Positions 1 through 64,000 of a stretch of 64,000 bases of DNA are shown here, one piece after another (the stretch's first letter is position 1; the number at the start of each line of letters is the position of its first letter). The position numbers were made by a program, and so were the translations under genes. The notes beneath the pieces were generated by a model. It ran no database searches, had not been told where the DNA came from, and saw only the letters and a list, made by a program, of their open reading frames with translations. Origin of the DNA: a virus; the IMG/VR virus record IMGVR_UViG_3300031539_000004, positions 62,001 through 126,000 of that record. One strand, written 5' to 3'.

Positions 1-1101
1 TTCGTCGGCGACCGCCATCAGGCGATCTACGGGTGGAACGGCGCGGTGAACGCGATGGAGCGGGTCGAGGTGGCGCATCGGGCGTGGCTGACGACGTCCT
101 TCCGGTTCGGCCCCGAGATCGCTGAGGCGGCGAACGAGGTGCTCGACCTCCTCGGAGCGGAGCACCATGTGATCGGCGCGGGCCGGCCAGGGACCCGAGG
201 CGAGTGCGACGACCCGTCGATCCTGTTGTCGAGGACGAACGCTGGCGCGGTGATGGGCGCGCTCGAGGAGATCGAGAATGGCGGCCGGCCGCATGTGATC
301 GGCGGCGCGGACGACGTGGTCGGCTTCGCTCGGGCGGCGTCGAAGCTGCAGCGGGGCGAGATGGTCTCCCATCCCGACCTGATCTGCTTCACGTCATGGG
401 GCGAGGTGAGGGCCTACGTCAAGAACGACGAGCTGGGATCGGACCTCGCTCTGCTGGTCGGCATCATCGACCAGTTCGGCGCGGACGAGATCGTGGACCT
501 CCTTGAGCACCAGCCGCGCGAGCGGGACGCCACGCTGATCCTGTCGACGGCTCACAAGGCGAAGGGCCGGGAGTGGGAGTCGGTGAGGCTCACCCCGGAT
601 CTGGCGAAGTCGGGGACCGAGGAGCAGCGGTTGCGCTATGTGGCGACGACTCGGGCGAAGGCTCACCTCGATGACGCGAAGCTGCTGGCGAAGCTGGCCG
701 AGGATGATGAGCTCGCCGATGAGCTGAACCTCGATGAGCAGATGGTGATGGCGTCGCTCGACCAGGCCGCTGCCGATGAGGCGGCCGCTGAGGGGCCTGT
801 CGTGGCCGCCGAGGCACCGGAGGCCCCACCGGCCCCCGCCGTTGTGGATGAGGCGGTGAGGGCCTACGAGCGTGCGTTCGGGCGGGAGGCGCTCGAGCGG
901 CAGGAGGTGGCGGCCAGAGCCGCGGGTCGGCTTCTGGCGGCGGCGGGCGAGGTGGTGAAGCACCAGACGGCGATGATGGGCTGGCCGAGGGATCCGAACA
1001 GCCCGATGTACGAGCTGGCCGAGGCTGGCCGCGAGGCCGACCTGGCGATGTGTGCGGCCGGCTGGATCGAACCCGACGACGAAGAAGTGGAGCTCTTCTG
1101 A
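1..1101 (+). CDS. UvrD/PcrA-type superfamily 1 DNA helicase, C-terminal part (5' end outside window)
   Basis: The reading frame is open from base 1. The visible 366 residues begin inside helicase motif III (VGDRHQAIYGWNGA, residues 2-15). They continue with a motif V-like STAHKAKGREWE near residue 182 and a motif VI-like RYVATTRAKA near 212, in the order of the UvrD_C domain. These motifs bind ATP and couple it to 3'-5' unwinding in UvrD/PcrA/Rep. An Ala/Glu/Pro-rich linker (about 245-280) leads to a C-terminal extension of unknown role. The stop overlaps the next ATG by one base. I infer a phage replication or repair helicase. The Walker A end lies left of the window. Confidence 0.9.
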   Translation, partial: FVGDRHQAIYGWNGAVNAMERVEVAHRAWLTTSFRFGPEIAEAANEVLDLLGAEHHVIGAGRPGTRGECDDPSILLSRTNAGAVMGALEEIENGGRPHVIGGADDVVGFARAASKLQRGEMVSHPDLICFTSWGEVRAYVKNDELGSDLALLVGIIDQFGADEIVDLLEHQPRERDATLILSTAHKAKGREWESVRLTPDLAKSGTEEQRLRYVATTRAKAHLDDAKLLAKLAEDDELADELNLDEQMVMASLDQAAADEAAAEGPVVAAEAPEAPPAPAVVDEAVRAYERAFGREALERQEVAARAAGRLLAAAGEVVKHQTAMMGWPRDPNSPMYELAEAGREADLAMCAAGWIEPDDEEVELF

Positions 1102-1238
1102 TGAACGTGACAGTGACGACGTGGACCTGCGATCGGTGCGGCGCGACGGTCGAGACCGACCAGGGCGAGCAGCCGAAGGACTGGTCGGCGGTGAAGTTGA
1201 CGGGTCATCGTTCGGCGTCGTTGTGGGGGAGGCCGTGA
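1101..1238 (+). CDS. Small CxxC protein
   Basis: A 45-residue protein starting MNVTVTTWTCDRCGATVETD. The ATG shares a base with the helicase stop (TGATG) and its own TGA shares a base with the next ATG, so it is translationally coupled on both sides. One Cys-x2-Cys knuckle near residues 10-13 could hold half a zinc site. No family recognised. Confidence 0.6.
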   Translation: MNVTVTTWTCDRCGATVETDQGEQPKDWSAVKLTGHRSASLWGRP

Positions 1239-1642
1239 TGCTCACGTCGGTCGTGTGTGAGGAGATCATCGCCGAGGCTCGGGACCGGCTGAGGCCGACG
1301 ACGACCACGGCCACGTCCTGCCACGCGCTGAAGGTGCGGCGCGGCACGATCGCCGCGAGGGCGCTCGCCGAGCTCGGCTGGCCGTTCCTCGACGCGCAGG
1401 TCGTCCGGTACGGGCCGGGCGGCGGGTACGACTGGCACGTCGATGGGCCAGGGCGGGCGACGACGCTGCTCGTGCAGCTCTCCGAGCCGGGCGACTACGA
1501 GGGCGGGCTGGTCGAGGTGCGAGGCTGGCCCGAGGCCCCGACCGGGCGGGGGTCGGCTGCGGAGTGGCCGGCGCAGTTCCCGCACAGGACGACCGAGGTG
1601 ACCGCAGGCGAGCGGTGGGCGCTCGTCTCCTGGCGGCCATGA
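1238..1642 (+). CDS. 2-oxoglutarate/Fe(II)-dependent oxygenase (prolyl 4-hydroxylase-like)
   Basis: A 134-residue protein with the facial triad of the 2OG-Fe(II) superfamily: H67-x-D69 in YDWHVDG, and a distal H116 in FPHRTTEVTAGERWALVSW, where R126 sits where the 2-oxoglutarate carboxylate is usually bound. The short length and the terminal SW motif match phage PKHD/P4H-like hydroxylases. The substrate is unknown; protein side chains or modified bases are possibilities. It lies in a one-base-overlap operon between the CxxC protein and a 137-residue protein. Confidence 0.85.
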   Translation: MLTSVVCEEIIAEARDRLRPTTTTATSCHALKVRRGTIAARALAELGWPFLDAQVVRYGPGGGYDWHVDGPGRATTLLVQLSEPGDYEGGLVEVRGWPEAPTGRGSAAEWPAQFPHRTTEVTAGERWALVSWRP

Positions 1643-2052
1643 CCGGCCCGTTCCGGGTGGTCGACGGGGTGGGCCACGTCGGCGACCGGGCGTTCCCGGT
1701 GTGGGAGGTGGACGACCGGACCTCGCAGCCGTGGTCGCCGACGCTCGGGTTCTGGATCCGGTGGGTCAACGGGTGGGCGGCGCTCGTCCGGTGGCCGACC
1801 GTCCCGACGGGCGACGACCGGTTGGATCCGCCCGGTGAGCGGTGCGTCCTCGAGCGGGGCGCGGTCGGTCTGGTGAAGCAACGACGATCCGTCTACGACG
1901 GCGAAGGCCCCGACGCTGCTCGGGTGTTCACGGAGCGGTGGTCGCGGCCCCCCGAGATCGGGCTGACCGCCGTCGAGGCGCTGGCGGTCCTCGCCGAGAC
2001 GGAGGGGTTGGAGCAGCCGCCGTGGATGGAGGGCCGTCCGTTCACGGGTTGA
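1639..2052 (+). CDS. Hypothetical protein, Trp-rich
   Basis: A 137-residue protein (MTGPFRVVDGVGHVGDRAFP...). The ATG overlaps the oxygenase stop by four bases (ATGA), which fixes the start. It is rich in Trp (WEVDD, FWIRWVNGWAALVRW) and has no Cys cluster, signal peptide or membrane segment. Position suggests a partner or downstream gene of the oxygenase. No family recognised. A regulatory region begins directly after its stop. Confidence 0.7.
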   Translation: MTGPFRVVDGVGHVGDRAFPVWEVDDRTSQPWSPTLGFWIRWVNGWAALVRWPTVPTGDDRLDPPGERCVLERGAVGLVKQRRSVYDGEGPDAARVFTERWSRPPEIGLTAVEALAVLAETEGLEQPPWMEGRPFTG

Positions 2053-2056
2053 AAGC

Positions 2057-2124
2057 GCTGGTCACGGCGTTGTTTCCCACAGACCCCCGGTGTAGTTGAT
2101 CCAGCTACACGGTGGAGGTACGTT
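2057..2124 (+). promoter_or_regulatory. Composite promoter: GCTGGTCA motif, GTAG-N9-CTAC operator, -35/-10
   Basis: GCTGGTCA at 2057-2064 is followed after 26 bp by the dyad TGTAGTTGATCCAGCTACA (2091-2109). A -35-like TTGATC (2096-2101) lies inside the dyad, 17 bp from a -10-like TACGTT (2119-2124). An ATG begins six bases after the -10, so the transcript probably starts at the start codon. The same architecture recurs across the window. Confidence 0.75.
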
Positions 2125-2130
2125 GTGCCC

Positions 2131-2499
2131 ATGAACGAAGCGACGAACGCAGCGAACGCCCGAGCGGCAGCCACCATCACGGAGGCGCTCACCGACGGCA
2201 TCCTCACCGCCAAGGTCAGCGGCCTCTTCGGCCTCCCGGCGCTCACCCTCGAGCGGGCCGACGGTCAGCCGCTCGGCCGCCACGGAGACCACGACGTCAC
2301 GGGCCTCACGATCGACCTCCACAGCGTCAGCCTCATCGGTCGGGTCACGACCCGCAACAAGGACCTCCGCAAGGCGATCCGGCTCGGCGTCGCGAAGATC
2401 GCAGCGGGTGGCGGCAAGGTCGCCCCCGTCGAGACGATCACCGCCGACGAGATCGCCCGCATCGACGAGGCTCGCTTCACATCGATCTTCGCCCGGTGA
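2131..2499 (+). CDS. Hypothetical protein, probably leaderless mRNA
   Basis: A 122-residue protein (MNEATNAANARAAATITEAL...). I prefer ATG 2131 because it lies where transcription should begin, six bases after TACGTT. The in-frame GTG at 2125 has a GGAGG in front but would leave almost no transcript upstream. The middle is beta-rich (LTLERADGQPLGRHGDHDVTG). No family recognised. Confidence 0.7.
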   Translation: MNEATNAANARAAATITEALTDGILTAKVSGLFGLPALTLERADGQPLGRHGDHDVTGLTIDLHSVSLIGRVTTRNKDLRKAIRLGVAKIAAGGGKVAPVETITADEIARIDEARFTSIFAR

Positions 2500-2526
2500 T
2501 CGGGGGCCACACCTCGGGGGCTGGCT

Positions 2527-2604
2527 TGGTGGCAGGGGCAGGATTCGAACCTGCGACCTCATGGTTATGAGCCATGTGAGCTGACCGGACTGCTCTACCC
2601 TGCG
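2527..2604 (-). tRNA. tRNA-Met(CAT), initiator-like, CCA encoded
   Basis: It folds as a full cloverleaf on the minus strand: acceptor CGCAGGG/CCCTGCC, D-stem GAGC/GCTC, anticodon stem CATGG/CCATG with loop CTCATAA, T-arm GCAGG-TTCGAAT-CCTGC, discriminator A and encoded CCA. Positions 1 and 72 are C and C, so they do not pair, and the D-stem has A11:U24. Both are hallmarks of bacterial initiator tRNA-fMet and are absent from elongator tRNA-Met. Against this, the anticodon stem has only two of the three usual initiator G-C pairs. It is transcribed opposite to its neighbours. Confidence 0.9.
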
Positions 2605-2736
2605 AGCGGCCACCGTAGCGGACCGGCCGCGCCGAGTGAAGCGATTGTGGGGCCGACGACCCGAGAGTCCTCTAACAGGCGTCGGCAGCACCAAAACTTG
2701 AACCCGGCACGGGGGACGACCACCCCGACGACCAGG

Positions 2737-2770
2737 GTTTCGCGAGTCGCGGCACGCGAAACTGTACGCT
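2737..2770 (+). promoter_or_regulatory. Palindromic operator and -10 of the methyltransferase gene
   Basis: A perfect 8-bp inverted repeat, GTTTCGCG (2737-2744) and CGCGAAAC (2755-2762), sits immediately upstream of a -10-like TACGCT (2765-2770). The ATG follows eight bases later. The site differs from the GTAG-N9-CTAC family, so this gene probably has its own repressor or is autoregulated. Confidence 0.55.
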
Positions 2771-2778
2771 CGGGTTCC

Positions 2779-4101
2779 ATGACCGACACGACCGTCCCCG
2801 CCGACCTCCTCGAGCAGGAGTACGCGACCGTCCCCGTCGACTCGCTCGACCCGCACCCCGACAACCCGAGGCGAGGCGATGTCGACGCGATCGCAGCGTC
2901 GATCGACGCCAACGGGTTCTTCGGAGCGGTCCTCGCCCAACGCGCCACAGCGGATCACGGCCCACGGATCCTCGCCGGCGAACACCGGTGGCTCGCCGCG
3001 CAACGCCACGGCCACCTCGAGATCCCCGTCCTCTGGATCACCTGCGACGACGACCGGGCACGCCGCATCCTGCTGGTAGACAACCGCGCCGACGACCTCG
3101 CCACCTACGACGACCGGTACCTCGCCGACCTCCTCGGCGAAATCAAAACCAGCGAAGCCGGCCTCACCGGCACCGGGTTCGACGGCACCGACCTCCGAGA
3201 ACTCCTCGACCGGCTCGACCCCCAAGACCAAACCCTCGACCCGCCCGACGACGACGACCCGCTCACCAACATCGACCCCGACGCCGAACCCGTCGCCAAG
3301 GTAGGCGACCTCTGGCAGATCGGCCCCCACCGGCTACTCGTCGGCGACTGCTACGACCCCGCCAACCTCGACCGCCTCCTCGACAACACCGAACACGGCA
3401 CCGTCGACGCCGTCGTCACCGACCCCCCCTACGCCATCTACGGCTCAAGCACCGGCATCTCGAGCGACGTAGCCGACGACAAAATGGTTCGCCCGTTCTT
3501 CGAACAACTCGGCCGCCTCATCCGCGCCCGCCTCAAGCCATTCGGCCACGCCTACGTCTTCTGCGACTGGCGCTCATGGGCAACCGTCTGGCACGGAATG
3601 AAAACCGCACGCCTCGCCCCCAAGAACTGCATCGTGTGGGACAAAGGCCGCTTCGGCCTCGGCGGCATGTACGCCAACACCCACGAATTCGTCGGCTTCT
3701 TCGCCAACCTCCCCAACCAACGCACCATGACCTCCAGCGACCAGCGAGGCCAACGCGCCGTCAACAGCGAACCCAACATCTTCCACACCAACCGCCCCAC
3801 CGGAGACGACCGCCAACACAACGCAGCCAAACCCCTCGACCTCCTCCAATGGCTCATCGTCAACAGCACCGACGAAGGCGAAACCATCCTCGACCCCTTC
3901 ACCGGCAGCGGCTCCGTCATCATCGCCGCCCACCACACAGGCCGCATCGCCTACGCCACCGAACTCGAACCCCGCTTCGCCGACATCACCATCCGAAGGG
4001 CAGAACACCTCACCGGCCACACAGCCACCGTCACCCACGCCCCCGAGACAGACGACCCGACCACCAACGACACGACCAGCGACGACCACGACCAGCCATG
4101 A
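2779..4101 (+). CDS. ParB-domain/DNA adenine-N6 or cytosine-N4 methyltransferase fusion
   Basis: A 440-residue protein. Residues 17-110 form a ParB/Srx-like N-terminal domain (VDSLDPHPDNPRR; GEHRWLAA at 67-74). Residues 175-415 form an amino-methyltransferase with catalytic DPPY at 215-218 and the AdoMet motif DPFTGSGS near the C terminus, in the order of the beta class. The fusion is common in phages and mobile elements, where it methylates adenine-N6 or cytosine-N4. ATG 2779 is chosen because TACGCT lies just upstream and the sequence before it is not protein-like. Its A/C-rich coding strand contrasts sharply with the G/T-rich terminase genes that follow. Confidence 0.92.
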   Translation: MTDTTVPADLLEQEYATVPVDSLDPHPDNPRRGDVDAIAASIDANGFFGAVLAQRATADHGPRILAGEHRWLAAQRHGHLEIPVLWITCDDDRARRILLVDNRADDLATYDDRYLADLLGEIKTSEAGLTGTGFDGTDLRELLDRLDPQDQTLDPPDDDDPLTNIDPDAEPVAKVGDLWQIGPHRLLVGDCYDPANLDRLLDNTEHGTVDAVVTDPPYAIYGSSTGISSDVADDKMVRPFFEQLGRLIRARLKPFGHAYVFCDWRSWATVWHGMKTARLAPKNCIVWDKGRFGLGGMYANTHEFVGFFANLPNQRTMTSSDQRGQRAVNSEPNIFHTNRPTGDDRQHNAAKPLDLLQWLIVNSTDEGETILDPFTGSGSVIIAAHHTGRIAYATELEPRFADITIRRAEHLTGHTATVTHAPETDDPTTNDTTSDDHDQP

Positions 4102-4175
4102 CCACACCCAAACCCCAAGCCCCACACGACCCCAAAACCCAACGCGCCCAAAACACCGATGGAGGAACGGATTCG

Positions 4176-4664
4176 GTGATCGAAAGTTCGTCTCGTGATG
4201 GTGGGAGGCCTGCGAAGTGGGCGGATCCTCGGGTGCGGGAGGCGTTGGTGGATGGGGTGAGGATGGGCGCTCCGGTGAAGTATGCGTGTCGGGCGGCGGG
4301 GATTGATGAGGGGACGTTTTATCGGTGGCGGCGGCAGTCGGCTGAGCCGGAGGCCCCGGAGGAGTTGCGGGCGTTGTTTGAGGAGTTGGAGGGGGCTCAT
4401 GCTCGGGCGGTGTTGCGGAACGTCGGGTTGATTCAGGCGGCGGCGCAGGAGTCGAAGCATTGGAAGGCGGCGGCGTGGTGGTTGGAGCGGATGCATCCGG
4501 AGGATTTCGCTCGGCAGGATCCGGGGCAGCTTGGGCAGGGGGGGACGCAGGTGGTGATCGCTTCGGAGGATGACATCAGGCGGTTGCAGGCGACGTTGGA
4601 GCGGCGTGCTGAGGCGTCGGGGGAGTTGGCGGTGGTGGACGCCGAGGTGGTGGGCGATGAGTGA
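4176..4664 (+). CDS. Terminase small subunit (HTH protein)
   Basis: About 162 residues with a helix-turn-helix (VKYACRAAGIDEGTFYRWRR), followed by a helical region ending just inside the large-subunit gene. It lies directly upstream of TerL with an 8-base overlap, the usual place for the DNA-recognition subunit that selects the packaging site. GTG 4176 has a GGAGGA nine bases upstream and begins where base composition switches to that of TerL. An alternative ATG at 4098 would overlap the methyltransferase stop (ATGA) and add 26 low-complexity residues. The identity rests on HTH plus position. Confidence 0.7.
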   Translation: MIESSSRDGGRPAKWADPRVREALVDGVRMGAPVKYACRAAGIDEGTFYRWRRQSAEPEAPEELRALFEELEGAHARAVLRNVGLIQAAAQESKHWKAAAWWLERMHPEDFARQDPGQLGQGGTQVVIASEDDIRRLQATLERRAEASGELAVVDAEVVGDE

Positions 4665-6285
4665 CCAGCCGGCGTTGATCCCTAGCGGTCTCCTCGAGCT
4701 GATGACCGATGAGGAGCGGGCGCTCTACTCGCAGTACCTCGACTATCAGGTGGTGCAGGAGGCGACCGATCCGTTGCCGTGGTTGGACGCGTTGTTCCCG
4801 TCGTATGTGCCGTTCGATTTCGCTGAGCATCACAAGGTGTTCTGGTCGTGGTTGTGGGAGATCGAGCGGCAGGAGAAGCCGGATCCGTTTGTGGCGATCT
4901 GGCCGCGTGGTGGAGCGAAGTCGACGGCGGCTGAGCTCGGGATCGTCGCGCTGGCGGCTCGGGGCCGGCGGAAGTACGGGCTCTACATCTGCGAGACGCA
5001 GGACCAGGCGGATGACCATGTGGGGAACGTGGCGTCGCTGCTCGAGACGGACGCGATCTCGGCGGCGTACCCCGAGCTCGGGGAGCGGATGCTCGGCAAG
5101 TTCGGGCATGCGAAGGGCTGGAAGGTGAACCGGTTGCGGACGGCGTCGGGGTTCACGCTCGACGCGATCGGTCTCGACAAGGCGGCCCGGGGGATCAAGC
5201 TCGATGAGCAGCGGCCTGACTTCATCGTGCTCGATGACATCGATGGGGAGACCGACTCGGGGCACACGACGGAGAAGAAGAAGACGATCATCACCCGGAA
5301 GCTGTTGCCGGCGGGGTCGCATGATTGCGCGGTGCTGGCGATCCAGAACAAGGTGTCGGACGAGTCGATCTTCGCTCAGCTCGCTGATGGGCGCGCCGAC
5401 TTCCTGACCTCGCGGATCTTGTCGGGGCCGATCCCGGCGATCGAGGGTCTCGAGTATGAGCAGCAGCCGACCGAGGACGGGCGGCGGCGGTGGGTCATCA
5501 CCGGGGGGACGGCGTCGTGGGAGGGCCAGTCGGTCGAGATCTGCGAGTCGCAGATGAACGACTGGGGGTTGTCGGCGTTTCTGTCGGAGGCGCAGCACGA
5601 CACCGAGCCGCCAGGCGGCGGGATGTTCGACCATCTGGATTGGCCGGCGATCCGGGTGACGGAGGCTGAGCTGCCCGAGTTCCGGCGGGTGGTCTGTTGG
5701 GTCGACCCGGCGGTCACGTCGACCGACAACAGCGACTGCCAGGCGATCATCGTGGACGGTCTCGGCGTCGATGGGAAGATCTACCGGCTGTGGGCGTGGG
5801 AGGGCCGGACCACTCCGCTCGACACGTTGCAGCGCGCGATCCGGGCGGCGGTGCGGCTCGGGTCGGAGAAGGTTGGCGTGGAGACCGACCAGGGCGGCGA
5901 CACTTGGGAGTCGGTGTACCGGGAGGCGTTGCGGTCGTTGCTCGAGGACGAGAACGCCCCGCTCGAGCTCGGCGACGAGCAGGTGATTCCCCGGTTCGAT
6001 CAGGCGAAGGCCGGGCAGATGCAGGCGTCGAAGACCGCTCGGGCGGCCCGGATGCTGGTCGACTACGAGACCGACGTGTTCCGCCACCTCGAGGGCGTCC
6101 ATCGGGTGATCGAGCGGTCGTTGTCGCGGTTCCCGAAGACGAAGCCGTTCGACCTCACCGACGCGTGTTTCTGGTCATGGGACGATCTGGATCCGAAGCC
6201 GAGGCGGATGCGGCGTCGTGCTCGGGCGAAGTCGGCGGCGCGCCGGTCGCTTGGCGATGTGTCGCCGGCGTTGCTCGGCGGGTGA
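4657..6285 (+). CDS. Terminase large subunit
   Basis: A 542-residue packaging motor. The ATPase domain has Walker A WPRGGAKST (82-90) and Walker B FIVLDDIDGE (189-198). The C-terminal RNase H-like nuclease begins near VCWVDPAVTSTDNSDCQAI (about 346), with a late acidic stretch LTDACFWSWDDLD. It cuts concatemeric DNA and pumps it into the prohead. The gene overlaps the small subunit by 8 bases. The portal lies about 41 kb away, an unusual separation that points to a large mosaic genome. Confidence 0.92.
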   Translation: MSDQPALIPSGLLELMTDEERALYSQYLDYQVVQEATDPLPWLDALFPSYVPFDFAEHHKVFWSWLWEIERQEKPDPFVAIWPRGGAKSTAAELGIVALAARGRRKYGLYICETQDQADDHVGNVASLLETDAISAAYPELGERMLGKFGHAKGWKVNRLRTASGFTLDAIGLDKAARGIKLDEQRPDFIVLDDIDGETDSGHTTEKKKTIITRKLLPAGSHDCAVLAIQNKVSDESIFAQLADGRADFLTSRILSGPIPAIEGLEYEQQPTEDGRRRWVITGGTASWEGQSVEICESQMNDWGLSAFLSEAQHDTEPPGGGMFDHLDWPAIRVTEAELPEFRRVVCWVDPAVTSTDNSDCQAIIVDGLGVDGKIYRLWAWEGRTTPLDTLQRAIRAAVRLGSEKVGVETDQGGDTWESVYREALRSLLEDENAPLELGDEQVIPRFDQAKAGQMQASKTARAARMLVDYETDVFRHLEGVHRVIERSLSRFPKTKPFDLTDACFWSWDDLDPKPRRMRRRARAKSAARRSLGDVSPALLGG

Positions 6286-6288
6286 CGT

Positions 6289-6474
6289 TCAGCCGCGGCG
6301 GATCTGGCGGCGGGCCTTGCGGGCGAGGCGGCGGCCTCGGCGGGTCTTGGGGGTGGGGGTGGCGACGGCGAGGGCGTAGCCGATGGCCGCGCCTTTGGCG
6401 TTGAGGTTCGGGATGCGTCCGGCGGCGGTCCACCTCGGGAGGCTCGGGGCTGCGATTGCGGTGCTCCACTTCAT
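6289..6474 (-). CDS. Small basic protein
   Basis: A 61-residue protein (MKWSTAIAAPSLPRWTAAGR...) ending in an Arg/Lys-rich tail (KTRRGRRLARKARRQIRRG). The ATG lies seven bases after a -10-like TACAGT within the operator at 6485-6501, as at other predicted leaderless genes. This supports it despite its size. Converging with terminase, it is the last gene before the desert. Nucleic-acid binding is a guess from charge alone. Confidence 0.5.
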   Translation of the reverse strand: MKWSTAIAAPSLPRWTAAGRIPNLNAKGAAIGYALAVATPTPKTRRGRRLARKARRQIRRG

Positions 6475-6481
6475 GTCCCGA

Positions 6482-6501
6482 ACTGTAGCATAGAAGGCTA
6501 C
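6482..6501 (-). promoter_or_regulatory. GTAG-N9-CTAC operator with embedded -10
   Basis: The dyad GTAGCATAGAAGGCTAC (6485-6501) overlaps a minus-strand -10-like TACAGT (6487 to 6482). The small basic gene starts seven bases downstream. Confidence 0.6.
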
Positions 6502-6574
6502 GGCGATGTGTCGGGTTTCGGGGTGGTGGCCCGGCTGGTGGCTCGGCGGCGTCGGGCGAGCTCGAGGCGGTCGG

Positions 6575-6630
6575 GAGGTTCCCGTCAGGTTCGTTGAGGT
6601 TCCGTCAGGTTCTCGGGAGGTTCGTCAGGT
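6575..6630 (+). repeat. Direct repeats GAGGTTCCGTCAGGTTC
   Basis: Copies start at 6575, 6596 and 6617, exactly 21 bases apart, i.e. two helical turns. They diverge slightly in the middle. Confidence 0.7.
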
Positions 6631-6708
6631 GCTCGAGCTCGGCCGGCTGGCGGCAACCGCGGGGCGTGACGGCTCGGGCGGCTCGGCGACGGACTGCTAG
6701 CCGGGATC

Positions 6709-6767
6709 GCAGCAGTTTCGCAGCAGATCGCAGCAGTTCCGGTGCGCCGGCAGCAGTTCTGCTGCGT
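6709..6767 (+). repeat. GCAGCAG repeats with helical spacing
   Basis: GCAGCAG starts at 6709, 6720, 6730 and 6750 (intervals 11, 10, 20). The last copy forms a small hairpin with CTGCTGC. Confidence 0.6.
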
Positions 6768-7047
6768 TTGCTGCCCGGCCGGTGCGTGACCGGACCGCTC
6801 TGAGCGGTTGCCGGCCAGGGCGGCGAGCTTCGCCGAGGTGGTCTCGTGATGGTCTCCGGGGGTTCGTCGGGGGTTCGTCGCCGAGCTCGGGGATAACGGG
6901 GGCATAACGGGGGATGATCGAGTGATGCGCCTGGCGTCCGCTGGTCGCCCCGGGGCCGGTTGGGCGGTGATCGGGCGGGAGGCGGCCCTCGAGGGCGTAG
7001 ACGGGCGCTGAGGGGCCGATCGTCGGCTCCTGGCGGCGGCCAGCGGC

Positions 7048-7102
7048 GAGCATCGTGCCAAGCATCGTCGGCATCGTCCGAGCATCGTCCGAGCATCGTC
7101 GG
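7048..7102 (+). repeat. 11-bp tandem-like repeats GAGCATCGTCC
   Basis: About five imperfect copies of AGCATCGTCSG run head to tail at roughly 11-base intervals. Confidence 0.7.
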
Positions 7103-7289
7103 GGATTCTGAGCGATCTGGCCTGGCCGGCGCGCCTCCTGGCGACTCCCTGGCGACTCTCGGGGGGTCGGGACGGGCCGAGGAGCGTGGAACGACCCGAC
7201 ATCAGTCTCGGGAGCCCTGGCGACCAGGGCGAAACGGGCGGGTCTGCGGCGGCCTCGAGCCTCCTGGCCGGCTGTCCTGGCATGCTCTC

Positions 7290-7316
7290 GTATGCGCTGG
7301 TCACGGTCCGTTTCTG
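7290..7316 (+). repeat. GCTGGTCA motif, desert copy 1
   Basis: Core at 7296-7303 in the context TATGCGCTGGTCACGGTCCG, followed by TTTCTG. No GTAG-N9-CTAC site lies nearby. Confidence 0.6.
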
Positions 7317-7613
7317 AGCTCGGGAGTCCTGGGATACTGCGGGCTCCCTGGCGACTCCTGGCGCGACTCCCTGGCGGGAGCACGGGATGATGTGGGGAGC
7401 GGCGAGATCATCGGGGGCCTTGGCGTGGGCCTCGGGTGAAGGCGGGGTCCTGGCCGGCCGGCGCTCGAGCTCGAGCCGGCAGCCAGGGGGGAGTACAGAG
7501 AGCCCTTACAGGCCCGTGACCTGCGGACATGCCGGCACTGAAGATTGTCCGAAGTCGGGCAGTCGGACCTCGGTGGCGGCGAGCTCGCGGTCGTCGGGCG
7601 AGCAGCGTGGAAG

Positions 7614-7663
7614 GCAGTGGAACGCAGCACGACGCAGTAGAACGCAGTGGAACGCAGTGGAAC
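7614..7663 (+). repeat. 10-bp tandem repeat GCAGTGGAAC x5
   Basis: Five consecutive 10-bp units. Three are exact; the second (GCAGCACGAC) and third (GCAGTAGAAC) are variant. A related GAGTGGAACGCAGTGG recurs near 8660. Confidence 0.85.
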
Positions 7664-8009
7664 GCAGCGAAGTTGGTGCCCTGGCAGCGGTTCTGCTGTC
7701 GAGCAGGCGGCCTGGCGGCCACGATCGCCGCCATGAGCGGGGCGGGGGCCTCGGGCGTGATCGGGCGGCGGCCCGCCTCGAGGGGCACACGGCGGCGTTG
7801 TGCGTCGGATCCGGGCCGATCCGTGGCGGCCTGGCGGCGTGGAGCGCGCCCGGTCGCCTGGCGGGGAGTGGTTCTTCTGGTTCCCGGGGCGAGGAACGTG
7901 ACGAACCCGACGAACCCGGCGGGGCGTGGGCGTGAGCTGGTGGGCCTCGGGGCGAGCTCGGGCGGCCGTCGTGTTCCTCGTGTTCCTGGCCGGCGAACAC
8001 TCAACGACA

Positions 8010-8032
8010 CAACGCCGTGACCAGCGCATATG
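8010..8032 (-). repeat. GCTGGTCA motif, desert copy 2 (inverted)
   Basis: TGACCAGC at 8018-8025 within AACGCCGTGACCAGCGCATA, matching the extended consensus on the minus strand. Confidence 0.6.
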
Positions 8033-8215
8033 CCGGCCTGGCGGTGGCGATATGCCGGCCCTGGCGGCCGGGAGTGTTCCCGGGAGTTCGTCGGGTTCTT
8101 GGGAGAAGGACCCGAGGATCGTGACGGCTGGCGCTCGGTGAGGTGGGCCGCCTGGCGGATCCGGGTTTGCCCTGGCCGGCTACTCGAGCCGATTCTGTCC
8201 GGCCTGGTGTCCTCG

Positions 8216-8240
8216 CGTAACCGCTGGTCAGGGGACAGAA
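8216..8240 (+). repeat. GCTGGTCA motif, desert copy 3
   Basis: Core at 8223-8230, context CGTAACCGCTGGTCAGGGGA. Confidence 0.6.
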
Positions 8241-8562
8241 ATGGGACTCCTTGGCCGGCGTGTTGTCCGCAGTGGTGGTTGCCGGCAGGTGGCCTGGCTG
8301 GCGTCGATCGAAGGAGCTGGCCTGGCTGGCGGCGTGAGGTGGCCGAGGGCGTCGGGGCGGCGCTCGGGCGTGATGACGCTCGGGGTGGCGCACGGCGGCA
8401 CACGGGCCGTGATCCGGGGGCCGTGGCGTGAGCTGGCCGGGCTCGGATCTGCGCTTGAGCCGGCCAGGGCGGCCAGGCAGAACGGGATGACGTGAGGTAC
8501 CTGCGGCCAGGTCTCGAGCCAGGAGGCGCGCCAGGCAGTCGCGCCGAGCTCGGCCGGCCAGG

Positions 8563-8595
8563 GCGTAACCGCTGGTCAGCGTCCGTTTCCGACAG
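8563..8595 (+). repeat. GCTGGTCA motif, desert copy 4
   Basis: Core at 8571-8578, context GCGTAACCGCTGGTCAGCGT then CCGTTTCC. Here the core extends to the palindrome CGCTG-GT-CAGCG. Confidence 0.6.
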
Positions 8596-8741
8596 GGAGA
8601 ATCGGGAGGCTCGCGCCAGGTCGTTTCCCAGGGGGCCGGCCAGGGCGAGGAGCGTGGGATGGAGTGGAACGCAGTGGGGAGCAGCGTGGCGGCAGTTGCG
8701 GGCGGGCTCGGCCGACTGTCGGCGCGACTGCCTGGTCAGGG

Positions 8742-8772
8742 TGCATAACCGCTGGTCACGGTGCAGAAACGA
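8742..8772 (+). repeat. GCTGGTCA motif, desert copy 5
   Basis: Core at 8751-8758, context GCATAACCGCTGGTCACGGT. A partial copy CCTGGTCAGG precedes it at 8731. Confidence 0.6.
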
Positions 8773-9022
8773 GGGTGTCGGCGACTGCGGTTTCGAGAGG
8801 CTGAAACGGCAGTCGCCAGGAGGGCGCGCTCGGCGTCGATCGTGGGGCCTGGCGGCTGGGTTCCCGGCTACCAGCTCGAGGGGGCGGCGGCGGGCCGTGC
8901 CAGCTCGGGGCGGGTGATCGGGCGTGGCGTGGCGCTCGGGCGCGTACGGGGGCCGTGAGGGGCTGATCCGTGGCGATCGTGGGCGCGGGTGGCGGCCTCG
9001 GGGGTGGTCGTCGCCGATCCGG

Positions 9023-9057
9023 GGGTGTTCTCCGGGTGTTCTCCCGGGTGTTCTCCC
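9023..9057 (+). repeat. 11-bp tandem repeat GGGTGTTCTCC x3
   Basis: Copies at 9023, 9034 and 9046; the first two are exactly contiguous and the third is one base further on. Confidence 0.85.
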
Positions 9058-9089
9058 TGGTCGGGCGAGCTCGGAGCCATCGCCGAGCC

Positions 9090-9113
9090 GCCACTGAGCC
9101 AGCCACTGAGCCA
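9090..9113 (+). repeat. 12-bp tandem repeat GCCACTGAGCCA x2
   Basis: Two exact contiguous units, followed by a degenerate third (GCCGCTGACC). Confidence 0.8.
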
Positions 9114-9279
9114 GCCGCTGACCTGCGGTTATGCGTTTGCCTGGCCGGCGACCTGGCCGGCGATGGTCGTCAGATGGTTCGTTGATGGTTCCGTCGGGGG
9201 TTCGTTGCGGACGCTGGGGGCCGTTTCGGCCAGCGTCGGCCAGCGTCGGCTCGAGCTCGGCGCGACTGTCGAACCCTGT

Positions 9280-9308
9280 GCATAAGGGCTGGTCACGGTG
9301 CGTTTCTG
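9280..9308 (+). repeat. GCTGGTCA motif, desert copy 6
   Basis: Core at 9288-9295, context GCATAAGGGCTGGTCACGGT followed by GCGTTTCTG. Confidence 0.6.
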
Positions 9309-9974
9309 GCCGGCTGGTCGGGGGTGTCGCGACTGCCGCGACTGTCGGGGTGCCAGCACCCTCCGGAATTGATGGTCGGGGAATTGATGGATGCTCGAGG
9401 ATCCATCGATTCCGCCCTGGTGAGCCGTCACGGTCAGCGGTTGCTGGGGGCTGCTGGCCGGCGGAACTGCAACGGACAGCGGTTGCGGCTGACAGGGCGA
9501 GCTCGGCCGCGTTGCTAGCGTGCTATCAATTCCCGGCCTGGTCGGCGGCCAGCAGGTTCCGGGGCGGCACCACTCATCGACGGTCCTGCGCTCGGGCGTG
9601 GTGGGCGTACAAGCGTACCGGTCGCCATTCGGGGCTGGTCGGGCGTGGCGTGGGCCTCGAGGGCGTCAGCGGCGATCTCGGGCCGCCTGGCGGGGCGTTG
9701 AGTGGCGGGTCGAGGCGGCGTTGAGTGACTGAGCGGCCTGAACGGCGGTGCGGGCGTTGAGGTCGTTGAGTGACTGAACGGGCCTCGTGCTCGGGCGTGA
9801 GGCGGGCGGGGGCGGCTTGCGAGGTCTTGAGCCGGCGCTCGTCCCGCTCACCGGGGCAGGGTTTCCCTCGGTCGGCCGCCGCCGCCCGAGGTGAAGCTAC
9901 CCGACGGGGCGAGCTTGGGCGATCGGGTTGCCGGGGAAGGGTGCCGGGGTGTGACAGGCTGACAGGCTGCCTGT

Positions 9975-10000
9975 CCATAACCGCTGGTCACGGGCTTGCG
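9975..10000 (+). repeat. GCTGGTCA motif, desert copy 7
   Basis: Core at 9983-9990, context CCATAACCGCTGGTCACGGG, about 60 bp beyond the 3' end of the leftward gene array. Confidence 0.6.
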
Positions 10001-10052
10001 GTGGGGGTGCTCGAGGGTGTCGCGACTGTCGGATCTGACAGGCTGCGGGGGG

Positions 10053-10319
10053 TCATTCGGCCTGGTCGTCGGGGTCGCCAGGGCAGTCGGCCAGGCATTC
10101 GTCTTCGGGGCCGACGTGGCAGTGGGGGCAGGTGGCGTCGAGCCAGCCGGCGATCTCGATGGCGGCGAGGTCGCCGAGCGCTTTGGAGGCGGTGTCGCCG
10201 AGGTTGATCTGGATCGGCGCGTCGGGGGGGAGGCCGTTGACCTTGCGGTAGTGGGCGGCCATTGCCTCGAGGTCGGCTACGGCGTCGGGGGGTTGCGAGG
10301 GGTGGCGGGGGTCAGCCAT
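10053..10319 (-). CDS. Small acidic protein with Cys cluster
   Basis: An 88-residue protein, last of the leftward array. The C-terminal part has CPHCHVGPEDECLADC, a His/Cys cluster that could bind one zinc. The N-terminal half is helical (VADLEAMAAHYRKVNGLPPD). It starts 8 bases inside the upstream gene. No family recognised. Confidence 0.7.
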   Translation of the reverse strand: MADPRHPSQPPDAVADLEAMAAHYRKVNGLPPDAPIQINLGDTASKALGDLAAIEIAGWLDATCPHCHVGPEDECLADCPGDPDDQAE

Positions 10320-10956
10320 GCCATTCCTCGGCGTGGCCGGTTTCGAGGAGGGAGCCGGTGAGGGACGCGTAGTCGGGGCCGGTGATGTCGCCGAGCCAGC
10401 GGCCGAAGCTGTCGGCTTTGGTGGTGGTGATGAGGAACGGGTCGGTGTTGTGGTCGGCTCGGGCTGCGACCCATTGGCGGGTGTGTTCGGTGGCGGCGCG
10501 GCCGGCGTCGCGGGTTTCGCCGCGGGGTTCGGGGCAGTTGATCCCGAGGAGGCGGATCCGTTGGAGGGTGGTGAGGTGGAACCCGAGGTCGATGCGGGCG
10601 TCCACGGTGTCGCCGTCTACGACTCGGGTGATCTGGCAGCGGTAGGTGTACGGCGGTTCGGGGGTCGGCATGGCCCCAGTTTCGCGCGCCGGCCAGGCGG
10701 GCCCGGCGATTCGGACGGGGATGGTGGTGGTGCTCGAGCGGAGCGCGGCGAGGATGCGGTGGTGGCCGTCCCATACTCGGCCGTCGTCGCCGAGGGTTAC
10801 GGGGTCGCAGAGGTCGGGGTTGAAGGTGGCGGTGAGCTCGGCGAGTTCGTTGCGGCTGTCGAGGTCTCGGGCTTCGTCGTTCCAGTCCCAGGGTGGGGGG
10901 TGGGAGCCGGGTCGCCAGCGGGTGATGATTTCGGCGGGGGTGAGGTGGTCAGTCAT
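10312..10956 (-). CDS. ParB-like domain fused to staphylococcal-nuclease (SNase) domain
   Basis: A 214-residue protein. Residues 1-90 resemble a ParB/Srx-fold domain (VWDGHHRILAAL, the DGxHRxxAA signature). From about residue 105 a thermonuclease-like domain begins (RCQITRVVDGDTVDARIDLG ... RIRLLGINCPE), with Asp/Glu positions expected of the Ca-binding site. SNase domains cut single-stranded DNA or RNA; ParB-like folds bind CTP/DNA or act as nucleases. An internal ATG at the domain junction (GAMPTPEPP) might give the SNase part separately. Confidence 0.8.
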   Translation of the reverse strand: MTDHLTPAEIITRWRPGSHPPPWDWNDEARDLDSRNELAELTATFNPDLCDPVTLGDDGRVWDGHHRILAALRSSTTTIPVRIAGPAWPARETGAMPTPEPPYTYRCQITRVVDGDTVDARIDLGFHLTTLQRIRLLGINCPEPRGETRDAGRAATEHTRQWVAARADHNTDPFLITTTKADSFGRWLGDITGPDYASLTGSLLETGHAEEWHG

Positions 10957-11236
10957 CGGCGTTGGGGATGATGCGGGCTTCGATGTCGGCGGTCCACATG
11001 CAGATGTCGCCGCCGGCGGTGCGGACGAGCGGGCTGGCGGTGATGTGGTCGATGAGGTAGCCGTGGCCGTCGGCGAGCGCCGTGAGGGCGCGGTGGGCGC
11101 GTTCCTCGAGGGCGTCCCAGGTTGGGGCGCTGATGGTGAGGTGGGCGGTGCGGGTGGCGTGGTCGTAGGCGGCGAGTTCGCCGTCGCAGTGGGGGCAGCG
11201 GACGGTGCGGATCGGGGGTTTCACGGGTAGCTCCAT
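10949..11236 (-). CDS. Hypothetical protein with CxxC
   Basis: A 95-residue protein with an N-terminal RCPHCDGELAAYD knuckle, then a helix-rich segment (DALEERAHRALTALADGHGY). ATG 11236 overlaps the upstream gene by 16 bases. An in-frame GTG at 11224 would give the four-base GTGA overlap used elsewhere here. No family recognised. Confidence 0.65.
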   Translation of the reverse strand: MELPVKPPIRTVRCPHCDGELAAYDHATRTAHLTISAPTWDALEERAHRALTALADGHGYLIDHITASPLVRTAGGDICMWTADIEARIIPNADD

Positions 11237-11376
11237 TCGGTGAGGGGCGCGTCGGCGTGGAGGTTGTAGAGGGTGCCGGGGGTGGTGCTGATGGTGGCGA
11301 GGACGGTGAGGCAGCGGGCCTGGTCTTCGGTGGGGGTTTGGCCGGCGTTGCGGGTGTACCAGTCGGCGATGGTCAT
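11221..11376 (-). CDS. Small hypothetical protein
   Basis: A 51-residue protein (MTIADWYTRNAGQTPTEDQA...) coupled to the upstream DUF4326 gene by a four-base overlap. Short and mostly helical; no motif recognised. Confidence 0.6.
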   Translation of the reverse strand: MTIADWYTRNAGQTPTEDQARCLTVLATISTTPGTLYNLHADAPLTEWSYP

Positions 11377-11711
11377 GGGTTCGCCAGCTCGAGGAGGACG
11401 TCGGCGTGGCACGGGTCGTCGGGCTGGCAGTAGCAGGCGAGGTCGAGGCCGGTGAGCTCGGGGAGGTGTTCGGTGAGGATGATGGCGCGCGGGTCGGTCG
11501 GGTTGGTGAGCCAGGCGCGGTAGAGGGCGACGGCGAGGTCGGGGGTGGTGACGGTCGAGTACTCGTGGTCGACGGCGAGGATGATGATCGGGTCGCCGAC
11601 TCGGAACGGGTTCCCGAAGGGTCCGGGTCGGGTGACGGATCGTGCGCCTTTCGGCATGCGCCAGCCGGCGGTGCGTTTGCGTTGGATGCGGATGGGCGGG
11701 GTGTCAGCCAT
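11373..11711 (-). CDS. DUF4326 family protein
   Basis: A 112-residue protein with the family landmarks: an N-terminal basic RIQRKRTAGWRMPKGARSV, then GPFGNPFRVGD, and the late DLACYCQPDDPCHADVLLELAN. DUF4326 proteins are common small phage and bacterial proteins of unknown biochemical role; the conserved Cys/His residues suggest a metal or nucleotide site. Confidence 0.85.
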   Translation of the reverse strand: MADTPPIRIQRKRTAGWRMPKGARSVTRPGPFGNPFRVGDPIIILAVDHEYSTVTTPDLAVALYRAWLTNPTDPRAIILTEHLPELTGLDLACYCQPDDPCHADVLLELANP

Positions 11712-11928
11712 CGGCGTCTCTCGGGTTGATCGGCTCGGCCCACATCGCCCACGTTTCGGGTTGGAGGGCGTCGAGGGAGCTGCGGACTCCGTCGGGGAGG
11801 TCTTCGGCGCGGCGGGTGTCTTCGATGGCGCGCTCGGCGGCGATCGCTGCTCGGGTGGCGCTGGCGGGGTTGTCGGCGGTGAACGTGGCGACGTATCGCC
11901 ATCGGCGTTCGCCTTCGAATTCGGCCAT
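11704..11928 (-). CDS. Hypothetical protein
   Basis: A 74-residue protein (MAEFEGERRWRYVATFTADN...). A strong ribosome-binding site (AAGGAGAAGCC) lies directly upstream. Farther up, a half-operator GCTACAGT with -10-like TACAGT (11960 to 11955) suggests a promoter. N-terminal strand, C-terminal helix (ATRAAIAAERAIEDTRRAE). No family recognised. Confidence 0.65.
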   Translation of the reverse strand: MAEFEGERRWRYVATFTADNPASATRAAIAAERAIEDTRRAEDLPDGVRSSLDALQPETWAMWAEPINPRDADG

Positions 11929-11987
11929 TCGGCTTCTCCTTGGTCGGGGGTTCGACTGTAGCTCTCCGTGTGACGGGGAGCGAGGAG

Positions 11988-12254
11988 TCAGGCGGGGAGC
12001 TGGTCGGTGAGGCCGAGCTGGTAGTCGTTGGCGACTCGGGCGGTCCGCTCGAGTTCGGCGTCGGCTTGCTTGCGGTTCTCGGTGGAGACGTTGCTGTAGG
12101 CGGTCCAGTCGGTCTGGCCGTGGCTGCGGTAGGTGATGCCCCATCGGCGGTCGGGGCGTGCTCGGGGCGCGGTGAGGAGCGCGAAGGGTTCCTCGTCGGG
12201 TTGGCGGCGGATCTCGGTGCGTCCGTCGCCGAGGTCGGTGTGGTGGAGGCTCAT
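11988..12254 (-). CDS. Hypothetical protein
   Basis: An 88-residue protein (MSLHHTDLGDGRTEIRRQPD...) overlapping its upstream neighbour by four bases. The middle WGITYRSHGQTDWTAYSNVS looks like a small beta domain, followed by a helix. Its sequence style matches the other short repeat-prone proteins of this array. Confidence 0.65.
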   Translation of the reverse strand: MSLHHTDLGDGRTEIRRQPDEEPFALLTAPRARPDRRWGITYRSHGQTDWTAYSNVSTENRKQADAELERTARVANDYQLGLTDQLPA

Positions 12255-12649
12255 CGGGTCGTCTCCTTGCGGGTCATGTAGGCGGCGTGGTCGCGGCCGT
12301 GCTTCTCGGTCATCGACCGGATGCTGTATCCGCCGGTCGGGCCGCAGCTCGAGCAGGTGGCGTTGTAGCCGTCGATGTCGCCTGCGCCGGGTGTGGCGGG
12401 CTTCTCGGTGATGGTGATGTGGTGGGCCATGTCGGCGTCTCCTTGGTTGGTCGCTTCGGCTGCTTCGCAGCGCGAGGCGTGGGCGTGGTAGTAGCGGGTT
12501 TCGCTGGTGCCGTCGGCGAGGTCCCATACTTCGACGGCTTGGGCGTGGGTGTCATCGACCAGTGTTCCGCAGCGGTGGCAGTTGGTGACCACGGTGCGGG
12601 CTGCCATCGGGATCCGGTAGCGGCGGGTGTCGGTGGTGGTGGTGCTCAT
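12251..12649 (-). CDS. Fused or read-through pair of small CxxC proteins
   Basis: A 132-residue frame. The first part has NCHRCGTLVDD and the second CSSCGPTGGY. Between them, the residues ATNQGDADM are the translation of AACCAAGGAGACGCCGACATG, a ribosome-binding cassette that precedes true starts elsewhere (18012, 22689, 57597). The second part (59 residues from 12430, MAHHITITEKPATPG...) is therefore probably also initiated independently. Either two genes merged by stop-codon loss, or this is one gene with two products. Confidence 0.65.
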   Translation of the reverse strand: MSTTTTDTRRYRIPMAARTVVTNCHRCGTLVDDTHAQAVEVWDLADGTSETRYYHAHASRCEAAEATNQGDADMAHHITITEKPATPGAGDIDGYNATCSSCGPTGGYSIRSMTEKHGRDHAAYMTRKETTR

Positions 12650-12864
12650 CGGGTGGCCTTCCGGGCGAGCTTGCGGGTGGGGTAGGTGACGGTGACGCCG
12701 GGGGCGACGAGCTTGTGGAGGTGGGCGTTGTCGCCGTCGATGGTGTCTACGATCCAGGTGAGTTGGTCGCGGTCGGCGATGTGTGTGACTCGATCGCCGG
12801 GGGTGGGGGTGTCGGTGGGGGCCATGTCGGCTTCGGGTCGGTTGGTGGTGGTGGTGGTGCTCAT
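12646..12864 (-). CDS. Hypothetical protein
   Basis: A 72-residue protein (MSTTTTTNRPEADMAPTDTP...) with SH3-like beta content (GDRVTHIADRDQLTWIVDTI) and a basic tail. Four-base overlaps on both sides. The N-terminal Thr run is shared with the downstream gene, suggesting duplication. Confidence 0.65.
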   Translation of the reverse strand: MSTTTTTNRPEADMAPTDTPTPGDRVTHIADRDQLTWIVDTIDGDNAHLHKLVAPGVTVTYPTRKLARKATR

Positions 12865-13127
12865 CGGGCCTGTCCTCGGGCTGCTTGGCGGGCCATGCTC
12901 GCGTCTTGGGCGGCGTCGTCGGCTGCGTCGGCTGCGCTCTGGTCGGCGCTGCGAGCGGCCCGGCGGGCTGCGGCTGCGGCCATGCTGGCGTCGAAGCTGG
13001 TGCGAGGGGCTGCGGCCTGGCGGCTGCGGCGGTCTCGGCGGGCTGCGTCGTTGGCGTTTTTCATCTGGCGGGCGGCGCGTGCTCGGCGCTGGCGGGCGTT
13101 TTGTTGGGCTGCGGTGGGGTTCCTCAT
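12861..13127 (-). CDS. Ala/Arg-rich low-complexity protein, leaderless
   Basis: An 88-residue protein (MRNPTAAQQNARQRRARAAR...) of mostly Ala, Arg, Asp and Gln, predicted as one long charged helix. The ATG lies six bases after the -10 of the composite promoter, so it is probably leaderless and heads this operon. A DNA- or RNA-coating role is possible from composition only. Confidence 0.6.
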   Translation of the reverse strand: MRNPTAAQQNARQRRARAARQMKNANDAARRDRRSRQAAAPRTSFDASMAAAAARRAARSADQSAADAADDAAQDASMARQAARGQAR

Positions 13128-13133
13128 GTCCAC

Positions 13134-13191
13134 AAGATACCGTGCATCTGTAGTCGAGTCAACTACAGCGAGGGGGCAAAGACGCTGGTCA
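13134..13191 (-). promoter_or_regulatory. Composite promoter: operator 13149-13167 plus GCTGGTCA 13184-13191
   Basis: Read leftward: TGTAGTTGACTCGACTACA with -35 TTGACT, 17-bp spacer, -10 TATCTT (13139-13134), six bases to ATG 13127. The second motif starts 16 bp from the operator, ten less than at most sites. Its TGA (13191-13189) doubles as the stop codon of the nuclease gene. Confidence 0.8.
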
Positions 13192-14034
13192 CAGGGTTGT
13201 CGGAGAAGAACCCTGTTCTGCCTCGGCCGCCAGGGCGGCGATCCCGTGATCGCCGAGCGACTTCCCGGGCCGCTTCGCCCGAGCTCGGATCGCCACCATC
13301 CCCTCGGGGCAGTCGCCACACGCGGGGCACCAAGAGCACAGCGGACCCGGCGACGGGTCGAACCGGTCCTCGGCGAGATCCTGCTCGATCGACGTCCAGA
13401 TGTTCCCGAGCCAGTCGACAGCCTCGGTGATCGCCGAGCGGGTGATCGGCACGACGTCGATGTGACCGATCGGGATCCACACGATGCGACCCTCGGCGAC
13501 GGGCCGCTTGTCGTGGGCCTCGACCGCGGCGGCGTACAGGGTGACTTGGCGCAGCTTCGGCTCGAGCCAGTCGGCGCGGTCGGGACGCTTCCCGGTCTTC
13601 CAGTCGGTGACGATCGCCGCGCCCGACGCGGTCGTCTCGGTCAGGTCGATGATCCCGACGAACGGGATGCCGGCGAGCTCGGTCTCGACGCGCCGTTCGG
13701 CGACGACGGTTCCGGGCTGGCGGCTGGTGGGGAGCTTCAGCGCGAGCGACACGAACGCCATCGCCTTCGCTCGGAGCGCGGCGTCGACTTCGGGCCAGTA
13801 GAGGTCGGCGATCGACGCGGCGGTGCGGAGGTTGCGACGCTCGGGCGGCTCGGCGGCGAGGTGCTCGAGGACGGTGTGCGTGAGCGTCCCGGCGATCGCT
13901 TCGGGACCGGATGGGTCTTCGAGTCGGAGGACGTACTTGGCGTGCCATTGGCGGGGGCATTTGTCGTAGGTGTCGGCTGCGCTGACGGAGATCGTCGCGG
14001 GGCGGGGCATCTCGGGCGCTTCGTCGGTGGTCAC
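13189..14034 (-). CDS. RecB/Cas4-like PD-(D/E)XK exonuclease
   Basis: About 281 residues. The order of elements is that of RecB-family nucleases: N-terminal SVSAADTYDKCPRQWHAKYV, an early H (TLTHTVLEHL), GIIDLTETTASGAAIVTDWK with the catalytic D...D-x-K (VTDWKTGK), then a Cys-rich CSWCPACGDC tail that with the first Cys could hold a 4Fe-4S cluster, as in AddB/Cas4. Role inferred in phage recombination or end resection. Start GTG 14034 gives the GTGA overlap with the upstream gene. Confidence 0.88.
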   Translation of the reverse strand: MTTDEAPEMPRPATISVSAADTYDKCPRQWHAKYVLRLEDPSGPEAIAGTLTHTVLEHLAAEPPERRNLRTAASIADLYWPEVDAALRAKAMAFVSLALKLPTSRQPGTVVAERRVETELAGIPFVGIIDLTETTASGAAIVTDWKTGKRPDRADWLEPKLRQVTLYAAAVEAHDKRPVAEGRIVWIPIGHIDVVPITRSAITEAVDWLGNIWTSIEQDLAEDRFDPSPGPLCSWCPACGDCPEGMVAIRARAKRPGKSLGDHGIAALAAEAEQGSSPTTL

Positions 14035-14387
14035 CACTCGGGGATCTCCTCGATCTCGTTCGGGCGGGGCCGCCATGAGAGGAGGCCGGTGTCACGGTCT
14101 ACCTCTTCGTCGTCGGGGAAGCGTCGGTAGTCGTGCCAGAACTGCTGCAGGTCGGCGAGCTTCGGGGGTCGGGTGCCGTCGAGGATGGGCCAGCCCTCGG
14201 CGAGCGCTTCGAAGTGGGCGGCCGCGGCGGCGCAGCATCGGGGGCAGAGGCCGGGCTCGTCGGGCTTCCAGTAGGGGGAGATGAGGCGGGGCACGCCGAT
14301 CTCGTTGCAGCGCCGGCACTCGAGCGGTTCGTCTTGGTCGTCGGCGGTGACGAGGTTCCCGACTGTGACGGCGGCGGGTTCGGTCAC
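14031..14387 (-). CDS. Hypothetical zinc-binding protein
   Basis: A 118-residue protein with paired CxxC knuckles (LECRRCNEIG and GLCPRCCAAA), likely one zinc ribbon, then an aromatic acidic C-terminal half (LQQFWHDYRRFPDDEE). GTG start overlaps the upstream stop by four bases. Lies directly upstream of the RecB-like nuclease. Confidence 0.7.
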   Translation of the reverse strand: MTEPAAVTVGNLVTADDQDEPLECRRCNEIGVPRLISPYWKPDEPGLCPRCCAAAAAHFEALAEGWPILDGTRPPKLADLQQFWHDYRRFPDDEEVDRDTGLLSWRPRPNEIEEIPEW

Positions 14388-14758
14388 GGCTTCGGGTCGG
14401 GGAGGCAGGTGCGTGACCCGAAGCAGAGGGTGCAGGGCTGCGGTTCGATCCACGGGCGTTTCGGGTCGACGGTCTGGCCTTGCCCTCCGCAGCGGGGGCA
14501 CGCTTGGTGCTTGAGGTGGTCATCGAGGAGGGGGCGGGCCTTCTCGGCGGCGGCGACCATGACGCGGGTCCGGTCGGCGGCGCTGGTGGCGTGTTCGATC
14601 TCGACGGGTTCGGCGTGCCACCGGCAGGAGCAGGAGGCGACGATGGTGGTGCCGTCCTCGGAGACGTTGTATTGGCCGGCGTGGCGTGCGCCGGGCGCGA
14701 CGAGGCTGTACGGGTTGTTGGTCTGGAATGCGACCTGTTCGGGTTTGTCGTCAGCCAT
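14384..14758 (-). CDS. Hypothetical protein with Cys-pair motifs
   Basis: A 124-residue protein: an N-terminal beta segment (YNVSEDGTTIVASCSCRWHA) and C-terminal ACPRCGGQGQTV ... PCTLCFGSRTC, a zinc ribbon resembling the CxxCxGxG repeats of DnaJ. Overlaps both neighbours by a few bases. No family recognised. Confidence 0.7.
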   Translation of the reverse strand: MADDKPEQVAFQTNNPYSLVAPGARHAGQYNVSEDGTTIVASCSCRWHAEPVEIEHATSAADRTRVMVAAAEKARPLLDDHLKHQACPRCGGQGQTVDPKRPWIEPQPCTLCFGSRTCLPDPKP

Positions 14759-15041
14759 CGGTGTCTCCTGGTCGGGGGCCGCCTTCGAGGCCGAGTAGTT
14801 CGGCGAGCTCGGCGGCTTCGGGTCGGGTGATCGAGATGGAGTCTGGCGTGTTGAGCCATCCCCATGCGGGTGCGCCGGCGTGGCAGCCAGGGAGGCCGGT
14901 CATGTCGTCGGCGCTGACGCTCTCGCAGAGCTGGCCGAGCCACCAATGGAGGCGGCGGGCGCGGTCGCGTAGCTCGAGCGGGTCGGTTTCTACGAGCTGG
15001 TCGTAGATGTCGGGGTAGCCGTCCATCGGCTCGTCGCTCAT
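14751..15041 (-). CDS. Hypothetical acidic protein
   Basis: A 96-residue protein (MSDEPMDGYPDIYDQLVETD...) with aromatic helix RDRARRLHWWLGQLCESV. Overlaps both neighbours by several bases. No family recognised. Confidence 0.65.
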   Translation of the reverse strand: MSDEPMDGYPDIYDQLVETDPLELRDRARRLHWWLGQLCESVSADDMTGLPGCHAGAPAWGWLNTPDSISITRPEAAELAELLGLEGGPRPGDTDG

Positions 15042-15271
15042 CGGGCGATCCAGTCGCCGTTGACCAGCTCGCAGCCGGCCTGCTCGAGCCTCGCCCGGAG
15101 CCGTTCTTGGAGCGCTCGGATCCGGGTGGCGTTGCGGGTGGCGTAGTCGAAGGCATCAGGGTCGGACGCTTCGACCGCTCGGGTGGCGTTGATTTCGAAG
15201 GCGTGGGCGGTGAGCTCGGCGAGCACTTCGCATTCGGCGGCGTCGTGGATGGTGAGGGTGACGGTCTTCAC
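15038..15271 (-). CDS. Hypothetical protein
   Basis: A 77-residue protein starting at GTG 15271 (VKTVTLTIHDAAECEVLAEL...), coupled by a GTGA overlap. One beta strand then a long helix (ATRIRALQERLRARLEQAGCE). No family recognised. Confidence 0.65.
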   Translation of the reverse strand: MKTVTLTIHDAAECEVLAELTAHAFEINATRAVEASDPDAFDYATRNATRIRALQERLRARLEQAGCELVNGDWIAR

Positions 15272-15564
15272 GGGCTGGCCTCGAGGTCGGGTGGCTTGAG
15301 GTAGGTGATCCCGCCGCGGGGCGCTGAGATGACGGGGAACAGATCCTCGACGGTGGGGATCAGGTCGTAGTTGACCATGTCGCGGTACCGTTCGGCGGCG
15401 AGCGCGTCGGCCAGGGCGGCGGCCGGCGAGCCGGTCCAGAACGCCTTCTGTCGCCACCTCGGCGGGTCGGGGTCGTCGCGTCGGCGGTTGCGGTCGGGGC
15501 CGAGGTCGTAGAAGGGGGCGATCGGCGCGCAGTAGCCGCCCGAGGCGGTCAGGTGGTCGGTCAT
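15268..15564 (-). CDS. Hypothetical protein
   Basis: A 98-residue protein (MTDHLTASGGYCAPIAPFYD...). Its parts GGYCAPIAPFYDLGP, AAERYRDMVNYDLIPTVED and ISAPRGGITYLKPPD match in order the major capsid protein segments GGNCAPLAPSYDFF and VEAPRGGIRYITPPDF encoded at 60438. It therefore looks like a small relic or mimic of the capsid N-arm. Overlaps neighbours by four bases. Confidence 0.65.
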   Translation of the reverse strand: MTDHLTASGGYCAPIAPFYDLGPDRNRRRDDPDPPRWRQKAFWTGSPAAALADALAAERYRDMVNYDLIPTVEDLFPVISAPRGGITYLKPPDLEASP

Positions 15565-16058
15565 CGCTGTCCTCCGTGGGCTTCTCGGATGTGGGCGTTC
15601 AGCTCTTCGCCGTACTTGGCATGGCCGCCGTGGAGCCACTCCGATTCGGGGTGCCACGGGCGCTCGAGGTCCGGTTCGGTCTGAGCGCAGGTGTCGAGCG
15701 TGACGCAGCCCTCTCGGTGGCTGGTCGGGTCGCCGGGTTCGCCGTTGCAGTGCGGGCAGCGCAGGTCTTCGTCGGGGTCAGGCAGGTCGGCGGCCGTCGC
15801 GGGTACCGCCGCGGGCAGGATCTCGGCCCACACGGCTTGCTCGGCTGGCGGCCAGTCGATCGCCGACATGGTGACCGGTCGCTCTTGGCCGGTCGCCCAT
15901 GACGCTTCGTGGATCCGCTGCAGCATCGTGACCAGCGGGGCGCGCGACTGGCGGGCGTTCGCTTCATCGAGCTTGCAGATCCCGTCGGCGGGTTCGCCGC
16001 AGACGGTGCAGGGGTCGGGCAGCCCGTCCTTGCATGGGCAGGTGAGGGCGTCATCCAT
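15561..16058 (-). CDS. Hypothetical Cys-rich protein
   Basis: A 165-residue protein with clusters CPCKDGLPDPCTVCGEPADG, DLRCPHCNGEPGDPTSHREG and a C-terminal His-rich tail, so probably two zinc sites. In between lies a helical SAIDWPPAEQAVWAEILPAA. Reads as a small adaptor-like protein; no family recognised. Confidence 0.7.
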   Translation of the reverse strand: MDDALTCPCKDGLPDPCTVCGEPADGICKLDEANARQSRAPLVTMLQRIHEASWATGQERPVTMSAIDWPPAEQAVWAEILPAAVPATAADLPDPDEDLRCPHCNGEPGDPTSHREGCVTLDTCAQTEPDLERPWHPESEWLHGGHAKYGEELNAHIREAHGGQR

Positions 16059-16245
16059 CGTGGGCCTCCTCGGGCCAGGGGCGGGGGGTGACGGCGCGGC
16101 CGATGGCGGCGCGGCGGGCGTCGGCTTCGCGTAGCTGGCGGGTGTCGGTGTGGTCGTCCTGGTCGTGTTGCCAGATCCGGTAGGCGGTGATCGCGGAGAA
16201 CGCGATGGCGCTGAGGATGACGGCGATCGTCTCGAGGTCGCTCAT
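16051..16245 (-). CDS. Small single-pass membrane protein
   Basis: A 64-residue protein. Residues 4-22 (LETIAVILSAIAFSAITAY) form one clear transmembrane helix, followed by a charged cytoplasmic-type tail (WQHDQDDHTDTRQLREADAR). Shares TGATG with its upstream neighbour. Confidence 0.7.
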   Translation of the reverse strand: MSDLETIAVILSAIAFSAITAYRIWQHDQDDHTDTRQLREADARRAAIGRAVTPRPWPEEAHDG

Positions 16246-16550
16246 CAGTGGCCCCTCGGGGCGTTGAACCGGGAACCGGGGTTCTCGGTTCGCTGTTCTC
16301 GGTTCGGGGCCTCGGCCCCCTCGAGGCGCAGGAGCCGGATCGCTTTGGCGGCCGAGCAGTCGCAGTCCCACGGGTGGTCGCAGGCGTCGGGGTTGTCGGC
16401 CAGTACGTCGGTGAGGAGGTCGCGGAGCCGGTCGATCTCGTTGAGCGCGGCGTCGATGATGGGCCACGGGCAGTCGTCTTCGTCGGGTTCGGAGAGCCAT
16501 TTGCGGAAGTCGACCGGGGTCTTGTCGGGGTCGAGGTACTGGTCAGCCAT
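16245..16550 (-). CDS. Hypothetical protein
   Basis: A 101-residue acidic protein (MADQYLDPDKTPVDFRKWLS...) with a helix IIDAALNEIDRLRDLLTDVL and HPWDCDCSAAKAI. The last 20 residues are encoded by two short direct repeats (GGTTCTCGGTTCGCTGTTCTC region) and look like slippage-derived extension. Confidence 0.65.
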   Translation of the reverse strand: MADQYLDPDKTPVDFRKWLSEPDEDDCPWPIIDAALNEIDRLRDLLTDVLADNPDACDHPWDCDCSAAKAIRLLRLEGAEAPNREQRTENPGSRFNAPRGH

Positions 16551-16866
16551 CGTCGGCCTCCAGCTCGAGTCGGCCGACCCGGCAGAGGTCGCACTCGTCG
16601 TTCACGACAGGGCCGTGCGTGAGCGGCCAGTCGCGGTCGGTGTGGCCGTCGCCGGGGAAGTCTTGGGTCTCGTCCCATGCGAGCGCCCCGCAGGTCAGGC
16701 AGCGGTGCTCGCCGGCGTCGATCCGTTGGTCTCGGGTCCCGAGCTCGGGGCGTACCGCAGCTCCGGTGATCGCGGCGGCCGCGAGGTGCGCGGTCCCTGA
16801 GATGATGGTCCCGTCGGCGGTGACCTTCACGGTCTGCCGTTCGGCGAGCTGTGCGATGTCAGCCAT
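16543..16866 (-). CDS. Hypothetical protein with C-terminal zinc ribbon
   Basis: A 107-residue protein (MADIAQLAERQTVKVTADGT...) with a beta-rich N-terminal half, then RCLTCGALAWDE and ECDLCRVGR, a four-Cys ribbon. A good ribosome-binding site (GAGGAGACGCC) lies upstream. A -10-like TACAGT with half-operator at 16899-16904 suggests a promoter. Confidence 0.7.
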   Translation of the reverse strand: MADIAQLAERQTVKVTADGTIISGTAHLAAAAITGAAVRPELGTRDQRIDAGEHRCLTCGALAWDETQDFPGDGHTDRDWPLTHGPVVNDECDLCRVGRLELEADDG

Positions 16867-16878
16867 GTTGGCGTCTCC

Positions 16879-17274
16879 TCAGCGGGCGGTGGATTGTGAC
16901 TGTAGCTCTTCCGCGTACGCGGCCACGGCTTCTTGCGGCCAGCCGGCGACGCCGAGGCGGTGGGCGCGCTGCCGTGCGGCGATCGGGAGCGCGATGGCGG
17001 GGGCTTCCGCCGAGAACCGGTCGGCGGGGACCGGCTCGGGGTCGGGGCCTCGAGCGGTGGGCGGTCGCGCCTGGCCGGGTTCGATCGACCCGCACCATGA
17101 GCAGTGGGCGACCCACGGCCCCCCAGCGACCCGGAGGCGGCTTGTCCGCTTGCACGGTACAGGTCGGCCTTCGACGGACGACCGGCGCTTACACGGCGGC
17201 TGAGCGGGTCTGGTGACCCTCCCGGCGGCTTGGCGGGCGCGGGGGTTGCCTCCCGTGCGGCGCTTCTTGCTCAT
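16879..17274 (-). CDS. Hypothetical basic protein
   Basis: A 131-residue protein (MSKKRRTGGNPRARQAAGRV...) with a basic N-terminal third, a central HCSWCGSIEPG knuckle and an Ala-rich helix. Four-base overlap with the upstream gene. Positively charged tail and Cys pair suggest nucleic-acid contact, unproven. Confidence 0.6.
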   Translation of the reverse strand: MSKKRRTGGNPRARQAAGRVTRPAQPPCKRRSSVEGRPVPCKRTSRLRVAGGPWVAHCSWCGSIEPGQARPPTARGPDPEPVPADRFSAEAPAIALPIAARQRAHRLGVAGWPQEAVAAYAEELQSQSTAR

Positions 17275-17537
17275 CGGAGCACCGAGGATCGGATCCCGAG
17301 GTCGGCGGCGTGGTCCTCGTGCCAGTCGCAGAGGAGCTGCCCGGTCGGGTAGAGGCGACGATCGACGGTGCGGGCGACTCGGTGGCGGGCGGGCTTCGCG
17401 CAGTTGCCGTGCTCGCAGGTGGGGGTGGCGCAGGGGTCGCAGATCCCGGTGGGGGTTCCGCCTCGGGCGAGGGCGGATCCGGTGACGGTGACGCGGCGCG
17501 CCCGGTGGCACTTCTCGCAGTAGCCGGGGATCTTCAT
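17271..17537 (-). CDS. Small zinc-finger protein
   Basis: An 88-residue protein with YCEKCHRARR, GICDPCATPTCEHGNC and LLCDWHED: eight Cys/His in pairs, enough for two zinc sites. Strongly basic between them. Could be a transcription or nuclease accessory factor; family not recognised. Confidence 0.7.
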   Translation of the reverse strand: MKIPGYCEKCHRARRVTVTGSALARGGTPTGICDPCATPTCEHGNCAKPARHRVARTVDRRLYPTGQLLCDWHEDHAADLGIRSSVLR

Positions 17538-17539
17538 CG

Positions 17540-17788
17540 TCAGCTCCTCAGCTCAAGGATCCGAAGGATCGTCTCGTTGGTGGTCGGGTCGGCGAGGTCG
17601 CCGTCGATCTCGGCGAGGTCGAGACCGGCGAGCATCTGACTGGTCCCGTACTCGGGGCTTTCGGGGCCTTCGGTGACCCACCGGCCGTCGGCGAGCTTGG
17701 TGTAGTCGTACTCGGAGGTGTCGACCACGACGGTCCCTTCGGGGAGCGCGGCCAGTTCGGCGGCGTGGAGGCTGAAGGTGTCGGCCAT
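17540..17788 (-). CDS. Hypothetical protein
   Basis: An 82-residue protein (MADTFSLHAAELAALPEGTV...) containing a small beta motif VVVDTSEYDYTKLADGRWVT, a pattern common in actinophage proteins of unknown role. Shares a base with the upstream gene's stop. Confidence 0.65.
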   Translation of the reverse strand: MADTFSLHAAELAALPEGTVVVDTSEYDYTKLADGRWVTEGPESPEYGTSQMLAGLDLAEIDGDLADPTTNETILRILELRS

Positions 17789-18012
17789 CACGCGGCCGCC
17801 ATCTCGAGGAGCGCCCAGCCTCGGGCGAGGAGGCGGGCCTGCTCGGTGTACCGGTTGCGGTAGAGGGCGAGCTGGCTGCGGTGGAGCAGCTTGGCGGCGG
17901 TCACCGCGTCGGTCTCGGTGGCGGCGACGCCTTCGAGTTCCCATTCGCCGTTGGCGAGTCGGTGCCAGACCTCGCGGCCTCGGGCGTCTGTGGTTTCGGT
18001 CGTGGTTGCCAT
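17788..18012 (-). CDS. Hypothetical protein behind reiterated RBS cassette
   Basis: A 74-residue protein (MATTTETTDARGREVWHRLA...). The start is fixed by the cassette CCAAGGAGACGCCGACATG that recurs at 12430, 22689 and 57597. Its DGRW-like beta segment (LANGEWELEG) parallels the downstream gene (LADGRWVTEG), so the two may be duplicates. Confidence 0.7.
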   Translation of the reverse strand: MATTTETTDARGREVWHRLANGEWELEGVAATETDAVTAAKLLHRSQLALYRNRYTEQARLLARGWALLEMAAA

Positions 18013-18056
18013 GTCGGCGTCTCCTTGGGTTGGTGGTGGTCGGGTTGGTGGGGGCT

Positions 18057-18407
18057 TCAGTCGCCGGTGTAGCGGCCTTGGCCGTATCCCATCGAGGCGC
18101 ATTGTTCGGCGTTGCTCATGCTCGCCCACCGGGCTGCCTCGGCTGCGTTGCGGCGATCGCAGTCTGCTTCGTACTGGCGGGCTGCGGCGTTGGCCTCGGC
18201 CTCGGTGGCGTAGGTGCGGTCGATGTCGGTCTGCGACCGGTTGCTTCCGTCGGTGGCCCTGACGGTGACCCATGCCTGCCGGCCGCCCCACTCGCTGTCG
18301 GTGTAGTCGACCTCGATGCGGGCGGGGTGAACCGTGGCGGGGTTGTTGAGGGCGACGATGTAGCGGGTCTCGCCCTGGCGGCTGGTGGCGTCTGCGGTGT
18401 TGTTCAT
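18057..18407 (-). CDS. Hypothetical protein, leaderless
   Basis: A 116-residue protein (MNNTADATSRQGETRYIVAL...) with N-terminal beta strands and a helix DRTYATEAEANAAARQYEAD. The ATG lies seven bases after TATACT of the composite promoter. The first gene of its operon. Confidence 0.7.
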   Translation of the reverse strand: MNNTADATSRQGETRYIVALNNPATVHPARIEVDYTDSEWGGRQAWVTVRATDGSNRSQTDIDRTYATEAEANAAARQYEADCDRRNAAEAARWASMSNAEQCASMGYGQGRYTGD

Positions 18408-18414
18408 GTGTACG

Positions 18415-18481
18415 AGTATACAGGGTTCTGTAGTCGGATCAACTACAGCGCCCCGGATCGGGTACGCAAAGACGCTGGTCA
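18415..18481 (-). promoter_or_regulatory. Composite promoter: operator 18429-18447 plus GCTGGTCA 18474-18481
   Basis: Leftward: TGTAGTTGATCCGACTACA with -35 TTGATC and -10 TATACT (18420-18415). The second motif lies 26 bp behind the operator. Confidence 0.8.
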
Positions 18482-18566
18482 CGGGGTTGTTCAGAAGAAC
18501 CTCAGAATCGCCGCGAGGAACCGGGCCTCGGAACCCATACAACGAGGGGGAAGGGGGGCGGGGGCC

Positions 18567-18845
18567 TCAGCCCTCAGCGCACTCCATTTGGCCGTGCAAC
18601 CGGTACGCGGTCACCCCGGGGTACACCTTCGACCCTGGCTTCAGCGCGACGAACTCGCCGTTCCACCACACGACCCGACCGTCGCCCGCCGTCGAGATCG
18701 GGACCCACAGGTACCGGCCCGAGCGTTGGAACCGGACGCTCGCCCACGCCGCGGACTCGCCGCAGTGGTGGCAGACAACCGGGTCCGCTGCGGCCAGCGG
18801 GTCGACGGTCTCTGCGATCGTCGCGGCGTTCGCTGGAGCGCTCAT
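18567..18845 (-). CDS. Hypothetical protein with CxxC
   Basis: A 92-residue protein from ATG 18845 (MSAPANAATIAETVDPLAAA...), which lies seven bases after a -10-like TAGGGT. VCHHCGESAAWASVRFQRSG and a late Cys suggest a zinc ribbon. A longer form from ATG 18971, overlapping the upstream stop, would add 42 residues of poor protein character. Confidence 0.6.
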   Translation of the reverse strand: MSAPANAATIAETVDPLAAADPVVCHHCGESAAWASVRFQRSGRYLWVPISTAGDGRVVWWNGEFVALKPGSKVYPGVTAYRLHGQMECAEG

Positions 18846-18967
18846 CGGCTCAACCCTACGACCTGGCGGGTCCTCGCGTCGCTCCACGTCAGTTACCCGT
18901 CCACATCGAAGGTCCCGCCCGGCTCTCGCTTGGGTCCATCGTGGCAGCGCCGGCGAGCTCGCCGGGG

Positions 18968-19291
18968 TCAACGATGGACGCCAGACCGGAAGGCGAAGAT
19001 CTCGGCCTGCAGAACGACCGCGGCTTCCTCGGCCTGGCGCTCGGCGTCGACCTCGGTGTCGCAGTACCCCGTCGTGGTGAACGCTGCCGACGACCAGTGC
19101 ATCGGTGACACCCGCCAGTAGTACCGGCCGCCCTCCGTCGGGTTGATCGTCACGTCCAGCTCGTCGGTGCAGCGGACCGCCAGCTCGAGGAGGAGAACCC
19201 GGCCCCGAGCTCGGCGCAGCTCGCGGCCGAGGTACACGCAGCCGACCGTGAGGACGACCGCGACGACCCAGCCGGCCGTCGACCAGTTCAC
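18968..19291 (-). CDS. Membrane-anchored hypothetical protein
   Basis: A 107-residue protein from GTG 19291. Residues 3-21 (WSTAGWVVAVVLTVGCVYL) form a transmembrane anchor, then a basic stop-transfer RELRRARGR and a soluble domain (YYWRVSPMHWSSAAFTTTGY) likely inside. The GTGA overlap fixes the start. Confidence 0.65.
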   Translation of the reverse strand: MNWSTAGWVVAVVLTVGCVYLGRELRRARGRVLLLELAVRCTDELDVTINPTEGGRYYWRVSPMHWSSAAFTTTGYCDTEVDAERQAEEAAVVLQAEIFAFRSGVHR

Positions 19292-19572
19292 CCGAGCGGA
19301 CCTCGAGGGGGCGCGCCCGGCGGCATCTGCTGGCTGATCTGCAGCCCGCCGGTGCCGGCCTCGATGAACTTCTGGCCGATGGCCGTGGCGTTCGCCTTCG
19401 GGACCACGAACGCGAACGTGCCGACCGGGGTGGCGATCTGGACGAGCACGATCCCCTCGCCGTTCATGTCGCCCGGGTTGATCGCCCAATTCATCGGGAC
19501 CGGACCGATCGGGATCGCGGGTGGTTGCCCGGCCGCTCCGCTCTGGCCGGCTGGCTGCTGTTGGTCACTCAT
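19288..19572 (-). CDS. Hypothetical protein
   Basis: A 94-residue protein with a Gln/Pro/Gly-rich first third and a beta core GIVLVQIATPVGTFAFVVPK. The Pro-rich tail overlaps the membrane gene downstream. Sits in a three-gene cluster with two membrane proteins. Confidence 0.65.
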   Translation of the reverse strand: MSDQQQPAGQSGAAGQPPAIPIGPVPMNWAINPGDMNGEGIVLVQIATPVGTFAFVVPKANATAIGQKFIEAGTGGLQISQQMPPGAPPRGPLG

Positions 19573-19798
19573 CGGGTTCTCCTGCGGGTAGCGCGGCCAG
19601 GGGCCGCTGATCGGGCGAGGGGGTCGGCGGTGGCGGCGGGGGGAGCGTCGCCGACGGTCGGGCCTCGAGGTGAGCGAGGACCGCCTTGGTGGCGAGGACC
19701 CCGCCGACTACGAGCGCGGCGGTCATGGCGAGGATCAGCGCTCCAGCGGCGAGGAACGCGAACGCGACCATCGCGACGGTCCACTTCGCTGCCTTCAC
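19565..19798 (-). CDS. Small membrane protein with proline-rich tail
   Basis: A 77-residue protein from GTG 19798. Residues 6-42 are strongly hydrophobic (VAMVAFAFLAAGALILAMTA...), one or two membrane segments, followed by a PPPPPPTPSPD tail. Resembles small phage membrane proteins such as holin-like or signal-arrest proteins, but no endolysin lies nearby. Confidence 0.65.
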   Translation of the reverse strand: MKAAKWTVAMVAFAFLAAGALILAMTAALVVGGVLATKAVLAHLEARPSATLPPPPPPTPSPDQRPLAALPAGEPDE

Positions 19799-20049
19799 CG
19801 CTGGTCCTCAGGGATGTCTCTGAAGCAGGAGTTGCAGTCGCCGGTTGGTGGCGGCTCGGTCGACCCGGCGAGCCAGCAGGAAGCCCCACATCGGGCGGTG
19901 GAGTTCCCGCCGGGGTGTGCCCAGTTCTGGCCCTCGACGCCGGCGCGGCGTTTGCGGGTGAGGTGCCGGAAGCCGGTCTGGCCTCGCAGCTCGGCGCGGT
20001 CAGCGACGTACACAAGGTCGTCGTCGGGGTCGGGGGTGTGGGTCGGCAT
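19795..20049 (-). CDS. Hypothetical protein, Cys-containing
   Basis: An 84-residue protein (MPTHTPDPDDDLVYVADRAE...) with basic LTRKRRAGVEG and Cys residues in ARCGASCWLAG and GDCNSCFRD. Four-base overlap with the next gene. No family recognised. Confidence 0.65.
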   Translation of the reverse strand: MPTHTPDPDDDLVYVADRAELRGQTGFRHLTRKRRAGVEGQNWAHPGGNSTARCGASCWLAGSTEPPPTGDCNSCFRDIPEDQR

Positions 20050-20058
20050 CGGGGGTTC

Positions 20059-20361
20059 CTATTCGATGGTGGGCGGCATGGTGAGGGCGATGACCATCAG
20101 GTCGTCACCGGATCGGCGGCGCTTCCACGCCTCGAGCTGGACCCCGGTGTTCTCGGGGTCGAGCGCTGCGGGTCGGGCGGTGCTGTGGCACCAGCCGAGC
20201 TTGGTCGCGTCGCCGAGCCCCAGGGGGGTCCAGTCTCGCGCCAGCAGCCATGTGAGCATGTCGAGCGCCTGGTCGGTGTCGATCTCGTACGCGGTGGCGA
20301 GCTCTTCGGCGGTGGCGTGGAGCCACTCGATGCCTTCGAGGTACTCGGGGACCGGGGCCAT
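20059..20361 (-). CDS. Hypothetical protein
   Basis: A 100-residue protein. I place the start at ATG 20361 (MAPVPEYLEGIEWLHATAEE...), which shares a base with the upstream stop; an ATG at 20376 adds five residues. Helical N-terminal half with an HTH-like EELATAYEIDTDQALDMLTW. No family recognised. Confidence 0.65.
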   Translation of the reverse strand: MAPVPEYLEGIEWLHATAEELATAYEIDTDQALDMLTWLLARDWTPLGLGDATKLGWCHSTARPAALDPENTGVQLEAWKRRRSGDDLMVIALTMPPTIE

Positions 20362-20729
20362 CAGGATCGCACCCATCCCTCACGGAAGTTGGCCCGCGAG
20401 TAGAGCGACGGCTCGATCGAGTCGAGCTCGGACCGGACGAACATCGACCACGCCACAGCGAACGCCACCGGCATCTCCGCGTGGAGCCGCTCGGCCTCCT
20501 CGAGCAGGTCGGGGCGGATCGCGTCGAGCGACTGGCACCCGTCGTTGTCGACGGTCGCGCCGAACCCGTGGACGATCTCCACGATGTCGATGAGGTGGCT
20601 GCTGTTGCCGTATGGGCGCTTCCCGTCGAACTCGGGCGCGCCGACCTCGCACTCGGAGAGCCGTTCGGTCGGCCAGAGCCGGGCGAGCAGCTTCAGGTGG
20701 GCGTCGGTGAGGTGAAACTCGTCATCCAT
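20361..20729 (-). CDS. Hypothetical protein
   Basis: A 122-residue protein (MDDEFHLTDAHLKLLARLWP...). Mixed alpha/beta with RPYGNSSHLIDIVEIVHGFG. Several conserved-looking aromatic residues but no catalytic motif. Overlaps its upstream neighbour by 8 bases. Confidence 0.7.
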   Translation of the reverse strand: MDDEFHLTDAHLKLLARLWPTERLSECEVGAPEFDGKRPYGNSSHLIDIVEIVHGFGATVDNDGCQSLDAIRPDLLEEAERLHAEMPVAFAVAWSMFVRSELDSIEPSLYSRANFREGWVRS

Positions 20730-21339
20730 TGACCGACTCCTTCAGGCTGGCCCGCAGGTCGTTGACCCACCGGGTGCGGTCGCTGGCCCGGCGCTGTTCC
20801 TTGACCCACTCGTCGCGGGCACGCTCGAGCTGGTCGGTGATGGTGGTGCGGCGCATCGCCCGGTACTCCTCGGGCGACATCGCCCGCTTCGGGTCGCCGT
20901 CGGCGGGGTAGAGCGTCGAGCAGTCGAACCGGATCGACTCGGTGAGCTGGTCGACCATGAACGTCTTCAGCTCCCGGTGCCCGAGGGTGGGAGGTGTCCA
21001 CGCTTCGACCTTGGCGAGCATCGCCTCGTAGCGGGCCTCCTCTTCGGCCTCGCGCTCCCGGCGCTCACGCCGGCGGTCCACCTCGGCGGTGAACGCATCC
21101 ATCGCGGCGTCGGCGGCCTGGTCGTGCGACCAGCCCTCAACCTCGGCCAGCTCGGTCTCCAGCTCGGCGATCCGGTCCCGGTAGTGGCTCGACGGCTGGA
21201 ACTCGTCGGGGATCGGGGTGCCCGTCGGGGCGTCGCGCATCGTGACCAGCGCGCCGAACGCTCGGGCGCACTCGATGGCGAAGACGGCGAGCTCGGTGAC
21301 CTCGCCCTTCTGGACGGACTCGGTGTATCCGGTAGGCAT
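20722..21339 (-). CDS. Coiled-coil hypothetical protein
   Basis: A 205-residue protein. Residues about 50-110 are a charged coiled coil (RDRIAELETELAEVEGW; EVDRRRERREREAEEEARYE). The C-terminal third (MSPEEYRAMRRTTITDQLER) is also helical. ATG 21339 shares a base with the upstream stop. A structural or scaffolding partner is plausible. Confidence 0.7.
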   Translation of the reverse strand: MPTGYTESVQKGEVTELAVFAIECARAFGALVTMRDAPTGTPIPDEFQPSSHYRDRIAELETELAEVEGWSHDQAADAAMDAFTAEVDRRRERREREAEEEARYEAMLAKVEAWTPPTLGHRELKTFMVDQLTESIRFDCSTLYPADGDPKRAMSPEEYRAMRRTTITDQLERARDEWVKEQRRASDRTRWVNDLRASLKESVNG

Positions 21340-21656
21340 CAGCCTTCTCCTTGGTTGGGGTTCGTGTCGTGGTCGCCGCGCATCCCGCGCAACGTGACGA
21401 GGACTTGGCCGGCGGTCGCCTCGTCCAGCCCCACGTCCTCGGTGAGCAGCTTGACGAGCATGGCGTCGGTGACCGCCCCCTCGGCGACCTCCATGAACGC
21501 CTGCGCCTGCTGGCGGCAGGTGGCGGGGTCGAGCTGGCCGTACATGACGGTCCCGTCCTCGGCGATCGCCCGAACGGAGCAGAACCCCTCGAGCTGTTCG
21601 TTGACCCCGGATTCGAGTTCGATGACGGTCAGGATCTTCAGGTCGGGCGTTCCCAC
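21339..21656 (-). CDS. Hypothetical protein
   Basis: A 105-residue protein (MGTPDLKILTVIELESGVNE...) with beta N-terminal half and helical C-terminal half (ATCRQQAQAFMEVAEGAVTD). Preceded by the operator at 21688. Its late KLLTEDVGLDEATAGQVLVT segment is a plain helix pair. Confidence 0.7.
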   Translation of the reverse strand: MGTPDLKILTVIELESGVNEQLEGFCSVRAIAEDGTVMYGQLDPATCRQQAQAFMEVAEGAVTDAMLVKLLTEDVGLDEATAGQVLVTLRGMRGDHDTNPNQGEG

Positions 21657-21684
21657 TCGGGACCTCCTTGGTGGTCGGGTTCGG

Positions 21685-21704
21685 ACCGTAGCATGTGAGG
21701 CTAC
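21685..21704 (-). promoter_or_regulatory. GTAG-N9-CTAC operator with embedded -10
   Basis: GTAGCATGTGAGGCTAC (21688-21704) overlaps a leftward -10-like TACGGT (21690-21685). A short leader with AAGGAGG precedes the gene starting at 21656. Confidence 0.6.
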
Positions 21705-21710
21705 GGCAGA

Positions 21711-22151
21711 TCAGTGGCCGATGTGGAAGAGGCCGAACCGGTCGCGGTCCCACTTCCCGGCGGCGAGCTGTTCGGCGTACACCTTCAGCGCGGCGATCAC
21801 GGGGGCGATGCGCCGGTACCCGTCGTCGCTGGCCTCGAGGGCGAGGATGGTCGTGTCGAAGTCCATCGTCGTCGGCGGCTCGGCGTAGGCGTCCTTGCTC
21901 TGCTGCTGGTCGCCGAAGTAGCGCTGCTCGGCCTCGGGGGCGTCGATCTCGATCGGCCCCCACGCGAGCTGCGGGTACCAGTAGTACCGGTCGGCGTCGA
22001 GGCGGCTCTTGCGGGCCTTGACCAGCTCGGCGAAGTCGCCGTCGTAGCCCATCTTCGACAGGTCGAACGTGGCGACCGGGCGGATCATGGTGCGGCCATC
22101 GCCGAAGCCGTCCATCGTCTCGGCGACGATGAGGGTCGATTCGTATCCCAT
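21711..22151 (-). CDS. Hypothetical protein, aromatic-rich
   Basis: A 146-residue protein (MGYESTLIVAETMDGFGDGR...). RYYWYPQLAWGPIEIDAPEA and DFDTTILALEAS suggest a compact alpha/beta domain. Ribosome-binding site AAGGAGACC upstream. This style of protein is common in actinophage accessory arrays; no function known. Confidence 0.7.
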   Translation of the reverse strand: MGYESTLIVAETMDGFGDGRTMIRPVATFDLSKMGYDGDFAELVKARKSRLDADRYYWYPQLAWGPIEIDAPEAEQRYFGDQQQSKDAYAEPPTTMDFDTTILALEASDDGYRRIAPVIAALKVYAEQLAAGKWDRDRFGLFHIGH

Positions 22152-22180
22152 TGCGGGGTCTCCTTGGTTGGTGGTCGTGG

Positions 22181-22420
22181 TCAGCCGAACTCGGCGCGAG
22201 CGTCGGCGATGAGGCAGGCCATCTCCTCGTCAGCGGCGTCGATCGCCGTGCCGAAGTTGGCGGGGTCTGCGACGAGGCCGACGCTGAAGTCGACGGCCTC
22301 GGGGTCGGTCGGGTCCGGCGCGACGATCCGGTAGAGGCTGTGGTAGCCGAGATCGTCGGGGCCGGTGAGGCCGTAGCGGCCGTCGTCGCTGGTGCGGATG
22401 TAGGCGGGCGTATCGCTCAT
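22181..22420 (-). CDS. Hypothetical protein
   Basis: A 79-residue protein (MSDTPAYIRTSDDGRYGLTG...), beta-rich then a helix AADEEMACLIADARAEFG. Its ATG lies within the upstream gene's stop (ATGA-like overlap). Confidence 0.65.
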   Translation of the reverse strand: MSDTPAYIRTSDDGRYGLTGPDDLGYHSLYRIVAPDPTDPEAVDFSVGLVADPANFGTAIDAADEEMACLIADARAEFG

Positions 22421-22689
22421 GGCCACGTCACCGTGCCCGGGGTCATCTCGGCGCAGAAGGCACCGGCGTACTCGATCCACGCTTCCAGCGGCGAGGCGTG
22501 ACCCTCGACGTCCTCGGGGTTGTCCTCGGCCCATGCCGTGAGGCATTCGCCGAAGCCGCCGCCGTCGATGTCTCGGGCGATGGCTGCGATGCACTCGGCG
22601 CGGTTCGCACCGATGACCCGCAGCTCGTAGCCGCGGATCGTGACCTCCATGAAGGTCACGGTCTTGCTCTTCGTCTTGGTGGTTGCCAT
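22417..22689 (-). CDS. Hypothetical protein behind reiterated RBS cassette
   Basis: A 90-residue protein (MATTKTKSKTVTFMEVTIRG...). Start fixed by CCAAGGAGACGCCGACATG. A basic N-terminus leads into a beta-strand and helical region (AECIAAIARDIDGGGFGECL). Confidence 0.7.
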   Translation of the reverse strand: MATTKTKSKTVTFMEVTIRGYELRVIGANRAECIAAIARDIDGGGFGECLTAWAEDNPEDVEGHASPLEAWIEYAGAFCAEMTPGTVTWP

Positions 22690-22719
22690 GTCGGCGTCTC
22701 CTTGGGTTGGTCGGCGGTC

Positions 22720-23043
22720 TCAGGCGAGGCCAGCGAAGGGGTCGGGGGTGGTGGTCTCACGGTCGAGGCGAGCCTCGAGGCGACCCTCGAGGGCTGCGAG
22801 CGTCGCTGCGCTCGGGGGGTTCACGCTCTCGACTGAGGCGAGGCTGCGGAGCAGGTCGCCGCCGTTGGCGTTGGCGAGCCTGACCACTGCGAGCAGGTCG
22901 GCGGTGGTGGTGCCGGGGAGGTGGCGCTCGAGGGCGGCGAGGAGGTTCTCGACCTTGCGGGCCCTGGCCCGAGCTTCGAAGCGGTTGGTGGTTGCGGTGG
23001 TGGTCATCGTGGCTCCTTTGGCCTCGGTGGCTGCGTTCATCAT
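22720..23043 (-). CDS. Hypothetical protein with two possible starts
   Basis: Up to 107 residues. The leaderless ATG at 23043 lies seven bases after CATACT and begins MMNAATEAKGATM; a second in-frame ATG at 23007 has AAAGGAG upstream. The helical body (ARARARKVENLLAALERHLP) is charged. The MMN start recurs at six other predicted transcript starts here. Confidence 0.65.
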   Translation of the reverse strand: MMNAATEAKGATMTTTATTNRFEARARARKVENLLAALERHLPGTTTADLLAVVRLANANGGDLLRSLASVESVNPPSAATLAALEGRLEARLDRETTTPDPFAGLA

Positions 23044-23050
23044 GTGCTCC

Positions 23051-23118
23051 AGTATGGTCCCTCGGTGTAGCCGAAGCAACTACACCGGCCAGAACGGGGG
23101 CCGCAAAGAGGCTGGTCA
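23051..23118 (-). promoter_or_regulatory. Composite promoter: operator 23066-23084 plus GCTGGTCA 23111-23118
   Basis: Leftward TGTAGTTGCTTCGGCTACA with -35 TTGCTT, 17-bp spacer and -10 CATACT (23056-23051). The second motif lies 26 bp away. Confidence 0.8.
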
Positions 23119-23151
23119 CGGCGTTGTTGGAAAGAACCCTGGAACCGGCGC

Positions 23152-24018
23152 TCAGCCGGGCCGCTCGGCGTCGCCCAATTCGGGGAGGATCCCGGACCCG
23201 CCGCAGGTCGGGCAGCTCACCCCGACGAGCGACACCTCGGCGATCACCCGGTCGCGCAGCTCCTCGACGGCGCGCCACGCCGCGTCCGCGTGCGCGCCCT
23301 TCACCTCGTCGGGGACCCAGCCGAGCGGGATCCGAACCGACCGGGTCGTGACCGCGGGCTTGTAGTTCTTCGACCCTCGCCGCCCTCGGGCTGGCGTGTG
23401 CTCGGTCGGGGCGAGCTTCAGGTCGACGGTGGCGTACCGCTCACCGGTCGCGCCTCGGGCGAGGAAGCAGTGCCGGACCTGCGGGAGCACCTCGAGCTGG
23501 CCTTGCAGCCACGCTCGCACCTCGACGTACTGGCCGGGGAACCCTCGGCGTAGCTGCGGGTGGTCCTTCGCTGCCCACGGCAGGTTCGCCCGCCAGGGCA
23601 TCGGCCGGTCCTCGAGCGACAGCTCGGCGAGGTTGATCGGGGTGAGCGCCACCACGTCGGGCGGTCGTTCCTCGGTGTCGAACTCCTCCTCGTAGAACGC
23701 CCACTCCCGAGCGTCCTCGTCGGGACCGGCTCGGCGAGCTCGGGCCTCGTCGGCGGTCATCGCCGCGGGCCACCCCGGGAAGTTGTAGCCGTCGCGCAGC
23801 CGGTAGCCGGTCACGATCCGCAGCGGTGGTAGCGGCAGCTCCACCTCGGTCAGCCCTTCGGGGCCGGCGTACCAGTGACGCTCCTGCAGCGGCGTGAGGT
23901 CGCGCCCGCCTGGCGCTCGGGGCGTGGTGGTGCGACCCGGGTCGATGAGGTACATCGTGCAGGGGTCGTCGCCCTCGGTGAGATGGACCGCGTACGCGGT
24001 CGGGGGGTTCGGTGCCAT
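23152..24018 (-). CDS. Hypothetical protein with C-terminal CxxC
   Basis: A 288-residue protein (MAPNPPTAYAVHLTEGDDPC...). The middle (AKDHPQLRRGFPGQYVEVRA ... FLARGATGERYATVDLKLAP) is beta-rich, followed by basic ARGRRGSKNYK and a terminal SCPTCGGSGILPEL. Ribosome-binding site AAGGAGGAGCC. One of the larger unknowns of the array; it ends before the composite promoter at 23051-23118. Confidence 0.75.
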   Translation of the reverse strand: MAPNPPTAYAVHLTEGDDPCTMYLIDPGRTTTPRAPGGRDLTPLQERHWYAGPEGLTEVELPLPPLRIVTGYRLRDGYNFPGWPAAMTADEARARRAGPDEDAREWAFYEEEFDTEERPPDVVALTPINLAELSLEDRPMPWRANLPWAAKDHPQLRRGFPGQYVEVRAWLQGQLEVLPQVRHCFLARGATGERYATVDLKLAPTEHTPARGRRGSKNYKPAVTTRSVRIPLGWVPDEVKGAHADAAWRAVEELRDRVIAEVSLVGVSCPTCGGSGILPELGDAERPG

Positions 24019-24042
24019 GTCGGCTCCTCCTTGGGTTGGTGC

Positions 24043-25029
24043 TCAGCCGACGAGGCCGAGCTTCTTGCGGCAGTCCGGGCCGAGGCCCAGCTCCCTCGAC
24101 TTCTCATCGGTGAGCGTCCGGTTGCAGTGGCCGCAGCGGCCGATCTCCCGACCGTAGAGCGCCATCGCCTCGTCCGCGCCAGCCTCGGCGATGCGCTCGA
24201 GGATCCCGGGGATGTGGCTCCACTCGACCCGAGCCTCGGGCTTCCCGCCGACGATCATCTTCACGAACACCCGCCCGGCCCACCGGCCCTCCTCGGGGCG
24301 GTCGACCCGGTAGAAGACGAGGTCGTTGTGGCCCGAGCTCGGCAGGGCGTAGTGGCCCTCCGGTACCGCCTCAGCGGTCGGCAGGTCCCCTCCACGGGGC
24401 GCAGCGCCCTCGGGGGCCGTGGGGGCCTCTGAGGCCCGCTCCACCCGGTACAGGTCGGTGCCAGCGAACCCGACGACCACCGCCTCGGCGGTCGAGCCGT
24501 CCTTCTTGGCGATCGTGATCGTGTCGCCCCGCTCAGCCTTCGGGCCGGTGACGACCCACTCGTCGCCGTTCTTCGTCCACCGGTACCCCTCGGGGGCGCT
24601 CCGGTCAGGCAGGTAGGTGTGGGCCTTCACCTTCTCGCCGAGCTTCACCTCCGACGTCTTGCCGCTCTTCGCGGTCACGCTCACGGTGTCGCCCGTGCTG
24701 CGGCCCTTGGCGACCACCGCGAAGTCGTCGCCGACCTTCGTCCAGCGGGGGGCCTCGAGGCCGAGCTGGCCTTGGCCGGTGCCGTCGCCCTGCTCGGGCG
24801 GGTCGATCGAGTCGCCGCCGACCCGGTCGTAGATCCGGTCGCGGCGCGTCACGTCGATGCAGGAGCAGAGCCAGCCGCCAGCGTCGGCCCACACCCGGTC
24901 CCACCGGTTCCCGTCGGTCGGGATGTTCTTGCAACCGGGGAGGTGCGTGGTGAGTCCCCACGCCTCGCCGTCGGTCTCGATGATCGGCGCGTCGGCCGTC
25001 AGGTCGTCTGCGTGGGCGATGCTCGCCAT
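24043..25029 (-). CDS. DUF6011-domain protein
   Basis: A 328-residue protein. The C-terminal 35 residues (IGRCGHCNRTLTDEKSRELG, then LGPDCRKKLG) are the DUF6011 zinc-binding motif, CxxCxRxL...GxGPxC. The centre contains two similar beta repeats (PRWTKVGDDFAVVAKGRSTG and YRWTKNGDEWVVTGPKAERG), suggesting internal duplication. An early CKNIP...CSC may add another metal site. DUF6011 tails are common on phage proteins of unknown role. Confidence 0.8.
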   Translation of the reverse strand: MASIAHADDLTADAPIIETDGEAWGLTTHLPGCKNIPTDGNRWDRVWADAGGWLCSCIDVTRRDRIYDRVGGDSIDPPEQGDGTGQGQLGLEAPRWTKVGDDFAVVAKGRSTGDTVSVTAKSGKTSEVKLGEKVKAHTYLPDRSAPEGYRWTKNGDEWVVTGPKAERGDTITIAKKDGSTAEAVVVGFAGTDLYRVERASEAPTAPEGAAPRGGDLPTAEAVPEGHYALPSSGHNDLVFYRVDRPEEGRWAGRVFVKMIVGGKPEARVEWSHIPGILERIAEAGADEAMALYGREIGRCGHCNRTLTDEKSRELGLGPDCRKKLGLVG

Positions 25030-25030
25030 C

Positions 25031-25249
25031 TCAGCTCACCCGCCCTTCCAGCTCGCGTTCGGCGCGGCCCTCGGCTTCCATCTCGGCGAGGAAGGCCGGC
25101 GAGTACCCGGCGGTCCGACGCTGGTGAGCGTCGAAGCCTCGGGCGTGCTCATCGCAACAGGCGAAGGTCGTGCCGTCGTCGCGGGTGCGGTCGGTGGTGG
25201 CGTCGTCTTCGCAGCGCCAGCCTTGGCAGGGGGTTCCGTGATTCATCAT
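25031..25249 (-). CDS. Hypothetical Cys/His protein, leaderless
   Basis: A 72-residue protein starting MMNHGTPCQGWRCED at ATG 25249, six bases after TACGGT. C-x4-C plus ACCDEH form a probable zinc site. It heads the unit that continues into the DUF6011 gene, whose start it almost touches. Confidence 0.7.
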   Translation of the reverse strand: MMNHGTPCQGWRCEDDATTDRTRDDGTTFACCDEHARGFDAHQRRTAGYSPAFLAEMEAEGRAERELEGRVS

Positions 25250-25255
25250 GCGGAC

Positions 25256-25289
25256 ACCGTACCTTCCGTCCGTAGCCGAAGCAACTACA
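25256..25289 (-). promoter_or_regulatory. Promoter with GTAG-N9-CTAC operator
   Basis: Operator 25271-25289 (read leftward TGTAGTTGCTTCGGCTACG), -35 TTGCTT, 17-bp spacer, -10 TACGGT (25261-25256). No GCTGGTCA motif nearby. Confidence 0.75.
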
Positions 25290-25299
25290 GCGGGGGCGG

Positions 25300-25488
25300 T
25301 CATCGGCCGTCCTCGAATCGGGCGCAGCAGTCGTCGCTGCAGGTCCACGCCACGATCTCGGTGCCGAACGGCCCGTCGTAGTGGGCGGCGGTGGCGTCGC
25401 ATAGCGTGGCGTCGATGTCGGCGTCGCATCCGGCGCAGCGGTCGCGGTGACGCGACCAGCGGCCCTTGGCGCTCTTGGTGGCGGCCAT
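25300..25488 (-). CDS. Small zinc-finger-like protein
   Basis: A 62-residue protein (MAATKSAKGRWSRHRDRCAG...) with CAGCDADIDATLC and TCSDDCCARF, six Cys. Its ATG shares bases with the stop of the next gene upstream. Basic N-terminus plus Cys pairs fit a nucleic-acid binder, unproven. Confidence 0.65.
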   Translation of the reverse strand: MAATKSAKGRWSRHRDRCAGCDADIDATLCDATAAHYDGPFGTEIVAWTCSDDCCARFEDGR

Positions 25489-25700
25489 CACTCGGCCCCG
25501 CCGTCGATCGACTCGGCGAGCGTGGCGACGAACCATCCGGCGTCGTGGTCGGAGGCGACGCCCTCGGCGAAGGTCTTGCCGTCGAGGGTGATGCGCCAGA
25601 CCTCGTGGCCTTCGGCGTCGCGGTACAGGTCGGCGTCGATCCGCCCGTCGGAGGCGTCGATCACGTCGTGCATGCTCGGGGTTGCGGTGAGGTTCATCAT
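25488..25700 (-). CDS. Hypothetical protein, leaderless
   Basis: A 70-residue protein (MMNLTATPSMHDVIDASDGR...) with beta segments EVWRITLDGKTFAEGVAS. Its ATG lies six bases after TAGGGT. Heads a two-gene unit. Confidence 0.7.
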   Translation of the reverse strand: MMNLTATPSMHDVIDASDGRIDADLYRDAEGHEVWRITLDGKTFAEGVASDHDAGWFVATLAESIDGGAE

Positions 25701-25706
25701 GGGACG

Positions 25707-25740
25707 ACCCTACCTCCGATGTGTAGCCGAAGCAACTACA
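25707..25740 (-). promoter_or_regulatory. Promoter with GTAG-N9-CTAC operator
   Basis: Operator 25722-25740 (leftward TGTAGTTGCTTCGGCTACA), -35 TTGCTT, 17-bp spacer, -10 TAGGGT (25712-25707). The TAG stop codon of the upstream methyltransferase lies inside the operator. Confidence 0.75.
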
Positions 25741-27382
25741 GATCGAACAGGCTGGATTGCTCGCCCGGACCGCCGTCGGTGGCGGGGTCCAGCTTGAGCC
25801 GAGGGGTGATCGGCTCGGCGAAGGTCTGCAACCCGAGGAGCGGCTCGAGGACCGCCCGAGCCAACCCCGGCGGGACCGCGTTCCCGATCTGTTCGAACTG
25901 CCTCGACCACGTCCCCTGCACCGGGTAGTCGCGCCGGAAGCTCTGAAGGGCCAGCGCCTGCCACGGCTGGATCCGCATCGCGCCCTCCGACCGGCCAGGG
26001 AAGTCCGGACGTCGCCCGTCGTTCGCGTGGTGGCCGCCGGGCCGGAACACCCTCGGGTCGCACGCCAACGTCGTCGCCGGCCGCTCCTCGGCCCACTCGC
26101 CGCCCTCCGGGGTGTCGGTCGCCTCGGTCGCGTCGATCGTCTCGAGCCGCTCCCGGTCGGCGCGCGGGTCGACGTTCTTCGGGTGCTCCTCGCCGGCCGG
26201 CTGGAACACCATGTCGTCGGCGGCGTGACCGAAAGCGATCGTCGGCGCGGGCTGGTCGCCGGTCCGCACCGCGGCGTTCGCTTGGCGGTCGGAGCGAAGC
26301 TGCCACTGCGACCCGGAGAGCGCGGTGAACGTCGGAGCGGGCTGCTCGGTCGGGTCGATCGTCTGAGCGTCCTCCCGGGTCCCGCCCGGCTTCCAGTCGC
26401 GCCCGGTGTTCAGCATCGCCCCCTCGCCCGGGTCGTCCTCGGCGAGCTCGCCGTCGTCGGGCGGGTACACCTGCCACGACCGGGCCTTCTCGGTGAGAGC
26501 GAACGCCGGCTCATCGATCCCGCGCAGGTCGCGCTCGCGGTACTCGCCGCCGTCGTCGCGGTCGTTCAGCCTCGGGAACCCGACCCTCGAGCCGGGCTCC
26601 GGTTCCCAATCGCCGGCCTCCTGCGCGTCGGCGTACACCTGCCGCGACCCGGAGCCGCCGTCGAGCGGATCCGCCGGGCCGTTGTGGTGGCGCGACATCA
26701 CCGAAGTCGACGGCCTGGTCGTGAGGCCCCAGCCGAGCGCTTCGGCCATCGTCACCCACCGAGCTCGGGACCCGGCCCCCTTCTTCGAATGGGTCGGCTC
26801 CGGGGCCAGCCAGTCCTTCGGGCCGCGCTTCGCCATGAGGATCGCCCGCTCACGGGTCTGCGGGACCCCGTAGTCGGCGGCGTTGAGCACCCCGGTCCAC
26901 ACCGAGTACCCCCAGCCGGCGAGCACGTTCGCCATCGCCTTCCACAGCGGGAGGACCCTCGGGACCTGCTCGCAGGCGATCCACTCGGGCTGCATCAGCC
27001 AGGCCCACCGGAGCGGTTCGAGGACCAGCTTCGACCGGTCGTCGGTCCAGTCGCCCTCGGGATCGACCCACCCGTCGGTGCACGCGGCGATCGCCCGGCG
27101 CAGGTCGCCGATGTCATCGAGGCCCTTCTTGTGGCCGGCCATCGAGAACCCTTGGCATGGCGGCGACCCGATGAGCCCCTCGATCGGGCCGAGGGCGTCG
27201 GCCAGGGCACGGATCTGGTCGTCGGTCACCGCGGCGATGTCGGTGTGCCACGTCCGGTGCCCGGCGGCGTACCGGGTGGCGGCGGCGTTGTCGTCCCACT
27301 CGAGGCCGAGGACGTCGGTGCGGCCCAGCTCGAGGAGGCCCTCATCCCATCCCCCCGGTCCTGCGAACAGGTCGATGATCAC
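25736..27382 (-). CDS. DNA (cytosine-C5) methyltransferase
   Basis: A 548-residue protein with C5-methyltransferase motifs in order: motif I DLFAGPGGWDEGL (4-16), motif IV SPPCQGFS with catalytic Cys76, motif VI as CEQVP near 138 (a variant of ENV), and motif X-like IGNAVPPGLARAVLEPL at the C terminus. A long variable region (about 230-440) is the likely target-recognition part. GTG start overlaps the upstream stop by four bases. Probable role: self-modification against host restriction. Confidence 0.9.
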   Translation of the reverse strand: MIIDLFAGPGGWDEGLLELGRTDVLGLEWDDNAAATRYAAGHRTWHTDIAAVTDDQIRALADALGPIEGLIGSPPCQGFSMAGHKKGLDDIGDLRRAIAACTDGWVDPEGDWTDDRSKLVLEPLRWAWLMQPEWIACEQVPRVLPLWKAMANVLAGWGYSVWTGVLNAADYGVPQTRERAILMAKRGPKDWLAPEPTHSKKGAGSRARWVTMAEALGWGLTTRPSTSVMSRHHNGPADPLDGGSGSRQVYADAQEAGDWEPEPGSRVGFPRLNDRDDGGEYRERDLRGIDEPAFALTEKARSWQVYPPDDGELAEDDPGEGAMLNTGRDWKPGGTREDAQTIDPTEQPAPTFTALSGSQWQLRSDRQANAAVRTGDQPAPTIAFGHAADDMVFQPAGEEHPKNVDPRADRERLETIDATEATDTPEGGEWAEERPATTLACDPRVFRPGGHHANDGRRPDFPGRSEGAMRIQPWQALALQSFRRDYPVQGTWSRQFEQIGNAVPPGLARAVLEPLLGLQTFAEPITPRLKLDPATDGGPGEQSSLFDL

Positions 27383-28327
27383 GGGGCCAGGATAGGGAGC
27401 TCATCCCATGTGCGCCCGTCCAGCTCGCGGCCGGCTTCCTTCTTCCCGACCCGGATCACGCCGAGAGGGGAGTACTCGTCGGCCTCGTCGCCGTCGATCG
27501 GTCTCCACTCGCCCCACTGCTTGAACAGGAACGGCACCGACCACTGGACGCAGGCGTCACGGATCCGGCGCGGCCAGTCGGGGTTCATCGGCCGCGCTGA
27601 GGTGCCCGACTCGCCGCCAGCGATGACCCACCCGATCCGGTTGCGCGACCACTCGTACTCCGACTCGGCGCGGGCCTCGTCGGAGATCCGGCGCAGCCAG
27701 GGGCCGAGGTCGACCGCCTCGAGGAGCGGCTCGCAGGACAAGAACCTCACCGGGGCGGGCACCTCGAGCAGCGCCGGGATCCGGGTGTCGGCGCACTCCT
27801 GGTTCTCGACGGTCGTCCCAACCCACGCGTTCGACGGCCACCCGAGCTCGGGCCGATGGTCGTCGCAGGTCATCCCGAGCGGAAGCGAGAACGACGCCCG
27901 GCAGGTCGGGCAGGCGTAGTTGATCCACCGGTCGGGGACCATCCCCAGCACGTTCTCGGGGCGCTTGGTGAGCAGCAGCCAGTCGAGGTTCGGGGTCTCG
28001 GCGATCAGCTCCCACAGCCGTTCCCGATGCTCGGCGAGCTCGGGCCGGTCTTCGAACACGTCGGCCATCGACGCGCAGAACACCCGCTGGCGCACCCCGG
28101 CCTTCGCCGCGGCCCGATCCCACCGCCGAGGGTCGTTCCAGTGCTTGTCGCCGAAGAACTTCCGGTCGGCGTTCTTCCCCCACTCGGTCCCGAACCGGTG
28201 CGCGAGCGTTTCGGCGTAGCAGTGCTGGCACGCCGGCGAGACCCGAGTGCAGCCCCACCACGGGTTGAAATGTGTGGTCAGCCCACTCAATTGCTGTGTT
28301 CTCTCCCACGGTTTCCCTCACCTCCAT
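27379..28327 (-). CDS. DUF5131 (phage Gp37/Gp68) protein with apparent +1 frameshift
   Basis: The family begins with an ENTAIEWADHTFNPWWGC-like block. Here the first half (ENTAIEWADHTF) is in the frame starting at 28327. The rest (NPWWGCTRVSPACQHCYAE onward) is in another frame that runs to 27379. They join at ACATTTCAACCC (28268-28270), where one extra T breaks the frame; a +1 slip of tRNA-Phe from TTT to TTC restores it and gives about 315 residues. The clustered Cys (C...C..C) resembles a radical-SAM-like metal site. Function unknown. Confidence 0.8.
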
Positions 28328-28853
28328 CTGCGGGGCTAGGCGCGAACCTTCCCCGCTCGTCGCGGCGTCGCTCGCGCGGCTGCCGTGCCCGTTCTCGGGC
28401 GTGATGACACTTCGTGCAGACAGCCTCTACGGCTTCGTGGTGCTCTGGCGCGTAGCCGAGGAAGTGGTCGTATTCGTGGCGTCGGTCGGACCCTCGGTGG
28501 TCGCAGTCGCAGCACGCCACCTCGTCAGGATTGGGCAGGACCCCGACGTTGACGAGGTGGTTGACGCGGCCTCGTGCCTGCAGCCGGTCGTCATCTCGGG
28601 CGGTGACATAGCGGCGGCCAGGAGCGGGCGGGTCGCGCCGTTCGTACCGGTCCTTGGCGCGCTGGCGTCGGCACGGCCGGCACAATGCCGCGAGGCCGTC
28701 GGATCGGTTGCGGTCGCTGCCGAAGGCCGAGCGTGGTTGCCAGCCGCATCCCCCGCACCACTTCTCGCCGAGCTCGAGGTGGGATGCGTACTCCTCGTGG
28801 GAACATCCGATCCGGGCGGCGGCGGTCTTCGTTGCGCCATCAGGTGATCCCAT
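28287..28853 (-). CDS. HNH-like endonuclease, zinc-binding
   Basis: A 188-residue protein. N-terminal CSHEEYASHLELGEKWCGGC and LCRPCRRQRAKDRY; C-terminal CDCDHRGSDRRHEYDHFLGY, then VEAVCTKCHHARERARQ, the His-Asp...Asn/His plus CxxC layout of HNH endonucleases. The ATG lies six bases after a -10-like TACGGT (28865-28860), so it is probably leaderless. It overlaps the start of the DUF5131 gene by about 40 bases. Could be homing-type or packaging-linked. Confidence 0.8.
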   Translation of the reverse strand: MGSPDGATKTAAARIGCSHEEYASHLELGEKWCGGCGWQPRSAFGSDRNRSDGLAALCRPCRRQRAKDRYERRDPPAPGRRYVTARDDDRLQARGRVNHLVNVGVLPNPDEVACCDCDHRGSDRRHEYDHFLGYAPEHHEAVEAVCTKCHHARERARQPRERRRDERGRFAPSPADGGEGNRGREHSN

Positions 28854-29067
28854 GCGGGGACCGTACCTCTGTTTGTCCACTCGATCGTTCCTTGAGGCAG
28901 TCGGGGCAGAGGTCGTCCAGCCCTGGCTTCGGTCGTCGCCATCCGGCCTCGAGGGCGAGGTCGCGGGCGGGGATGCAGCCAAGCGGCGATGACCGGCCGA
29001 AGCGTCGCCCGCACCCGTCGCACTGCGTTTCCCAGCGGCGCATGCCGCTCACCGCCCGACAGCTCAC
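28840..29067 (-). CDS. Small zinc-ribbon protein
   Basis: A 75-residue protein from GTG 29067 (GTGA overlap with upstream gene). TQCDGCGRRFGRSSPLGCIP and DDLCPDCLKER form a four-Cys ribbon of the type seen on phage regulatory or nuclease-associated proteins. A shorter start at ATG 29043 is possible. Confidence 0.65.
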   Translation of the reverse strand: MSCRAVSGMRRWETQCDGCGRRFGRSSPLGCIPARDLALEAGWRRPKPGLDDLCPDCLKERSSGQTEVRSPHGIT

Positions 29068-29291
29068 GGCATCTGCGTGGTCGGGTCCGTCGCCTTCAGC
29101 CGGGTCCGTTCCTGCTCGGCGGCTCGGCCGGCGTACTCGGCGACGTGGGCGAGGGCGGTGTCGTCGTCGTCGGCGTGGAGCATGAACTCCTGCCGCATGA
29201 TGCGGCGACCGGCGACGGGGCGACCGTCGGGTGAGCGGGCCACGGTGGTGACGTTGACCTCGATGCGGTACCGGGTGGATTCATCAGCCAT
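29064..29291 (-). CDS. Hypothetical protein, leaderless
   Basis: A 75-residue protein (MADESTRYRIEVNVTTVARS...), beta-rich N-terminus then a charged helix (DTALAHVAEYAGRAAEQERT). ATG 29291 lies seven bases after TACGGT within the operator. First gene of the array downstream of the large RNA. Confidence 0.7.
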   Translation of the reverse strand: MADESTRYRIEVNVTTVARSPDGRPVAGRRIMRQEFMLHADDDDTALAHVAEYAGRAAEQERTRLKATDPTTQMP

Positions 29292-29298
29292 GCCGGGG

Positions 29299-29318
29299 AC
29301 CGTAGCCTGCGAGGCTAC
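29299..29318 (-). promoter_or_regulatory. GTAG-N9-CTAC operator with embedded -10
   Basis: The perfect dyad GTAGCCTGCGAGGCTAC (29302-29318) overlaps leftward -10 TACGGT (29304-29299). Confidence 0.65.
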
Positions 29319-29351
29319 GCGCATCCAGCATCGGGCCAGAACGACGAAAGG

Positions 29352-29377
29352 CCCCCGAGGCCCGAAGGCCCCGAGGG
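29352..29377 (-). terminator. Rho-independent terminator of the first large RNA
   Basis: On the minus strand an 11-bp stem with a TTCG loop is followed by CCTTTCGTCGTTC. The stem has no mismatch, only G-T wobbles. Confidence 0.75.
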
Positions 29378-29674
29378 CGGTCCGTGATGGCGAGGCGGTC
29401 ACGCCGACCGAGATGCGACGCCGGGGGCAACCCAGCTTTGCGAACCCGATCCGGTTGTTCCTCACGTCCGGTGCTCCGCTCGACGCCAGTTGATCAGGCT
29501 GGCGGCGTCGGGCCGCGTGAGTCCCCTGGTGGTTTGTCCGGCACCTCGGCCGGCGTCACCGCCTCGCAGGTTGTGCTCACTCCCCGGCCCCGTCGGCCGC
29601 GGTTCGTAGTCGGTCCCAGCCTTGCGGCGTGCCGACCCGGCCCTTGGTCCTGTCGGGCGTGGTAGTGAGCTGAG

Positions 29675-29763
29675 TGCCACCGGGGGGAGTTGAACCCCTG
29701 CCCGCCCCTCTCGGGGCGTCCCGGCCTCGGGGGCCGATCCGCTTCCGGCTGCCGTGCCGTGGC
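29675..29763 (-). tRNA. tRNA-like element inside large RNA 1 (degenerate)
   Basis: 89 bases fit a long-variable-arm tRNA: acceptor GCCACGG/CGGTGGC, D-loop AGCCGGAA, anticodon-like stem TCGGC/GCCGG with loop CCCCGAG, variable hairpin GCCCC-GAGA-GGGGC, T-loop TTCAACT. There are mismatches at 6:67, 11:24 and 49:65, position 33 is C instead of T, and no CCA. A formal anticodon would be CCG, which does not fit a long variable arm. More likely a tRNA-derived structural module than a working tRNA. Confidence 0.4.
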
Positions 29764-31212
29764 GTGAGTGAGTGGTTGCAGCCCATCATCCGCCGGGGCC
29801 GAGCGGTCGCGCTTGGCGACTTCATTCCCGGGTTCGGGCTTCGCTGCTCCGCCACTCGGCGGCGTGGTTCTCGTATCACCTTCTCTCGCTCGTTGGTCGG
29901 TTTCGATTCTGGCGGCGCTGCTCGGCTCGAGGCCTGCTGCTGCTCGTTGCGAAGTCTGCTCCGGGGTTTATCTGAGGAGTCGGAGCGGCCCCCTCCCGGT
30001 CGCGATGCCGGGCCCGTTTGTTGTCGTTTGCCAGAAGGGGGCGGGTCTCCCCCCGACCGCTTCGCCGTATCCGGCTCGTCGGTGCTAGTCCGTGGCGGCG
30101 CTGCCTTGCCCCCGAGGGGGCCGGCGCTGCTCGCCTTGCGATTGCCCAGGGTTCCTCGTGGCAGCGAGGCCGACCGAGGAGCTCCTCGATCGGGCCAGCG
30201 GTTATCTCAGTTTCCCCGGTCGCTTGGTCTGCGATCCGGCACCCTCTCGGGTGGCTGGTCCCTACCTCATGGCCGCCCGTTGTGGGCGGCGCGTCATTGA
30301 GTGGTTCAAGTGATCCGACCCCGTGGCCGCTGCTTCCAGCCGAGGCTGGGTATGCGGTTCGATCGTCGGGCTTGGCCGAGCTGGCTGCCACCAGCTCGAC
30401 GCCTCCGTTTTACCCGCCGGTTACCCGGTTAGTGGGAGCCCCCGGTACTACTGACCGTTCCCGTGGGCTAGAGGTCCATCGCCGTCTGTTGCGCCTCGGC
30501 GAGTCGTTCGACTGGCCGAGGTTGTTGCGAGCTTGCCGGGGTTCGGTGGCTTGCGCCACCCGGTCCCGGCGACCGGTTCGGAGCGTCGTCGGCGTTGGCC
30601 TCTGCTCCTGTTCGGCAGCCTCGTTGTGAGTGTTCGCCCGAGGGGGTTTCCCTCAACCGGCGCAACGCTCCGGGGCTGCCTATGTCGGTTCCAGCTCACC
30701 GCGCTCCTCCCGCTATCCCGGCGCTGACGCTTCAAAGCTTTCATGCTTTCCGGGCTCGGGCGCTTCGGTGAGCTGTCCCGTAATCCTTCACCCCGAGGCT
30801 GCGTTGAGCCGTTCGGATCCCGCTCCGATTCGCCGAGGCTTACGCCTCGAGGTGGCTGATCGACGCTCAAGCGGGCCTCCCGCCGGTTGGCGGTGCTCGT
30901 TCTCGTTGGTTGCTCGGGTGCGCTGTGGGGGTGACTTGGCCTGCTGGCCTGACGCCACCCGCTCCGCTTTGCCTCACTCGCCCTGCCGGGCTCGTCCGTT
31001 AGTCGCTCCGGCGGGAGGCCCGCTTGAGCGTCGATCGTTGCTTTGTTCGCCGTGTCCGGCTGCGGTTGCTCCGCTGCCCGAGGCTTGCCCTCGTAGTCTC
31101 ACCAGTTGGTCCGGTGCCGACCTTGCGCCGCTCGAGCCCTTATGGCTTCGGCCTCTCGGCCTGGCGACTCGCCCCGGGTCTTGTGGGGGCTTCCCGTCTT
31201 GCTTACGAGGAC

Positions 31213-31306
31213 AACGTAACTTCCCCGCTGTAGCCGAGTCAACTACAAAGAGGGGTTCCGAGGGAACAACGCCCTGACCAGCATCTATGTAGCCGAAGAA
31301 GCTACA
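31213..31306 (-). promoter_or_regulatory. Promoter of large RNA 1: two operators flanking a GCTGGTCA motif
   Basis: Operator 31229-31247 (leftward TGTAGTTGACTCGGCTACA) with -35 TTGACT, 17-bp spacer and -10 TACGTT (31218-31213). GCTGGTCA (inverse at 31275-31282) lies 27 bp behind it, and a second operator, 31288-31306, follows 5 bp further. The only place with two operators. Confidence 0.8.
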
Positions 31307-31329
31307 GCTCGGCGTGGGATCGCCGAGGA

Positions 31330-32112
31330 TCAGGCGTCGCTGGCGTCCTCGGGATCGCCCTCGGGCCGGCCCGGCCACAGGTCGGCGTAGGGGTGAGCGT
31401 CGCCCACGATCAACGCCTCGCCCTCGCACACGCCCGTCAGCGTGAGATCGACGTGCTCCCACGTCCACCACCCGCCGCACCGGTCGCAGCCCGCACCAGC
31501 GCCGTCAGGGGCCTCTCGCAGGTCATGGCGCAAGGCGTCCAGCAGCGCCACGAACTCGGCGTGGCTGTCGACCCGCAGCCCCGGGTGGTCGCCGTTGTAC
31601 GGCTGAGTGAACAGGACCGGCACCGTCTCGCCCATCGCCTCGAGCGCCTCGTAGTTGTCGACCGAGTCCTCGAGGAACACGTCGGTCTCGACCGCACCCT
31701 TGTCGTGGCTCACCGTCACCGAGTCGAACGGGACCCCGAGCTCGCCGAGCCAAGCGAACGTCGACCGCCTGGCCGTCGCCTCCACCGTCGGGACGTTGCG
31801 CGACGTGACGAGGTGCAGCTCGTCGCCCGCCGAGGTGATCGCCAGCATCGCTTCCACCGCGCCCTCGATCGCCGGCGACGGCCCGAAGATCACGCCCGCC
31901 TCGATCCCGGCGACGAACTCGGCCATCCACTCCTCGGTCGTGAGGCCCCAGTCCTCCCGGTGGAACGACCAGACCGTCGGCTCGCCGAGCTCGGCCCGGT
32001 CATGGCCTCGGGAGACAAGCCAGTCGCGGAACCGGTCCACGAACGGGTAGAGCACCCCGTCTACGTCCATCCCCACCCTGAGCTTGTGACGCAGCTCATC
32101 CCCACCCGCCAT
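31330..32112 (-). CDS. HAD-superfamily phosphatase, 5'(3')-nucleotidase-like
   Basis: A 260-residue protein. HAD motif I is GMDVDGVLYPF with catalytic D16 and D18; motif II-like LVTSRN near 95; motif III/IV-like FLEDSVDNYEAL near 140. Layout matches NT5C-type deoxyribonucleotidases used by phages to tune nucleotide pools. The C-terminal third adds GCDRCGGWWTWEHVDLTLTG, a Cys pair not typical of the family. Start ATG 32112 lies eight bases after TACGCT. Confidence 0.8.
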   Translation of the reverse strand: MAGGDELRHKLRVGMDVDGVLYPFVDRFRDWLVSRGHDRAELGEPTVWSFHREDWGLTTEEWMAEFVAGIEAGVIFGPSPAIEGAVEAMLAITSAGDELHLVTSRNVPTVEATARRSTFAWLGELGVPFDSVTVSHDKGAVETDVFLEDSVDNYEALEAMGETVPVLFTQPYNGDHPGLRVDSHAEFVALLDALRHDLREAPDGAGAGCDRCGGWWTWEHVDLTLTGVCEGEALIVGDAHPYADLWPGRPEGDPEDASDA

Positions 32113-32189
32113 GCCAACCGAGCGTAGGCGCGCAACGACCCCGGGGTTCCGCGAAGGAACCACCGGGGCCGCCGCAACTGACCGCCAGG

Positions 32190-33041
32190 TCAGAGCTTGA
32201 TACCGGGCTGCGGCGTGCCGTGGAAGGCCGTCATCTCGGTGGCTTCCTCGATCGCCGTCACGATGTCACCGAACGCTGACCGGAGCACCTCGCGGGGCCG
32301 GACCATCGCGTACCCGATCTGCAGCCGGCCCTCTCGGATCCGGTAGCGGAGCTGGCAGGTGACCCGGTACCGGTCGCTGCCCTCGTAGGGCGCGACCCCG
32401 ATCACGAACTCCTTCGGGATCGTGATGTCGCCCTTCTGGCCGGCCTTCGCCACGGTGGTCTCGTCGTACATGAGCTTCCGCTCGCCCGACTGGAGGACGA
32501 TCGCCTCCTTGAACGCGACCGCCGTGTTGGCTTCGAAGGTGCGTGCCAGCTCCACCATCGTCGCCGCCTCGGGTTCCACGATCTCGAGCTGGCCGAGCTC
32601 GAGGTGCTCGGCGAACTCCTGCTGGCCCATGAGACCCCCGTCCTTGGCGGTCCAGCGGTCCCACTCGGGAGTGTGGCGCAGAGCGAGCGTCGCCGTGTGG
32701 TCATGCCACCCGGCGGTCTCCCCCTCGGGGACGTGCCCGTTGAGGACACCGATGACCTTCGACGCCTCGATGTTGGCGAAGAGCGCCGACCCGGGGCCGG
32801 CGTGCTCGTTGACGTACCTGCTCAGCGAGTCGTGGGTGTAGAAGATCGCCGGGCCGGTCTTGCGTGGCGGGGCGGCGGCCAGGCCGAGGGTGTTGACCAG
32901 CTCGGTGCGGCCGTTCGCGACGACCATGAACACCTCGCCCGGTTCGACCTTGCGGGGGGCGACGGCCTTCTGTGCCTGCTCGATGATGGCCGCGGCGTCG
33001 CCTGCGGTGGCCTCGAGGATGTTCGTCGTCGGATCGCTCAC
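32190..33041 (-). CDS. DUF2303 family protein
   Basis: A 283-residue protein matching DUF2303 (YfdQ-like): N-terminal helical AGDAAAIIEQAQKA, then YTHDSLSRYVNEHAGPGSAL, WHDHTATLALRHTPEWDRW, and FAEHLELGQLEIVEP, in the family order. Found on many prophages; biochemical role not known. GTG start overlaps the next gene by four bases. Confidence 0.85.
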   Translation of the reverse strand: MSDPTTNILEATAGDAAAIIEQAQKAVAPRKVEPGEVFMVVANGRTELVNTLGLAAAPPRKTGPAIFYTHDSLSRYVNEHAGPGSALFANIEASKVIGVLNGHVPEGETAGWHDHTATLALRHTPEWDRWTAKDGGLMGQQEFAEHLELGQLEIVEPEAATMVELARTFEANTAVAFKEAIVLQSGERKLMYDETTVAKAGQKGDITIPKEFVIGVAPYEGSDRYRVTCQLRYRIREGRLQIGYAMVRPREVLRSAFGDIVTAIEEATEMTAFHGTPQPGIKL

Positions 33042-33412
33042 GATCCCACCTCCCTGATCTCCCCGGTCTCGGGGTCGACTTCCTTGTCTGGCGGCGGCGT
33101 GCTCACGTCACGGAGCGGCAGCCGGGGTTGCATCGGGTTGTCGCGGGAGAGGTTGCAGTCCTCGTCCACGAAGTAGAGCGACGGGTCGCGGTCGGCCTCG
33201 GGGAGCGTGACGGCGATCTTGTCCTTCACGATCACCATCTGCCCTTCGGGCTTCACCGAGATCGTGAGCGTCATCTTCCCGCTCTTGCCGGTGTCGGTCA
33301 CCGCCTCGAGCAACGCGTTGAGCGCGTCGCCGAGCTCGAGGTGCGTCAGCCCGTTGCGCTGATCGGCCAGGAAGTCGGCGAATGGCCGAACCTGGCGGTC
33401 GGATTCTGGCAT
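33038..33412 (-). CDS. Hypothetical protein, DUF2303 partner
   Basis: A 124-residue protein (MPESDRQVRPFADFLADQRN...) coupled to the DUF2303 gene. The N-terminal half predicts helix and strand (GKMTLTISVKPEGQMVIVKD); the C-terminal tail is Pro/Asp-rich. Ribosome-binding site AGGAGGACC upstream. Such partners often precede DUF2303 in phages. Confidence 0.75.
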   Translation of the reverse strand: MPESDRQVRPFADFLADQRNGLTHLELGDALNALLEAVTDTGKSGKMTLTISVKPEGQMVIVKDKIAVTLPEADRDPSLYFVDEDCNLSRDNPMQPRLPLRDVSTPPPDKEVDPETGEIREVGS

Positions 33413-33446
33413 GGTGGGTCCTCCTCTTTCTGTGGTTGTGGTGAGG

Positions 33447-34025
33447 TCAGGCCGGGTGGTGGACGAACTGGTCGATCATCGCCGCGTAGGCGCGCCACTC
33501 GGCGAGGTGCATGCGGGCGTCGTCCAGGCCCCGGTGGTTCTTGAGGTCGCCGTCGCCCGACTCGGGGACGAGGTCGCCTCGCCCGGCGAGCCACAGGCCG
33601 CGGCGGATGACGCCCACGTCGAGGTGCGGGTACTGGAGCCACGCCTCGAGGGTGGGCATCTGACGGTGAACGAACCGGCGATCGAAGTGCGAGACGCCCG
33701 AGCCGGCCAGCAGCACCCGGTGAGGCTTCGCCCCGTTCGGCACGAGGACCGATTCGATGAGCATCGCCTCTACCTCGACCAGCGAGAGCGGCGACCGCTC
33801 GACCGCCTCGAGCAGACCGTTCCCGGTGTGCATTTCGAGCACGAAGTCGTTCATCAGGTGAGCGACCGTCGCCGGGTAGTGGACGACCCCGCTGAACTCG
33901 GAGAGCGTTTCGAACGGCGGGTCGACCCCGGTGAGGATCGATCCGACTTCAAGGATCTTGTCCTCGGCCTCGTCGGTGCCGGTGGTCTCCAGGTCAAACC
34001 AGAGGAGGTGCTTCGCTTCAGGCAT
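33447..34025 (-). CDS. Oligoribonuclease-like DEDDh 3'-5' exonuclease
   Basis: A 192-residue protein with DEDDh motifs: ExoI WFDLETTGTDEAED (9-22), ExoII SGVSHFDRRFVHRQ, ExoIII NHRGLDDARMHLAEW with catalytic His. Length and fold match oligoribonuclease, which degrades 2-5 nt RNA, or small phage DNA exonucleases. A leftward -10-like TACGGT (34059-34054) and AAGGAGACGG precede the ATG. Confidence 0.88.
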   Translation of the reverse strand: MPEAKHLLWFDLETTGTDEAEDKILEVGSILTGVDPPFETLSEFSGVVHYPATVAHLMNDFVLEMHTGNGLLEAVERSPLSLVEVEAMLIESVLVPNGAKPHRVLLAGSGVSHFDRRFVHRQMPTLEAWLQYPHLDVGVIRRGLWLAGRGDLVPESGDGDLKNHRGLDDARMHLAEWRAYAAMIDQFVHHPA

Positions 34026-34087
34026 TCGCCGTCTCCTTTATCGGTGCCGGTGGACCGTAGCACCGCACCCGGAGTAGTTGCGGGTCC

Positions 34088-34107
34088 GTAGCCTTCGGAG
34101 CTACAGT
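34088..34107 (+). promoter_or_regulatory. GTAG-N9-CTAC operator with embedded -10 (divergent region)
   Basis: GTAGCCTTCGGAGCTAC (34088-34104) overlaps rightward -10 TACAGT (34102-34107). The divergent exonuclease gene has its own leftward TACGGT (34059-34054), so both directions start within 50 bp. Confidence 0.65.
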
Positions 34108-34138
34108 CGTCGGGACCGCCAAACCAGGAGGAGCCGAC

Positions 34139-34423
34139 ATGGCTGCGACACCCGGAAATGACAACTACTCGGCAGGGTTGGTACTCGCCGAGCTCGCCGA
34201 CCATTGGGCGATCGGTGAGTGGATCACCGACGGAGCCCTCACGGTGATGCCGAGCGCCCAGCCGCGGTACGCCGCGCTGAGCACGGGCGAGAAGAACATC
34301 GTGGACATCGCTTGGGCGATGCAGCAGGGCCGGTGGGACTTCCCGGTGGTGAAGGTGCTGGAGCTGGACTCGGGCTGGCGCGAGATCGTGATGGCAGCGA
34401 TCTCGGCGCGGGTCCTCGCGTAA
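34139..34423 (+). CDS. Hypothetical protein
   Basis: A 94-residue protein (MAATPGNDNYSAGLVLAELA...), mainly helical with aromatic DHWAIGEWITDG and VDIAWAMQQGRWDF. Preceded by AGGAGGAGCC. First gene of the rightward operon. Confidence 0.7.
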   Translation: MAATPGNDNYSAGLVLAELADHWAIGEWITDGALTVMPSAQPRYAALSTGEKNIVDIAWAMQQGRWDFPVVKVLELDSGWREIVMAAISARVLA

Positions 34424-34432
34424 CCTCGCGGC

Positions 34433-35380
34433 ATGGGCACCAACGCCTTCAACGGTCAGGGGGATCCGTTCGGGTCCGGCTCGGTCGTGATCCCCGACGT
34501 TCCGACGCCGCTCGTCGCGTACCGCCAGTGGCAGGTCCAGTGGGGCCAGATCCCGGTTGAGGCTTCCGGGGCGTTCCCGTTCCCGGTTGGTGGCGACTCG
34601 CGGCTCCAGTCGACGTACAACCACGGGGTGTGGGAGCCGGGTCGCGAGGCGCGGGCGGGGTGCCCGTGGTCGGACGGCGACCATCACCCCCAAGTGGTCG
34701 AGAATGGGATGATCCGGTTCCCGTTCGGGGTCCCGGCCCGGTACACCTATCCCGACCGCGACGTGTGCCGGGCGTGCCCGTCGCCGACGGCCGCGGGTCA
34801 TGAGGGGTACGGCTGCGGGATCTACGGGTTCAAGCTGCCCGGCAAGCTTGCCGCCGAGTCGCCGCTGATCTCGAGGGCGTGGGGCCGGATCGAGATGTGG
34901 GGCACCGTCTACGACCACGACTACGGCTACCGCGGGTCCCACGCCCGGGTGACCGGCATCGGCCTCCCCTTGGCCTTCGCCGATCGGAACGGGTGGGAGC
35001 TGGCGATGGTCGGGAGCCGCTCGAGTCAGCGCCACATGCTCGACTACCTCGCCGCCCTCTCGTTCCTGGCGCAGATCTACCGTGTGCCGCTTCTCAGGCC
35101 CCGCTCGGCGGTATCCGTCGAGGAGGTCTACCGGATGGCCTTAGCGGGCCGTGAGACGCCTGTCGTGGTCGATGAGGAGGTCGATCCGATCCATTACGCC
35201 CGCGAGCTGATGGCGAACGGCTACGAACCGGATCTCGGTGCCCGAGCTCGGAAGCACCGCGAGGTCATGGAGCTGACCGCGGTCCAGTCGATGAGCGGCG
35301 AAGCGAACATGCGCCGGCTGATCGAGATGCTCCACCTCGACCCCGCCGACTTCGGCCTCGAGGACGACGATGGCGAGTGA
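34433..35380 (+). CDS. Phage protein, paralogue A
   Basis: A 315-residue protein. The middle holds CRACPSPTAAGHEGYGCGIY, then WGRIEMWGTVYDHDYGYRGS, in a pattern shared residue by residue with the next gene. The conserved Cys and His (C...C...H...C) suggest a metal site. The C-terminal third is helical and acidic. No enzyme family recognised; known only as phage-encoded unknowns. Confidence 0.75.
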   Translation: MGTNAFNGQGDPFGSGSVVIPDVPTPLVAYRQWQVQWGQIPVEASGAFPFPVGGDSRLQSTYNHGVWEPGREARAGCPWSDGDHHPQVVENGMIRFPFGVPARYTYPDRDVCRACPSPTAAGHEGYGCGIYGFKLPGKLAAESPLISRAWGRIEMWGTVYDHDYGYRGSHARVTGIGLPLAFADRNGWELAMVGSRSSQRHMLDYLAALSFLAQIYRVPLLRPRSAVSVEEVYRMALAGRETPVVVDEEVDPIHYARELMANGYEPDLGARARKHREVMELTAVQSMSGEANMRRLIEMLHLDPADFGLEDDDGE

Positions 35381-36317
35381 CCCGTCGTCGCCGATGTGGC
35401 CGCTCGACTTCGGCGAGGGGTTCCGGGTTCCTGATGTGCCCGAGCCGATCGTCGGCTACCGGTGGTGGGTGCGAGCTGGCGGCCAGGGCCACCCGCTGCT
35501 CCTCTCGCCGCGCACCCGCCTGCCTTGGCGTCCCGGCGAACCGACGCGAGCGTTCTGCGTTCCGGGTTCGCACAACGGTGGCCGCGACGCTGCGTGCTCG
35601 AGGTGCCCGTGCCCTGGCGACGCGGCGAACCACGACGGGTACGGGTGCGGCCTCTACGCCTACCGGTCGCTGAAGGCGTTGCTCCACGAGATCGAGTTCC
35701 CGACCCACAAGCTCGGCGTGTTCAATTCGGGCTGGCAGGTGGTGGTCGGTCAGGTCGAGCTGTGGGGCGACGTGTACGAGCATGTCAAGGGGTACCGGGC
35801 GCAGTTCGCGAGGCCGTCGAAGCTGTTCGTCTATCCGCCGCCGGGGGATCATCAGTCGATCGATCCCGCGCTGATCGCCGAGCTCGCCGACGGGATTGAC
35901 ATGGCCCCGTCGGCGCTCGAGCTGGTGACGATCGCGGCCGAGGTGAGGCGTGTGGCACCGGCTGATCTTGAGGCGTTGGGCGAGGTGTACGAGATCCCGG
36001 TGGAGCCGTTCCCGATGTCGGCGGCCGAGGTGAACCGCGAGGTAGCGCAGTTCATGGCGTCGGTGTTCGCCGAGGTGAGGCGCTCCGCTGCGAGTCAGGT
36101 GCGAGCGTCGATGCCGGGCCGGCTCTCCGTGGTCGGCCACGTCGTCGGCCTGGTCGCCGCGTTGCTGTTCCTCGGATCGGACCTGGCGTCGGCCAGTTGG
36201 TTCGGGGTGGTGCTGTGGACGGCGATGGCCGGGATCTACCTGCACTGGCTCGTGAAGTACGGCGTGCGTCGGCGAGTGATCGGCGCGCTCGAGATGGAGG
36301 AGGACGAAGATGGGTGA
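35370..36317 (+). CDS. Phage protein, paralogue B, membrane-anchored
   Basis: A 315-residue homologue of the preceding gene: CSRCPCPGDAANHDGYGCGL, then VGQVELWGDVYEHVKGYRAQ. The C-terminal part differs: two hydrophobic segments (about 248-265, VGHVVGLVAALLFLGSDL, and 270-290) end in a basic tail. The pair looks like a tandem duplication in which one copy gained a membrane anchor. Overlaps paralogue A by 11 bases. Confidence 0.75.
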   Translation: MASDPSSPMWPLDFGEGFRVPDVPEPIVGYRWWVRAGGQGHPLLLSPRTRLPWRPGEPTRAFCVPGSHNGGRDAACSRCPCPGDAANHDGYGCGLYAYRSLKALLHEIEFPTHKLGVFNSGWQVVVGQVELWGDVYEHVKGYRAQFARPSKLFVYPPPGDHQSIDPALIAELADGIDMAPSALELVTIAAEVRRVAPADLEALGEVYEIPVEPFPMSAAEVNREVAQFMASVFAEVRRSAASQVRASMPGRLSVVGHVVGLVAALLFLGSDLASASWFGVVLWTAMAGIYLHWLVKYGVRRRVIGALEMEEDEDG

Positions 36318-36444
36318 GATCGGGAAGCCGATTCGGGAGGAACCGCTGGTGGTGCCAGCCCCGGCGACGGAGCCGGCGAGGCGCGAGCCGTCACCCGCGA
36401 CGCCTTCGACGCCAGTCCCTGAGCGGGAACCGGTCTCGACGTGA
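36310..36444 (+). CDS. Small proline-rich protein
   Basis: A 44-residue protein (MGEIGKPIREEPLVVPAPAT...), overlapping the stop of paralogue B. Extended, disordered composition. No motif. Confidence 0.5.
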   Translation: MGEIGKPIREEPLVVPAPATEPARREPSPATPSTPVPEREPVST

Positions 36445-36584
36445 GCTGGGAACTGCTGGCCGGCGTCGGGGCTGTGGTGGCGCTCGGTTGTGGTGGTGGT
36501 CCGGTTCATCTGGCGGAATTGGCGCTGAGCTCGGGGGCGTTTCCGCTGGTCAGCGAGTTGTTCCCCGAGAACCCCCGTTTGTAG
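36441..36584 (+). CDS. Possible small membrane protein, perhaps frameshifted
   Basis: A GTGA overlap points to a start at GTG 36441 (VSWELLAGVGAVVALGCGGG...). In this frame the product runs across the GCTGGTCA motif into the promoter of large RNA 2. If one base were shifted within CTCGGTTGTGG, it would instead read SVVVVVRFIWRNWR and stop before the motif, a typical single-pass membrane protein. Either a sequencing error or a degenerating gene. Confidence 0.3.
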   Translation: MSWELLAGVGAVVALGCGGGPVHLAELALSSGAFPLVSELFPENPRL

Positions 36585-36613
36585 TTGATTCGGCTACAGC
36601 GGTATGCCATGCT
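36545..36613 (+). promoter_or_regulatory. Composite promoter of large RNA 2
   Basis: GCTGGTCA (36545-36552), 27 bp, operator TGTAGTTGATTCGGCTACA (36580-36598) with -35 TTGATT, then -10 CATGCT (36608-36613). The RNA should start near 36620. No ATG at the start site, unlike the gene promoters. Confidence 0.8.
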
Positions 36614-36619
36614 GGTCCT

Positions 36620-38037
36620 CGTCGGGAAGCCCCCACATACCCGGCAAGCAAGTAGGGGCGAGTCGCAACAGCGGCGGGCAGCACCAGCCACCGGTGAGAC
36701 CACCCGAGAGGGGGCAGGGGAGCCAACCCCGGCAGTAGCGAACAAGGCAGACCGAGGGGGAAGCCCTCGGAGCGCCGATCGCCTGGCGCTCGTACCAAGT
36801 GAGGCGAACCGATCGAGAGCACCTTGATCGGGCTTGGCACCTCGGAGGTACCGCCCCGAAGTAACGCCAACGACTCCAGCCCTGACGGCTAACGACCACG
36901 ACTCACCCCTCGAGGTGAGCGACCCCTGAACGAAGGCTGGACGAGGTCGAAAAGGCAAAGCGAGTGAACGAGGAGAACGAGCCGAAGAACCCCGGATGAG
37001 AACCACGGAGCTGCAGCGAAGTGGGGAGAGCATGGGGGTCGGAGGCTCGGGCCAAGCCCGATCAAGGTGCTCACGATCGGGAAGCTCGACCGGCCGCCTC
37101 GGTGGGCCGAGCGTCACAGACACGGGGTTCGAACCCCCGGCTAGGCACGAGCAAGTGCCAACCTCCTTCGGCCCTGCCGCTCGGAGCGCCTCCCCGGCAT
37201 GGGGTAGCGGAGACGGAACCAGATGCGACGCTCGCTCCACCGAGGCGGCTGGTCGAGAGCAGAGTCGGTGGCCCTCATGGGGTCATCGGGTCAGCGAGCT
37301 CAGGACTCGCCCGCAGTAATGCCCTCGGGAACACCGGGGGCCGTGGCCGAGCTGGAACCTCCTCCCCCTGCCGGTAACGCGGGCAGGGGCATGGGACATG
37401 CCAGCGACGCTGCGAGGGCGGAGGAAATGGGAGCATGCCAAACCGGCCCGAGAGGGTGGGCAACACGCAAGCGGTGGCGAAGCCCTTCTAGAGCTGAGAG
37501 GTCGGCGTCGAGCGATCGGCGCAGCAGCGTAAACCCGGCGACGAGCCGGGGTGGTCGGCCTAGCATCGCAACCCCGGTGAACCCATGAAGGTCACCGACT
37601 CGAGCTGCTACGCCAGCGTCGGACCCGACTCGGGGGCGGCGACTTCAGCGAACCGATCCAAGACCAAGTAGGCCGGCGACTCCCCTCCGGGGCGAGCGCC
37701 GACGAACGTGCGGACACCGGTCGACTCGGAGCGCCACCGCGAGGGAGACCGGTGAAGGGGTGGCTGGCTGAGGAACCTCCCCCAAGAGGGCCCCGGCGTG
37801 CGCGGTTGAGACAACCCAAGCGTCGGGAAGCGGTACCAAGGAACACGGCTAAGTAGTCCAGCCGGTGAGGGGGCCGGGAGCGAGTGATCGCCCGGGTGTG
37901 ATGAGCATGGGAGACGGCCAGCGAGCAGGCCCGATGGATACGTCTGGCCGCGCTCAACACCTCCCACCGAAGCTCCTCGGGGCCGGCGTTGGCGTAGCAG
38001 CTCGAGGGGCCCTCGGCTTCGGCCGGGGGCTTCTTCT
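36620..38037 (+). ncRNA. Large structured non-coding RNA 2 (about 1.4 kb)
   Basis: No credible reading frame. Strong stems with purine loops: 36752-36758/36764-36770, nested 36795-36799/36833-36837 and 36809-36814/36826-36831, 37365-37372/37382-37389, 37534-37539/37545-37550, 37715-37722/37747-37754. The 5' domain aligns with RNA 1: GGGAAGCCCCCACA, GGGGCGAGTCGC, GGTGAGACCAC, AGCGAACAAGGCA and AACGAGGAGAACGAGC occur in the same order. A strong T-arm-like hairpin with GGGGTTCGAACCCC is at 37124-37137. It ends at a terminator. Two homologous giant RNAs on one phage genome is notable. Confidence 0.75.
38009..38037 (+). terminator. Rho-independent terminator of large RNA 2
   Basis: 9-bp GC stem GCCCTCGGC/GCCGGGGGC (one G-T pair) with TTCG loop, followed by TTCTTCT. 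Placed between the RNA and the AAA ATPase promoter. Confidence 0.8.
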
Positions 38038-38087
38038 CGTTCCGGGGTTCCTGTTCCGTGGCCCTCGGCTGGAATAGGCTGGCCCGC

Positions 38088-39170
38088 ATGGATCGCCAGA
38101 TCATCACCGACACCTCCCGCGTTTCGCCCGGATCGGTGCCCGAGCAGCGGCTGCTGGCGAAGCTCATGGCCGACGGGTACGCCCACATCCGAACCGGGTC
38201 CTGCGACTCGCCGGTCGATCTCACCGAGGTCCGACCCGTGCTTGAGAAGGCCTTCGGGGCCGCCGCGGTCGAAGCCGAGGGGTGCGGCGGCGGAACGTCG
38301 CTCCTCCTCGAGGACGGCGGCGGGGTGTTGTGGGTCGAATACTCGCCGCGGTGGCACGAGTGGCATTGGGCCGTCGCGTCGAACCTGGCGTCGAACACCG
38401 AGCGGTGGGCCGCCGCGATGACCGGGATGCTCCCCCCGTTCGAAGCGGTCAGCGACGACGGTCGGCTCTACACGAACTTTTGGGCGAAGCACCCGATGGC
38501 CGGCGGGTACTCGTATCTGCGGCCGATCGAGGTCCAGGGCTGGTCGGAGATCGCCGGGAACTACCCCGAGTCGGTCCGGGCCGAGCTCGGGAAGCTCGTC
38601 ACGATGCGCGACCCGGGGGCTGGCGGCAAGCTGGTGCTCCTTCATGGGCCGCCGGGTACCGGCAAGACCCGGTCGATCATGGCGCTCCTGGCCGCGTGGC
38701 GCGAGTGGTGCGAGCCGCACGTCATCACCGACCCCGACTCGTTCTTCAACCACCTCGACTACATGAACGACGTGATCCTCGGCGGCGGCTTCGATGACGG
38801 CCGGTGGCGGGTGCTCATCGTGGAGGACGGCGACGAGTTCATGGACGTCGACGCCAAGAGTCGAACCGGGCAGGCGCTCAGCCGGCTGCTCAACCTCGGC
38901 GACGGGATCGTCGGCCAAGGGCTGAACGTGCTGACCATCATCACGACGAACGTCGAGATGGGTTCGCTGAATCCGGCGGTGGCGAGGACGGGGCGTTGCA
39001 TGACGAACCTCCACTACCCTGCCTTCGACCAGGCCGAGGCCGAGTCGTGGCTGGCTTCCCGCCAGCTCGAGGGTGTCGAGGTTCCCGAGGACGGGATGAC
39101 GCTGGCCGATCTGTACGGGGCGAAGCGTCGCTCCGACCATCTGGCCGACGTGCTCGGCCGATTCGACTGA
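38088..39170 (+). CDS. AAA+ ATPase (DUF5925-type), copy 1
   Basis: A 360-residue protein. N-terminal 150 residues are a family-specific domain (WHEWHWAVASNLASNTERWA). The AAA core has Walker A LLHGPPGTGKTRS (about 185-197), Walker B VLIVEDGDEFM, sensor 1 TIITTNVEMG and the arginine-finger region LNPAVARTGRCM. AAA proteins remodel partners using ATP. Start ATG 38088 lies seven bases after TAGGCT (38075-38080), so possibly leaderless. Located directly after large RNA 2. Confidence 0.88.
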   Translation: MDRQIITDTSRVSPGSVPEQRLLAKLMADGYAHIRTGSCDSPVDLTEVRPVLEKAFGAAAVEAEGCGGGTSLLLEDGGGVLWVEYSPRWHEWHWAVASNLASNTERWAAAMTGMLPPFEAVSDDGRLYTNFWAKHPMAGGYSYLRPIEVQGWSEIAGNYPESVRAELGKLVTMRDPGAGGKLVLLHGPPGTGKTRSIMALLAAWREWCEPHVITDPDSFFNHLDYMNDVILGGGFDDGRWRVLIVEDGDEFMDVDAKSRTGQALSRLLNLGDGIVGQGLNVLTIITTNVEMGSLNPAVARTGRCMTNLHYPAFDQAEAESWLASRQLEGVEVPEDGMTLADLYGAKRRSDHLADVLGRFD

Positions 39171-39181
39171 GGAGAACCGAC

Positions 39182-40276
39182 ATGGCCGAGGTCACGCTCA
39201 CGCTGCCGGTGACGAACACGTCACCCGCGGGGGTCCCGCTGGACCGCATCAACGCTGCGATCGCCGCCGGCGAGTTCGAGCTGGTGCGAGCGCACCGCTT
39301 CTACTCGCTGACGCCGTGGGACGACGTGAAGACGTTCATCTCCAGGGTCGCGACGGTGAAGTACGAGGCCAGCATCGGCTACGAGACGACGCTCCTCGCC
39401 GAGACCGAGGACTCGGTGATCGCCCTGTCGTGCGAGTGGGGCGACGAGTGGACGCTGATCTGCGCGGTCCGCGCCGACGCTCGAGCGCAGAAGTGGATCG
39501 CGTCGATGGCGTCGATGCTCCCCGAGCCGCCTCCCCCGCCGCCGCCGCCACCGCGTCCCGACAACATGGTGCCGGTCATGTTCTGGATGCAGAACCCGAT
39601 GACCGGTGGCGCGTACGCTCGCCGCCGCGACATCGAGGTCCAGAAGTTCGAGGACGTCGCCGAGAACTACCCGGCCTCGACCCGCGCCGAGCTCGCCGAG
39701 CTCATGGCGCTCGAGGAGCCGGGGGCCGGCGGGAAGCTCGTGCTGTTCCACGGCCCTCCGGGGACCGGGAAGACGCGGGCGATCCTGTCGCTGATCTCGG
39801 AGTGGCGTGACTGGTGCGCCGCTTCGGTGGTGACCGACGCCGACCGGTTCTTCGGCGACCCGACGTACCTCAACGACCTGCTCTTCGACTCGGCTGGCCG
39901 CAAGGACTGGCTGCTGCTGGTCATCGAGGACGGCGACGAGTTCATGAACGTCGGGTCCCGAGAGTCGAAGGGCCAGGACGTCGCCCGGCTGCTGAACGTG
40001 GCCGACGGCATCATCGGCCAGGGCCTCAACGTCCTGACGTTGATCACCACGAACGTGGCGATGGACGAGCTGAACCCGGCGGTCGTGAGGACCGGCCGGT
40101 GCATGTCGAATCTGCAGTTCCCGGGGTTCGGCGAGGGCGAGGCCGCGGAGTGGCTCGAGGCCCACGGGGTCGACTACTCGGACGAGGATCTCGGCGGTTC
40201 GACCTTGGCCGAGCTGTACGAGCTGGTGCGCCGGACCGAGCGGGCGCAGAAGGCTCTGGCCCGTTTCGCCGACTAG
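39182..40276 (+). CDS. AAA+ ATPase (DUF5925-type), copy 2
   Basis: A 364-residue paralogue of the preceding gene: Walker A LFHGPPGTGKTRA, Walker B LLVIEDGDEFMN, sensor LITTNVAMDELNPAVVRTGR. It differs by a poly-proline hinge (EPPPPPPPPPRP, about 116-127) between the N-terminal domain and the ATPase. AGGAGAACC precedes the ATG, 11 bases after copy 1. Tandem copies suggest a hetero-oligomeric ring. Confidence 0.88.
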   Translation: MAEVTLTLPVTNTSPAGVPLDRINAAIAAGEFELVRAHRFYSLTPWDDVKTFISRVATVKYEASIGYETTLLAETEDSVIALSCEWGDEWTLICAVRADARAQKWIASMASMLPEPPPPPPPPPRPDNMVPVMFWMQNPMTGGAYARRRDIEVQKFEDVAENYPASTRAELAELMALEEPGAGGKLVLFHGPPGTGKTRAILSLISEWRDWCAASVVTDADRFFGDPTYLNDLLFDSAGRKDWLLLVIEDGDEFMNVGSRESKGQDVARLLNVADGIIGQGLNVLTLITTNVAMDELNPAVVRTGRCMSNLQFPGFGEGEAAEWLEAHGVDYSDEDLGGSTLAELYELVRRTERAQKALARFAD

Positions 40277-40294
40277 CCGGCGTCCTTGCTGCCT

Positions 40295-40314
40295 GTAGCT
40301 TCGCAGGCTACGAT
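40295..40314 (+). promoter_or_regulatory. GTAG-N9-CTAC operator with embedded -10
   Basis: GTAGCTTCGCAGGCTAC (40295-40311) overlaps -10 TACGAT (40309-40314); a short leader with GGAGGAAC leads to ATG 40342. Confidence 0.65.
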
Positions 40315-40341
40315 CCACCGGTACCCGACAACCGGAGGAAC

Positions 40342-41067
40342 ATGATGAGCGGACAACTGCCCGACGCCGACGAGGCGCGCCGACAGGTGCTGAATGAGGT
40401 CGCCCTCGAGGACGGCACGGTGCTGGTGAAGGGCGACGAGATCCATGCCCAAGGCGAGCCGGGTGCGACGTTCAAGTTCATCCACCTCGCGATCTCGCCT
40501 GATGGGTCGAGCCGGTGGGTGTCCTGCTACGGCGGCACGAAGGGCCGGGGGATGCATCGGGCGTTGCGACCCGAGAAGATCCGGGTCAAGAAGGGCACGA
40601 AGGCGGTCAAGATCGGCGACCCGACCGGCGAGGCTGCCGAGGAGTTCGTCGCTGAGGCCCCGCCCGAGGAGGAGGCTCCGGTCACCGAGACCGTCGAAGC
40701 CCCGCCCGAGGTCGCGCCGGAAGCTCCACCCGAGGCCCCGCCAGCGGAACCGGCCGACGAACCGGAGGTCGAGGAGCTGAAGGGCGAGGACTTCGAGGAG
40801 GCGGTGAAGCCGAAGCGTCGACCCGACAAGGCCGCCAAGGAAGGCGCGCTCGCCGAGGCGATCGCCGCTGGCCGGATCAAGGCGGGCACCGAGCTGCACC
40901 ACGGCGAGTACCGCGGGGTCGTCACAGCGTCGGGGCACGTCGAGGTGGCCGGTGAGACCTACAACTCGCCGAGCACCGCAGCGAAGAACGCCGCGGGTCG
41001 CCAGTCGGCGAACGGGTGGGACTGGTGGAAACTCCCGAGCGGCGAGAAGCTCCAGACGGTCAGATGA
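40342..41067 (+). CDS. RAMA-domain protein
   Basis: A 241-residue protein. Residues about 20-90 form an N-terminal domain (FKFIHLAISPDGSSRWVSCY). A Glu/Pro/Ala-rich linker follows (about 100-150). The C-terminal 60 residues (GTELHHGEYRGVVTASGHVE, then YNSPSTAAKNAAG, then GWDWWKL) match the RAMA domain, thought to read modified or methylated DNA and often found beside methyltransferases, as here. A Met doublet starts the gene. Confidence 0.82.
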   Translation: MMSGQLPDADEARRQVLNEVALEDGTVLVKGDEIHAQGEPGATFKFIHLAISPDGSSRWVSCYGGTKGRGMHRALRPEKIRVKKGTKAVKIGDPTGEAAEEFVAEAPPEEEAPVTETVEAPPEVAPEAPPEAPPAEPADEPEVEELKGEDFEEAVKPKRRPDKAAKEGALAEAIAAGRIKAGTELHHGEYRGVVTASGHVEVAGETYNSPSTAAKNAAGRQSANGWDWWKLPSGEKLQTVR

Positions 41068-41071
41068 GCGC

Positions 41072-41815
41072 ATGGACATCGAACTGCTCGACCGTTACCA
41101 GCGCGCCACCGGCTTCATGGGGGTCGGCGATCCGTTCAACGCGGGCTTCGATCAGGTAGACCGGCTCCTCGATTCGGGGCGCGGTCGCCGCGAAGCGTGC
41201 ATCGAGTTCTCGTGGTCGGTCCCGACCCTCGAGGCGGTCATGGCGCTCGTCGCCTGCGGGCCGATCATCGACCCGATGGCGGGCACCGGCTATTGGGCGA
41301 TGCTGGTCGACCAGGCCGGCGGCGATGTGATCGCTTCGGATGTGATCCTCCCCGGCGACGACCCCGAGGAAGCGGCCGAGATCACCAGCTCCTTGTGCGG
41401 CTACGGGAACCCGTGGCACGCCGAGGGCGGCCGCCAGTGGTTCCCCATCGGTCGTCAGGATGCCCGTCAGGCGGCCTCAGATCACCCTGAGCGCACGCTC
41501 GTCCTCTCCTGGCCCCCATACGGCGACGAGATCGGCGCGGCCGTCGAGGAGGCGTTCTGGACGGCCGGCGGGAAGCGGATGGTCTACATCGGCGAACCCG
41601 GCGAGGGTTGCACCGGTGATGAGGTGTTGCACGCCCGGCTCGGCTGGTCGCCGCTCTGTCGGGTCCACGAGTTCGACTTCGACCCCGATGAGTACGAGTG
41701 CGTCTGCGAGCTCGCCGGCGCTCAGCGGTGGCTCCAGGTGTCGGAGGTGTCGCTCCCGCAATGGTTCGGGATGCACGACGCCCTGTTCATCTTCGACCGG
41801 AAGGACCCCGCATGA
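41072..41815 (+). CDS. AdoMet-dependent methyltransferase-like protein with SWPPY
   Basis: A 247-residue protein. IIDPMAGTGYWAMLVDQAGG near 70 is an AdoMet motif I, and VLSWPPYGDEI near 140 is a variant of DPPY/NPPY. A Rossmann fold is likely. The missing Asp/Asn at the DPPY position makes adenine-N6 activity doubtful; base or other small-molecule methylation is possible. Follows the RAMA gene by four bases. Confidence 0.7.
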   Translation: MDIELLDRYQRATGFMGVGDPFNAGFDQVDRLLDSGRGRREACIEFSWSVPTLEAVMALVACGPIIDPMAGTGYWAMLVDQAGGDVIASDVILPGDDPEEAAEITSSLCGYGNPWHAEGGRQWFPIGRQDARQAASDHPERTLVLSWPPYGDEIGAAVEEAFWTAGGKRMVYIGEPGEGCTGDEVLHARLGWSPLCRVHEFDFDPDEYECVCELAGAQRWLQVSEVSLPQWFGMHDALFIFDRKDPA

Positions 41816-42192
41816 TCTTGGCGATCGTCGGCACCCGCACGTTCGTCGCGCCCGACGGCGAGGCGCGCGCCCGTGAGATCATCCGCGCCGAGCTCGCCGA
41901 GCGGAAGCCCGAGCTGGTGATCTCGGGCGGCGCGTCCGGCGTCGATTCGTGGGCGGCCGAGGAGGCGCTGCTCCTCGAGCTGGCGGTGGAGGAGATCACC
42001 CCGTTGCACGCCCGGTGGGAACCGAACGGGTACAAGGCCCGGAACATGCTCATCGCCGAGCGGTGCGACGAGCTGATCTCGATCCGTTGCGGCCAGGCGA
42101 CGAGCTACGGGTCCGGGTGGACCGCCGATCGGGCGGCCGAGCTCGGGAGGCCGGTGACCCGCTACACGCTGGATCCTGTCACAGCGGTGTAG
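41812..42192 (+). CDS. SLOG-superfamily (DprA/DUF2493-like) protein
   Basis: A 126-residue protein with MILAIVGTRTF, then VISGGASGVDSWAAEEALLL, the GxxG and GxxxGxD nucleotide-binding signatures of the SLOG fold. Some members bind nucleotides or sense signalling molecules; small phage versions are of unknown role. ATGA overlap with the upstream gene. Confidence 0.8.
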   Translation: MILAIVGTRTFVAPDGEARAREIIRAELAERKPELVISGGASGVDSWAAEEALLLELAVEEITPLHARWEPNGYKARNMLIAERCDELISIRCGQATSYGSGWTADRAAELGRPVTRYTLDPVTAV

Positions 42193-42206
42193 TAGGGTCA
42201 GCTACA
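42188..42206 (+). promoter_or_regulatory. GTAG-N9-CTAC operator spanning -10 to start of transcript
   Basis: TGTAGTAGGGTCAGCTACA contains -10 TAGGGT (42193-42198); an ATG begins at its last base, seven bases after the -10. This precedes the HTH regulator operon, so autoregulation is likely. Confidence 0.7.
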
Positions 42207-42251
42207 TGATGAACCCGGGGAACCGCCCCGGTCTGAGCAAGGAGGAGCCAC

Positions 42252-42557
42252 ATGGCTCACAAGCTGGAGCAGGTCAGCCACCCGAAGGCGCAGGCGAACC
42301 GAGTCGCGAAGGCGATTCGGATCGTGGCCTTCCTCGAGACGAGCGACTTCCTGTCGACGGTGTGCCCCGAGAGCGTCGCCGCGCTCGGCCCCGCGGCGTG
42401 GGAAGCCTTCGCCGCCGAGTTCGATGAGACGGTCCCGAGCGTCGAGACGATCGCCGTGGTGATCGGGGTCGTCGCCGGTCGCGCCATCGGGGACGTCGAG
42501 TTCACCGTCGAGGACGGCGAGGTCGCCGAGGTCGCCACTCTGGCGGCGGTGAGCTGA
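42252..42557 (+). CDS. Hypothetical protein, first gene of the regulator operon
   Basis: A 101-residue protein (MAHKLEQVSHPKAQANRVAK...) behind AAGGAGGAGCC. Basic helical N-terminus then acidic beta region (VVIGVVAGRAIGDVEFTVED). A leaderless ATG at 42206 opens another frame (MMNPGNRPGLSKEE...), perhaps a leader peptide that controls entry at 42252. Confidence 0.7.
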   Translation: MAHKLEQVSHPKAQANRVAKAIRIVAFLETSDFLSTVCPESVAALGPAAWEAFAAEFDETVPSVETIAVVIGVVAGRAIGDVEFTVEDGEVAEVATLAAVS

Positions 42558-42560
42558 GCG

Positions 42561-42800
42561 ATGCGAACGCCGAGGCCAGCCGAGTTCGCCGCGGCCTTCG
42601 CGCTGTTGACCGATGACCGGCTCCCGGCGGCGGTGGAGGAAGCTCGCCGCCGTCGGGGTTTGTCGACCCGGGCCGCAGCCGCCGAGATCGGGACGCATCA
42701 CAACACCATCGTCCGGTTGGAGCGCGGCCAGATCGCCACGTCGCAGATGCTGCTGAAGACGATCGCCAAGATCGTCGTGTGGCTCGAGGAGGGGTCGTGA
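42561..42800 (+). CDS. XRE-family HTH transcriptional regulator
   Basis: A 79-residue protein. RRRRGLSTRAAAAEIGTHHN then TIVRLERGQ is a Cro/CI-type helix-turn-helix with the recognition helix at THHNTIVRL. The only clear small sequence-specific DNA-binding protein in the window, preceded by a GTAG-N9-CTAC site, so it is the prime candidate for the regulator of those sites. Four bases separate it from the previous gene. Very short, with no oligomerisation domain beyond a terminal helix. Confidence 0.85.
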   Translation: MRTPRPAEFAAAFALLTDDRLPAAVEEARRRRGLSTRAAAAEIGTHHNTIVRLERGQIATSQMLLKTIAKIVVWLEEGS

Positions 42801-43876
42801 GTCGCCTCGCTGACCGGCTCGGCGGCGGGATCCGCGTGGGATTCGAGTCCCGCGAGGAGCAGGAGAGGGCCATCGCCGAGTCGACGGCCCGAGCTTCGCA
42901 AGCGATCCATCGTGACTCCCCGGTGTACGAAATCTCGAACGTGCTGCGGCTATACCGTGAGCAGCGCGACCAGTACCCGAACCTCGACTCGTTCCCGATG
43001 GTCGCCCCACCCCACGACAACTACCTGATGGAAGCCCGGTGGCCGCAGGGGTCGCTCGACGGCGAGCGGTTCACCGAGCCGAAGCAGGTCGGGCTGCTCT
43101 TCGCCCGCATGCCCGATTCGGAGGGGTGGGATGGTGGGCCGAGCTGCGCGCTGGCGGTCCTCGCCGTCGGGTTCTGGCGCGGGAAGCCGGACCATCTCGG
43201 GTCGTGGAGGCTCATCATTGACGAGGTGGGCGGCCTGGCGGTCGCCGATCCGACGCCGGCGCAAGGCCTTCGTCGCTGGCATTCGAGGCGGGTCGCCGGG
43301 CAGGTCGATACGGTCGCGAGGCACCGTGATCTCCTGCGGGATCTGGAAGGCCGGATCGAGTCGGGCGATGAGGATGAGCGGGCCAAGGCGCTCCGCGACG
43401 CCGAGGCGGCGCTCGAGGACGCCGCCGGCGAGCTTGAGGCGACGGAAGCCGAGCTGGCCGAGATCGAGGCCGAGCTCGACAAGGTGATCATGGGGATGAT
43501 GGAGCGCGAGATCCTGTACCCGGCGCTCCTCACGCACTCGCTCCTCAACTGCCGGAACGTCGAGGTCGAAACGAACGCCCCGCCGGCGAAGCTGTCGAAG
43601 CGGCACCAGCGGAAGCGGGGCGCGCCGATGGTGAAGTTCAAGACGCTGAAGGTGAACCCGATGGGCGGCGGGCGGCGGTCCTCGAGCGGTGGTGGCGGGA
43701 CCGTCGATCTTGGCGGCGGCCAGACGGCGCTCCACATTGTCCGCGGCCACTTCAAGACCTACACGGCTGACCGGCCGCTCCTCGGTCGTCACGTCGGCAC
43801 CTACTGGTGGCAGGCGAACGTGCGAGGCTCGATCGACAACGGGGTCGTCGTGAAGGACTACGAGGTCGAGGTGTGA
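42797..43876 (+). CDS. Hypothetical phage protein with coiled coil
   Basis: A 359-residue protein from GTG 42797 (GTGA overlap). Residues about 185-240 are a long charged coiled coil (DLLRDLEGRIESGDEDERAK...). The end holds ALHIVRGHFKTYTADRPLLG, then VGTYWWQANVRGSI, a pattern seen in many phage proteins of unknown role beside HTH genes. An N-terminal alpha/beta region may be a sensor. Confidence 0.7.
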   Translation: MSRLADRLGGGIRVGFESREEQERAIAESTARASQAIHRDSPVYEISNVLRLYREQRDQYPNLDSFPMVAPPHDNYLMEARWPQGSLDGERFTEPKQVGLLFARMPDSEGWDGGPSCALAVLAVGFWRGKPDHLGSWRLIIDEVGGLAVADPTPAQGLRRWHSRRVAGQVDTVARHRDLLRDLEGRIESGDEDERAKALRDAEAALEDAAGELEATEAELAEIEAELDKVIMGMMEREILYPALLTHSLLNCRNVEVETNAPPAKLSKRHQRKRGAPMVKFKTLKVNPMGGGRRSSSGGGGTVDLGGGQTALHIVRGHFKTYTADRPLLGRHVGTYWWQANVRGSIDNGVVVKDYEVEV

Positions 43877-44421
43877 AGGTCGACCTGCTAGACGATCTGG
43901 ACTCGAACGGGTGGCACACCTCGGCTCACCCTCGGCCGATCTCGCTGAAGCGGTCGCTGCCGTTCTACACGCGGGGACCGAGCTACTACGTCCACCGGGT
44001 CCGCTCGGGGCTGCTCCACCACGACGGGCGGATCTCCGTCACGTTCTGGTGCGGCCCGATCGGACACGGCAAGGGCGGCGCTCGGCTGGCCGCCGAACCT
44101 CCCGAGGGGTGCCAGGTCTGCTCGACGTGCGAGGGGCGTGCTGTCGGCTCGGGCCAGCTCGGCTCGAGGGTTCTCGCCGGCGGTCGTGAGGTGATCTTCT
44201 CGCCGGCCCCTGGCCGCAAGATCGAGTGCGTGTGGGAGCGCGGGTCGCGCGGGTATGCGTGGATCGACTATCACCAGTGCCGGACCCGGGCGCGGTTCGT
44301 CGCTTCGAAGGACGGGGGGGAAGACCGGCCGACCTGCCTCTACCACACCCGGTCGATGAAGGCGATCAACGCCGGGTGGGTGTTCGCACCGATGCCGGCC
44401 CCATTCGAAAGCGGAGCGTGA
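43873..44421 (+). CDS. Hypothetical Cys-rich protein
   Basis: A 182-residue protein from GTG 43873. Conserved-looking CGPIGHGKGGARL and a CQVCSTCEGR zinc knuckle, plus later C residues (CRTRARF, CLYHTRS). Overlaps both neighbours. Possible nucleic-acid binding; family not recognised. Confidence 0.65.
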   Translation: MKVDLLDDLDSNGWHTSAHPRPISLKRSLPFYTRGPSYYVHRVRSGLLHHDGRISVTFWCGPIGHGKGGARLAAEPPEGCQVCSTCEGRAVGSGQLGSRVLAGGREVIFSPAPGRKIECVWERGSRGYAWIDYHQCRTRARFVASKDGGEDRPTCLYHTRSMKAINAGWVFAPMPAPFESGA

Positions 44422-45248
44422 TGGCGAAGGACTACGCGGTGTGGCGGATGGACTCGGTCCTCGAGCCGTGGCCGATCGCCGACGGCGCAGCGCAGGCGGT
44501 CGTCACATCGCCGCCGTACTGGTCGAGGCGCAGCTACGGCGATGACGACGCCGAGCTCGGCCAGGGCGACGACCTCGACGCGTACGTCGACTCGCTCGTC
44601 TCGTGTTTCCGTGAGGCGCACCGGGTCCTCGCCGGCGACGGGCTGCTGTGGGTCAACCTCGGCGACTCCTCAGCGAAGTCGGGCGGCGCGGGCGGCGACT
44701 ACAACAAGGGCGGCCGCAAGGAGGGGCAGCGGAAGTACCGGCAGGGCCGCTCGGGGTTGCCCGGCCCGCAGTACGCGCTCGTCCCGTTCCGGTTCGCGCT
44801 GGCGATGCAGGCCGACGGGTGGCTCGTCCGCAAGTCGATCGTGTGGGACAAGTCGCCGACGGTGAGGCCCGAGGACCCGAACCATGTGCGCCGACCGCTC
44901 GAGGCGCACGAGCACATCTTCATGCTGGCCCCGGGGCGCAACCGGTTCGACCGGGCCGGCCTTGAGCTGGCGGGCGAGCTCGGCGACGTCTGGCACTTCC
45001 AGCCCGAGACGAGGGCGCGCCAGGACTCGAAGGGGAACCGTCACCCGGCCCCGTACCCTCCCGAGCTTCCGTTGCGGTGCCTGCGAGCGTCGGGGGTGAA
45101 GCCCGGCGAGTTGGTGGTCGACCCGTTCCACGGCTCGGGTTCGTCGGGCGACGCGGCCCGCGAGCTCGGCTGCGGCTATGTCGGAATGGACCTGTACGTC
45201 GGGCGTCAGCGCCGACGTTCTCGGGGGAGTTCTAGAACAACCCGCTGA
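44421..45248 (+). CDS. DNA amino-methyltransferase (N4-cytosine or N6-adenine)
   Basis: A 275-residue protein with VVTSPPYWSRRSYGDDD (TSPPYW, typical of N4-cytosine and beta-class enzymes) near residue 28 and the AdoMet motif VVDPFHGSGSSGDAA near the C terminus, giving the SPPY-then-FxGxG order. The middle is the target-recognition region (HVRRPLEAHEHIFMLAPGRN). Its TGA stop lies in the second regulatory motif (45246). Confidence 0.88.
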   Translation: MAKDYAVWRMDSVLEPWPIADGAAQAVVTSPPYWSRRSYGDDDAELGQGDDLDAYVDSLVSCFREAHRVLAGDGLLWVNLGDSSAKSGGAGGDYNKGGRKEGQRKYRQGRSGLPGPQYALVPFRFALAMQADGWLVRKSIVWDKSPTVRPEDPNHVRRPLEAHEHIFMLAPGRNRFDRAGLELAGELGDVWHFQPETRARQDSKGNRHPAPYPPELPLRCLRASGVKPGELVVDPFHGSGSSGDAARELGCGYVGMDLYVGRQRRRSRGSSRTTR

Positions 45249-45313
45249 CCAGCGGTTATGCGAGGCCCTTTCCGCCCGCTGTAGTCGCTTCGGCTACACG
45301 GGCATGGTACGTT
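45246..45313 (+). promoter_or_regulatory. Composite promoter: GCTGGTCA (inverted) 45246-45253, operator 45280-45298
   Basis: The second motif is extended here to CCGCTGACCAGCGG, close to a perfect palindrome. Operator TGTAGTCGCTTCGGCTACA after 26 bp; -10 TACGTT (45308-45313), ATG seven bases on. Confidence 0.8.
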
Positions 45314-45320
45314 GGTGTCC

Positions 45321-45611
45321 ATGAGGAAGCCCACCACCACAGGAGAAGGCACCATGACCATCACCGCTTACGAAGAGACCGCATCGAACAGCGACGCCGC
45401 CAAGGACGCCGAGCGCACCGCCCGCGACATGGTCTACGCACTGGCGACCGACGGGGGCAACGACCCCTACGCCACCTGCGCCGACGAGGGCGACATCGCC
45501 GAGTCGATCGCCGACGAGCTGGCGGTCACGCACGGCCTCAGCGTCGAGCTGGCCTTCGAGATCGCCGAGCAGGTCGCCGGTGAGACCATCGACACGATCC
45601 GCTGCGGCTGA
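45321..45611 (+). CDS. Small acidic protein with leaderless and SD-led starts
   Basis: From the leaderless ATG 45321 (MRKPTTTGEGTM...) 96 residues; from ATG 45354 behind AGGAGAAGG 85 residues (MTITAYEETASNSDAAKDAE...). Very acidic helical body. The first 11 codons act as a built-in leader in frame with the second start. Confidence 0.7.
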   Translation: MRKPTTTGEGTMTITAYEETASNSDAAKDAERTARDMVYALATDGGNDPYATCADEGDIAESIADELAVTHGLSVELAFEIAEQVAGETIDTIRCG

Positions 45612-45641
45612 GCAGCGACACTGGAACGAGGAGGAACCCCG

Positions 45642-45827
45642 ATGGCGAAGAACCGCAAGACGAGCACCCACCGCCGAGACCTCTCCGGTCTCCGTGGTCG
45701 CGAGCGCGCCGAGCACTTCGCCAACGGCGGCACCGTCGCCCAATGGCGCGGCGCAGCTCGCACCTACGACAACAAGACCAAGGCCCGCGCTTCGAAGGAA
45801 GCGTGCCGCGGCCGGGTCACCAACTGA
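45642..45827 (+). CDS. Small basic protein
   Basis: A 61-residue protein (MAKNRKTSTHRRDLSGLRGR...) with 16 Lys/Arg. AGGAGGAACC upstream. A likely nucleic-acid contact, by charge only. Confidence 0.65.
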   Translation: MAKNRKTSTHRRDLSGLRGRERAEHFANGGTVAQWRGAARTYDNKTKARASKEACRGRVTN

Positions 45828-45838
45828 AGGAGAGGCCG

Positions 45839-46756
45839 ATGGCCTACGCCAAGAAGTCACGCGACGACCAGAAGGCCGAGGCAGCGGAGGCGCTCGAGCG
45901 TCTGCACGGGCAGGTCGCCGAGATCAACGGCTCCGAGGAGTGGCTCGACTACCTCGCCACGATGAGCAAGTTCCGGTCGTACTCGCCGCTCAACACGATG
46001 CTGATGTGGATGCAGTGGGAGGGCCGACGGCGTGAGAACCCCGAGCTGCCCGAGCTGAGCCAGCCCGCCGCCTTCTCGAAATGGAAGGGCATGGGCCGCT
46101 GGATCCGCAAGGGCGAGAAGGGCCTCGGGGTGCTGGTCCCGATCCGGGTGACTGACCGCGACGCCGAACCGGGCGACGATGGCCGCCAGCCGAAGAAGCT
46201 GGTCGGCTTCCGGCTGGTGTTCAAGACCTTCGATGTGGCGCAGACCGACGGCGAGCCGCTCCCCGAGAACCCGATCCGAGAGGAGATGGTCGAGGGTGAG
46301 GGCGACGAGGCGGTGTGGGCGGCGCTGGTCGACCAAGCCGAAGCGCTCGGCTACCGGGTCGAGATCGCCGACGAGGTGCTCCCCGCTCACGGCGACTGCA
46401 ACTTCCTCCTGAAGCGGCTCCGGGTCGCCGAGTCGCTCCCGGCCGCTCAGCAGGTCAAGACGCTGGTGCATGAGCTGGCCCACGCCACGCTCCACAGCCC
46501 CGACGAGTACCTGCTGGCCCACAGCACCCCGTACCACGTCGCTGAGGTCGAGGCCGAGTCGGTCGCCTTCACGGTGATGGCGCTCCTCGGGCGGGACACC
46601 TCGAGCTACAGCGTCGGGTACGTCGCGAGCTGGTCGAAGGGTGACGGTGAACTGATCGCCAAGACCGCCGAGAAGGTGATCGGCACCGCGCAGCGAATCG
46701 CCGAGGCCGTCGAGGCGTCGGTCGAGGTACAACAGGAGGCCGCTTCGGCGGCATGA
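45839..46756 (+). CDS. ArdC-like antirestriction / ImmA-type metallopeptidase
   Basis: A 305-residue protein. The N-terminal ~130 residues match ArdC-N (LDYLATMSKFRSYSPLNTML, then FSKWKGMGRWIRKGEKG). The C-terminal half has a zinc-protease motif LVHELAHATLH (near 204-214) with a downstream Glu (VEAESVAF). ArdC proteins protect incoming DNA from type I/II restriction and bind ssDNA. Start behind GGAGAGG. Confidence 0.88.
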   Translation: MAYAKKSRDDQKAEAAEALERLHGQVAEINGSEEWLDYLATMSKFRSYSPLNTMLMWMQWEGRRRENPELPELSQPAAFSKWKGMGRWIRKGEKGLGVLVPIRVTDRDAEPGDDGRQPKKLVGFRLVFKTFDVAQTDGEPLPENPIREEMVEGEGDEAVWAALVDQAEALGYRVEIADEVLPAHGDCNFLLKRLRVAESLPAAQQVKTLVHELAHATLHSPDEYLLAHSTPYHVAEVEAESVAFTVMALLGRDTSSYSVGYVASWSKGDGELIAKTAEKVIGTAQRIAEAVEASVEVQQEAASAA

Positions 46757-46770
46757 CGAAGGAGGGGCCG

Positions 46771-47163
46771 ATGGGCTTCGAAGAGGACAAGCGCCAGTGG
46801 GAGGGCATATACGCCCTCTTGAATCAGGGCCGGTTGTGGGTCGACCGCGACGCCAACCGGGTGGAGATCGCCGAGATGCCAGCGACCTACCGGGCGAACG
46901 TGGTCCGGTGGCTGCGATCGCGGGCTGTCGGCCTCGAGTGGAAGTACGGGTTCGGCGAGGCGATCTCGATGGGCCGGTACGAGGACGCCTTCGGGCTCCC
47001 CGACGACTTCGACATCCCGATGCACGACGACGAGTGGCCGCTCCACATCGACCTGCGGACCGCCGCGGGGAAGCGGGAGTGGCGTGAGCTGTGCCTCGGC
47101 TGGATTGAGGGGACCCGGCTGGTGAGGTCGCTGCGGGTGGGCGCGGAGGTCACGATCGGCTGA
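46771..47163 (+). CDS. Hypothetical protein
   Basis: A 130-residue protein from ATG 46771 (MGFEEDKRQWEGIYALLNQG...), preceded by GGAGGGG. An ATG at 46753 overlapping the ArdC-like stop is also possible. Aromatic alpha/beta domain; no family recognised. Confidence 0.65.
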   Translation: MGFEEDKRQWEGIYALLNQGRLWVDRDANRVEIAEMPATYRANVVRWLRSRAVGLEWKYGFGEAISMGRYEDAFGLPDDFDIPMHDDEWPLHIDLRTAAGKREWRELCLGWIEGTRLVRSLRVGAEVTIG

Positions 47164-47194
47164 CCGCTCCCCGGTTGCCCTCGGGGTTCCGGTG

Positions 47195-47238
47195 TACGCT
47201 CGACCGTCAGATGGGCTACACCGATCCCGAGGGCTGAC
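47195..47238 (+). promoter_or_regulatory. Portal promoter -10 and mini-leader peptide
   Basis: -10-like TACGCT (47195-47200) precedes a nine-codon frame (ATG 47211, MGYTDPEG, stop 47235-47237) that ends one base before the portal ATG. This could couple translation of the portal to a leaderless start. Confidence 0.4.
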
Positions 47239-49311
47239 ATGCCGCGATCCGAACGGCTGCGACGCCGACCCCGAACCTCGATGAGCGCCAGGGGCGGCCG
47301 CACCTTCCAGATGATGCACCCCGACCGCTCGGCGAGCGCGCACTCATCGGCGGTGGTCCGGCTGAAGGACTGGAAGGTCCCCGATACCGGGATCGGTGAG
47401 GCGTGGCAGCGGGAGGCTTACGGGTACGCCGACGTGATCGGCGAGCTCGGCTATGTGGTGAACCTCACCGCCAACACGGTCGGCGAGGGGAACGTGATCC
47501 CGTCGGAGTGGGATGAGGAAGCTCGGGCGTACAAGCCGACCGAGGACGAACGGGTCCGTCGGGTGTGGCGGGCGTTCGTGGGGCCTCGGGGCGGCCAGGC
47601 CGAGCTGCTCCGCAAGGCCGCGATCCACATGCAGACCGCCGGCGAGAGCTACCTCGTCGGCACCCCGTTGAAGACCGACCGGAGCCAGTACGGCGGCCTC
47701 GAGTGGGAGTTCCTGTCGACCGAGGAGATCCGAGTCGAGGGCCTGACCGGCAAGCGGACGATCAAGCGGAACCGGGCGGGACGCGGCACCGACGGCGGGT
47801 ACGTCACCGTCGAGGCGTTCGTGACCCGCATGTGGAACAGCGACGCCCGGTACAGCGACCGGGCCTACTCGATGGTGAAGCGCAACCTGCCGATCTGCCG
47901 GGAGATCGTGGTTCTGACGCAGGTGGTCGACGCCATCGCGAAGTCTCGGCTGGCGGCCGGGATCCTGTTCGTCCCCGACGAGATGAGCTTCGGCCCCGAG
48001 GACGAGAAGGAAAACCCGGGCGACGACACCGATGACATCGATGAGTTCACGCAGGAGCTGCTCGAGCATCTGCAGGCTCCCGTCGATGACCGGACGTCCG
48101 CGGCGTCGCTGGTCCCGCTGATCCTCCGGGGCGCGGCCGAGCTCGGCAAGGAGGTGCGGCTGATCGAGGTCGCCCGCGATCTGGACCGGCTCTACCAGGA
48201 CCTTCGCCAGGAGGCGATCGGTCGGCTTGGTGGCGGGCTCGACATCCCGCCCGAGGTCATGGCCGGCAAGTCGGGGCTGAATCACTGGACCGGGTACAAC
48301 ATCGACGCCGAGTACGTCACGAAGCACGTCGTGCCGCTCGCCGGCGGGATCCTCGACTTCATCACCGAGGCGTACATGCGCCCGATGTTGAAGACGTTCG
48401 AGGACATGACCGCCGCCGAGGCTGGCCGGTTCTCGCTCCGCTATGACCCGTCGCCGATTATGAAGCGGGCCGATTCGGGGCCGTCCGCTCGGGCCGCGTA
48501 CGACCGGATCGGTGTGTTGTCGGGTGAGGCGTACCGCCGCGAGAACGGGTTCGATGAGGCCGACAAGCCTGATGACGAGGAGACCCGCCGGCGGTTGCTC
48601 GAGGAGATCCTGCTGCGCCGGCCGCTCGAGATGGCCCCGATCATCCTGCCGCTCCTGTACCCCGACGAGGATCTGTCGGGCTTCCCCGAGGTGATCGTCC
48701 CGGTGAACGAGGTCGGCCAGGGCAGCCCCGCGCTGACCCCGGGCGGCGGCGACGCTCCGGTTGGCGATCTCGAGGACGGCCAGGACGAACCGGTCCCGAT
48801 CGAGGCCGACGCCAGCGTGGGAACCGACATGCCTGCCGCCGAGCGCGAGCTGATCGACCGGCTCGCCACCGCCGCGGACGCTGCGCTGGAGCGGGCGCTC
48901 GAGAAGGCAGCGAACCGGATCCTGTCGAAGCTGAACGGGCGCGACAACGAGCCGCTCCGTGACCAGCTCAAGTCCCTCGATCGGCACGAGGTGTTCGGGT
49001 CGACGCCTTCGTCGGTGCTGACCGGCATCAGCGAAACGCCGGCCGGGCTGATGATCGGCGCGTGGGACACGTTCGCCGACAAGTCGAAGGGCTGGATCCG
49101 GGCGTACATGATCGAGGCGGGGGTGGAGACGTACCTCGCAGACGACCAGGCCGACCTGATCACCCGTGAGCTGGTCGAGATGCTCGAGGTCCACGCGATG
49201 TCGGCGACTCGCCGCCCGTTGCGGGTGGGCGAGAACGGGCTGCGGGTTCCGAATGAGCTGGTCGAGCGGGCGATGGAAGCCTCTCGGTCTGTGCAGCTCG
49301 CGGGGGTCTGA
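47239..49311 (+). CDS. Portal protein
   Basis: A 690-residue protein. Family landmarks include VVNLTANTVGEGNVIPSEWD, LLRKAAIHMQTAGESYLVGT, LDRLYQDLRQEAIGRLGGGL and a late MLKTFEDMTAAEAGRFSLRY, consistent with actinophage portals that form the dodecameric DNA channel at one capsid vertex. C-terminal 150 residues are charged and helical. Its stop overlaps the MuF gene. Confidence 0.85.
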   Translation: MPRSERLRRRPRTSMSARGGRTFQMMHPDRSASAHSSAVVRLKDWKVPDTGIGEAWQREAYGYADVIGELGYVVNLTANTVGEGNVIPSEWDEEARAYKPTEDERVRRVWRAFVGPRGGQAELLRKAAIHMQTAGESYLVGTPLKTDRSQYGGLEWEFLSTEEIRVEGLTGKRTIKRNRAGRGTDGGYVTVEAFVTRMWNSDARYSDRAYSMVKRNLPICREIVVLTQVVDAIAKSRLAAGILFVPDEMSFGPEDEKENPGDDTDDIDEFTQELLEHLQAPVDDRTSAASLVPLILRGAAELGKEVRLIEVARDLDRLYQDLRQEAIGRLGGGLDIPPEVMAGKSGLNHWTGYNIDAEYVTKHVVPLAGGILDFITEAYMRPMLKTFEDMTAAEAGRFSLRYDPSPIMKRADSGPSARAAYDRIGVLSGEAYRRENGFDEADKPDDEETRRRLLEEILLRRPLEMAPIILPLLYPDEDLSGFPEVIVPVNEVGQGSPALTPGGGDAPVGDLEDGQDEPVPIEADASVGTDMPAAERELIDRLATAADAALERALEKAANRILSKLNGRDNEPLRDQLKSLDRHEVFGSTPSSVLTGISETPAGLMIGAWDTFADKSKGWIRAYMIEAGVETYLADDQADLITRELVEMLEVHAMSATRRPLRVGENGLRVPNELVERAMEASRSVQLAGV

Positions 49312-50087
49312 TGTCGGCGTCGCAGGCGCAGCGCGACGAGTGGATTGCGCTGGTGACCGTGGCAGCGCTCGACGCTGTGGCGATCACCCGGACCCGGATG
49401 GCGGGGGCGTTGAATGGCGCTTCGCAGCCGTATCGGGTCGACGCGTTGTACGACCCGTCGTGGTGGCTGGTCCCGATGACGGCGATGGTGGTGCCGACGT
49501 TGCGGACCGTTGGCGCTCAGGCGGCCGCTCAGGCGGCGAGCGAGTACGGGCTGGAACAGGAACTCGAGGATGGTGAGTGGACCGGCGGGGTGTCCGAATC
49601 GATCGCCGCTCAGACCGCGATCCTGACGAACTACGGGACGAACGAGGTGACGGCTCGGGTGGCGGCGATCACCGAGCAGGCGAACAGCGAGGGGTGGGAC
49701 GCGGCTCGCACGGCCGGCGTGCTCGGCTTGGCGGTCGAGTGGGACGCGAGCTCGGCGACCGCGGCGGTCTACAACGCGCCCGGCCCGGTGTCGGACGGGA
49801 TCGCCGAGAACATGGGGGAGACCGAGGCGCACACGGCATGGGAGGCAGGCGGGTTCGCGGTGGTGGCCGTGAGCCTCCTTGAGGTGAAGGTGTGGGACAC
49901 GTCGTTCGTGAACAGCCGGTTCAGCCATGAGGCCGCTCATGGGCAGACGGTGGCGCTCGGCGAGGAGTTCGAGCTGGCGGCCGGGTCGTGTCAGTTCCCT
50001 GGCGATTGGTCGCTGCCGGGGTCGGAGCGGATCAACTGCCAGTGCTCGGTGATCTACCGGACGCTCGAGGCCGACGAGGTGCTTTGA
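49311..50087 (+). CDS. MuF-like head morphogenesis protein
   Basis: A 258-residue protein directly downstream of the portal. The C-terminal FSHEAAHGQTVALGEEFELA then ERINCQCSVIYRTLEADEVL matches the MuF domain end (H..AHGQ, CRC-like NCQC). Helical N-terminal half with many Ala. MuF proteins join the procapsid and enter the host with DNA. Start ATG overlaps the portal stop by one base. Confidence 0.82.
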   Translation: MSASQAQRDEWIALVTVAALDAVAITRTRMAGALNGASQPYRVDALYDPSWWLVPMTAMVVPTLRTVGAQAAAQAASEYGLEQELEDGEWTGGVSESIAAQTAILTNYGTNEVTARVAAITEQANSEGWDAARTAGVLGLAVEWDASSATAAVYNAPGPVSDGIAENMGETEAHTAWEAGGFAVVAVSLLEVKVWDTSFVNSRFSHEAAHGQTVALGEEFELAAGSCQFPGDWSLPGSERINCQCSVIYRTLEADEVL

Positions 50088-50099
50088 CCGGGCGGGTAG

Positions 50100-50137
50100 C
50101 TGACCCGATGGTCCCCGAGGGGATACTCTCGGGTCAG
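50100..50137 (+). promoter_or_regulatory. Inverted repeat with -10 before the protease gene
   Basis: Perfect 9-bp arms CTGACCCGA (50100-50108) and TCGGGTCAG (50129-50137) flank a -10-like GATACT (50122-50127). Not of the GTAG family. Operator or short hairpin leader. Confidence 0.45.
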
Positions 50138-50171
50138 ACCTTGGCGACGGAACGACCGAAGAGGCCCCCGG

Positions 50172-53100
50172 ATGGCAGACCAGCTCGATCTCCTCGACCC
50201 GCTGCAGTCGCAGGAAATCCTCGACGCCGTGCGGGTTCTTGCCCGCTCCGACGCGTCGAAGATGGTCCTCGATGCGCTCACCGCTTCGTCAGCGGATCCC
50301 TCCGACGGGATGCCCGACATCGATCCGGTCGAGGTCAACCTGCGAGAGGCCGGCGTCGGCGCGGTCGACTACTGCGGGAAGTGCCGGTTCTGGCAGCCGC
50401 CCGGCGAGCTCGCCGACAGTGAGTTCGTGACCGGGACCTGCGCGATCGTGACCGGGGACATCGACTACCAGGACGTCTGCGATCTGTACGAGGAACGTGT
50501 GACCGCCGGCGACGGCGAGCTGCCCGAGGCGGCCGGGACGCAGATCCCGAACCCCGGCGACGGCATGGGGGAACCCGATGACGACGGCGACGGCCCCACG
50601 CCGGGGGGGGAGGTCGATGGACCGGCTCCGACGATCGAGGGGGACAACGCCTCGACGGTGGCCGAGGTGTTCGGCGACGAGTTCTGGCGCGAGTACCAGG
50701 AAGAGGACGAGCACGGCGGGGTGATCGTGACCGTCGAGCCGACCCCCGAGCAGAAGCAGGCGCTCGAGCAGCCCGGCGGTATGCCGGCCGACCAGCTCCA
50801 TTTGACGCTGGCGAAGATCGATGGTGTCGACAATGACGCTGCCGCCACGGAGGTACTCGGGGTGCTCCTCGAGCTCGCCGCCGAGTACCCGGCGTTCTCG
50901 GGTGAGGTCGCCGGCACCGGCGCTCTCGGCGAGCGCCAGTGGGGCGTCGCTCTGGTCGACGCGGAAGATCTCGGGCTGCTGCGGAGCGAGGTGATCGAGG
51001 CGCTAGTCGACGCCGGAATCATGGTCTCCGACGACCACGACTTCATCCCACACATCACGCTCACCGAGGGTCCCATCCCGGCCGACGCTGCGATCGTGGG
51101 CCTACCATTGACGTTCGACAGTCTCGTCCTTCGGGTCGGCTCGCAGGTCATCGCAGTTGGGATGGATGGCCCGGCCCCCGCCGATGAAGTGGATGTCGAG
51201 GAGGAACCCGTGGCACCGACCATGACCGAACCCGAAGCCCCCGAAGACGCTCCGATGGAGCCTGCCCCCGCTGAGGGCGAGGCTGCCACGATGAGTATCG
51301 ATGACCGCCAGGAGCGGATCCGTCGCGCGCTGCGCCAGATGAGCCTCGATGACCGCGAGATGCTCCGCAGCCAGCTCGAGGTGCCCGCCGACGAGCCGAT
51401 GGTGGCCGCCGGGACCGACGCCGAGCTGGTCGAGGACTCCGGTGCCCCGCCGCCCGAGGTCGCGCCCGTCGAGGAGCCGGCCGAGGCCGACACCGACGGC
51501 GAGGAGATCGCCGAGCTCGAGACCGAGGTGTTCGGCGCGATCGCTCCGCACGACACGCCCACCTCCGACGACGCGTGGGACGGACCCGAGAACGACGTTC
51601 GGGTGAGCTCGCCGAACGATCCCGACTACTTCGACGCGGTCTACGCGTGGCGCGACGACGACGGGGATCTCGATGTGAAGGCCGCCTACCGGTTCATCCA
51701 CCACTTCGTGAGCGAGTCCGGCGACCCGGGAGCGGCTTCGACGGTGGCGTGCTCGACCGGCATCGGCGTTCTGAACGGCGGCCGCGGTGGGACGACCATC
51801 CCGGGCGACGACCGGCAGGGCGTCTACGACCATCTCGCCGCGCACCTGCGCGACGCCGACATGGAGCCGCCCGAGCTCATGTCCGACGAGGAGGCCGCGC
51901 TGGTGGCGCGTGCCCACGAGTCGGGCGTCCAGATCAACCCCGCCGACCCGGATTCTGTCCGGTCGGCTCTCGAGCACACGATCTTGGCCGATGAGGCCGA
52001 GGCGGCGCTCGCAAAGGCTGAGGAGGCCGACGTGGTGGACCTGACCGACATCGAGGATTCGGCGCTGCTCACCGAGCTGGCCCGCAGGGTGCTTCTCGAG
52101 GCCGCTGACGGGGTTGCGGCCGCCGAGGCCGCCGAAGGCGACGACACGGCCGCTGAGGGCGTCGAGATGGCCGAGGACGGCGACGCTCCCGAGGTCGAGC
52201 CAGAGGTCGAGGACGTGGTGGTCGGCGAGTTCGATGACGGCGACCAGGACTACGACTGGACCGGCATCATCATCGTGGAAGGCCTCCCCTCGGGGGATGG
52301 CCGGATGGTCGCCGAGGGCGGGCTGACGTGGCGCGAGTTGCCGCTGCCGCTCATGCTGCAGACGGTGAACGCCCCGGGCCACGAAGGCTCCGAGATCGCC
52401 GGCTCGATCCACAAGCTCGAGCGGCGCGGCCAGGACATCCTCGGGTGGGGCAAGTTCGACTCGGGCAAGGCTGGCACCGAGTACCGCCGGCTCCTCACCG
52501 AGAAGACCATGCGGGGCGTGTCGGCCGACATCGACTCCGTGAAGGTCGAGTTCCGTGACCCCGAGTCGGGCGACTCGATCGACCCGGCCGACCTGCTCTT
52601 CGGTGACCCGATGATGGAGGTCATGGAGGTGCTCACCGAGGGCCGGATCATGGGCGCGACGGGGACCCCGTTCCCGGCGTTCCAGGAGGCCCACATCGAG
52701 CTGATCGGCGCTGCCATCGAGGACGAGGCGCTGGTCGCTTCCGCCGCGTGGATCACCGAGACGACCGGCAACGCGTTCGCCTTGGCTGGCGACGGCTACC
52801 GGGTCTACACCCCGATCGAGCAGGCACCGTGGGTGCTGCGCGGCGAGGAGCCGGTGTCGCTGGTCGCTTCGGCCGGCGAGTCGCCCGAGCTCGAGATCCC
52901 GATGCATCCGTCGCTCGAGTGGTTCGCTCCGACGAACACGGTGGAGCCGTTCACGGTCCACGCCGATGGGCGGATCACCGGGCTGCTCGCCAAGTTCGGG
53001 ACGTGCCACATCGGCCGCTCCGACCGGTGCATCCCGGTGCCCACCTCCCGCGACGGGTACAGCCACTTCCGCAACAAGAAGGTGCTGAGCGCCGAGGGTG

Positions 53101-53738
53101 AGCTGGTCGCGACCGGGCCGATCTTCATGGACACGGTCCACCCCGACCTGAAGCTGAAGGCGTCCGACACCGAGGCCCACTACCACGACACGGGCTGCGC
53201 GGTCGCCGATGTGGCGGTGTACGACACGGACCACGGCATCGAGGTCTGCGGGGCGCTCCGACCGGACGTGACCGAGGAGCAGATCCGCCGGCTGCGTGGC
53301 AGCGACATCTCGCCCGACTGGCGCAAGATGGCCGGGCGGCTCGAGATGGTCGGCCTCCTGGCGGTGAACGTCAGCGGGTTCGTGGTGCAGGGCCTCGTCG
53401 CCGCAGGAGCGCACGCCACGCCGAGGGCGGCCGGGTACTACGACACGGTGACCGGCGAGTGCGAGAGCCTCGTCGCCGCCGGCATGGTGCTGCAGGACCG
53501 GCCGGTCGAGCCGATCGACATCGACGCAACGGTCCGTGAGCTGCAGGCCGAGGTCGCCGAGCTGCGGGAGGCCATGCGGCCGATCCGTGCCGAGCGGGCC
53601 ACGGCCAAGTTCACGGAGCGGGTGTTCGCCGAGCTCGCCGAGGATGTCGAGGCCGTGCAGGCCGAGGTCGCCGAGGGTGACCCCCTCGAGGACGTGACCG
53701 AGGCCCCCGCCGAGTGCGAGTGCCACAAGCTCCGCTGA
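50172..53738 (+). CDS. Multidomain capsid-maturation protease with 2H phosphoesterase domain
   Basis: A 1188-residue protein. Residues 60-110 hold four Cys (YCGKCRFW...C...C). Residues about 175-305 form a 2H phosphoesterase-like domain with HLT (210-212) and HIT (294-296), the two catalytic H-x-T motifs. Acidic linkers follow. About 460-560 (YFDAVYAWRDDDGDLDVKAA) is a phage-specific domain. Residues about 690-900 (WTGIIIVEGLPSGDGRMVAE ... MRGVSADIDSV) match the actinophage prohead protease. A C-terminal coiled coil follows. It likely trims the scaffold; the 2H domain is an unusual passenger. Confidence 0.8.
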   Translation: MADQLDLLDPLQSQEILDAVRVLARSDASKMVLDALTASSADPSDGMPDIDPVEVNLREAGVGAVDYCGKCRFWQPPGELADSEFVTGTCAIVTGDIDYQDVCDLYEERVTAGDGELPEAAGTQIPNPGDGMGEPDDDGDGPTPGGEVDGPAPTIEGDNASTVAEVFGDEFWREYQEEDEHGGVIVTVEPTPEQKQALEQPGGMPADQLHLTLAKIDGVDNDAAATEVLGVLLELAAEYPAFSGEVAGTGALGERQWGVALVDAEDLGLLRSEVIEALVDAGIMVSDDHDFIPHITLTEGPIPADAAIVGLPLTFDSLVLRVGSQVIAVGMDGPAPADEVDVEEEPVAPTMTEPEAPEDAPMEPAPAEGEAATMSIDDRQERIRRALRQMSLDDREMLRSQLEVPADEPMVAAGTDAELVEDSGAPPPEVAPVEEPAEADTDGEEIAELETEVFGAIAPHDTPTSDDAWDGPENDVRVSSPNDPDYFDAVYAWRDDDGDLDVKAAYRFIHHFVSESGDPGAASTVACSTGIGVLNGGRGGTTIPGDDRQGVYDHLAAHLRDADMEPPELMSDEEAALVARAHESGVQINPADPDSVRSALEHTILADEAEAALAKAEEADVVDLTDIEDSALLTELARRVLLEAADGVAAAEAAEGDDTAAEGVEMAEDGDAPEVEPEVEDVVVGEFDDGDQDYDWTGIIIVEGLPSGDGRMVAEGGLTWRELPLPLMLQTVNAPGHEGSEIAGSIHKLERRGQDILGWGKFDSGKAGTEYRRLLTEKTMRGVSADIDSVKVEFRDPESGDSIDPADLLFGDPMMEVMEVLTEGRIMGATGTPFPAFQEAHIELIGAAIEDEALVASAAWITETTGNAFALAGDGYRVYTPIEQAPWVLRGEEPVSLVASAGESPELEIPMHPSLEWFAPTNTVEPFTVHADGRITGLLAKFGTCHIGRSDRCIPVPTSRDGYSHFRNKKVLSAEGELVATGPIFMDTVHPDLKLKASDTEAHYHDTGCAVADVAVYDTDHGIEVCGALRPDVTEEQIRRLRGSDISPDWRKMAGRLEMVGLLAVNVSGFVVQGLVAAGAHATPRAAGYYDTVTGECESLVAAGMVLQDRPVEPIDIDATVRELQAEVAELREAMRPIRAERATAKFTERVFAELAEDVEAVQAEVAEGDPLEDVTEAPAECECHKLR

Positions 53739-54140
53739 TCACCCCCAGGAGATGAGCAGCCCGTTCCGGGAGGCGTAGTCGGCGAGGTCGGCGAGCCGCC
53801 CGAGGGTGTCGCCGAAGTAGCCGGCACGGATGCCGCAGTCGATGATCGTCGCCTGGCCTTCGAGCTGGTCGGCGGTCGCTGCGGTTCCTGAGTCGTCGCG
53901 GCCGACGTTCCCGAGGAGGGCGCGGCCGAGGAAGTCGGCGGCTGGCGCTTCGCCGTAGATCCCGTACTCGCCGCTGTCGAGGCCGAGACGCTCGAGGATG
54001 AGGACGGCGTTGCCGTTGGCGACGTTCACCGAGAGCGCGCACCGGTCGCAGGGGTTCTCGTAGGTGTCGCAGCCGGTGGGGCACCGGGAGTCGATGGTCC
54101 CGTCGGGGAGGGTGGTGGCGGTTGCGAAGGTGACGCTCAT
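53739..54140 (-). CDS. Hypothetical protein, leftward insert in structural region
   Basis: A 133-residue protein (MSVTFATATTLPDGTIDSRC...) with CPTGCDTYENPCDRC (four Cys, likely zinc). Its stop abuts the protease gene (convergent). First of six leftward accessory genes set among structural genes. Confidence 0.7.
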   Translation of the reverse strand: MSVTFATATTLPDGTIDSRCPTGCDTYENPCDRCALSVNVANGNAVLILERLGLDSGEYGIYGEAPAADFLGRALLGNVGRDDSGTAATADQLEGQATIIDCGIRAGYFGDTLGRLADLADYASRNGLLISWG

Positions 54141-54152
54141 GGTGTTCTCCGT

Positions 54153-54419
54153 TCAGACGAGCTGGGTCAGGGTGCCGGGGATCATTGCGCCGCGGATGGC
54201 GCAGGTGGAGGCGAGCAGGTCGCCCATGTCGGCCTCGAGGATGCAGACCCGGCGGCCCGAGCGGGCGGTGGTGAAGCCGACGCCGAGGCGACCGTTCCGC
54301 AGGAGGGGTTCAACGTCGGGGTCGTTCTGGAGCATCATCTTCACGGTGTTGTCCGGGGTGCTGTTCCCGCGGCCGCGAATCTGGATGATCATTCGGGGGG
54401 CGTGGTCGGTGTTCATCAT
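54153..54419 (-). CDS. Hypothetical protein
   Basis: An 88-residue protein starting MMNTDHAPRMIIQIRGRGNS (ATG 54419), with ribosome-binding site ACGGAGACC. Compact alpha/beta pattern. The MMN start links it to the leaderless-type genes. Confidence 0.65.
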   Translation of the reverse strand: MMNTDHAPRMIIQIRGRGNSTPDNTVKMMLQNDPDVEPLLRNGRLGVGFTTARSGRRVCILEADMGDLLASTCAIRGAMIPGTLTQLV

Positions 54420-54429
54420 GGTCTCCGTT

Positions 54430-54825
54430 TCAGGCGGCGAGGCCGAAGGCCCCGTTGTCAGGGATGTTGAGGCTGCCGTCCAGCAGGGCGATCGCTTCGG
54501 CGGCGGTGACCACCTCGGCTTCGGCGAGGGCGAGCGGGGTGGCTCGGTGCCAGATGACTTCCTCGGGGAAGATCGTGTCGGGCGCTTCGGCTGCGGTGAA
54601 GATGACTGCGACCTGCCGACCGGCTGCTCCGATCACGCCGGCCCCGCCGCCGTACTGGACCCCCTCGACGGCGATGCCGCCAGCGGCGACGGCGTAGCAG
54701 GCGTCCTCGATGGTGCGGCTGAGGCCGAGCACCTTGGTGGAGGCGATGGCCTCGGCGTCCTCGAGGGTGGTGAAGTGTACGAAGATGCCGGTGGTGATTC
54801 GGGCGATGATCTCGGCTGCGCTCAT
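54430..54825 (-). CDS. Hypothetical protein, leaderless; possible ADP-ribosyltransferase-like
   Basis: A 131-residue protein (MSAAEIIARITTGIFVHFTT...). The ATG lies six bases after CATGCT. The opening VHFTTLEDAEAIASTKVLGL resembles the start of ADP-ribosyltransferase-like folds (HxT...), but no complete catalytic set is visible, so this is a weak suggestion. Confidence 0.6.
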   Translation of the reverse strand: MSAAEIIARITTGIFVHFTTLEDAEAIASTKVLGLSRTIEDACYAVAAGGIAVEGVQYGGGAGVIGAAGRQVAVIFTAAEAPDTIFPEEVIWHRATPLALAEAEVVTAAEAIALLDGSLNIPDNGAFGLAA

Positions 54826-54831
54826 GGGGAC

Positions 54832-54892
54832 AGCATGGCACACCTCCTGTAGTCGATGCAACTACAGGCCCGAGGGTTAGAAGGTGACCAGC
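54832..54892 (-). promoter_or_regulatory. Composite promoter: operator 54848-54866 plus GCTGGTCA 54885-54892
   Basis: Leftward TGTAGTTGCATCGACTACA, -10 CATGCT (54837-54832), ATG 54825. The second motif is 18 bp from the operator and lies inside the last codons of the upstream gene. Confidence 0.75.
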
Positions 54893-55254
54893 GCCGACGC
54901 CTTCCGGGCGACCCGGTACTCGGCCCCGCAACCGGGGAACCACTGGCTGTCGATCTCCTCGCCGTCGCAGCGGACGTACCAGCCGCCGGCGGGGTGGGTG
55001 TAGACGCCGTAGGTGCTGAGGCCGCAGCCGTCGCACTGGTCGCCGGCGATGGCGTGGTCCCCGTCCTGCTTGGTCGCCTCGAGGTCGCCCTCGTAGGCCA
55101 CGAAGAACCACTCGTCGGGCGCGTAGCTCGGGCGCGGGCAGAAGGCGTACACCTCGGCGGCGCACCGGTTGCACCACGGCCCCTCCTGGCCGACCGGGAC
55201 CAGCCGCCCGCAGCCCTCGCCGCGGCACGGTCGGGTTCGATCGATGACGCTCAT
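54877..55254 (-). CDS. Hypothetical zinc-binding protein
   Basis: A 125-residue protein (MSVIDRTRPCRGEGCGRLVP...) with N-terminal CRGEGC ... CNRCAAEVYAFC and QCDGCGLSTYG, enough for two zinc ribbons. Its 3' end carries the second regulatory motif. Overlaps upstream gene by four bases. Confidence 0.7.
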   Translation of the reverse strand: MSVIDRTRPCRGEGCGRLVPVGQEGPWCNRCAAEVYAFCPRPSYAPDEWFFVAYEGDLEATKQDGDHAIAGDQCDGCGLSTYGVYTHPAGGWYVRCDGEEIDSQWFPGCGAEYRVARKASALVTF

Positions 55255-55472
55255 GCCGCGGCCCCTTCGATGAAGAGGCGGTCGAAGAGCACGTCCTTGT
55301 CGAGGCCGGTGATGAGGCCGAGGCTGAAGCACAGCCCCTCGATCTCGGCGACGATGACGCTCCTCGACGGCTGCCCGTCGGTGACGCCAGCCATGACGTC
55401 GTGGTCGTCGCGCAGCTCGGCGATCCGTTCACGGATGCGTCCCTCTGCGTACTCGGTCCTGATGGTTGCCAT
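55251..55472 (-). CDS. Hypothetical protein
   Basis: A 73-residue protein (MATIRTEYAEGRIRERIAEL...), mainly helical. AAGGAGGTGCC upstream. No family recognised. Confidence 0.65.
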   Translation of the reverse strand: MATIRTEYAEGRIRERIAELRDDHDVMAGVTDGQPSRSVIVAEIEGLCFSLGLITGLDKDVLFDRLFIEGAAA

Positions 55473-55520
55473 TCGGCACCTCCTTGGTGGTGGTCCTGTT
55501 GTACCGGGACCGTGTGACAG

Positions 55521-55658
55521 TTACCCGGCGAGGTCGCTGCGCTCGGCGGCCAGCTCTTCGGCGAGCTCGGCGGCGAAGTCGTTCTCGTCGTCCCAGCTCC
55601 ACTCGGGCTGGTCGTTCTCGCGGGCTTCGGTGGTGGGCAGTTCGTCGGTGTTCATCAT
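55521..55658 (-). CDS. Small acidic protein, leaderless
   Basis: A 45-residue protein (MMNTDELPTTEARENDQPEW...), Glu/Asp-rich, ATG 55658 seven bases after TACAGT of the operator. Divergent from the dNMP kinase. Confidence 0.55.
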   Translation of the reverse strand: MMNTDELPTTEARENDQPEWSWDDENDFAAELAEELAAERSDLAG

Positions 55659-55665
55659 GCGAACC

Positions 55666-55686
55666 ACTGTAGCTCTCCCGGCTACA
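55666..55686 (-). promoter_or_regulatory. GTAG-N9-CTAC operator with embedded -10
   Basis: TGTAGCTCTCCCGGCTACA (55668-55686) overlaps leftward -10 TACAGT (55671-55666). Confidence 0.65.
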
Positions 55687-55700
55687 CAGATCCACTCGGC

Positions 55701-55706
55701 TAGGGT
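55701..55706 (+). promoter_or_regulatory. -10 element of leaderless dNMP kinase mRNA
   Basis: TAGGGT, then six bases to GTG 55713, matching the spacing used at other leaderless starts here. Confidence 0.5.
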
Positions 55707-55712
55707 GGGGGC

Positions 55713-56282
55713 GTGCTCATCGGGTTGCACGGCTACGCCGACTCAGGCAAGGACGCCACAGCGGACCTCCTCGTCGCCGGCCACGGGTTCACCAAGGCCG
55801 ACGTGTTCGATGCCGGCCGAGCCATCGGCTACCTGCTGGACCCGATCATCGCCAGGGCGACAGGGCTGAACGGGTACGCCCGGTACCGCGAGGTCTGCGA
55901 CACGATCGGCTACGACGAGATGAAGCGCGAGTTCCCCGAGAGCCGCGAGTTCCTGCAACGGCTCGGCGACGCGCTCCGGGCCGAGCTCGGCGAGACCGTC
56001 CTGATCGACGTGTGGCTCGAGCGAGCCGTCCGACTCGAGCGGGCGGTGGCGACAAGCATCCGGCACCGCAACGAGGCCGAGGCCCTTCGGAACGCCGGGG
56101 GGTTCGTGGTCGTGATCGAGCGGCCAGGGGTCGGCCCGGTGAACGACCACATCACCGACCGGCGACTCCCGGCCGAGCTCATCGACGCGACCCTCGACAA
56201 CGACGGTCCCCTCGATGCGCTGCCCGGCAAGGTGGCCGAGCTCATCGACCACCTCGAGGGCGACCCGGGCGTAGCCTCTTGA
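55713..56282 (+). CDS. Deoxynucleoside monophosphate kinase
   Basis: A 189-residue P-loop kinase. LIGLHGYADSGKDATADLLV holds Walker A GYADSGKDA (7-15); later YREVCDTIGYDEMKREFPES, FLQRLGDALRAELGE and IDATLDNDGPLDAL match phage dNMP kinases, which phosphorylate dNMPs to dNDPs for replication. GTG start with a leaderless-type -10. Confidence 0.85.
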   Translation: MLIGLHGYADSGKDATADLLVAGHGFTKADVFDAGRAIGYLLDPIIARATGLNGYARYREVCDTIGYDEMKREFPESREFLQRLGDALRAELGETVLIDVWLERAVRLERAVATSIRHRNEAEALRNAGGFVVVIERPGVGPVNDHITDRRLPAELIDATLDNDGPLDALPGKVAELIDHLEGDPGVAS

Positions 56283-56284
56283 GC

Positions 56285-56983
56285 ATGGAGTTCATCCTTC
56301 GCGACGGGTCCCGAGCAGCCGACGGTCGTCTCGATCGTCTGGTGCAGTTCGATGAGCGGTCCCGTTCGTTCCCGATCCGCTCCGAGGTCGAAGGCCAGCG
56401 GCCGCGCTCGTACACATGGAGCGTCGGCGCTCATCTCGACCAGGGCCGCGAGGGAGCGTGCGTCGGGTTCGCGATGGCGCACGAGCTGATCGCCCGCCCC
56501 GCGGTCGTGGAGGGCGTCACCGCCAGCGACGCGCTCCGCATCTACAAGGCCGCACAGAAGATCGACCCGTGGCCCGGTGAGGACTACGAGGGCACGTCGA
56601 CGCTCGCCGGCGTCAAGACGATCGCCTCCGACGGCCACCTCAAGGAGTACCGGTGGGCGTTCGGCCTCGAGGATCTGATCCTCGCGGTCGGCTACCACGG
56701 CCCCGCGCTGATCGGCGTGAATTGGTACGAGGGCATGTTCGACACCGACCGCGACGGGTTCATCCATCACTCCGGTCTGATCGCTGGCGGCCACTGCACG
56801 CTCGTCCACTCGGTCAACGTCCCCGGCGAGTTCTTCCGCATTCACAATTCGTGGGGACCCGAGTGGGGCGTGGGCGGCGACGCCAAGATCTCGTGGGTCG
56901 ACATGGGCCGGCTGCTGGCCGAGGACGGCGAGGCGTGCATCCCGACGGTCCGCATTCGGCACGTTGAGGTCGGCTCGGGCTGA
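56285..56983 (+). CDS. Papain-like (C1 family) cysteine peptidase
   Basis: A 232-residue protein with DQGREGACVGFA (catalytic Cys59 after the oxyanion Gln), GGHCTLVHSVNV (His170) and RIHNSWGPEWG (Asn188), in C1 order. No signal peptide or pro-region is obvious, so it probably acts inside the cell. Similar peptidases occur in several phages; target unknown. Two bases after the kinase stop. Confidence 0.85.
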   Translation: MEFILRDGSRAADGRLDRLVQFDERSRSFPIRSEVEGQRPRSYTWSVGAHLDQGREGACVGFAMAHELIARPAVVEGVTASDALRIYKAAQKIDPWPGEDYEGTSTLAGVKTIASDGHLKEYRWAFGLEDLILAVGYHGPALIGVNWYEGMFDTDRDGFIHHSGLIAGGHCTLVHSVNVPGEFFRIHNSWGPEWGVGGDAKISWVDMGRLLAEDGEACIPTVRIRHVEVGSG

Positions 56984-57037
56984 CCCGAGGCCCCCGCCGT
57001 TCCTGGCGTTGTGAGGCCCCCCGAAAGAATCTGCGGT

Positions 57038-57072
57038 TGTAGTTGCTTCGGCTACAGCGGGTGTGCCATGCT
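57038..57072 (+). promoter_or_regulatory. Promoter with GTAG-N9-CTAC operator
   Basis: TGTAGTTGCTTCGGCTACA (57038-57056), -35 TTGCTT, -10 CATGCT (57067-57072). Upstream GGCGTTGT recalls the right half of the second motif, but the GCTGGTCA core is absent. Confidence 0.75.
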
Positions 57073-57078
57073 CTCCCC

Positions 57079-57321
57079 ATGACGAACACCACCGCAGCCG
57101 CAGCCACCTTCACCGAAGCGATCAACGGCCCCGCATGGAACCGGGTCAGCGAATCGACGCTCGAGAACATCCTCGACGCCGACCCGCTCGGTTCGCTGGA
57201 GGGCATCGCCCCCGAGCGCATCGCCGCAGCCCTCGCAGTCGCCGAGGACGGCGAGCTAGAGCATGCCGCCGCCGGGTGGGGCCTCGCCGAGATCGACGCC
57301 TTCATCGCCGAGTTCGCCTGA
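57079..57321 (+). CDS. Hypothetical protein, leaderless
   Basis: An 80-residue protein (MTNTTAAAATFTEAINGPAW...), helical and acidic. ATG six bases after CATGCT. First gene of the operon that carries the GHKL/peptidase fusion. Confidence 0.7.
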   Translation: MTNTTAAAATFTEAINGPAWNRVSESTLENILDADPLGSLEGIAPERIAAALAVAEDGELEHAAAGWGLAEIDAFIAEFA

Positions 57322-57348
57322 GCATCACCGAGACCGAGGAGCAGCCAC

Positions 57349-57576
57349 ATGGCTGAGCACCACCACATCACCCGCACCGGGATAGTCGGAGAGGTCACCC
57401 TCCCCACCGAAGGCTTCGACGCCTTCGCCGACGCCCCCGGCGAGACCGAGGTGCTGATCCGTGACGCCTACCGCGCCACCGAGCAGCTCCCCCACGATCC
57501 CCGGCTCACGGAGGCCCGCAAGCATCTAGACGCTGCGCTGGCCCTCGTCGCCGAGGTAGAACACACCAACCCATGA
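57349..57576 (+). CDS. Hypothetical protein
   Basis: A 75-residue protein (MAEHHHITRTGIVGEVTLPT...) behind GAGGAGC. One small beta region then a helix. No family recognised. Confidence 0.65.
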   Translation: MAEHHHITRTGIVGEVTLPTEGFDAFADAPGETEVLIRDAYRATEQLPHDPRLTEARKHLDAALALVAEVEHTNP

Positions 57577-57596
57577 TGAACCAAGGAGACGCCGAC

Positions 57597-57911
57597 ATGG
57601 CTTCAGAACTGACCCTGACCGACATCCTCACCGCGATCACCAACGGTGCAGCCGATGAGAACCTCGACGCCGTGATCGCCACGGTGAAGGACCGCCGACA
57701 GGCTTCCGCCCGAGTCACCTTCAACACGCTGAAGGTCGGCGACAAGGTGACCATCAGCGGAGCGCAGAAGTACCTCGAAGGTGCGCCCGCCACGGTGGTC
57801 GAGAAGAAGCGCACCAAGGTGGTCATCGCGCTGGACGAGCCGCGTGGCCGGATGATGGCCGGGACCCGCCTCAACGGGAACCCGTCGATCATCGTGCCGG
57901 TGGCAGCATGA
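57597..57911 (+). CDS. Hypothetical protein behind reiterated RBS cassette
   Basis: A 104-residue protein from ATG 57597 (MASELTLTDILTAITNGAAD...), start fixed by CCAAGGAGACGCCGACATG. An upstream in-frame ATG (57573) would add MMNQGDAD, i.e. translate the cassette. The C-terminal half (TLKVGDKVTISGAQKYLEGA) looks like a KOW/SH3-type beta domain. Confidence 0.7.
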   Translation: MASELTLTDILTAITNGAADENLDAVIATVKDRRQASARVTFNTLKVGDKVTISGAQKYLEGAPATVVEKKRTKVVIALDEPRGRMMAGTRLNGNPSIIVPVAA

Positions 57912-59368
57912 GCGCCACCCGAAGCTGGCTCGAGGTCGACCGCGAAGGTCTGCGGTTGTCGCACCGAGGGGGTGCGACGGCCGCGGTCCTCGACCTGATC
58001 TCGAACAGCATCGACGCCGAGGCCACGATGGTCTCCATCGGGTTCGAGATGGTCGGCCGAGGGCTGGCCCATCTCACCTGCGAGGACAACGCGCCGGGCG
58101 GGTTCGCTGACCTGACCCACGCCTACACGATGTACGCCCCCTCCTCACGGAAGGCTGACGCGACGAAGCGGGGCCGGTTCAACATCGGCGAGAAGCTCGT
58201 GCTGGCCCACTGCGTCGAAGCGACGATCGACTCGGCCTCGGGCCGGATCGTGTTCGGCGAGGACGGCCGATCCGAGGTCCAGAAGTCGACACGGACCGAG
58301 GGAACCCTCTTCGACGCCACCGCCCGGTTCCGCAAGGTCGACGTGGAGGAAGCGATCGACGCGCTGCGGCGGGTGATCCCACCGGCCAACGTCGAGGCGT
58401 TCGTGAACGGCGAACCGCTCGCATGGCGTGAGGCGATCACCGAGACCGCGGCTCGACTCCCGACCGAGCTCGAGGACGACGAGGGGTTCCTGCGGCCGAC
58501 TCGCCGCAAGGCCACGGTGCGGATCCATCGGGTACCGACCGGCGAGCAGGCGATGCTGTACGAGCTGGGCATCCCGGTGGTGGAGTTCTCGGGCGGTGAG
58601 CCGTACCACGTCGACGTGCTCCAGAAGGTCCCGCTGAACAAGGACCGCGACAACGTGACGCCGGGGTTCCTCCGTGAGGTGCGGACCGTGGTCCTCGACG
58701 CGACGCACCAGATGCTCGACCAGGAGCAGGCGTCGGCGACATGGGCGCGCGACGGGATGCCGAAGGCCAGCGACGCTGCGGTCGAGTCGGTGATGACTCA
58801 CCGGTTCGGCGAGAAGCGGGTGGCGCACGACCCGGGCGACCCCGAGGCCAGCGGCGAGGCAGCCTCCCGCGGGTACACGGTGATCCACGGCGGGTCGATG
58901 AGCCGCGACGAGTGGGACGCAGCGAAGCGGACCGGCGCGGTCCTCCCGGCCCCGCAGGTCACGCCGACGCAACGCCCCGAGTTCGGCTCGAGGGACGACG
59001 CGGCGACGACGAAGGACATCCCCCCGGCCGACTGGTCCGACGGCCAGAAGCGGATCGCCGCCTACGCCGTGAGGTTCGCCGCGAAGGCGCTCGGGATCGA
59101 GGTCAGGGTGACCATGACCCGAGACAAGGAGAACGGCCGCATGGCGGCGTGGTATGCCCGAGGGGTGAACGGTTCGGACCTGACTTTCAACGTGGCGACG
59201 CTCGGGCAGGGATGGTTCGATGACCCCGACCCCGAGGCTGTCGACCGGCTGCTGATCCACGAGTTCGCCCACCAATGGGAATCCAACCACTTCAGCCACG
59301 ACTTCCACGATGCCTGCTGCCGGGTGGGCGCAGCTCGGGTCGCGGCGAAGGGACTGAGGGGGATCTGA
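57908..59368 (+). CDS. GHKL-type ATPase fused to zinc metallopeptidase
   Basis: A 486-residue protein. The N-terminal half has a GHKL (Hsp90/MutL/histidine-kinase-like) ATP site: N box LISNSIDAEA with N33, G1 box EDNAPGGF (59-66), then GRFNIGEKLVLA (G2-like). The C-terminal 100 residues carry LLIHEFAHQWESNHFSHDFH (HExxH zinc protease). The two halves are usually separate proteins. Operon context with small unknowns; possible defence, anti-defence or protein-remodelling role. Confidence 0.8.
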   Translation: MSATRSWLEVDREGLRLSHRGGATAAVLDLISNSIDAEATMVSIGFEMVGRGLAHLTCEDNAPGGFADLTHAYTMYAPSSRKADATKRGRFNIGEKLVLAHCVEATIDSASGRIVFGEDGRSEVQKSTRTEGTLFDATARFRKVDVEEAIDALRRVIPPANVEAFVNGEPLAWREAITETAARLPTELEDDEGFLRPTRRKATVRIHRVPTGEQAMLYELGIPVVEFSGGEPYHVDVLQKVPLNKDRDNVTPGFLREVRTVVLDATHQMLDQEQASATWARDGMPKASDAAVESVMTHRFGEKRVAHDPGDPEASGEAASRGYTVIHGGSMSRDEWDAAKRTGAVLPAPQVTPTQRPEFGSRDDAATTKDIPPADWSDGQKRIAAYAVRFAAKALGIEVRVTMTRDKENGRMAAWYARGVNGSDLTFNVATLGQGWFDDPDPEAVDRLLIHEFAHQWESNHFSHDFHDACCRVGAARVAAKGLRGI

Positions 59369-59895
59369 TGAGGCTGGTGCTCGTACTCGAGACCGGGGAC
59401 GACCGGGGGGCGGGCGCGCCAGCGCTCTCCTTCGGCGAGGTCGCCAAGGAACCCGACGCCCGGCCGCCCGCCGGCTGGCAGCCACCCGACCCCGAGGGCG
59501 ACGAACCCCCGACGGGCGATGGCCGGCTCGAGGCGGCATGGGAAGCGCTCGTCGCCGCGCAACGTCGGCTGGTCGACCACCTCGGCGAGTCCAACGCCGA
59601 CGACCACGCCCGGAAGCTGTGGGTCGGCGGGGCGCTCGCCATCTACGCCTTGGCGACCGGCGAGACCGAGGACGCCGTCGCGCTGCGACTCGGCGACGAA
59701 GTCCAGGTCCCCACGATCCACGGGATGAGGATCCGCGCTCCCCACGAAACGACCCAAGCGCCGAAGCACCCGGGCGCTCAGGAGCACCACGAGGACTACG
59801 ACGAACCGCCCGAGCGGCCCGCCGACCCCGGTCTCGCCGGGTACCAGCAGCAGGCCCCTGATGCAGGTTTGCCTTCAACTGAGGGCGGTTCGTAG
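59368..59895 (+). CDS. Hypothetical acidic protein
   Basis: A 175-residue protein (MRLVLVLETGDDRGAGAPAL...) with disordered Pro/Glu-rich ends and a helical middle (EAAWEALVAAQRRLVDHLGE). One base overlaps the fusion gene, implying coupled expression and perhaps a partner role. Confidence 0.7.
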   Translation: MRLVLVLETGDDRGAGAPALSFGEVAKEPDARPPAGWQPPDPEGDEPPTGDGRLEAAWEALVAAQRRLVDHLGESNADDHARKLWVGGALAIYALATGETEDAVALRLGDEVQVPTIHGMRIRAPHETTQAPKHPGAQEHHEDYDEPPERPADPGLAGYQQQAPDAGLPSTEGGS

Positions 59896-59909
59896 TTATA
59901 CTCGCTACA
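59891..59909 (+). promoter_or_regulatory. GTAG-N9-CTAC operator with embedded -10
   Basis: CGTAGTTATACTCGCTACA contains TATACT (59897-59902). Confidence 0.65.
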
Positions 59910-59937
59910 ACGTCCGATCCTCGAGGAGGTGAGCGTC

Positions 59938-60195
59938 ATGGCAGATGAACTACGCGAGGTAGGCCGAAAGGCCGCTCAGAACCTGGCTCTGGCGCAAGCC
60001 GTCACCGCGATCGCGTACGGCCAGGCCGTCGACATCGCGTGCGAGCTCGAGCAGATCGCGTCGATCTACGGACCCGAGTGTGTGGCCGTTGTGAAGCGTG
60101 AGCTGATCACCAGCGGCGACCCCGACTGGCGTCGGGTCGTTTCCGAGACGGTCACCCGCTGGTCCGCGAATCGGGCTGTCCCCGCGTCGGTCTGA
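59938..60195 (+). CDS. Hypothetical protein
   Basis: An 85-residue protein (MADELREVGRKAAQNLALAQ...). ATG 59938 follows GAGGAGG by eight bases; a GTG at 59929 overlaps that sequence. Mostly helical, one Cys pair. No family recognised. Confidence 0.65.
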   Translation: MADELREVGRKAAQNLALAQAVTAIAYGQAVDIACELEQIASIYGPECVAVVKRELITSGDPDWRRVVSETVTRWSANRAVPASV

Positions 60196-60238
60196 CAGCT
60201 CGAACCCCTCGCTGATCCTCCCGCGATCGGCGTCTGGT

Positions 60239-60271
60239 GAGGCCCCCGCGATCCCAGCTCGCGGGGGCCTC
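60239..60271. terminator. Perfect 13-bp GC hairpin, possible bidirectional terminator
   Basis: GAGGCCCCCGCGA pairs exactly with TCGCGGGGGCCTC across a 7-base loop. No T-tract on either side, so termination is uncertain. It separates the accessory block from the capsid unit. Confidence 0.5.
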
Positions 60272-60285
60272 GCCGCGCCCTATCC

Positions 60286-60315
60286 GTGACTCGTCGGTTT
60301 CCGTCGGCATATAGT
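60286..60315 (+). promoter_or_regulatory. Capsid-unit promoter
   Basis: -10 TATAGT (60310-60315), the best -10 in the window, with a -35-like GTGACT/TGACTC 17-18 bp upstream. No GTAG-N9-CTAC site, so it is probably in a different (late) expression class. Confidence 0.65.
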
Positions 60316-60366
60316 GGCGACCAGGCCGACGACCTAGTCGTAGGTCAGAGCGGAGCCGGCGTAGCT

Positions 60367-60398
60367 GGGACCGCGGCGAACAACCGAGAGGCGGTCCC
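60367..60398 (+). other. Leader hairpin before major capsid gene
   Basis: GGGACCGC (60367-60374) and GCGGTCCC (60391-60398) form a perfect 8-bp stem with a purine-rich loop, in an approximately 120-base untranslated leader ahead of the GTG at 60438. Could stabilise the abundant capsid mRNA. Confidence 0.5.
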
Positions 60399-60437
60399 GA
60401 TTGGGAATCCCATCGAGCTACCGCAAGGAGGGCAGCC

Positions 60438-62381
60438 GTGGACCGGATCGAAGTTCCCGAGGAACTCTCGGGGCTGACCATCGAGGAGCTCACCGAGCTC
60501 CAGACCAGCATCAAGGACGCCGCGCAGGAACTGGCAGGCGACGCCGCGAAGGAAGATGACGCGCTGAAGGAGGTCGAGCGGCTTGGAGCCGAGTACGACC
60601 GCATCGGCGAAGAGCTTGCTTCCCGCAAGGCCGCCGAGGCCGAGCGTGCGGCCCGAGCCGAGGAAGCGCTCAACCGCTTCGCCGACCCGGAGCCCGAGTC
60701 GACCGAGACCGAGGTCGAGCCCGAGATCGAGGCGGCCGTCGAGGCCCCCGTGGTCGAAGAGACCGACATCGAAGGCGAGGGGACCGAAGAGGTCGCCGCT
60801 GCCACCGAGACCGAGGTGACCGCCGAGGCGGCCGCCGAAGAGATCACCGAGGAGACCACCGTCGAGGAGGCGACCGAGGAGCTGTCCGATGACAGCGCCG
60901 AGGCCGTCGCCGACCCGCTGGCCGCCGAAGTGGCCGTCGCCGCAGTGGCGTCGGACGAGAGCAAGGCCAGCATCGAGGAGGAGCCGGAGGCGCTCGCAAC
61001 CGAGGACGCCGAGGTGACCGCCGAGGCGACCGACGAGCCCCCCCAGGAGGAGGCAACCATGACCACCGAGTCCATCCCCGATGCCGCCGCTGAGACGGTG
61101 GCAGCCCTCGAGGGCGAAGCCCCCGATGCGGTGAGCCCCGCCGAGACGTCCAGCTTCGCTGGCTTCTCGATCATGCGGGCGACCAACTCGGCCGCCGGCC
61201 TCAACGAGGGCGACGAGCTGAGCGTGAAGTCGCTCGCCGAGTCCATCACCCGGAAGTCCCACGGGATGCAGAACATCCCCACGGGCACCTACGAGCGCAT
61301 CGTGGTCGGCACCATGCACGCCGACTACGGCGAGCGTCGCCTCGGTTCGGGCGCGGAGGAGAACTTCGCGATCCTCGAGTCGCTGCGCCATGACGCCGAA
61401 GCGCTCGTCGCTGCCGGTGGCAACTGCGCTCCGCTCGCCCCGAGCTACGACTTCTTCCGGCTCGCCGAGGCGCTGAACCCGGTGGAGCAGTGCCTCCCCG
61501 CGGTCGAGGCTCCTCGCGGTGGCATCCGCTACATCACGCCGCCGGACTTCCGTGACGCCGAGGGTGGCGTCCGGGTGACCACCGAGGCCGAGGACGCTGC
61601 CGGGTACCCCCCGACGGCCCCGAAGCCCTGTGTGGCCGTGGCGTGCCCCCCGATCGAGGAGTGCCGGGTCGATGCGGTGTCGAAGTGCGTGACCTTCGGC
61701 AACCTCAACTTCCGGGTCTTCCCCGAGCAGGTCGAAGCGTTCCTCGAGGATCTCGACGTGATCTTCACCGAGGAGAAGGAGATCTTCTACCTCGACGCCA
61801 TCGACGCGGCTTCCACCGCGGTGACCTCGGGCCCCCGCTACGGTGCGGTCCGGTCGATCCTGTGGGACCTCGCGGAGGCTGCGGCCGGGTACCGCCGACG
61901 GAACCACATGGCTCCCGACGCCACGCTCAACGTGATGCTCCCGAGCTGGGTCGCCGAGCTGGTGAAGGTCGACATGGTGAACGACTTCAGCCTCGGGCTG
62001 AGCTTCGTGGGGGCCGACACCAACGCCCTCGCCGCGGAGATGCTCGCTCGCCTGAACCTCGCGCCGTGCTTCTACTACGACAGCGCGACGGGTGCCGGCC
62101 AGGCGTTCAACGATCCGCAGCTCGCGGGTCCGCTGAACCCCTTCCCGAGCACCGTGGTCAGCTACCTCTTCGCACCGGGCACCTTCGTCCGGCTCGACGC
62201 AGGGACGCTGGACCTCGGCATCGTCAGGGACTCGGTCCTCAACGGGACCAACGACCTGCAGATGTTCTCGGAGCAGTGGATCCAGGTATGCCAGGTCGGC
62301 CTCGAGTCGGTTCGGCTCGAGAGCACGGTCTGCCCCGACGGCACCGCACCCGCAGCCGTCGCGCCGATCATCTGCCCCTGA
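60438..62381 (+). CDS. Major capsid protein with fused scaffold-like domain
   Basis: A 647-residue protein from GTG 60438 behind AAGGAGGGC. Residues 1-75 form a coiled coil (IEELTELQTSIKDAAQELAG), 75-215 are very acidic (EEITEETTVEEATEE), and 215-647 form the capsid part (NCAPLAPSYDFFRLAEALNP, VEAPRGGIRYITPPDF, late RLDAGTLDLGIVRDSVLNGT), typical of HK97-fold capsids with an N-terminal delta/scaffold domain to be cut by the protease at 50172. Confidence 0.88.
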   Translation: MDRIEVPEELSGLTIEELTELQTSIKDAAQELAGDAAKEDDALKEVERLGAEYDRIGEELASRKAAEAERAARAEEALNRFADPEPESTETEVEPEIEAAVEAPVVEETDIEGEGTEEVAAATETEVTAEAAAEEITEETTVEEATEELSDDSAEAVADPLAAEVAVAAVASDESKASIEEEPEALATEDAEVTAEATDEPPQEEATMTTESIPDAAAETVAALEGEAPDAVSPAETSSFAGFSIMRATNSAAGLNEGDELSVKSLAESITRKSHGMQNIPTGTYERIVVGTMHADYGERRLGSGAEENFAILESLRHDAEALVAAGGNCAPLAPSYDFFRLAEALNPVEQCLPAVEAPRGGIRYITPPDFRDAEGGVRVTTEAEDAAGYPPTAPKPCVAVACPPIEECRVDAVSKCVTFGNLNFRVFPEQVEAFLEDLDVIFTEEKEIFYLDAIDAASTAVTSGPRYGAVRSILWDLAEAAAGYRRRNHMAPDATLNVMLPSWVAELVKVDMVNDFSLGLSFVGADTNALAAEMLARLNLAPCFYYDSATGAGQAFNDPQLAGPLNPFPSTVVSYLFAPGTFVRLDAGTLDLGIVRDSVLNGTNDLQMFSEQWIQVCQVGLESVRLESTVCPDGTAPAAVAPIICP

Positions 62382-62412
62382 TCGGCCCGGTCACCTCGTA
62401 ACGCGAAGATGG

Positions 62413-62436
62413 GCCGGGGTCCGAAAGGGCCCCGGC
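62413..62436 (+). terminator. Rho-independent-like terminator after capsid gene
   Basis: 10-bp stem GCCGGGGTCC/GGGCCCCGGC with GAAA loop, followed by TCTCTCC. Confidence 0.7.
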
Positions 62437-62486
62437 TCTCTCCGCTACCGTGAGGGTCACCACGCCAAGGTCGAGAGGAGTATCCG

Positions 62487-63788
62487 ATGCCGGTGGGTCC
62501 CGAAGTCATTGTTGAGCCGCCACTCACCGTCCCCCCGCTTCACTCGCTTCTGGCCTCGGCCCCGAAGCTTCAGTTCCTGAATCCGGCGGTGCAGGTTTCG
62601 ATCACCGAGGACGGCGACAACGTCGTGCTCGATGATCGCTGGGAGGCGGGTCTCGTCTTCCAGCCCTACGACTGCATCAACCCGCAGTCATGGGCACCGT
62701 GCGCTCGCACGAATGAGATCCAGTGCTTCCCGGTTGACGCCACGTCGGGGACGTGGACGATCGACTTCGACGGCGGCGGCCCGACGGCCCCGCTGGCGTT
62801 CGACATCTCGGCCGGCGACCTGCAGTTCGCTCTCGGCGAGCTCGGGAGCGTCGGCCACGGCAACGTCATCGTGACCGGCGGCCCCGGCGACGATGGCGGT
62901 ACGTCGCCGTACTGCGTCGAGTTCACGGGCGTGTTCGCCGAGACGGACGTCGCTCTTCTCGCCGTCGCCGATGTGGACCTGGCCGGTGGTGGTGCCACGG
63001 TTGGCCCCGTCACGGTCCAACAGGAGGCCGGTGAGCTGGTCCTGAAGTCCGATCCGGTCGGCCAGGACGCTGTCTTCTACGAGCCGCCGGTCCTCGAGGT
63101 GCCCTACCGATGCACGACGTTCTCGCGGCTCGAGTGGGAGGACTACCGGGAGCGGGCGCTCTACAACCTGATGCTCGGGAAGTCGAAGGCGCTCGAGGCC
63201 GAGTTCTGGTCCGGCGCGAAGATCCCGACGAACCCGTCGCTGGTCCGGTCGACGCCGAACGATGACGACCACATCCTGAACCCGGGCGGCGCGGCCGCTC
63301 CGACGGCGGTGTCGCCAGGCATCGCTCTGGTCCTCATCGCTCAGGCGCTGTCCAACTGCGGTGCGGGTGGCCGAGGGATGATCCACGCGACGCCGGCCCT
63401 CGCCGAGCGGTGGTCGAACCTGACGGCGATCAACTGGTACGAGAAGAGCACGTCGTGCTTGGGACTCCCGCAGGAGATGCAGGATCGGATCGCTGGGAAC
63501 TGCGTTCTCGCGACGCCAGCTCGGGGCGACATCGTGATCAACGGTGCCGGCTACCCGGGCACCGGTCCTCTCGGTCAGCCGCCACCGGGACCGAATCAGG
63601 TGTGGACCTATGCCACGTCGATGGTGAACGTGATCGTCGGCGAGGATCGGGTGTACCCCGACTCTCTCAGCGAGGCGCTCGACCGGGCGACCAATACCGT
63701 CGAGGCTCGGGCCGAGGTCTCAGCCGCGGCGGTCTACGACCTGTGTTGCAGCTTCGCTGTGCTGGTGGACATCTGCGGGTCGGTGTAA
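62487..63788 (+). CDS. Virion structural protein with inserted Ig-like domain
   Basis: A 433-residue protein. Residues about 85-185 (TWTIDFDGGGPTAPLAFDIS, then VIVTGGPGDDGG) are a beta domain that recurs in many actinophage virion proteins. The flanking parts (YRCTTFSRLEWEDYRERALY, ATNTVEARAEVSAAAVYDLC) look like a capsid or head protein. GAGAGGAG upstream. Directly after the capsid gene; capsid decoration or second capsid-type subunit. Confidence 0.72.
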   Translation: MPVGPEVIVEPPLTVPPLHSLLASAPKLQFLNPAVQVSITEDGDNVVLDDRWEAGLVFQPYDCINPQSWAPCARTNEIQCFPVDATSGTWTIDFDGGGPTAPLAFDISAGDLQFALGELGSVGHGNVIVTGGPGDDGGTSPYCVEFTGVFAETDVALLAVADVDLAGGGATVGPVTVQQEAGELVLKSDPVGQDAVFYEPPVLEVPYRCTTFSRLEWEDYRERALYNLMLGKSKALEAEFWSGAKIPTNPSLVRSTPNDDDHILNPGGAAAPTAVSPGIALVLIAQALSNCGAGGRGMIHATPALAERWSNLTAINWYEKSTSCLGLPQEMQDRIAGNCVLATPARGDIVINGAGYPGTGPLGQPPPGPNQVWTYATSMVNVIVGEDRVYPDSLSEALDRATNTVEARAEVSAAAVYDLCCSFAVLVDICGSV

Positions 63789-63791
63789 CCG

Positions 63792-64000
63792 GTGAGCGCG
63801 CCCGTACCGACCGAGGTAGCGGCGTGGCAGCCCCGACGAGTTCACCTCGACGGGTCTCTCCTCGCGCTGCCGTTCACGTTCTCGCTTCCCCGCAACGCCC
63901 GCGAGCTCACCGTGAAGTGTCGGGCCGTTGGTGGTCCTGGCGCGACGGTGACGGTCACGGACCCGGGTGGGTCGACCCCGTTGTTCCCGGGTGACGAGGA
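63792..64000 (+). CDS. Virion protein, N-terminal fragment (cut by window end)
   Basis: Open from GTG 63792 to the end; 69 residues visible (VSAPVPTEVAAWQPRRVHLD...). Beta-rich, with LPFTFSLPRNARELTVKCRA. Four bases after the previous stop. Probably another head protein. Confidence 0.6.
   Translation, partial: MSAPVPTEVAAWQPRRVHLDGSLLALPFTFSLPRNARELTVKCRAVGGPGATVTVTDPGGSTPLFPGDE

What the first reader, a model, noticed from the sequence alone, without database searches (positions are those of the whole stretch)
29345..31206. Giant structured non-coding RNA 1
A 1.9-kb stretch with no credible gene, its own regulated promoter and a clean terminator, and dense stems with purine-rich loops on one strand. 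This is the hallmark of a large folded RNA. Size, tRNA-like part and phage setting recall GOLLD/ROOL-type ornate RNAs, but I cannot assign a family.
Basis: partly seen in the sequence, partly recalled or inferred. Interest (0 to 1): 0.95.

Follow-up and report, generated by a model that had tools for sequence, protein, structure and literature searches.

The report
Paired giant structured phage RNAs
A phage of an unknown (probably actinobacterial) host carries two related, very long folded RNAs instead of genes in two gaps of its genome, and one of them contains a previously undescribed RNA domain that also sits, unannotated, in about 190 sequenced mycobacteriophages, so a hidden class of phage RNAs can now be studied in the laboratory.

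Summary
Window 31206→29345 (minus strand, 1.86 kb) has no credible gene, but has an operator-type promoter, a UUCG terminator, excess GNRA/UNCG hairpins on one strand only (8 vs 0; 0.6 expected), a strong folding signal and U-poor composition. Rfam has no match; the GOLLD model is silent here but fires in another actinobacterial genome. So "large structured RNA" is supported, "GOLLD/ROOL" only as an analogy, and RNA1's tRNA-like part is weak.

New: a sister RNA (RNA2, 36620→38045, plus strand) shares RNA1's promoter, ~165-nt 5' domain and terminator type. RNA2 contains a conserved domain found in 33 distinct phage loci and about 194 sequenced Mycobacterium phage records (Bixzunavirus, Myrnavirus). 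A near-invariant internal loop (CUGACGGYUAACGACCACGA / CGAYCCCUGAAYGAA) is held by helices whose 11 tested pairs all covary, inside a long outer helix of different sequence in each phage; tRNA or tmRNA elements often follow. RNA1 lacks this core by covariance search but has a perfect 29-bp helix around a 121-nt domain at the equivalent place.

Best reading: a pair of trans-acting architectural phage RNAs, GOLLD-like in style, new in family. Function is inferred, not shown.

The parts
29345..31206 (-). RNA1: predicted 1.86-kb structured non-coding transcript (31206 -> 29345)
   Evidence: no Pfam ORF, folding z and tetraloop excess on this strand, no Rfam family
31229..31247 (-). operator/promoter of RNA1: TGTAGTTGACTCGGCTACA with -35 TTGACT (31242-31237) and -10 TACGTT (31218-31213)
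   Evidence: one of 20 perfect TGTAG-N9-CTACA sites in the record; same layout upstream of leaderless genes
31288..31306 (.). second operator copy upstream of RNA1
31037..31206 (-). RNA1 5' domain shared with RNA2 (CGGGAAGCCCCCACA..GGGGCGAGUCGC..GGUGAGACNAC..GCGAACAARGCA)
   Evidence: blastn of promoter plus 5' domain E 2e-16 and shared motifs in order;
30858..31036 (-). RNA1 domain II: perfect 29-bp helix (31036-31008 with 30886-30858) around 121 nt; same position as the core domain of RNA2
   Evidence: inverted repeat I1, RNA nt 170-349; homology to the core is inference, covariance search negative
29674..29763 (-). weak tRNA-like element in RNA1 (ARAGORN tRNA-Arg CCG, no U33)
   Evidence: not above Rfam tRNA cut-off; weak mascRNA match E 0.47; folding z -0.18
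29340..29378 (-). terminator of RNA1: UUCG hairpin (29378-29350) and U-containing tail
   Evidence: sequence; similar 3' end in RNA2 (a weak match, E 1.3)
36580..36598 (+). operator/promoter of RNA2 (TGTAGTTGATTCGGCTACA; -10 CATGCT at 36608-36613)
36620..38045 (+). RNA2: paralogous ~1.43-kb structured non-coding RNA
36817..37072 (+). RNA2 core domain closed by 22-bp outer helix (36817-36838 with 37051-37072)
36840..36993 (+). conserved core of the new phage RNA family (model R1), 124 bits
   Evidence: covariation
37122..37140 (+). consensus T-arm (CGGGGTTCGAACCCCCG) in RNA2, 50 nt after the core domain
38009..38041 (+). terminator of RNA2 (UUCG hairpin 38009-38030 and U-rich tail)

Best explanation
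The region encodes RNA1, a 1.86-kb trans-acting, non-coding, architecturally folded phage RNA. It is transcribed leftwards from a promoter whose -35 box lies inside the phage's dispersed palindromic operator, so it is switched on with the phage's operator-controlled genes, and it ends at a UUCG terminator. It is one of a paralogous pair: RNA1 and RNA2 share promoter, 5' domain and terminator type, and directly after the 5' domain each carries a second domain closed by a long helix (29 bp in RNA1, 22 bp in RNA2). In RNA2 that domain is a member of a new phage RNA family, with a near-invariant internal loop held by covarying helices and often followed by tRNA or tmRNA elements. Proposed mechanism, inferred: the RNA accumulates during infection or induction and folds as a multi-domain scaffold (the long helix either closing the core or serving as an RNase III processing stem); its conserved surface binds a conserved host or phage partner, most plausibly of the translation or tRNA machinery, in the manner suggested for GOLLD/ROOL-type RNAs. 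RNA1 would be the diverged sister that keeps the 5' domain but has a different, smaller domain II. Shown by sequence: location, promoter class, absence of coding signal, structure signal, paralogy, family core and its covariation. Not shown: transcription, oligomer formation, partner, function.
For: Noncoding, folded, strand-asymmetric. Operator promoters. Paralogy of RNA1 and RNA2. Core family: matches of 109-124 bits to members not used to build the model (L138, L191, L183, L179, L203, L206). Covariation at all 11 pairs, score 0.59 against 0.19 shuffled on an alignment not fitted to structure and 0.87 against 0.20 on 33 sequences. Outer helix pairs with its own partner far better than across phages (-71.2 against -49.8 +/- 9.1 kcal/mol; repeated on 10 further members). 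tRNA T-arms on the same strand within 1.5 kb downstream: 7 in about 30 kb against 12 in 1.45 Mb of background. Retrieval with the other half of the loop finds the same first half with one C/U change.
Against: RNA1 itself does not match the core model (best 6 bits, filters off) and no homologue was found outside this phage, so covariation could not be tested on RNA1 beyond a two-sequence comparison. No expression data. The tRNA-like element of RNA1 is weak. Almost no G-U pairs appear in P1/P2, which is unusual for RNA. No bacterial genome in a sample of 397 carries the core (stricter filters, no positive control). Oligomer formation and partner are pure inference.
Confidence: 0.66

Rival explanations
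1. The functional product is small: the long perfect helix is an RNase III processing stem, as around pre-rRNAs, that releases domain II (about 120-250 nt), and the rest of the 1.9 kb is carrier.
For: Standalone family members are only about 430-600 nt and consist of little more than the helix-closed domain; the helix is conserved as pairing, not sequence.
Against: The 5' domain is the part conserved between RNA1 and RNA2, and giant versions recur in several phages; structure signal extends outside domain II.
Confidence: 0.15
2. It is a cis-acting leader: a long 5' UTR or attenuator for the small gene downstream on the same strand (start about 29291).
For: Downstream ORF on the same strand; small family members are also followed by same-strand genes.
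Against: 1.86 kb is extreme for a leader; a terminator closes it; other genes of this operator class are leaderless; the downstream genes differ from phage to phage.
Confidence: 0.07
3. It is a divergent GOLLD or ROOL RNA.
For: Size, phage setting, neighbouring or embedded tRNA-like elements, long-range closing helix.
Against: No GOLLD/ROOL covariance match in RNA1 or RNA2, no GOLLD in 22 records, while a GOLLD-like RNA is found elsewhere in Actinomycetota with the same tool; that locus scores at most 12.6 bits with the new core model.
Confidence: 0.03
4. A DNA-level element (replication or packaging signal, cruciform array) or a decayed gene.
For: Few G-U pairs in P1/P2 of the family; large inverted repeats.
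Against: Strand-specific tetraloops, U-poor purine-rich composition, promoter and terminator flanking one strand, T-arms on the same strand downstream; no coding remnant.
Confidence: 0.05

Closest known systems
GOLLD RNA (Rfam RF02032)
   Same: Large phage or prophage RNA with strong secondary structure; one part conserved and one variable; tRNAs adjacent or in the linker (PMC12286853); accumulates in lytic infection but was dispensable in one prophage (as cited in PMC7567579)
   Different: No covariance match with a working control; different conserved core
ROOL RNA
   Same: Phage-encoded, long, often near tRNA islands, forms an RNA-only nanocage (PMC12286853)
   Different: No Rfam match; nanocage formation untested here
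Unclassified large ncRNAs of phages ICP1 (PMC7567579) and K (PMC9241854)
   Same: Orf-less, long, abundant phage transcripts compared with GOLLD/ROOL by their authors
   Different: Other hosts; not compared by sequence here; expression shown there, not here
New core family in Bixzunavirus and Myrnavirus (Yucca, Myrna, Phabba, ScoobyDoobyDoo)
   Same: RNA2 carries the same core (124 bits); RNA1 shares RNA2's 5' domain and has a helix-closed domain at the same place
   Different: Mycobacteriophage versions are about 430-700 nt; RNA1 lacks the core sequence

Membership tests
GOLLD (RF02032) | covariance match to the conserved GOLLD structure | tested here: not met
   working control
GOLLD (RF02032) | phage or prophage location near or with tRNA | tested here: inconclusive
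   phage record; tRNA-like part of RNA1 weak; RNA2 and relatives better
GOLLD (RF02032) | assembly into a homo-oligomeric cage | not testable with these tools
   needs cryo-EM or native gels
ROOL | match to the ROOL family in Rfam | tested here: not met
   full Rfam scans, (no separate positive control for ROOL)
OLE, HEARO and group I/II introns | match to any of these Rfam families | tested here: not met
   RF01998 (a group II intron family)
New actinophage core family (model R1) | P1 - CUGACGGYUAACGACCACGA / CGAYCCCUGAAYGAA internal loop - P2, in RNA2 | tested here: met
   window 36840-36993, 124 bits
New actinophage core family (model R1) | the same core in RNA1 | tested here: not met
   best 6.2 bits with filters off
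New actinophage core family (model R1) | domain closed by a long outer helix, in RNA1 | tested here: met
   perfect 29-bp helix directly after the shared 5' domain; on its own not sufficient for membership
tRNA / tmRNA | RNA1 element 29763-29674 is a genuine tRNA | tested here: inconclusive
   ARAGORN yes, Rfam no, no U33

The most novel reading that the evidence does not exclude
RNA1 and RNA2 are two components of a hitherto unknown phage RNA machine: two paralogous giant RNAs, switched on by one phage operator class, that use a common 5' docking domain to assemble with each other or with a common partner, one carrying the near-invariant core found across actinophages and the other a specialised replacement, possibly acting on the translation or tRNA apparatus.
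Probability: 0.3. Interest if true: 0.93.

Novelty: new variant of a known kind. Interest (0 to 1): 0.82.

Why it matters
Large ornate RNAs of phages (GOLLD, ROOL) are among the most complex RNAs known and have no known function. This work adds an unrelated family with a nearly invariant internal loop, present in about 194 sequenced mycobacteriophage records (Bixzunavirus, Myrnavirus) that grow in a standard laboratory strain, where it is unannotated or overlapped by 'hypothetical' genes. Deletion, pull-down, probing and cryo-EM are therefore practical, and the open question of what such phage RNAs do becomes directly testable. The window's phage adds a case of two paralogous giant RNAs under one operator class.

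Tried and rejected
Rfam scans at curated and relaxed thresholds gave only chance matches; the miRNA-like match is the 29-bp inverted repeat. RF01998 was searched by mistake as GOLLD; it is a group II intron family, corrected. Blastn of RNA1 against phage records: nothing. Terminase relatives: no RNA1 match. The only viral contig found with the neighbouring protein is the same virus (100% identical), not independent evidence. Pattern scans with the RNA1/RNA2 5' motifs in viral and bacterial contigs: only the same phage plus chance. L136 is a chance match. The MAFFT alignment of the RNA1/RNA2 5' domains was unreliable and was not used. RNAalifold on the 3' half of the family gave no supported structure, probably because of alignment noise. 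The strict sigma-70/terminator scan missed both promoters and RNA1's terminator. Literature searches in the open-access library found no description of the family.

Full report
Setting. The window is bases 62001-126000 of a 128,695-bp virus record, about 69% G+C, with large-phage genes (terminase, portal proteins). The only IMG/VR contig found with the protein next to the RNA, IMGVR_UViG_3300031566_000045, is 100% identical over the region and is the same virus, so it is not independent evidence. The host is unknown; actinobacterial is likely from base composition and from the hosts of relatives (inference).

The observation. Between 31206 and 29345 (minus strand) there is no credible gene. 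The mechanical ORFs there have no Pfam match and the stretch nearly lacks the codon periodicity of its neighbours. On the minus strand it has 8 perfect GNRA/UNCG hairpins with stems of 4 or more pairs (0 on the other strand, 0.61 expected), 57% purines and only 8.7% U. Folding energy is lower than in dinucleotide shuffles (mean z -2.5, peaks below -6; coding controls -1.2 to +0.5).

Promoter and regulation. The palindrome TGTAG-N9-CTACA occurs 20 times in the record and never in the reversed control. In many copies the inner part is a -35 box (TTGACT, TTGATT, TTGCTT), followed at the usual distance by a TANNNT-like -10 box and, about 6 nt later, the ATG of an apparently leaderless gene. RNA1 (start about 31206) and RNA2 (start about 36620) have this promoter. 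That a repressor binds the operator is inference.

A sister RNA. Window 36620-38045, plus strand, is a second RNA without a credible gene. Its promoter and first RNA block match those of RNA1 at E 2e-8, and blastn of the two regions gives E 2e-16 over promoter and 5' domain. The shared ~165-nt 5' domain keeps the blocks CGGGAAGCCCCCACA, GGGGCGAGUCGC, GGUGAGACNAC, GGGCAG and GCGAACAARGCA in order, while the hairpins between them change sequence and stay paired (for example CGAGG/CCUCG against CCC/GGG, and GCGG/CCGC against GGGG/CCCC; read). The 3' ends are similar UUCG terminators (weak alignment). Two sequences are too few for a statistical covariation test.

A new phage RNA family. A 31-nt match of RNA2 to Bxz1-like mycobacteriophages proved to be one half of a conserved internal loop. 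Pattern scans of IMG/VR with that half, and independently with the other half, recovered members with the whole motif: P1 - CUGACGGYUAACGACCACGA - P2 - CGAYCCCUGAAYGAA - P1'. A covariance model of 21 sequences scores 57-136 bits on 33 distinct loci and at most about 16 bits on unrelated sequence. On the unfitted MAFFT alignment all 11 pairs have compensatory changes; the covariation score is 0.591 against 0.187 +/- 0.028 shuffled and at most 0.10 when slid. On 33 sequences it is 0.867 against 0.204. Members not used for the model (ScoobyDoobyDoo, Myrna, L179, L191, L203, L206) match with 109-124 bits. Each of 23 records searched whole has one copy.

Outer helix and architecture. In most members the core is enclosed by a further helix of about 20-35 bp whose sequence differs from phage to phage. 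The duplex of the two flanks is -71.2 kcal/mol within a phage against -49.8 +/- 9.1 between phages; ten further members behave the same way (-61.3 against -43.1). Some standalone members have a TANNNT -10 box just upstream of it. In RNA2 the helix is 22 bp (36817-36838 with 37051-37072). In RNA1, at the same place directly after the shared 5' domain, a perfect 29-bp helix encloses 121 nt that contain CUAACG, GGCAAAGCG and GAGAACGAGC. These words resemble pieces of RNA2's domain, but the covariance model does not recognise RNA1. That the two domains are homologous is therefore a hypothesis.

Size classes and neighbours. ORF-poor space around the core ranges from about 450-700 nt (Yucca, Phabba, ScoobyDoobyDoo, Myrna) to 1.4-2.4 kb (RNA2, L172, L163, L165). 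T-arms of tRNA type occur on the same strand within 1.5 kb downstream 7 times in about 30 kb, against 12 in 1.45 Mb of background, including two tmRNA genes (L162, L164) and one tRNA (L168). RNA2 has a perfect T-arm at 37122-37140. RNA1 has only a weak tRNA-like element.

Distribution. Among the annotated phage records the core is confined to Mycobacterium/Mycolicibacterium phages, about 194 records: Bixzunavirus, plus Myrna, Phabba and ScoobyDoobyDoo; matches in Aeromonas, Klebsiella and other phages are short chance matches. None of 397 Actinomycetota genomes has it, with stricter filters and no positive control; plasmid matches are weak chance matches. It is not in Rfam 15.

Relation to known kinds. 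GOLLD and ROOL are phage-borne, often near tRNAs, and form RNA nanocages (PMC12286853); GOLLD can carry tRNAs in its linker. The present RNAs resemble them in style. By the membership test they are not GOLLD: the model is silent on all 22 records searched but detects a GOLLD-like RNA with what looks like a tRNA beside it in another actinobacterial genome at 144.5 bits, just under its 150-bit cut-off; that locus scores at most 12.6 bits with R1. The ICP1 and phage K large ncRNAs are analogues shown to be abundantly expressed (PMC7567579, PMC9241854).

How it probably works. Shown: location, non-coding character, promoter class, structure signal, paralogy, and a covarying conserved core in the sister. 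Inferred: operator-controlled expression; RNase III-accessible or purely architectural long helices; binding of a conserved partner by the near-invariant internal loop, whose sequence is kept while every helix around it drifts; a link to tRNA or translation from the recurrent tRNA/tmRNA elements. For RNA1 the conserved part is the 5' domain, which is the natural candidate for shared docking with RNA2.

Weak points. No transcript evidence; no RNA1 homologue found outside this phage; the core members were fetched by exact patterns, which inflates apparent invariance, although retrieval by the other half shows only one C/U change in the first half. G-U pairs are almost absent from P1/P2, which I cannot explain.

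Noticed in passing
window 2091, 13149, 18429, 23066, 25722, 31229, 31288, 36580, 42188, 45280, 54848, 55668, 57038, and 7 sites of the record outside the window: Dispersed palindromic operator TGTAG-N9-CTACA (20 perfect copies in the record) that in many copies contains the -35 box of promoters for apparently leaderless genes; looks like a phage-wide regulon.
   Followed up: partly
L106:3862-4340 (Yucca 21284-21762); L209 (Myrna gap 3181-3883); L137 (Phabba 2920-3507); L138 (ScoobyDoobyDoo, locus 3895-4434): Unannotated structured RNA of the new family in Bixzunavirus and Myrnavirus mycobacteriophages; in many Bixzunavirus records 'hypothetical protein' genes are drawn over part of it.
   Followed up: yes
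L162 (+1030 to +1425 from the core), L164 (+597 to +922 from the core): Phage tmRNA genes directly downstream of the core RNA on the same strand.
   Followed up: partly
window 50172-53738 +: 1188-aa protein matching RNA ligase families in its first third and portal/head maturation families in the rest; a possible fusion.
   Followed up: no
L210 (G341:C68:44655-45107): GOLLD-like RNA just below its curated cut-off in an actinobacterial genome, with what looks like a tRNA immediately downstream.
   Followed up: partly
window 2527-2604 -: tRNA-Met(CAT) gene, the only clear tRNA in the window.
   Followed up: no
alignment A4 (33 loci), helices P1 and P2: Almost no G-U pairs among about 360 pair cells, unusual for an RNA family.
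   Followed up: no
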